Virus record (IMG/VR): IMGVR_UViG_3300046734_000631 | Coordinates: 1 to 20,066 of that record | Length of the DNA: 20,066 nucleotides | Source: a virus | Direction: 5' to 3' (one strand) | Shown: one piece after another, positions 1 to 20,066 of the stretch | Numbering within the stretch: position 1 is the stretch's first letter | Layout of the letters: each line of letters starts with the position of its first letter | Made by a program: the position numbers and the translations under genes | Notes under the pieces: model-generated | What the model was told of the DNA's origin: nothing | The model's database searches: none | Seen by the model: the letters and a program-made list of their open reading frames with translations, nothing else

Positions 1-695
1 AAAACATAGAGGTTTTCATCATTAGAATTTGCACCAACACCAGAAAAAGTTCCAGTAGACATACCATAATCTCTAGGGTCGATAAAATAATTATCTTCTG
101 AAAACGAAAGTACAAAAGATGATACTGCACTTATTGTGTTTACACCATCAGTTGCCGAAAATGTGATAGAAAATTCTCCAGCATCCGCCTCTGTAGTACT
201 TGGTGTAATAGTAAATACATTATTTGTTTGAGATACAGTTGCTGTTGTTCCAAGAGTACCAGTTGTGACTGCATAACTCCATGTTAAAGGAAATCCTTCT
301 GGGTCTGTTGATATTGCTGTAATGACAGTTGCAGTTCCGTCTTTTGCAAGATTATAATTAACATCAACACCAGAGATCGCACTTGGTGGATTATTTACGC
401 CAGTTGCAATTAGAAACCAACCACCATTATACAGATAGAAATCGTTAGTTGTTGTGACATATGCCTGATCTCCATTAGACATTCCAGTAGCGGCTATTAG
501 TGCTGCCATATCTGCATAGACAGTAGCACCACCAGAACCTAATAGTCCAGTACTGTCTGCAAGTTCAGAAATATCGTTACTTACTGTGCCTGTCAAAACT
601 CTCCAAACACCTGTAACTGCGGAGTATCTAAAAGTACGTCCTGTGATTGAAACTTCTTGTCCATCTGTAGGACTGCTTGGAAAATCTATTGCCAT
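1..695 (-). CDS. Tail-fibre-like protein, MAIDFP family (C-terminus beyond window)
   Basis: The frame is open from ATG at 693-695 to the window edge (about 231 codons, no stop), so the C-terminal part is missing. The start follows an AGAGGA Shine-Dalgarno about 10 bases upstream, and the TAA of the preceding small gene lies 12 bases before it. The N-terminus MAIDFPSSPTDGQ matches the MAINFPxSP module opening three other proteins here. It is followed by ISELADSTGLLGSGG, a YLYNGGWFLIAT segment and a domain with DPEGFPLTWSYAVTTG and FTITPS, which resembles cadherin/He_PIG-type Ig-like repeats. The same order occurs in the genes at 9988-11457 and 11486-13738, so this is probably a fibre shaft whose distinct tip lies outside the window. 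Bases 479-559 are nearly identical to 13198-13278. Fibre function is inferred from architecture; the receptor is unknown. Confidence 0.8.
   Translation of the reverse strand, partial: MAIDFPSSPTDGQEVSITGRTFRYSAVTGVWRVLTGTVSNDISELADSTGLLGSGGATVYADMAALIAATGMSNGDQAYVTTTNDFYLYNGGWFLIATGVNNPPSAISGVDVNYNLAKDGTATVITAISTDPEGFPLTWSYAVTTGTLGTTATVSQTNNVFTITPSTTEADAGEFSITFSATDGVNTISAVSSFVLSFSEDNYFIDPRDYGMSTGTFSGVGANSNDENLYV
479..559 (-). repeat. DNA block shared with 13198-13278
   Basis: These 81 bases differ at one position from 13198-13278 although the genes lie about 12.7 kb apart. They encode the GLLGSGGATVYADMAALIAA region of two fibre proteins. Confidence 0.85.
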
Positions 696-707
696 TTTTT
701 ATTCCTC

Positions 708-899
708 TTAACTATCTGTCCATGTTTGTGGGTCAGTATTCGATACAACACCCTCACTGGGTTTAAATCCAATATTAATCGCACTTAAAGATCTTAATGA
801 GAGTTTAAATGCAGATGTACTTCCAATCTCTGTTCCAGATTTGGAAACATTTGCAATCTTAAAAACTCCTGCGGCTGCTATTTCGGTTGCAGTAGACAT
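708..899 (-). CDS. Small hypothetical protein in fibre block
   Basis: This 63-residue frame starts with ATG at 897-899, overlapping by one base the TGA (899-901) of the upstream gene, an arrangement that suggests translational coupling. It stops with TAA 12 bases before the next fibre gene. The product begins MSTATEIAAAGVFKIANVSK, is rich in Ser and Ala, and shows no membrane segment, signal peptide or known motif. I do not recognise the family. Its position between a 379-residue virion-like gene and a fibre gene is compatible with a small tail or fibre accessory protein, but nothing in the sequence establishes that. It is kept as real because of the overlapping start, lack of an alternative gene on either strand and gap-free packing. 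Confidence 0.6.
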   Translation of the reverse strand: MSTATEIAAAGVFKIANVSKSGTEIGSTSAFKLSLRSLSAINIGFKPSEGVVSNTDPQTWTDS

Positions 900-2038
900 C
901 AGAACGGTACGTTATCTTCTGGGAAAGCATAACATGCATTGTAATCATTTCCAGCATCGAGTCTATTGTTTTTTCCGCATTTATGAGTTCTAAAAATTCT
1001 GTAATTTGTTGAATTTTCTGTTAATACATCTCCACTAAATCCAATATCGTCTGTGGTTCGATACCAATTCATCAATCTACCATATCTTGGATCTCCATTA
1101 TCATCTTCATCATCAAAGTGTCCTTTATATTGCATCGGCACCAATGGATATCCAAATTGACCGCCATCTATAGGATGTTTATACATTCTCGATCTACCAA
1201 GCGGCCACATTGTAGGATAATTGGTATATTGTGCATCTTGGTCGCCATAATGATAATTTGAATTTGAACCATGCTCAGTGTTTCTATATGTTCCGTCCAT
1301 ACTCAAGTATTGTGAATTATGAATTCCATAATAAAATCCATATGTACCTGTCTGCGCAGCAACTCCATCAGCCTTATGCATTTGATCATATACAATAGTA
1401 TAAAATTGAATACTAGGACAATATCTAGAATTTCCAGAATATGCATGATTATCGATAGAAGGCATATATTCTAAATCGCACTCTACAAAAGTTGCATAAT
1501 CTTTTTGAGAATCAGTACCATTTGTAATTAATTGAAACGCAAAAGTTGTATCATTCATAATAATGTGCATTTCATCCCACTTACTTGGCATTTGCTGGTC
1601 ATAAGGAGGAATCTGTGTCCTTCTATATGATGTGCTGGTTTCAGAAGTCCAAAAATGATTATCATTTGAGTGTGGGTGTCCATTGCCACTAGAAGAATCA
1701 TATACTGTAAATCTCCAACTGTAATCTCTATTGACAATCAATTTAATTTTTCTTGAAGGCGTGTATCCAGCAGTTTGACCTTTTGCATAATGATGTTTTG
1801 TCATGCTGAAATTGCCGGAACCATTATAACTAGTCGTACCGCCAGATAGGCCACCAATAGAATAAATTCCTGTACTTGGCATAGAACCTGTAATAAAAGA
1901 CTGGCCAGGATTGTGTCCATTCGAATCTAAACTATTAGCATCAGTAATGGTTCCCGACAGAACACTTCTGATGTTATTTATTGCCGCGAGAGTACCAGTG
2001 CCACTGCTATTTCCACTTGAGACTAATTTTGCGTACAT
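899..2038 (-). CDS. Uncharacterised virion-like protein, 379 aa
   Basis: The frame could open at 2080, but ATG at 2036-2038 is preferred: CAGGAGAA lies 9 bases upstream, and the product then begins MYAKLVSSGNSSGTG just after the TAA (2043-2045) of the preceding gene. The protein is rich in Tyr, His, Asn, Ser and Gly, has scattered aromatic clusters (YSWRFTVYD, FGYPLVPMQY, RLMNWYRTTDD) and lacks signal peptide, membrane segments or coiled coil, as expected for a beta-rich virion protein. The C-terminus NACYAFPEDNVPF is unusual. No enzymatic motif is visible. Its place inside a run of fibre genes suggests a receptor-binding or baseplate-associated part. The style of the middle region recalls the unrecognised C-terminal half of the 913-residue fibre at 6590-9331, but I could not align them. 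Function unknown. Confidence 0.8.
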   Translation of the reverse strand: MYAKLVSSGNSSGTGTLAAINNIRSVLSGTITDANSLDSNGHNPGQSFITGSMPSTGIYSIGGLSGGTTSYNGSGNFSMTKHHYAKGQTAGYTPSRKIKLIVNRDYSWRFTVYDSSSGNGHPHSNDNHFWTSETSTSYRRTQIPPYDQQMPSKWDEMHIIMNDTTFAFQLITNGTDSQKDYATFVECDLEYMPSIDNHAYSGNSRYCPSIQFYTIVYDQMHKADGVAAQTGTYGFYYGIHNSQYLSMDGTYRNTEHGSNSNYHYGDQDAQYTNYPTMWPLGRSRMYKHPIDGGQFGYPLVPMQYKGHFDDEDDNGDPRYGRLMNWYRTTDDIGFSGDVLTENSTNYRIFRTHKCGKNNRLDAGNDYNACYAFPEDNVPF

Positions 2039-2042
2039 TTCT

Positions 2043-2312
2043 TTATTCTCCTGTAAATTCTGTCCAGACACTATCAGCATCTATTAATGAATGTGATCCT
2101 AAGATTACAATCTCTTGTTGTCCGTTATGTAATCCACCGAACAACTGAGTATCAGTGTCATCTTCACCAAAAAGATATTCTCTTGATATTTGATCGTTGG
2201 TTGCAGTTGCAGAACGATACACTGTTAGTGTTTCCATATTACCATCTTCATCTACTGGTAATTGATATTTAGATTTTAAATCTGCAACTATTGTTTCGTC
2301 TGTAATAGGCAT
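2043..2312 (-). CDS. Small acidic hypothetical protein, 89 aa
   Basis: ATG at 2310-2312 follows AGGGGAAT, with the TAG of the preceding fibre gene 9 bases upstream. The product begins MPITDETIVADLKSKYQL and is acidic (EDGN, GEDDTDTQ), with a probable short N-terminal helix followed by beta-like segments (QEIVILGSHSL). There is no Cys, signal peptide or membrane segment. I do not recognise it. Its TAA overlaps the Shine-Dalgarno region of the next gene, so the two are likely translated together. A small chaperone or baseplate/fibre accessory is one possibility from position; the sequence gives no direct support. Confidence 0.65.
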   Translation of the reverse strand: MPITDETIVADLKSKYQLPVDEDGNMETLTVYRSATATNDQISREYLFGEDDTDTQLFGGLHNGQQEIVILGSHSLIDADSVWTEFTGE

Positions 2313-2321
2313 TTTATTCCC

Positions 2322-4028
2322 CTATGAATATGTAAATGTAACTCTTAAATTTTCTCCGGCCGTACCACTACCGACTTGTGTGATATCCAATGTCATATAA
2401 TCATCTGCATTCAACGAAAAACTTGGATTTGTATCTTCTTGTTTTGTTGAACCAGCAGCAATGGACATTGTTTTAGTAGTAGTCGCTCCACCAGAAACTT
2501 TGTTTATTGTTATATTTATACTACTTCCAGCTGCAACTGTATCAACCCTTGCAATTATTTTATTTACCACAATATTTCTTGGGGCATACCATCTTTTAGT
2601 TCCTGTTGTTACTAAAAGTTCGCCTTCCTGTACAAGACTAACGACACCCAATCCAACACCACCACCAGTTAATAATCCAGAACCATCAGAGAGTTCGTTT
2701 ATATCTGTGGGTACTGTTGGTTTGTTTGTCAAATCATTAAAATCATTAGAAGTGGCCACGGTAGACAATGTTGGTAAATTTGTTAAATTATTATAATTTA
2801 CACTAGTAACACTCGTTTGGGCAATTTGTCCTATTTTTGTTTCAACTTCTGCATGAGAATTAAGATAGTCATTCATATGAGTTGGTACAAATTTTGTTCC
2901 ATCATACATTAAACATGCAGTAGTTGGTATTACTGGCTTGTCTTTGATCAAAAACGATGTCTTATGTCCAAATTGTGTGTGTTGAAAGTAAATCCTAATA
3001 GAATTGTCTGCGTCACCCAACACATCAACTTCTAAATCTTTTACATGAATTGTACCTTTCATTCCGCTATGATTTGCACACTGATAATATAGTGTATCAG
3101 GAGCATCATTGGGAACTGTAAACGTGAGAGTGCCGACTTCTGTTCTAGACCCAGAGACACCGTTTGTATATTCTCCAACATAACCACCTTGTGTCCAGTT
3201 TGTGCCATCATCTGTTGTTAAATAAAATGGATGTCCTGTAACATTTAAATTAAACGTATAAGTTCCGCCACGATAAACTGCTTCAATATCTGTACCATGG
3301 ACAATATCTATATCATATGCACCAGAATTTGTAGAAACATTCATAGAAATAGATGGCGCAACTAAGGTGATATCAGATGCTGAAAAATCGGATGGAATAG
3401 TCCATACATGTTTCTGCACCTGTGTGTTTCCGCCAGCCACCGAATTAAAACGATCTTCTGTAGTGCTTGTTACGCCTGGAATTATATTATCTGTACCCGC
3501 TCCTAAAACTGATTTTAAATAACCGGCATGTGTCTGTGTCATATCTCCATATTGTGTATATGCAAAGTTTACAAAGGTATATGTTCCTTCTCTATAGAGT
3601 GGTACTTCCGTTTCTGAACTTGAATTTGTAACTGAACCTCTACCATATAACAAAGTTTCTCCCCAAGTCCAAAACCAATTCATTCCATGGCCACCTTCGT
3701 TTGCATTCACAACCAATTCCATATTTTCTGGAATTAGTGATACATCTAAATCTGGTGAAGCAATAGATGCAGAACTTGTAAGTTGACCATCTGTAATTGA
3801 TAAATTTTCATCTCCAAGATAAATTGTACCAGATGATAGATAGATATCTCTAAATTTCTTATCTGCAGAACCTAAATCGTATGTTAATGTTGTATCTGGT
3901 AATACATGACCAGTAATAGGACCATTAATAGGCGCAACAGTGATTTCCCACGTACCTGTCGTAGCATTATACGCATATCCTTCGTGAGTATCCCCATCAC
4001 TTGGACTATCTGGAAAATTAATTGCCAT
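2322..4028 (-). CDS. Tail-fibre-like protein with a cupredoxin-like domain
   Basis: The 568-residue product starts at ATG 4026-4028 after AGAAGGAT. Residues 1-35 are the MAINFPDSP module. Residues 38-80 (VLPDTTLTYDLGSADKKFRD, IYLGD) match a segment of the 207-residue protein at 9337-9960. Residues about 240-332 form a cupredoxin-like domain: RGGTYTFNLNVTGHPFYL supplies His266, and YYQCANHSGMKGTIHV supplies Cys317, His320 and Met323. The C-x2-H-x2-M spacing equals that of amicyanin, so all four type-1 copper ligands are present. Residues 410-450 hold NLTNLP/DLTNKP repeats common in phage fibres, and 465-568 form a beta-rich C-terminal domain beginning ELLVTTGTKRWYAPRN. Fibre role is inferred from architecture; copper binding is a prediction, and a metal-free structural fold is equally possible. 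Confidence 0.85.
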   Translation of the reverse strand: MAINFPDSPSDGDTHEGYAYNATTGTWEITVAPINGPITGHVLPDTTLTYDLGSADKKFRDIYLSSGTIYLGDENLSITDGQLTSSASIASPDLDVSLIPENMELVVNANEGGHGMNWFWTWGETLLYGRGSVTNSSSETEVPLYREGTYTFVNFAYTQYGDMTQTHAGYLKSVLGAGTDNIIPGVTSTTEDRFNSVAGGNTQVQKHVWTIPSDFSASDITLVAPSISMNVSTNSGAYDIDIVHGTDIEAVYRGGTYTFNLNVTGHPFYLTTDDGTNWTQGGYVGEYTNGVSGSRTEVGTLTFTVPNDAPDTLYYQCANHSGMKGTIHVKDLEVDVLGDADNSIRIYFQHTQFGHKTSFLIKDKPVIPTTACLMYDGTKFVPTHMNDYLNSHAEVETKIGQIAQTSVTSVNYNNLTNLPTLSTVATSNDFNDLTNKPTVPTDINELSDGSGLLTGGGVGLGVVSLVQEGELLVTTGTKRWYAPRNIVVNKIIARVDTVAAGSSINITINKVSGGATTTKTMSIAAGSTKQEDTNPSFSLNADDYMTLDITQVGSGTAGENLRVTFTYS

Positions 4029-4035
4029 CTTTATA

Positions 4036-6510
4036 TTATCCTTCTAATGAAGCAGTTGGTGGTGTAAAGTTTGCGGTGTATCTTGCTAAACCTTTAGTGA
4101 TACGGAAGTCTTGCATATACCCCCCAAAGTAATTTGAAGTTGTATCATCCTTGCCAATCTGAACAGGTTGACTTGATCCATAATTTCTAGAGTCTGAATA
4201 CGTTGAACTTGCGGCTGTACCGTTAAAGTACATTGTAGTTGTTCCAGAGTTTTTAACTATAGCCAAATGTTGCCAAGTATTAAAACTTAAAGTGTCGGTT
4301 GGGTAGTAAAATATCCCACCTGAGAACATTTGAACTCGTCCAGTATTATACATACCAAGGCCAAAACTACCTGTCTCAGTACCCGCACCAACTCGTGTGT
4401 CAAATATTGCGTTAAACCCACCAGTTTTTGTGCAATACAGCCAAGTCTCGATTGTCCAATCACCTGTACCAAAACCATATGCTTCATCATCTGAAATAGA
4501 AATATAATCTCCAGAAGCATCAAAATACATTGACTTAGTACTAGCAAACTTAGCCTGAGTAGTTGATCCAGTAGTATTACCTACCAGCTTTAAGTTAGCG
4601 CCTTGAGATTTATCTATAATAGAAGCGTCAGTGCCTTTGATATGTAGTTCTGTGCCAGTTGAAGATAGAGGGGCAGTTGGTGGAGTGAAGCTTGAAGTGT
4701 AAACAGCAGATCCTCTGGTGTACCTAACATCGGATACTTTGCCAAGGCCCATGCGCCACCACCCATCATTACCTATACGAAGATCGGCATTAGTGAGATT
4801 AGTACTAAATGCTTCAGTATTTTGTAAAGATCCGTTCACAAATAATCGTAGATTTGTACCATCATAAGTAATAGCTGCATGATACCAAGTTTTTACCTGT
4901 AGCGCCTTATTGCTTGATGGTGTCATAAACCAAGAGTCGTTTGCATAAACAGCAAATCCGCCAGCTGAGGGGTTTTGGTACATCAGCCTTACGCCGTCAT
5001 AATTGTCTGAACCTTTGAAGGAAATTATAGACTGGTTGTTGCCATTAGAAGTGTTTGGAAATTCATCCCAATACACCCAACATTCAACCGCAAAACTTCC
5101 AGACGATGGAGCTGTTACTGTAGACTGCACCCAAGCACTTGTGCTGTTTATCACTATGGACCCACCGTGATCAGTTACTGAGTATTCTATGTAGTCGTGT
5201 GGTGTATCATTAACTATAGATATACCAGAATTTGCTATTGTAAGTGTTTTAGGAGAAGAACTTTTATCTCCATGATAAGGTAATCCGCAACCCAAAAACA
5301 CAGTTCCAGTTGTAGGTTCGGCAGCACCATCGGCATACGTTGAATCTGGTTCATATGCATAACCTTTTACTATATGTAAGTCTTTTATATAAGCCTTTAA
5401 GTCACTAGTACCGTTTTGTTCCTCGCCCATTTTGAAATTTTGTGAAGTGTAATTAGTACTATCTGTAAAAGTTGTAGCTTGTGTACCATTAACGAATACT
5501 TTATTATTACCTGATCCATCACGAGTCCAACAGAAATGTTGCCAAACATCTTGACTTGAGGTTGACGTACTACTTAACCAAGTATTTGAATAGGTATAAA
5601 AAGTAATATTATTTACTGACATCATGACGCCAGGATTAATACCATCATTGGTATCAAATATAGTTCCGAGATATTGATGTAATAATTTCACCCAAACCGA
5701 AATTGTAAATGCACCAGTACCAAACGCAAAATCACTTGAAGGAGATGCGTATAATACATTAGCAGCAGTATCTTCAAAATAAGTAGAATAACCTCTACTT
5801 CTGTAAGGGCTGAACGTACCAGCGTAGGCATCGCCATTTACGGTAATGCTATGATTATTCGAAGATGTATCAGTAATGTTGTTGTTGTCTGACGTACCAG
5901 TTGCTGTCGCTAACAGAGTAGTATATCTACTATTTGCAACTATAAATACAAAATCTAATGTAAACTGAGATTGTGAACCAGACTCACCACCTTGACCATC
6001 AGATGCGGCAAACCTTAAAGTAAAAGTACCAGCGTCTGCAGCGTCTGTGCTTGGTGTAATAGTAAATACATTATTAACATTAGTTACTGTTGTACCCCCA
6101 AGCGAACCTGAGATGACGCTATGTGACCAAACAATTGGAAATCCTTCTGGGTCAGAAGAACTTAGTGTGACTGTTGTTGGAGTACCATCCGCAGCCAAGT
6201 CATATATTGCTGCATTTCCAGTGATACCACTAGGAGATGCATTTTGTAGTGATGACATTAACCACCACCCACTTAAAAAATAAACATACATCTTATTAAC
6301 ACTAGATACTAATGCCATGTCACCGGCACTTGGGGATGATGGCAATAAATCATGCGTGGCAACTACTGTTGTAGATCCTACAGTAGATAAGTCTGCTTCC
6401 GTTACCTGTGTCGGAGTCCAAGTATTCTTCGTAGAATTGTATGTGTAATTCTTGCCACCTACCGTTGCCACCTGGCCATTTGTTGGACTATCTGGAAAAT
6501 TAATTGCCAT
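4036..6510 (-). CDS. Tail-fibre-like adhesin with three LamG-like domains
   Basis: ATG at 6508-6510 follows AAGGAA. The 824-residue product starts with MAINFPDSPTNGQ. It has a degenerate MYVYFLSGWWLM module (about 73-86) and the DPEGFPIVWSHSV cadherin/He_PIG-like domain (about 90-187). Three tandem concanavalin/LamG-like domains follow, at about 195-405, 410-613 and 616-822. Each shows the family pattern: a strand with FxIxxWV or WTIETWLY, then DVWQHFCWTRDG, TWYHAAITYDG or TWQHLAIVKNSG, then VFVNGTQ, LFVNGSLQ or MYFNGTA, then a closing DLHIVKGYAY, DVRYTRGSAVY or DFRITKGLARY. LamG folds often bind carbohydrate, so an adhesin for surface glycans is the natural inference. The gap before this gene (6511-6589) is among the longest in the fibre block. 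Confidence 0.87.
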   Translation of the reverse strand: MAINFPDSPTNGQVATVGGKNYTYNSTKNTWTPTQVTEADLSTVGSTTVVATHDLLPSSPSAGDMALVSSVNKMYVYFLSGWWLMSSLQNASPSGITGNAAIYDLAADGTPTTVTLSSSDPEGFPIVWSHSVISGSLGGTTVTNVNNVFTITPSTDAADAGTFTLRFAASDGQGGESGSQSQFTLDFVFIVANSRYTTLLATATGTSDNNNITDTSSNNHSITVNGDAYAGTFSPYRSRGYSTYFEDTAANVLYASPSSDFAFGTGAFTISVWVKLLHQYLGTIFDTNDGINPGVMMSVNNITFYTYSNTWLSSTSTSSQDVWQHFCWTRDGSGNNKVFVNGTQATTFTDSTNYTSQNFKMGEEQNGTSDLKAYIKDLHIVKGYAYEPDSTYADGAAEPTTGTVFLGCGLPYHGDKSSSPKTLTIANSGISIVNDTPHDYIEYSVTDHGGSIVINSTSAWVQSTVTAPSSGSFAVECWVYWDEFPNTSNGNNQSIISFKGSDNYDGVRLMYQNPSAGGFAVYANDSWFMTPSSNKALQVKTWYHAAITYDGTNLRLFVNGSLQNTEAFSTNLTNADLRIGNDGWWRMGLGKVSDVRYTRGSAVYTSSFTPPTAPLSSTGTELHIKGTDASIIDKSQGANLKLVGNTTGSTTQAKFASTKSMYFDASGDYISISDDEAYGFGTGDWTIETWLYCTKTGGFNAIFDTRVGAGTETGSFGLGMYNTGRVQMFSGGIFYYPTDTLSFNTWQHLAIVKNSGTTTMYFNGTAASSTYSDSRNYGSSQPVQIGKDDTTSNYFGGYMQDFRITKGLARYTANFTPPTASLEG

Positions 6511-6589
6511 TTATAGAAATTCCTTTAGTTCTTATTATATATTTAATAAAAAAATTGTGTATGAATACGTCATCTTATTGTTTTTTGCC
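6511..6589. other. 79-bp AT-rich intergenic gap between fibre genes
   Basis: No gene lies here. On the minus strand it reads from the TAA of the 913-residue fibre gene to the ATG at 6510. It holds a T-run and a weak ATGA/TCAT hairpin with a 5-base loop, too short to call a terminator. The octamer ATTAAATA at 6540-6547 (minus strand) matches TATAAATA at six of eight positions, about 29 bases before the ATG, so a degenerate late promoter is possible. The AAGGAA Shine-Dalgarno of the next gene is at its downstream end. Confidence 0.4.
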
Positions 6590-9331
6590 TTAATACCAAT
6601 CTGAGGGAATAAGTCTAATATTAGTTCGTGAAAAAGTAAATTGCGAGTCTTGGCCAATACCACTTTGACCAAACATTCCTTCATTATCATGACCCCAATC
6701 ACCCAAGTACACATAATTTTGTGGACCTATCATTGAAAATAAATCTAATCCTGTCTGTTGGCCGCCTTGCGCGTTGCTATAATGCAACACTCGACTACTA
6801 CTTTTATAGTATGTATAAATATTTTCGCCCATCCATCTACCATAATTGTTAGTACTTTTCCAATTTTCATGATTGGAGAGTGGAATTCCATCTGCCCAAG
6901 AATGAAGAAAAGTGGATCCATGCGGCGAATTGTTGTAGTATTTGTGAAACCAAGGACTCCCAAGAACAAGATGTATAGGATCACCATAAATATCTTCTTC
7001 AGTCTGGATTTTATTCACTGTAGATAATGTTATATTTGTAACATTTTCCAATGTGCCATTAGTCCAATTTACATTGAAGGTAATTGCACCAGTTGATGAG
7101 TCACTTTTCTGCATCATGGCTTCACTAAATCCATCATTAACAGAAGTTATAGTATTATTTCGTTCGTTTGGGTTATTTGTAAATACTAATGGAATATTAG
7201 AAGGAGAAGTTATAGTTTGTCTTGCAAACCTATGTACATATCCATTTGGCAATATTACTGAAACATAATAAGCAACATTGCCACCAAAATATTCAAATAC
7301 TACTTCTCCACCTATTCCCATAAATGATACTACTGCAAACCTTTGAGTGCCGGTGTTGCCACCTGTATAGCCACTATAACTACTTTGTCTATTTGTCACA
7401 TCATAAGATGAAATACCAGCCCACGGCGCTGAAGTGGATGCTTTTACTTGTTGTAACCAAGGATGCATTCCAATTGCTGCACCTCCACCAGGCCAATTTG
7501 CAGCTTGAGTTGGAACGCTTGTTGCTCCAGCATGGGCGGTGATATTAGACGCATTTGATGAGTAGTCTGTATTTGGCTGATATACATATGTTGGTTCTGC
7601 TTGATTAGTGGCCCCTTGGCCACCGTGTATAATTGCTGCTCCATCTGCCCTCATAAAACTACAATCATTATCATCTACAGAGACAAGGTGTATTAATCTT
7701 CCGTTACCATTACTAGTATTTGACCAATCAGAAGTTGTACTAGTACTTGAATTACTATTGATAAACATAAAATTTCTATAATTATTATCAATATTTGGTG
7801 CGTCACCGTAATCAAATGGCGATAATGACCAATTATTATTTGATGAGTTTCTATTTACAAATCCTATAACCGTTTTAGGTGTACTAGATGGGCCAACCAA
7901 CATATTAAATTTAATATATGCACCGTAAGCATATTTTAGTGCATCACCTGTAGCGGAAGTATTATCTGATAATAAATTGGTTCTAAACTCAGGTGCTCCA
8001 TCGGTATTGGCTGCTAGGTCAGTATATAACTCTGATGCCCTAGTAACATTTTGTGAATATGTCCACTTGTATGTAGAATTTCTAGTGAAGTAAGTTCCAA
8101 ACTCATTTAAAACATTAATAAAAAATGTTCTGGGAGTTGCGTTTCCTGATGTATCACTGGCATTTACAGTAAAGGAATAATTTGTTGTTGCCGTAATACT
8201 TGCAGACGTAACATCTCCAGTGATTAAACCTGTTCCACCACCAAGACTGAGGCCTGGCACTAATGCTCCACTGTTTACTGTATATGATACAAATTGTCCT
8301 TCTGGATCAGTTGCAACAATCGGCAATGAGACTCCAATTGTATCTTTATATAATGATGAACCAAGTTGTCCAGCGGCAGTAGTCCATATCGGAGACCCTC
8401 CAGTTTGGATTGCATCTGTTGTAGTCGTATTTTGTCCGCCACCTGTTGTTACCTTCAAATCCAACGGACCATCTGCGGCCGTAAATGCCTGAGGTGTCAC
8501 AGCAGTAAGTTCTCCTTGAGTTATGACAGAGGTTGTTGATGCATTATATTCATTTCCGCCAGAATCTATGAACGACACTATAGTACCTATATCAAAATTT
8601 GTACCGATTATTGTAATGCTTGTACCAGTTGTTCCATCGTATGACGTTGGAGAAATTGATGTTATAGTAGGACTAGGATTTGATGCATCTGCACCATCAA
8701 CGCCATCAGCACCATCTGCTCCAGAAGGTCCAGAAACACCAATCCATTGTGAACTAGTTCCATCGTTATAGTAGACATACAGAGTACCAGAAGTGGTGTC
8801 AAACCATTGATCGCCAGAATTAGGACTTGTTGGTGCTGTATCTGAAGTTGTTACAGATGAACCCCCACCAACACCATCAGCGCCATCGGCACCATCAGCG
8901 CCAGCAGGCCCAGTTGCTCCTCTAACACTTACCCATTGTGTACTACTTCCATCATTGTAATAAAGATATAATCCACCATTACTAGAGTTCCACCACAAAT
9001 CACCATCACTTGGTGCAGAAGGTGCAGTATCTGAAGTTGTTACTGCCGCAGTCGGTCCTGAACTACCAGAATCTGCAGTTGTCGTAACTGGTGTTGTTTT
9101 CATTCTATTGATAACATCACCAAGTTTTTTTAATTCTGTCGCAGTTGCACCAGATACTAGAGTATTGACTCTTGCATTTATTGCAGTTTCTATAGTTGCA
9201 TTTTCACTTTCACCAATTTGCAGTGCCGCTCTAGATAAATTAACCAACTCGTCTATAGTCGCAGTAGGAATTTGTGAAAGTATTGCAGAAGATACTGCAC
9301 TTAATGATGTGTCTAGATTACTATCTGCCAT
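6590..9331 (-). CDS. Large tail-fibre-like protein with collagen-like, IPT/TIG and He_PIG-like domains
   Basis: The 913-residue product starts at ATG 9329-9331, just 5 bases after the TAA of the preceding gene. Residues 1-78 are the MADxxL helical module (ILSQIPTATIDEL, INARVNTLVSGA). Residues 98-136 and 161-199 are two copies of a TTSDTAP...GDxW...LYxYYNDGxSxQW module; a third is in the 750-residue fibre. Each copy is followed by a collagen-like Gly-X-Y stretch, at 138-155 (GATGPAGADGADGADG) and 201-215. Residues about 221-300 look like an IPT/TIG domain (PTITSISPTSYDGTTGTSIT) and 313-407 like a He_PIG/cadherin domain (ATDPEGQFVSYTVNSGALVPG). Residues 410-913 match nothing I recognise; they are rich in Asn, Ser, Gly and aromatics and are probably the receptor-facing end. 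Fibre function is inferred from this architecture. Confidence 0.87.
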   Translation of the reverse strand: MADSNLDTSLSAVSSAILSQIPTATIDELVNLSRAALQIGESENATIETAINARVNTLVSGATATELKKLGDVINRMKTTPVTTTADSGSSGPTAAVTTSDTAPSAPSDGDLWWNSSNGGLYLYYNDGSSTQWVSVRGATGPAGADGADGADGVGGGSSVTTSDTAPTSPNSGDQWFDTTSGTLYVYYNDGTSSQWIGVSGPSGADGADGVDGADASNPSPTITSISPTSYDGTTGTSITIIGTNFDIGTIVSFIDSGGNEYNASTTSVITQGELTAVTPQAFTAADGPLDLKVTTGGGQNTTTTDAIQTGGSPIWTTAAGQLGSSLYKDTIGVSLPIVATDPEGQFVSYTVNSGALVPGLSLGGGTGLITGDVTSASITATTNYSFTVNASDTSGNATPRTFFINVLNEFGTYFTRNSTYKWTYSQNVTRASELYTDLAANTDGAPEFRTNLLSDNTSATGDALKYAYGAYIKFNMLVGPSSTPKTVIGFVNRNSSNNNWSLSPFDYGDAPNIDNNYRNFMFINSNSSTSTTSDWSNTSNGNGRLIHLVSVDDNDCSFMRADGAAIIHGGQGATNQAEPTYVYQPNTDYSSNASNITAHAGATSVPTQAANWPGGGAAIGMHPWLQQVKASTSAPWAGISSYDVTNRQSSYSGYTGGNTGTQRFAVVSFMGIGGEVVFEYFGGNVAYYVSVILPNGYVHRFARQTITSPSNIPLVFTNNPNERNNTITSVNDGFSEAMMQKSDSSTGAITFNVNWTNGTLENVTNITLSTVNKIQTEEDIYGDPIHLVLGSPWFHKYYNNSPHGSTFLHSWADGIPLSNHENWKSTNNYGRWMGENIYTYYKSSSRVLHYSNAQGGQQTGLDLFSMIGPQNYVYLGDWGHDNEGMFGQSGIGQDSQFTFSRTNIRLIPSDWY
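8684..8731 (-). repeat. Collagen-like Gly-X-Y repeat, second copy
   Basis: This encodes residues 201-216 of the 913-residue fibre as GPS-GAD-GAD-GVD-GAD triplets, written with CCATCnGC-type repeats on the plus strand. Such stretches form triple helices in trimeric phage fibres, which implies a trimer here. Confidence 0.75.
8870..8920 (-). repeat. Collagen-like Gly-X-Y repeat, first copy
   Basis: This encodes residues 138-154 of the 913-residue fibre as GAT-GPA-GAD-GAD-GAD-G triplets. It is a short simple-sequence tract that could change in length by slippage or recombination with the similar tract at 8684-8731. Confidence 0.75.
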
Positions 9332-9336
9332 TTATT

Positions 9337-9960
9337 TTACCACGTTTTATCTATAGGAATTCTTACCCAACTATTTAGGTCTTTACATACGTACATATAA
9401 TCAGAATCTATACGAACATCACCCTTGTTACCAATATCTGTGGGTGAAGATGGTGGCAATTCATCAAAAACCTCCATACTTCTGTCCACATTGTCTCTAC
9501 TTAAAGTCTTATCTCCAATATGTATAGAATTATCACTTACATATAAATCTCTAATTTTATATTCTGCAGAACCAATATCATATGTATCATTTGCATCTGG
9601 TAAGATATTACCAGAAAAACTTCCTAGATGAGATTGCACTCTTGCATTAGTATAGTATACATTAGTTGTGCCTTCTGTCAAGCCATCTGTATTACTAATC
9701 GAAGATGCAACTGTTAAGCCAGGATTTCTGAGTTGTCTTAATGCGACAGAAAGTTTCCTCAAATCTTCAGCGGATGCCCCCGATACCAAAGTATTGACTC
9801 TGGAATTTAATGCAGTTTCTACTGTAGCATCTTCGTCTAGTCCAGCAGCTCTAGCACCTCTTGCAAGTTGAGTAACTTCTTCTATAGTTGCAGTTGGCAA
9901 ATCATTAAGAATTTTAGATTTGACTGAAGCAATAGAAGTGTTCAAGTTTGTATCGGCCAT
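9337..9960 (-). CDS. Short tail-fibre-like protein of the MAD family, 207 aa
   Basis: ATG at 9958-9960 follows AAAGGATAAA. Residues 1-78 are the MADxxL helical module, closely matching the start of the 913-residue fibre encoded next (shared NxRVNTLVSGA). Residues 93-110 carry GLTEGTTNVYYTNARVQ, a motif frequent in marine phage fibres. Residues 116-150 (GNILPDANDTYDIGSAEYKI, RDLYVSD, IHIGD) match the fibre at 2322-4028. The last 45 residues (GNKGDVRIDSDYMYVCKDL, ending WVRIPIDKTW) form a compact C-terminal segment of a type I recognise from the ends of phage fibre proteins. It has no long tip domain, so it may be a proximal fibre or spacer rather than a receptor-binding protein. The frame looks intact, not a truncated remnant. 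Confidence 0.82.
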   Translation of the reverse strand: MADTNLNTSIASVKSKILNDLPTATIEEVTQLARGARAAGLDEDATVETALNSRVNTLVSGASAEDLRKLSVALRQLRNPGLTVASSISNTDGLTEGTTNVYYTNARVQSHLGSFSGNILPDANDTYDIGSAEYKIRDLYVSDNSIHIGDKTLSRDNVDRSMEVFDELPPSSPTDIGNKGDVRIDSDYMYVCKDLNSWVRIPIDKTW

Positions 9961-9987
9961 CTATATTTTATCCTTTAGTTCTATTGA

Positions 9988-11457
9988 TTATACATGTCGT
10001 AATACAAAAATACCACTGCCACCTTGGCCGACATTCGCGTCGAGATACGAATCAGTCTTGCCTCCACCACCAGATCCAGTTCCATTTGTTCCATTGGTCG
10101 GTGCTATCTCAGTGGAAGAATTACCGTATTTCCCACCATTACCACCAAGTCCATAACTAGTGGTTGCATGAGAAGTACCTTGAAAAGTGGCGCCAGTAGC
10201 ACCTTCTGCATAGTATTGAGCACTACCTGTCTCTATCGAATTAGCTCTTGGATCGCCGGATGCGCCCTGAGTGCCAGCCGCGCTGCCTGCGCCGCCACCG
10301 CCGCCTCCATAATCGTTGCCCCATTTGTTGCCGCCGTTATTACCATATTCATGGAATGATTCACCACCAAATGCGGTAAATGCTCCTTTTGCTTGTGCGA
10401 TAGATGTACCAGAAGAATTGTCGGGCCCTGTATCACCACCACCAGAACCACCGTTAGAAGTTGCCAAATTACCACTCCAACCTCTACCAGCACCACCACC
10501 CAAGGCAGTCATAGAGTCTCCAGTAGTAGTATTTGTTAATACTGTATTTCCACCAGTACTCCCACTGCCATCATTGGATGTTGCACCAGATCCACCGGCA
10601 CCAACTGAAATGGTATAATTACCAGCCGGCAAAGTTACCTCAAACCCTTCGACCATTCCACCAGCGCCACCGCCGCCACCGGCAGCATTACCATCACCAC
10701 CACCGCCACCACCGCCGACCATTAATAAGTCGTACTTGGCTGTAGTTGGAATTGTGAAACTACCACTCCCAGAGGTTAGTTTTTTAATTAAATAATCACC
10801 ATATGCAGCTGCACTTAGTCCAGATACGTTTGTGACCTCACCATTAATCGGTAGAAAGTTAAGACTAAATGCTGAGGCCACGGATGTCGCACCAGAACTA
10901 CCATCAGTAACACTAAATGTTAGAGTAAATGTACCAGCATCTGATGGATCGTTTGTGCCTGGCGTTATAGTAAATACATTTTCATTTTGTGAAACAGTTG
11001 CTGTTGTACCAAGAGAACCAGATGTGACTGCATAACTCCATGTTAGGGGGAACCCTTCGGGGTCTGTGGATACTGCTGTAATCACTGTAGGTGTTCCATC
11101 AGATTCTAGTGAATAAGATCCATTTACTCCAGTGATTGCAGTTGGAGAATTGTTTTCAAGTGTTGCAATTTTCCACCAACCAGATCCATTATATGCATAC
11201 ATATTATTATTTGCAGTAACCAAAGCAAGATCACCAGAAGACATTCCAGTTACAGCAATTAATGCTGGCAGGTCTGCATAAACAGTTGCACCACCAGAAC
11301 CTAATAGTCCACCAGTGTCTGTTAAATCGGAAATATCTGTATTAGTTGTGCCAGCGACAATTTCCCATCTTGCTTTAGTGGAATTATATTCAAATGTCAT
11401 AGACCCAACATCAAATGCTTGGCCATTTGTTGGTGAATTTGGAAAATTGATTGCCAT
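9988..11457 (-). CDS. Tail-fibre-like adhesin with polyglycine-rich tip
   Basis: ATG at 11455-11457 follows AAAAGGATAA. The 489-residue product runs: MAINFPNSPTNGQ module (1-35), TDISDLTDTGGLLGSGGATV (40-60), GDLALVTANNNMYAYNGSGW (75-95), cadherin/He_PIG-like domain with DPEGFPLTWSYAVTSGSLG (about 103-202), then a glycine-rich domain from about 230 to the end. That domain has runs of six to eight Gly (VGGGGGGGDG, YGGGGGGAGS), an AGNYTISVGAGGSGA strand and the ending QGGSGIFVLRHV, typical of glycine-rich tip domains of environmental phages. Gly-rich motifs also build the polyglycine-II sandwich of the Salmonella phage S16 gp38 adhesin; similarity to it is by composition only. Receptor binding is inferred. 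Confidence 0.86.
   Translation of the reverse strand: MAINFPNSPTNGQAFDVGSMTFEYNSTKARWEIVAGTTNTDISDLTDTGGLLGSGGATVYADLPALIAVTGMSSGDLALVTANNNMYAYNGSGWWKIATLENNSPTAITGVNGSYSLESDGTPTVITAVSTDPEGFPLTWSYAVTSGSLGTTATVSQNENVFTITPGTNDPSDAGTFTLTFSVTDGSSGATSVASAFSLNFLPINGEVTNVSGLSAAAYGDYLIKKLTSGSGSFTIPTTAKYDLLMVGGGGGGGDGNAAGGGGGAGGMVEGFEVTLPAGNYTISVGAGGSGATSNDGSGSTGGNTVLTNTTTGDSMTALGGGAGRGWSGNLATSNGGSGGGDTGPDNSSGTSIAQAKGAFTAFGGESFHEYGNNGGNKWGNDYGGGGGGAGSAAGTQGASGDPRANSIETGSAQYYAEGATGATFQGTSHATTSYGLGGNGGKYGNSSTEIAPTNGTNGTGSGGGGKTDSYLDANVGQGGSGIFVLRHV
11175..11250 (-). repeat. DNA block shared with 13132-13207
   Basis: These 76 bases differ from 13132-13207 at only two positions by eye. They encode the NNNMYxYNGSGW segment of two neighbouring fibre genes. 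Such DNA-level identity, next to much more divergent flanks, points to recent duplication or gene conversion. Confidence 0.85.
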
Positions 11458-11476
11458 AGTATTATCCTTTTCGTAC

Positions 11477-11484
11477 TATTTAAA
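11477..11484 (-). promoter_or_regulatory. Possible degenerate T4-type late promoter
   Basis: On the minus strand this reads TTTAAATA, seven of eight matches to TATAAATA, 19 bases before the ATG of the fibre gene at 11457. The region is AT-rich and the match imperfect, so this is tentative. Confidence 0.3.
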
Positions 11485-11485
11485 A

Positions 11486-13738
11486 TTAAGGTATATAAAC
11501 ATAAGTTTTGCCGTAGTGATCGCCATGATAACCAGTGGGGTTGCCACTCACGTAATAGAAATGGATTGGGGCCCCGACACCTAGATATTCCGCATTGCCA
11601 GATATAGCAAGGCCTTGCCCAAATTTCGCGCCGTCCTGTGGTCCTTCAGTGCCTGATACAGAACTGAGATCGTCTGGATTTGATATTTTATCTACTTCCA
11701 CAAAACTTCCCGATTCGTTTTTCTGAAAAACATGAAACTCACCACCATCTAAATATTGGCTATTTTCCGCTTGTGGTTTACCTACAACAATAACAGTTCC
11801 ATTGTCATCTATTGTAACTCTTGTTCCAAATCCATCCCTCGTACCCAACGAGCTAGATGGAGTTAATGCTACTCCAGAATCCCATGAAGTGCCAGTTCTT
11901 GTAAACACCCATGCCTTTCCATGCTTATTATTGTTCGAGCCGTTGCTTGATGCCCCACCATCACCAATCACTAGAATATTACCATCATTAGTGCATGATA
12001 TTGACCCAATCCCGCCCGTCGATATACCACCAAATCGATTGTTCTGATAGATACCCGCCGGAGAATCTATTTCTGTTTGAAGGCTCCAACTCGTTCCACT
12101 TCTTGTGTATATTTTAACAGATGGTGCGGCCGTTTGGGCCCTCTCATTGGAATTTCCGCCACCAGCGCCCCTTGTCACAAAAACAGTATTACCATCACCA
12201 GAAATTGCTACTCCATTTCCTTGGTAATCATAATTGTAATCGCTTTCCAAAGTTTGTTCTTTTGCCCACGTTGTTCCAGTCCTCTTATATATGTGTGCTT
12301 GTCCACGATTAGTTCGATTTCCTGCAGTGGCTCCTGCATGACCAACAATTATTCTTTCTCCTAATTTATCCATACTTATACATCCACCATAAGTGGGATA
12401 ATTTAATGCATATAAATAATTTGTATCAGCAACTATAACAGCTTCTCTTGTTGCAGTTGTACCACTTAGTGTATATATTATTACATTTCCCGCCTTATTT
12501 GAAGTATTTCCTGAAGTACTACCATACAAAGCAGAAATCGCTACTCTCGAACCAGTTGCGTCCATAGCAACTGATGTTCCTAACCTACCGTTTTCATAAT
12601 TATCAGTGTGTGCGATATGAGTTGGACTTCCCCAATTAGTACCAGACCTTGTGAATATAGACCAAGTACCTTCATTGTTGTTGCCAGATGATGGATTGCC
12701 CACAATCATTTTATCTCCATCTTCGGATAATGCTATATCACTGCCCTGACTTGTAGCATCCCATCCCCAGGCACGATGACTATGCTGTAACGACCCAGAT
12801 GACCAATCTATAGAAAATGTTAAAGTAAATGTACTAATTGCATTAACTGCACCGTTGACTCCATCAGTAACCGAAAATGTCAACCCAAATGTTCCAGCAT
12901 TAGCACTATCAGTACTAGGTGTAATTGTAAATACATTTTCATTTTGTGAAACAGTTGCAGTTGTTCCTAAAGAACCAGAAGTGACTGCATAACTCCATAT
13001 GAGAGTGAATCCTTCGGGGTCTGTAGAAACTGCTGTGATAACCGTAGGTGTTCCGTCCTTTGCCAACGAATAAGTTCCATTCACTCCAGTGATTGCACTA
13101 GGTGAATCGTTTTGTACTGTAGCAATCTTATACCAACCAGATCCATTATATACATACATATTATTATTTGCAGTAACCAAAGCAAGATCGCCAGAAGACA
13201 TTCCAGTAGCGGCTATTAGTGCCGCCATATCTGCATAGACAGTAGCACCACCAGAACCTAATAGTCCAGTACTGTCTGTCAAGTCTGATATATCACCAGA
13301 ACCACCACTAACTGTTGGTGCGTTTGATTGTACCCACTGAGAAGATGTTCCATCATCATAATAAATATATAAATTCATCTCATCTGTTTTAAACCATAAA
13401 TCACCATCTTCGGGATTACCAGGCGCAGAGTCAGAAGTGACAATATTTGTACCAGCAGCTGTTGCGGTTGTACCAGATGCAGTAATATTTGGATTTATTG
13501 AATCGTCAACTTGATTGATCGCGGCAGCAATAGCTTCAGATTCTGTTGCATCTGCAGTTACAATAAGAGTATTTGCTCTTGTATTGATTGCATCTTCAAT
13601 ATCAGTATCTTGAGTGTGCCCAAGGTTTCTTGCAGACCTTGCAATTCTTTTTAATTGTTCAGGATTTGCCGACGGAATTTGATCTAATAGTTTCTGTCTG
13701 AGTGATGATATCGAACTGGATAATCTAGTATCTGCCAT
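11486..13738 (-). CDS. Tail-fibre-like protein with a probable seven-bladed beta-propeller tip
   Basis: ATG at 13736-13738 follows TTGGAG, with a TATAAATA late promoter at 13765-13772. Residues 1-78 are the MADxxL helical module. Residues 100-137 are the TSDSAP...YIYYDDGTSSQW module, 147-207 the ISDLTDSTGLLGSGG and NNNMYVYNGSGWYKI modules, and 210-308 a cadherin/He_PIG-like domain (DPEGFTLIWSYAV). From about 330 to 750 the same unit recurs: a strand like DIALSEDGDKMIVG, a variable loop, then WSIFTRSGTNW. Units begin near residues 334, 389, 453, 509, 579, 640 and 709. The last lacks the TRSGTxW tail and ends KTYVYIP, as if closing the ring. This fits an FG-GAP-like seven-bladed propeller. It is the first fibre gene after the head block. 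Blade number is my count by eye. Confidence 0.86.
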   Translation of the reverse strand: MADTRLSSSISSLRQKLLDQIPSANPEQLKRIARSARNLGHTQDTDIEDAINTRANTLIVTADATESEAIAAAINQVDDSINPNITASGTTATAAGTNIVTSDSAPGNPEDGDLWFKTDEMNLYIYYDDGTSSQWVQSNAPTVSGGSGDISDLTDSTGLLGSGGATVYADMAALIAATGMSSGDLALVTANNNMYVYNGSGWYKIATVQNDSPSAITGVNGTYSLAKDGTPTVITAVSTDPEGFTLIWSYAVTSGSLGTTATVSQNENVFTITPSTDSANAGTFGLTFSVTDGVNGAVNAISTFTLTFSIDWSSGSLQHSHRAWGWDATSQGSDIALSEDGDKMIVGNPSSGNNNEGTWSIFTRSGTNWGSPTHIAHTDNYENGRLGTSVAMDATGSRVAISALYGSTSGNTSNKAGNVIIYTLSGTTATREAVIVADTNYLYALNYPTYGGCISMDKLGERIIVGHAGATAGNRTNRGQAHIYKRTGTTWAKEQTLESDYNYDYQGNGVAISGDGNTVFVTRGAGGGNSNERAQTAAPSVKIYTRSGTSWSLQTEIDSPAGIYQNNRFGGISTGGIGSISCTNDGNILVIGDGGASSNGSNNNKHGKAWVFTRTGTSWDSGVALTPSSSLGTRDGFGTRVTIDDNGTVIVVGKPQAENSQYLDGGEFHVFQKNESGSFVEVDKISNPDDLSSVSGTEGPQDGAKFGQGLAISGNAEYLGVGAPIHFYYVSGNPTGYHGDHYGKTYVYIP
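13132..13278 (-). repeat. Mosaic block: half from one fibre gene, half from another
   Basis: Bases 13132-13207 match 11175-11250 (74 of 76), and 13198-13278 match 479-559 (80 of 81, one C/T difference). The two matches overlap in acattccagt (13198-13207), present in all three genes, and each similarity falls off sharply on the other side of it. This is the pattern left by homologous recombination between paralogous fibre genes. Confidence 0.85.
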
Positions 13739-13764
13739 TTAAAAACTCCAATAATCTTTTCTAT

Positions 13765-13772
13765 TATTTATA
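13765..13772 (-). promoter_or_regulatory. T4-type late promoter (TATAAATA)
   Basis: The minus strand reads exactly TATAAATA, the consensus of T4 late promoters recognised by the gp55 sigma factor with gp33 and the sliding clamp. It lies in the 36-base gap after the 129-residue gene, 26 bases before the ATG at 13738, giving a leader with the TTGGAG ribosome site. It probably starts the fibre transcription unit. Confidence 0.65.
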
Positions 13773-13774
13773 AT

Positions 13775-14164
13775 TTAAATTTGTTGCAAAACTTCAATAA
13801 TTTCTTTTTTTACTGGAATGTCCTCTGTATGAATATTTCCACTCTCAATTCCATTTACTACACTAGGCAACTTGTTAATAAAGGTTAAGAAACTAACTAA
13901 AATATAATACTGTTCTTTATCTATTTTTAAAAATAGAATTCTTGTGCAAGGTTCGTTACCCAACACATTATACAATACTATCAGATGATTTAATATCAAT
14001 CTTTCTTTAAGTTGATTTTTAGTATGATACCTATAAAACAATCTTTTTATATATTTAATCCGCTTCATATCATCCATGAATTCATCCATAGTATGACAAC
14101 TAGGATTTTCATAAGATTTCATTTGATATAAGCTCACGTTCGCTTCAGTTAAATTCTCAAACAT
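13775..14164 (-). CDS. Conserved marine T4-like phage protein, 129 aa, unknown function
   Basis: ATG at 14162-14164 follows GGTGA. The product begins MFENLTEANVSLYQMKSYEN and is mostly helical, with a basic stretch (RIKYIKRLFYRYHTKNQLKE, about 35-54), a hydrophobic helix (LILNHLIVLYNVLG) and a second hydrophobic segment (YYILVSFLTFINKLP). I recognise the pattern MFENLTE...KRLF...LKERLILNHLIVLYNVxG from marine T4-like phages, where it is conserved and uncharacterised. Hydrophobic segments are short and interrupted by charges, so I favour a soluble helical protein over a membrane one. It is the last gene of the head block before the fibre promoter. Small size and late-gene position suggest an assembly or accessory role; function unknown. 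Confidence 0.82.
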   Translation of the reverse strand: MFENLTEANVSLYQMKSYENPSCHTMDEFMDDMKRIKYIKRLFYRYHTKNQLKERLILNHLIVLYNVLGNEPCTRILFLKIDKEQYYILVSFLTFINKLPSVVNGIESGNIHTEDIPVKKEIIEVLQQI

Positions 14165-14195
14165 TCAATATTCACCAAGGGCCCCAAATAGGAGA

Positions 14196-14498
14196 TTACA
14201 TTAATTCTTTAATTTCTTCAATAAGACTTTTCTTTGATTGTCTTTTATCTAGTTCTACATCAAGATTTTCTCTTGCCCACGATTCTAATTCATCTTTAGA
14301 CATACTGGCAAAATCTGGTCCTGCATCCTCAACAACTTCTGGTTTTGGGGCGGGTTTCGACTTTTTGGGTGCCGGTGCTGATGCTCCTAGTTTATCTTTC
14401 AATCCCCTATGAGATACGAGTAGTTCACCTTTCGGCGATTCCCAACCGCGATTTGTAGCAACGGCATCAGGGGCATAACTTGGTTTCTTAATAGACAT
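14196..14498 (-). CDS. Conserved small phage protein with HeH/SAP-like C-terminus, 100 aa
   Basis: ATG at 14496-14498 follows AAGGGAGA and the preceding stop is 12 bases upstream. The N-terminus SYAPDAVATNRGWESPKGEL is of a type I recognise from marine T4-like phage late regions. Residues about 38-60 form a Lys/Pro/Ala-rich linker (APAPKKSKPAPKP). The last 35 residues (FASMSKDELESWARENLDVE, then KKSLIEEIKEL) resemble a HeH/LEM/SAP-type helix-extended-helix domain, a fold often involved in nucleic-acid binding. A virion or head-associated DNA-binding role is conceivable from this and its place after the 656-residue head-type protein. The domain assignment is by pattern only. Confidence 0.8.
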   Translation of the reverse strand: MSIKKPSYAPDAVATNRGWESPKGELLVSHRGLKDKLGASAPAPKKSKPAPKPEVVEDAGPDFASMSKDELESWARENLDVELDKRQSKKSLIEEIKELM

Positions 14499-14510
14499 TA
14501 ACAGTCTCCC

Positions 14511-16481
14511 TTATTTAATCATAGATGCGATTTTCTTCGCTCTTGTTTTATTGTTATATTTTTCCATGGCCATATCGTAAACTTGTTTTTTAAGTTCAGT
14601 CATTTTGATTTTTGGTTCTAATTCTTTCACCAAATCTGCCATTTCTTTTGCATCTTTTTTATCAGATGATTCTATTAATGATTCAACATCAAAATCTTCA
14701 TTCTTCTTTCTCAAATTTGCCAAGTCCGATCCATCAATTTTACCATTTTTATTTTTATCGATTTTCTTTTGTTTTGGAGAAAGTTCTTCGGATTTACGAC
14801 ATTTACAGTCTGCAGGGCAGTTACAAGGATCTTCATTGCAACAATCACATTCTGACTCTTGTACATTATCTTCGTTTTGTCTTTTTAATACTGCAGAGAC
14901 TTGTGGATGATTAGATAATCCTTTTTTAATTTTATCGATTGCCTTTACTGCACCTGTCATGTTACCACCAGCATATCTCTTATCTGATGCAACACCAATT
15001 GCCATCTTAATTTCTTTTGGAGAAAACTTTTCTTCTAATTCTTCGGTACAATGTTGTGCATAGAGTTTTTCTAATTTTACTGAATCACATCCTGAGTATG
15101 CAGCCATGATTTGTTTTTTAGTTTTACCTTCATCATGCATTTTCTTTAAAGTTTCGACAGTTGGTAGTGCAGAATACTCTTGCAATTCAACTTCTTCTTT
15201 AATTTTGTTTTTTGCAAAATAATCGGCGATATCTTGAGCGTCATCAAAAGATTTTTGTCCTTTTTGCCCCTTCATACTGATAAAGAAAGAATCTGCACCT
15301 CTATCATAGTCACCTTTACCTACTACTTTACCTTTGAAAACAACATCAACAGCACCATCAGTACTAACTACTTTATATTGTCCTTTACCACCATGTGCAA
15401 GAACTTGTTTTCTACCTTCGTCTAAAATAAGGTTTTTAATTTGAGAAAGTACTTCTTCTTTTTTAGATCTTAACTTGGCAAGATCCTCCCCGTCAACTTT
15501 ACCATTATTATTTGCGTCAATTTTCTTTTGTTTTGGTGAAAGTTCTTCCTTTTTATCCCAAGGAGCCTTTTTCAGAGTTACTTTATCTTTTCCTGATTTG
15601 GATGACTGTGCGGTTTTTGCGAGTTTCTTTTGCAATGCAGCCTTTTTGTTTTCATCAAGTTCACCTTCTTCTTTGAAGATGCCTTTGCGTTTCGCATCAC
15701 CGATGATTTTTGTCATCTGGTCTTTTGACATACGCTTATACTTTGGCATAGACATTAAGTAATCAAATGCATTGTGGGATTTCTTACCACTTTGCGACAT
15801 ATACTTTTCATAGTCTTTGATGAGACTTTTGTTTTCAGAAACTTCTTTATTTTCAACAGATTCTTTTCTATGTAAGAATTTTACACCAAACATTTTTTCT
15901 GTAGATTTAACACCAATGTGATTTGCAACAACATCAACAATTTTTTCTCTAGGTTCAGTATCTAAGTTATTAGTCATTCCGACAACTTTATCAGACATAC
16001 CTTTTCTCATCAGTTTTGCAACTTTAAGAAAATCTTTTTTGTCCATACCACCATATTTTTTGGCATACTTTTCTAATTCATCGGCGGCACCTAACATCTT
16101 TAAACCACCAGTAGCCTCTGCAAGTTCAACTTCTTCAAGGTACATATTCAATTCATAACTTTTATTATCCATGTTGTAAACTTGAATTTGCACACCCTTT
16201 TTCTGGGGTTTACCTTTTTTGAGTAAATCTAATCTATAACTATTTGTTTTACCACTTGAAGGTTTTCTAGGTCCAAATGCAACTTTATCATTAATACTCT
16301 CTGGGTCTACTTCGTATCCCATTTTCTTAACAGTATCGTATGCATGTTTCATAGCACTAGAAAAATCTTTGTGATACAGTTTATACTTTTCTTCTAGAAT
16401 CTCGGCCGTATCTGAATTCTCCATAATATTTTGGATTAGGTCAAGAACTTCTTTCTTTTGTGTGAAAATATTATTGGTCAT
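14511..16481 (-). CDS. Multi-module, probably head-interior protein with EF-hand-like loops and a Cys-rich cluster
   Basis: ATG at 16479-16481 lies one base after the TGA of the preceding gene and follows AAGGGA; TATAAATA sits at 16506-16513. The 656-residue, Lys/Glu-rich product is a string of small modules: an alpha/beta N-terminal domain (about 1-118), helical segments (123-210 and 219-270), an EF-hand/dockerin-type loop DANNNGKVDGED (322-333), a YKVVSTDGAVDVVFKGKVVG domain (369-428), a short helical SALPTVETLKKM unit, an IKMAIGVASDKRYAGG unit (491-536), seven Cys in 545-561 (CDCC, CNC, CKC), a second loop DKNKNGKIDGSD (575-586) and a helical tail. (L/I)-x-E tripeptides fall between modules (after 122, 277, 355, 435, 484, 604), matching T4 gp21 protease specificity. 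I infer a processed prohead-core protein. Confidence 0.78.
   Translation of the reverse strand: MTNNIFTQKKEVLDLIQNIMENSDTAEILEEKYKLYHKDFSSAMKHAYDTVKKMGYEVDPESINDKVAFGPRKPSSGKTNSYRLDLLKKGKPQKKGVQIQVYNMDNKSYELNMYLEEVELAEATGGLKMLGAADELEKYAKKYGGMDKKDFLKVAKLMRKGMSDKVVGMTNNLDTEPREKIVDVVANHIGVKSTEKMFGVKFLHRKESVENKEVSENKSLIKDYEKYMSQSGKKSHNAFDYLMSMPKYKRMSKDQMTKIIGDAKRKGIFKEEGELDENKKAALQKKLAKTAQSSKSGKDKVTLKKAPWDKKEELSPKQKKIDANNNGKVDGEDLAKLRSKKEEVLSQIKNLILDEGRKQVLAHGGKGQYKVVSTDGAVDVVFKGKVVGKGDYDRGADSFFISMKGQKGQKSFDDAQDIADYFAKNKIKEEVELQEYSALPTVETLKKMHDEGKTKKQIMAAYSGCDSVKLEKLYAQHCTEELEEKFSPKEIKMAIGVASDKRYAGGNMTGAVKAIDKIKKGLSNHPQVSAVLKRQNEDNVQESECDCCNEDPCNCPADCKCRKSEELSPKQKKIDKNKNGKIDGSDLANLRKKNEDFDVESLIESSDKKDAKEMADLVKELEPKIKMTELKKQVYDMAMEKYNNKTRAKKIASMIK
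14731..14789 (-). repeat. EF-hand-loop DNA repeat, copy 2
   Basis: This 59-base block encodes ELSPKQKKIDKNKNGKIDG and is clearly related to 15490-15548, including a run of about 30 bases with one or two differences. It marks an internal duplication of the calcium-loop module in the 656-residue protein. Confidence 0.8.
15490..15548 (-). repeat. EF-hand-loop DNA repeat, copy 1
   Basis: This block encodes ELSPKQKKIDANNNGKVDG, paralogous to 14731-14789. The loop residues D-x-N-x-N-G-x-(V/I)-D-x-x-D are kept in both copies, so selection on the metal loop is plausible. Confidence 0.8.
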
Positions 16482-16482
16482 T

Positions 16483-18693
16483 TCAATTTCCCTTGGTTTT
16501 CTCTATATTTATAATATCAATTATATTGCGATAATTTTTTAATTCATTCGGCGTCATAACTAATTCCATAAAAGGAGTATCTTTCAAATAAGTGTCTCTT
16601 AAAGTTTTAGTACCAAACTCTCCACCACCGGCCTTTGGTAATTTTGGTGGATTTTCTGCACCAGACAATGATTCATGCACTGTTTCCTCTGGTACACAAT
16701 TTGGTACTTCTTTTCCATTTTTCATTTTCATACCGACTTGTTTATAGCCAGGCCAGCATGGGCCATTATTTTCTTTTTTATCTTTGGTATCTTTTGACAT
16801 AGAACCTTTTTTGACAACACCAGATTTTTTGATTTTGTTTATCAGTTGCATTCGTCTTTTACTAGTAATTTCATCTATTTTATCTAGCGAAAGTTCTTCT
16901 CTCATTCTAGGTTCTTTTCTATTATAGTGTTGAGTTACTAATGATAGATTTTTTGGATCATTGTTTAATGGATTATTGTCTTTGTGATGTACATCTTTAC
17001 CATCACCACGTTTTGCTTTACCGGCCTTTTCCATTGCATATCTTGCACGTTTTCTGGCACGATTTTTTTCCATCTGTTCTGGAGTGCCATGATAGTTTTC
17101 ACGTTCTTTTTTATAATCTCTATCTTCTTCAACACTTTCTTTTTTTACTTTTGCAGCAAGATCTTTATCTGCACCACCCCATGTACCAGATGATTTCGTA
17201 ACAAAAGAATTGACTCTTGCAAATGCCCATTGTTGTGGAGTAGTGCCTGGCCTATGTCCAGATTTCCATGCAGCCATACCTCTATCATATACCTTTTTAA
17301 GTATACTGTATGGCATACCAGACTTATCTGCCTTTTTTCTTAGTCCGTCAATCTGCTCACCAAACATATCTTTATATTTTTTCGTATGTTTAGATGGTTT
17401 AGTTTTTGCATTTGCATCACCTGGCGCTGGTTTATATGACTTATCATCACCATCTGGTTTGTCTGCCTGTTTCTTGAAATGTGCTGCACGCTTTTCTTTC
17501 GTACCCTTAGACATATCATCACCATCAGCATCTTTTGCATAATACTTTTTAGGTTGAGTGCCTTCTTTGTCTTTTACATCTGGGTCTTGGGCAGTTTTTC
17601 TTTCTGATATAAAACTAGAAAAATCTTTCATTTCGTTTTCTTCATATTTCATAACTTTACTAGAAGTACTAAAATTTTTCTTTCTCATAATAGTTTTTGT
17701 AACCAATTCAAATTCACCATTATTGTAGTTGATAACTACAGGCAAATTTAAGTCAGTTGAGATATCTTTTAGTACAGCCTCTATATCAGGATTTGATAAG
17801 ATATTCTTACCTTTATTTTTTTGTATCTTTTTAAATAATTTTTGCAACTCTGCAATTTTAATATCTGGAGAGTTTCTAGAATCATTCATTCTATCTGCAA
17901 AGTGTTTCGTAAATGTAACATCAATGTTAAATTTTGCAAGTAATTTATCTGCAAACTTCTCTAAATCTCCAACTTGTTTTTGAGATACCTTTTCATAAAT
18001 CATATCAAAGACCTCATCATTAGATGACTCTCCTATAGTATCAATGAAACCAGAATTCATAAATTCTGAGAATAATTCTGCATCACCCAACCACAATCCA
18101 AATTCGGTATTTTCAACTTTCATTGCCTTTCTGATCGCAGTGTATAATTTTTTACCATCAGTCCTTTCAAACTTTGATGGTAAACCGTTTTTAAAACTAT
18201 CATAATCATCTGCAGCTGCAGCAGCTCTCATCTTAGATGCAGACATACCAGTAACACCTTCTGCATCTGGGTCTCTTTCCCCTGCGGAATATATCTTAAT
18301 ACCACCCTTAAAATCATAAAGTCCGTGTCTGCCTTCAACACCATTATACTTGTTTAATAAAGTTTTAAACTCTGTAACTCTATCTCCACCGACAACCATT
18401 GCACATTCTTTATATCCCATTTCATATAAAATTGTTGCAACATTAATTGCAGTTTTTGCTTTATTATTTGAAATGATATTTCTTGAATATTTTGGAAACA
18501 TCTTTTTCATAAATCTGACTTTGGTCTTAAAATCAAGAGGATCTTTTTTTGGATTTTGAGAATGACTTGGAAAGACCATAAAATCTGCGGCCTCTTTTTT
18601 AGCGACTGCAGCAACCTTTTCAATTAACTTTTCGTGTCCAGTAGTTGGAGGATTAAATCTACCAAACGTAAAAACAATTTTATCCTTCGCCAT
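16483..18693 (-). CDS. Fusion: nucleotidyltransferase + conserved domain + HNH-nuclease-like domain
   Basis: ATG at 18691-18693 follows GAGGGATAA and overlaps the previous gene by 14 bases. Residues 1-195 are a nucleotidyltransferase of the NMNAT/cytidylyltransferase superfamily: GRFNPPTTGH (11-20) is the HxGH-type motif, VVGGDRV (100-106) follows, and GMSASKMR (149-156) corresponds to the ISSTxxR motif. Residues about 240-345 form a second domain (FTKHFADRMNDSRNSPDI, ending TIMRKKNF) found with it in marine phages. MKDFSSFISER (355-365) looks like a capsid-targeting peptide buried in the chain. Residues 447-512 (YSILKKVYDRGMAAWKSGHR, FARVNSFVTKSSGTWGGADK) resemble the DUF5824-type domain. 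Residues 525-596 carry an HNH-like core, DVHHKDNNPLNNDPKNL. A Cys-containing segment (GPCWPGYKQVGMKMKNGKE) follows. Substrates are unknown; virion packaging is inferred. Confidence 0.82.
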   Translation of the reverse strand: MAKDKIVFTFGRFNPPTTGHEKLIEKVAAVAKKEAADFMVFPSHSQNPKKDPLDFKTKVRFMKKMFPKYSRNIISNNKAKTAINVATILYEMGYKECAMVVGGDRVTEFKTLLNKYNGVEGRHGLYDFKGGIKIYSAGERDPDAEGVTGMSASKMRAAAAADDYDSFKNGLPSKFERTDGKKLYTAIRKAMKVENTEFGLWLGDAELFSEFMNSGFIDTIGESSNDEVFDMIYEKVSQKQVGDLEKFADKLLAKFNIDVTFTKHFADRMNDSRNSPDIKIAELQKLFKKIQKNKGKNILSNPDIEAVLKDISTDLNLPVVINYNNGEFELVTKTIMRKKNFSTSSKVMKYEENEMKDFSSFISERKTAQDPDVKDKEGTQPKKYYAKDADGDDMSKGTKEKRAAHFKKQADKPDGDDKSYKPAPGDANAKTKPSKHTKKYKDMFGEQIDGLRKKADKSGMPYSILKKVYDRGMAAWKSGHRPGTTPQQWAFARVNSFVTKSSGTWGGADKDLAAKVKKESVEEDRDYKKERENYHGTPEQMEKNRARKRARYAMEKAGKAKRGDGKDVHHKDNNPLNNDPKNLSLVTQHYNRKEPRMREELSLDKIDEITSKRRMQLINKIKKSGVVKKGSMSKDTKDKKENNGPCWPGYKQVGMKMKNGKEVPNCVPEETVHESLSGAENPPKLPKAGGGEFGTKTLRDTYLKDTPFMELVMTPNELKNYRNIIDIINIEKTKGN
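16506..16513 (-). promoter_or_regulatory. T4-type late promoter (TATAAATA) inside the end of the upstream gene
   Basis: The minus strand reads exactly TATAAATA, 24 bases before the ATG at 16481, almost the same spacing as the site at 13765-13772. It overlaps the last codons of the 736-residue gene. The repeated position relative to a start codon favours a real promoter, though AT-rich coding sequence can produce the octamer by chance. Confidence 0.55.
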
Positions 18694-19108
18694 CGTTATC
18701 CCTCGTAATTTCTAAGACTTTTTCCATTTGCGCTTTGATGATAGGTTCTCTATTCGGCCAGAAAATATATTCTTTATCTTTATTCTTTAATAGGTTTTGC
18801 AATAATGGCATAATAAGTCTTTCCAACTTTAATAACTTATCTTCTAATACTTCCTTAGAAATATCAAGTCCACTACTCTTTTCTTCATACAAACTTTTAG
18901 ATGCAATTAATTCAGACATAACATCTCTTTGCATTTCAATTAATTCTGAGAGTTTGCCGTCAAGTCCACGTAGTTCTGCACTAGTCGCCTCTGCGACTTG
19001 TGTTACTTTTTCTACAGATTCATCACCACCAGAGAGACTACGTAATTCATCTTCATCTACTGCAGTAAATCCAAAATCTACATCTTCATATTTGTATTCG
19101 TTTGTCAT
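18680..19108 (-). CDS. Conserved marine T4-like phage protein with coiled coil, 142 aa
   Basis: The frame opens at 19162, but ATG at 19106-19108 is preferred: it lies just after the TAA (19117-19119) of the preceding gene, has AAGGA 12 bases upstream, and gives MTNEYKYEDVDFGFTAVDED, the N-terminal pattern I recognise from marine T4-like phages. An acidic segment is followed by a long helical, probably coiled-coil region (LDGKLSELIEMQRDVMSEL to LEDKLLKLERLIMPLLQNLL). The C-terminus KDKEYIFWPNREPII is the conserved hallmark of the family. The gene overlaps the next by 14 bases, so the products are probably made in concert. The coiled coil suggests oligomerisation in an assembly or structural role; the biochemical function is unknown. 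Confidence 0.82.
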   Translation of the reverse strand: MTNEYKYEDVDFGFTAVDEDELRSLSGGDESVEKVTQVAEATSAELRGLDGKLSELIEMQRDVMSELIASKSLYEEKSSGLDISKEVLEDKLLKLERLIMPLLQNLLKNKDKEYIFWPNREPIIKAQMEKVLEITRDNDGEG

Positions 19109-19116
19109 ACTACTAT

Positions 19117-19464
19117 TTAGTCCTTTACTTTTGCTCCACCACGCCATTGATAACAACTCCAATATCTAGCTTTCCATTTAGGGCCAGGATTGTCGCAGTT
19201 ATGTCTTGCTCTGAAAGATTTTCTCCTTGCAGGATCATCTCTTTTGATTTCCATATTAGGGTCACCAAATCCAACTTTAACAACATTACCCTTTTCATTC
19301 TTTACATACACATAAAACTTTTTCTTTCCATCTTGGGATCTACTAGGTTTATTTAATGTAACTTTTTTACCTTGATATTCAGATTCAATCAATTCTAAAT
19401 CTTCATATAGATTGCATTCTTCGCAAATCTGGTCAATTTCTTCTACTCTGTTAAAACTTTTCAT
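19117..19464 (-). CDS. Conserved phage protein with MKSF N-terminus, 115 aa, probably head-associated
   Basis: ATG at 19462-19464 overlaps the TGA of the upstream gene in an ATGA junction, with AGAGGG inside that gene serving as ribosome site. The product begins MKSFNRVEEIDQICEEC. From about residue 33 there is a compact, highly conserved-looking domain: GKKVTLNKPSRSQDGKKKFY, a KNEKGNVVKVGFGDPNME strand pair, then RRKSFRARHNC, DNPGPKWKARYWSC. Cys14/Cys17 (CxxC), His88, Cys90 and Cys104 could bind metal. I recognise the HNCDNPGPK...RYWSC block from marine phage genomes, without a known function. (L/I)-x-E tripeptides end at residues 15, 21 and 27, so a prohead protease could remove the N-terminus, including the CxxC, leaving the basic domain. 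That processing is inferred. Confidence 0.82.
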   Translation of the reverse strand: MKSFNRVEEIDQICEECNLYEDLELIESEYQGKKVTLNKPSRSQDGKKKFYVYVKNEKGNVVKVGFGDPNMEIKRDDPARRKSFRARHNCDNPGPKWKARYWSCYQWRGGAKVKD

Positions 19465-20066
19465 CTTACCCTCTTAACTGATCCATTATGTTTTGCCAGA
19501 AATGCCTCAAAAGATACTTCTGGATATTCTTTTTGTAAACTTAGAAACATTTTTAAGTTTGAATTTGCATCATCAAACAGTCTAATTCTTTTATATATTT
19601 TTGTATCTAAGTACTTTTTAAAAATAACTTTCTTATTATCCGCAGCAGGACCAGAACCTAAATTTCCAGCGCGTTCCACAAAAATTTTATCTATATCAAT
19701 CCCTTGATTTTTAAATGTATCAAGAAATAATTTTTTGTCATCAAAATCTGGTCTTGCCGTTACAATAATAACCTTTGAACCAGCCTTAGTTGCATTTTTC
19801 AGTATTACCTTTACTTTATTAATCATTCTGGCAATCGGTGTTGAAGTTTTATTAAACACTTCTGCACTTTTAAACTCCCCAAAATCAAACACTTCTCCAG
19901 ATTTTTTCTTATATGTATTAAATTCCTGATTGTTTAATTTTTTAACAACTTTTCCATCTTTAACAACCTTTACTTCTGCCTTAGTTATAAACATAGTTTC
20001 ATCTATGTCAAAGATTGTTAGTCCTTTACCTGAGGCCTCAACTAAAAATGTATTAAAACTTTTCAC
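19461..20066 (-). CDS. HAD-family phosphatase with capsid-targeting-like N-terminus
   Basis: The start is GTG at 20064-20066, at the window edge. No upstream ribosome site can be seen and the frame could extend further, but the product then begins MKSFNTFLVEA, which closely resembles the T4 internal-protein capsid-targeting decapeptide (MKTYQEFIAE, cut after I-A-E). This makes the GTG a good start. The rest is a HAD phosphatase: motif I FDIDET (Asp20, Asp22, Thr24), motif II VTAR (Thr103), a motif III lysine near KKVIFKK (145-151) and motif IV FDDANSN (Asp165, Asp166). All catalytic positions are kept. The fold is that of small phosphatases such as the 3'-phosphatase half of T4 polynucleotide kinase, but there is no kinase domain. 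The substrate is unknown. It ends in a 4-base overlap with the next gene. Packaging into the head is inferred. Confidence 0.82.
   Translation of the reverse strand: MKSFNTFLVEASGKGLTIFDIDETMFITKAEVKVVKDGKVVKKLNNQEFNTYKKKSGEVFDFGEFKSAEVFNKTSTPIARMINKVKVILKNATKAGSKVIIVTARPDFDDKKLFLDTFKNQGIDIDKIFVERAGNLGSGPAADNKKVIFKKYLDTKIYKRIRLFDDANSNLKMFLSLQKEYPEVSFEAFLAKHNGSVKRVR

Follow-up and report, generated by a model that had tools for sequence, protein, structure and literature searches.

Cupredoxins of the plastocyanin/amicyanin type (PF00127, Copper-bind) are free electron carriers whose four copper ligands follow the order His, Cys, His, Met, with a C-x2-H-x2-M loop in amicyanin. Marine phages are already known to encode one such protein, the plastocyanin PetE, an auxiliary metabolic gene of cyanophages (PMC3037559, PMC2984593) that occurs as a free gene of 320-370 bp for host electron transport (PMC3037559). 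Metal sites on phage virions, for their part, have so far been discussed mainly as iron HxH sites, in which paired histidines hold octahedral iron, as described for the fibres of T4 (gp37) and Alteromonas phage R22Y (PMC11705849). The locus discussed here touches on all three. Its domain of interest is predicted to share the fold, the ligand order and the amicyanin-like loop of the PF00127 cupredoxins, but it lies within, or at the end of, virion or secreted proteins and is not a free electron carrier, has a Pro after the first His ligand (HPF), and as a single sequence stays below the Pfam cut-off. Like PetE it is a cupredoxin of marine phages, yet it is a module within virion-type proteins and not a free gene. 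Like the HxH fibres it would place a transition-metal site in a fibre, although of the cupredoxin kind; an HxH iron site was rejected for this protein, which has no two His two residues apart. Cupredoxins and cyanophage PetE being known, what appears to be new is that phage virion proteins contain a putative type-1 copper module; our search of the literature on phage virions for cupredoxin, plastocyanin or copper, with subscription papers and preprints outside its range, found no earlier report of one.

The domain was found in a window of 20,066 bases, the whole stretch of viral DNA analysed, which contains a run of minus-strand fibre-like genes. Its carrier, a protein of 568 aa (Table 1), begins with MAINFPDSPSDGD, resembling the starts of the ORFs at 4036-6510, 9988-11457 and 3-695, and part of it matches PHROG 677, "baseplate wedge tail fiber protein connector". 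The fibre-type gene cluster, the common N-terminal start and the PHROG tail matches all point to a fibre-like product, that is, a putative phage tail fibre or virion protein. Matches to a cytidyltransferase gene of the window place the phage among the marine T4-like Kyanoviridae, near Methylophilales phage Melnitz, which has one copy of the domain, and Pelagibacter phage HTVC008M, in which none was detected. The later parts of this cytidyltransferase gene (16483-18693, minus strand) resemble HNH endonuclease and unknown PHROG families, which gives its product the look of a fused, multi-part protein.

Table 1. Positions in the window of the fibre-like gene, its two domains and the predicted copper ligands.
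Feature	Position	Strand	Basis
Fibre-like protein, 568 aa, carrier of the cupredoxin domain	2322..4028	(-)	Open frame
Upstream domain, residues ~95-223	3360..3746	(-)	41-sequence alignments A1 and A4
Cupredoxin domain (predicted), residues ~224-332	3033..3359	(-)	AlphaFold, VIA-align matches to cupredoxins, blue copper profile matches
His266, predicted copper ligand	3231..3233	(-)	Kept in 54/55 viral representatives
Cys317, predicted copper ligand	3078..3080	(-)	Kept in 54/55 viral representatives
His320, predicted copper ligand	3069..3071	(-)	Kept in 54/55 viral representatives
Met323, predicted axial copper ligand	3060..3062	(-)	Kept in 55/55 viral representatives

Kinship with cupredoxins emerges from the family rather than from any one member. 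The window sequence alone scores 16.2 bits against PF00127 (E=0.014), below the cut-off of 21.2 bits, and single-sequence searches of Pfam and, with phmmer, of the PDB gave only sub-threshold or unrelated matches, so that a family profile was needed. The 21.2-bit gathering score is a detection threshold, and what is claimed here is homology and a site that looks able to work, not a Pfam listing. One cellular relative, a bridging sequence, does pass Copper-bind (26.5 versus 21.2 bits). A profile built from 16 diverse phage copies of the domain (A2) retrieves from the PDB copper nitrite reductase (1e-4), plastocyanins (from 4e-4) and amicyanin (9e-3), unrelated chains appearing only from E 0.19. 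Identity as an amicyanin proper was ruled out for the window domain, which scores 11.6 bits against the equivalog cut-off of 110.2 of the NCBIfam model TIGR02657, a value that the gp9 homologue of Synechococcus phage S-SCSM2R (21.2 bits) does not reach either.

The predicted structure agrees. An AlphaFold model of residues 86-400, made with 41 homologues, has a mean pLDDT of 83.8, with block means of ~88-96 in the domain, and puts Cys317 at the end of a strand, Met323 before the next strand and His266 before a strand, a placement around the ligands that is that of cupredoxins. VIA-align matches cupredoxins over residues 139-247 of this model. The best match is rusticyanin (2cal; Z 10.5, rmsd 2.2 A over 99 residues); auracyanin, AcoP and domains of nitrite reductase and laccase come next, all listed rows being cupredoxin-fold copper proteins of the blue-copper or multicopper type. 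Besides rusticyanin, the best structural matches include the extra cupredoxin domain of Hyphomicrobium nitrite reductase (2dv6, Z 9.2); both are respiratory proteins to which the phage domain is ~20% identical, and the spacing of the rusticyanin Cys-His-Met loop differs from the C-x2-H-x2-M of the phage domain. On this modelling, residues ~224-332 are confidently predicted to adopt the cupredoxin beta-sandwich fold. A reading as a two-domain multicopper oxidase or nitrite reductase, raised by Foldseek rows spanning ~300 columns, was rejected on their rmsd of ~14-24 A, and is also contradicted by VIA-align, which supports mainly residues 224-332, and by the upstream domain, which modelled alone gave low confidence and no significant PDB match, a result that does not establish a new fold. 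That upstream domain accompanies the cupredoxin domain in fibre homologues and has invariant W, G and H columns in the two alignments of 41 sequences. The model of residues 86-400 also matches by fold two predicted "beta-sandwich proteins" in BFVD, A0A481Z6J5 and A0A481YVH3, of the giant viruses Pithovirus LCPAC302 and Marseillevirus LCMAC201.

The initial annotation had proposed a cupredoxin layout with ligands at residues 266, 317, 320 and 323 and amicyanin-like spacing, and had named conservation of the four ligands in fibre homologues as a check. The layout is borne out by the fold and profile matches just described, and the sequence has the residues as stated, in the canonical His-Cys-His-Met order and with Cys317, His320 and Met323 spaced C-x2-H-x2-M. 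The pattern H-x30-70-C-x2-H-x2-M is found once across all six frames of the window and was reproduced by 88 of 200,000 shuffles of the 568-aa protein; conservation is stronger evidence than these shuffle statistics. All four ligands are intact in 150 of 151 distinct full-length viral copies and in 26 of 26 cellular ones, so the frequent loss that would have spoken against the site is not seen. Among 55 viral representatives, whose identity has a median of ~38% and a minimum of 15%, four of the five most conserved of the 79 columns are those of the ligands, while positions between and beside them are more variable than average (entropy 2.1-3.0 bits, mean 1.9). Because profiles reward the motif, and fully degenerate copies may thus be undercounted, gp9 genes were also picked by their N-terminus alone; all 51 distinct C-termini have intact ligands, in a set that is less discriminating, with a minimum identity of 59% and a median of 77%. 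Fibres chosen by the upstream domain gave the same picture (25 of 25 reaching the region intact), in a set overlapping that of the 151 copies. Three partly degenerate copies were seen: one in Synechococcus phage RB11-B (L090/L262, a 782-aa tail fiber repeat protein), where Phe, Ala and Val replace His, Cys and His; a second copy in S-RIM4, without the Met ligand; and one in S-CAM4, without the second His ligand. The degenerate copy of RB11-B offers a natural metal-free comparison; this phage also holds a second, intact copy.

That ligands are kept while the residues between them vary argues for selection on the metal site and not just on a borrowed beta-sandwich, an option that the initial annotation had entertained and that is now disfavoured. 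In its fuller form this option holds that descent or folding accounts for the retained ligands and that the domain carries no metal in the virion. Little free copper is available in the cytoplasm, where virions assemble, which puts copper loading in doubt and counts for a metal-free domain, as does the existence of ligand-losing copies such as that of RB11-B. We nonetheless consider it rather unlikely, since intact ligands amid variable neighbours are what nearly every viral copy displays, loss being rare and, in RB11-B, striking three ligands together, and since the lone Cys is kept with no disulfide partner in the domain. Cys317 is the sole Cys of the cupredoxin segment, the other of the 568-aa protein being residue 372, and an intradomain disulfide therefore does not explain its conservation. 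Cytoplasmic assembly would also suit a real site that holds another metal in the virion, for example zinc, which recombinant cupredoxins often take up; the near-invariant axial Met, typical of copper sites, and the fact that the solved relatives found are copper proteins make this very improbable. Profile, predicted fold and ligand conservation together thus lend good support to a phage-fibre cupredoxin domain whose type-1 site is intact, and the site would be expected to hold copper in the virion.

The initial annotation had considered one fibre protein, but the domain proves to be widespread as a virion module of marine phages. At E below 1e-5, tblastn matched 257 phage records, which are labelled Synechococcus, cyanophage, Prochlorococcus, marine or uncultured, and a search with a second copy as query matched 355 records with E below 0.01, with a gp7 baseplate initiator among the matches. 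In hundreds of cyanophages the carrier is gp9, the baseplate wedge tail-fibre connector, and this is how most matches are annotated; there the cupredoxin domain forms the C-terminus, the N-terminus matching T4_gp9_10_N. Other carriers are myovirus fibres, T7-like fibres (one matching PF03906), the collagen-like fibre of P-SSM2, and subtilase-like virion proteins (one matching PF00082); those of cyanophages S-H9-1 and S-CAM4 (L085:2210-4216 and L091:2168-4216) end in the domain. A scan of IMG/VR returned 413 pattern matches, of which 408 are related to the window domain. Each of 13 phage records, chosen for carrying the domain, has 1-4 matches, and a 140.9-kb contig with a 100% identical domain has four. 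Profile iteration on the loci drifted into fibre repeats, and the drifted rows were excluded from later counts. Cellular relatives occur in marine Bacteroidetes, Alphaproteobacteria, Bdellovibrionales, Halobellus and other bacteria and archaea, often with the domain at the extreme C-terminus of long proteins that are probably secreted.

Derivation from phage PetE was rejected, as cellular surface-type proteins are much closer (45-52%) and the sole "PetE" match is itself a gp9 homologue. That gene (L084:1162-1668; PQ898602.1, Synechococcus phage S-SCSM2R) is 62% and 82% identical, over two stretches, to S-SSM7 gp9, and both genes adjoin a subtilase-like gene. Its label is probably a misannotation due to the cupredoxin C-terminus.

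Where the module sits, and what surrounds its ligands, bears on two further roles, each possible in itself. One is a copper "Trojan horse", in which a receptor in the outer membrane of the host, specific for copper or its chelates, would recognise the copper-loaded domain. It draws on the fibre location, on carriers that are almost all marine among the phage records, and on the iron version proposed for phage fibres (PMC11705849). However, the module occurs most often in gp9, which is a connector and not a receptor-binding tip, and is also found at the end of subtilase-like virion proteins; positions so diverse argue against one receptor, the variable surface beside the ligands speaks against the docking of a single conserved partner there, and no copper receptor was identified, so that we regard this role as unlikely. 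The other is redox: the domain would exchange electrons with a partner at the host surface or in the periplasm, or act as a redox trigger at attachment. His2-Cys-Met is indeed the electron-transfer site of the blue copper proteins matched by profile A2, but the variable positions flanking the ligands leave no conserved docking patch and speak against a single shared redox partner, the 20,066-base window contains no recognisable gene for such a partner, and the contexts of the carriers are structural and diverse, which together make a redox role quite unlikely.

A copper-locked structural or binding module is preferred over either role. The most satisfactory account, which we consider probable as a whole, is that residues ~224-332 form a genuine cupredoxin domain, that copper serves as an internal lock in its intact His2-Cys-Met type-1 site, and that this domain is a mobile module in fibres, baseplate connectors and other exterior proteins of marine tailed phages. 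Copper would be taken up in the host or after release and, as our best guess at mechanism, would lock together the loops of a small, disulfide-free sandwich; the metal-locked sandwich could then offer a robust exposed module for fibre or baseplate connector joints, or for binding. The wider proposition, that marine tailed phages commonly bear loaded type-1 copper centres, in several proteins per virion, as functional metal modules of attachment and baseplate, is plausible, although we lean slightly towards doubting it.

Structural annotation is gained for the C-terminus of cyanophage gp9 and for many hypothetical virion proteins, together with the caution that virion cupredoxin domains can be misread as photosynthetic PetE genes. 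A simple prediction follows: cyanophage particles, once purified, should contain copper and show a blue band. Through a conserved type-1 copper module in their baseplate connectors and fibres, the attachment of abundant marine phages would be linked to copper chemistry, and copper may be present on many marine virus particles; if so, phage particles would constitute a pool of copper ligands in seawater, and phage fibres would count as a new class of blue copper protein.
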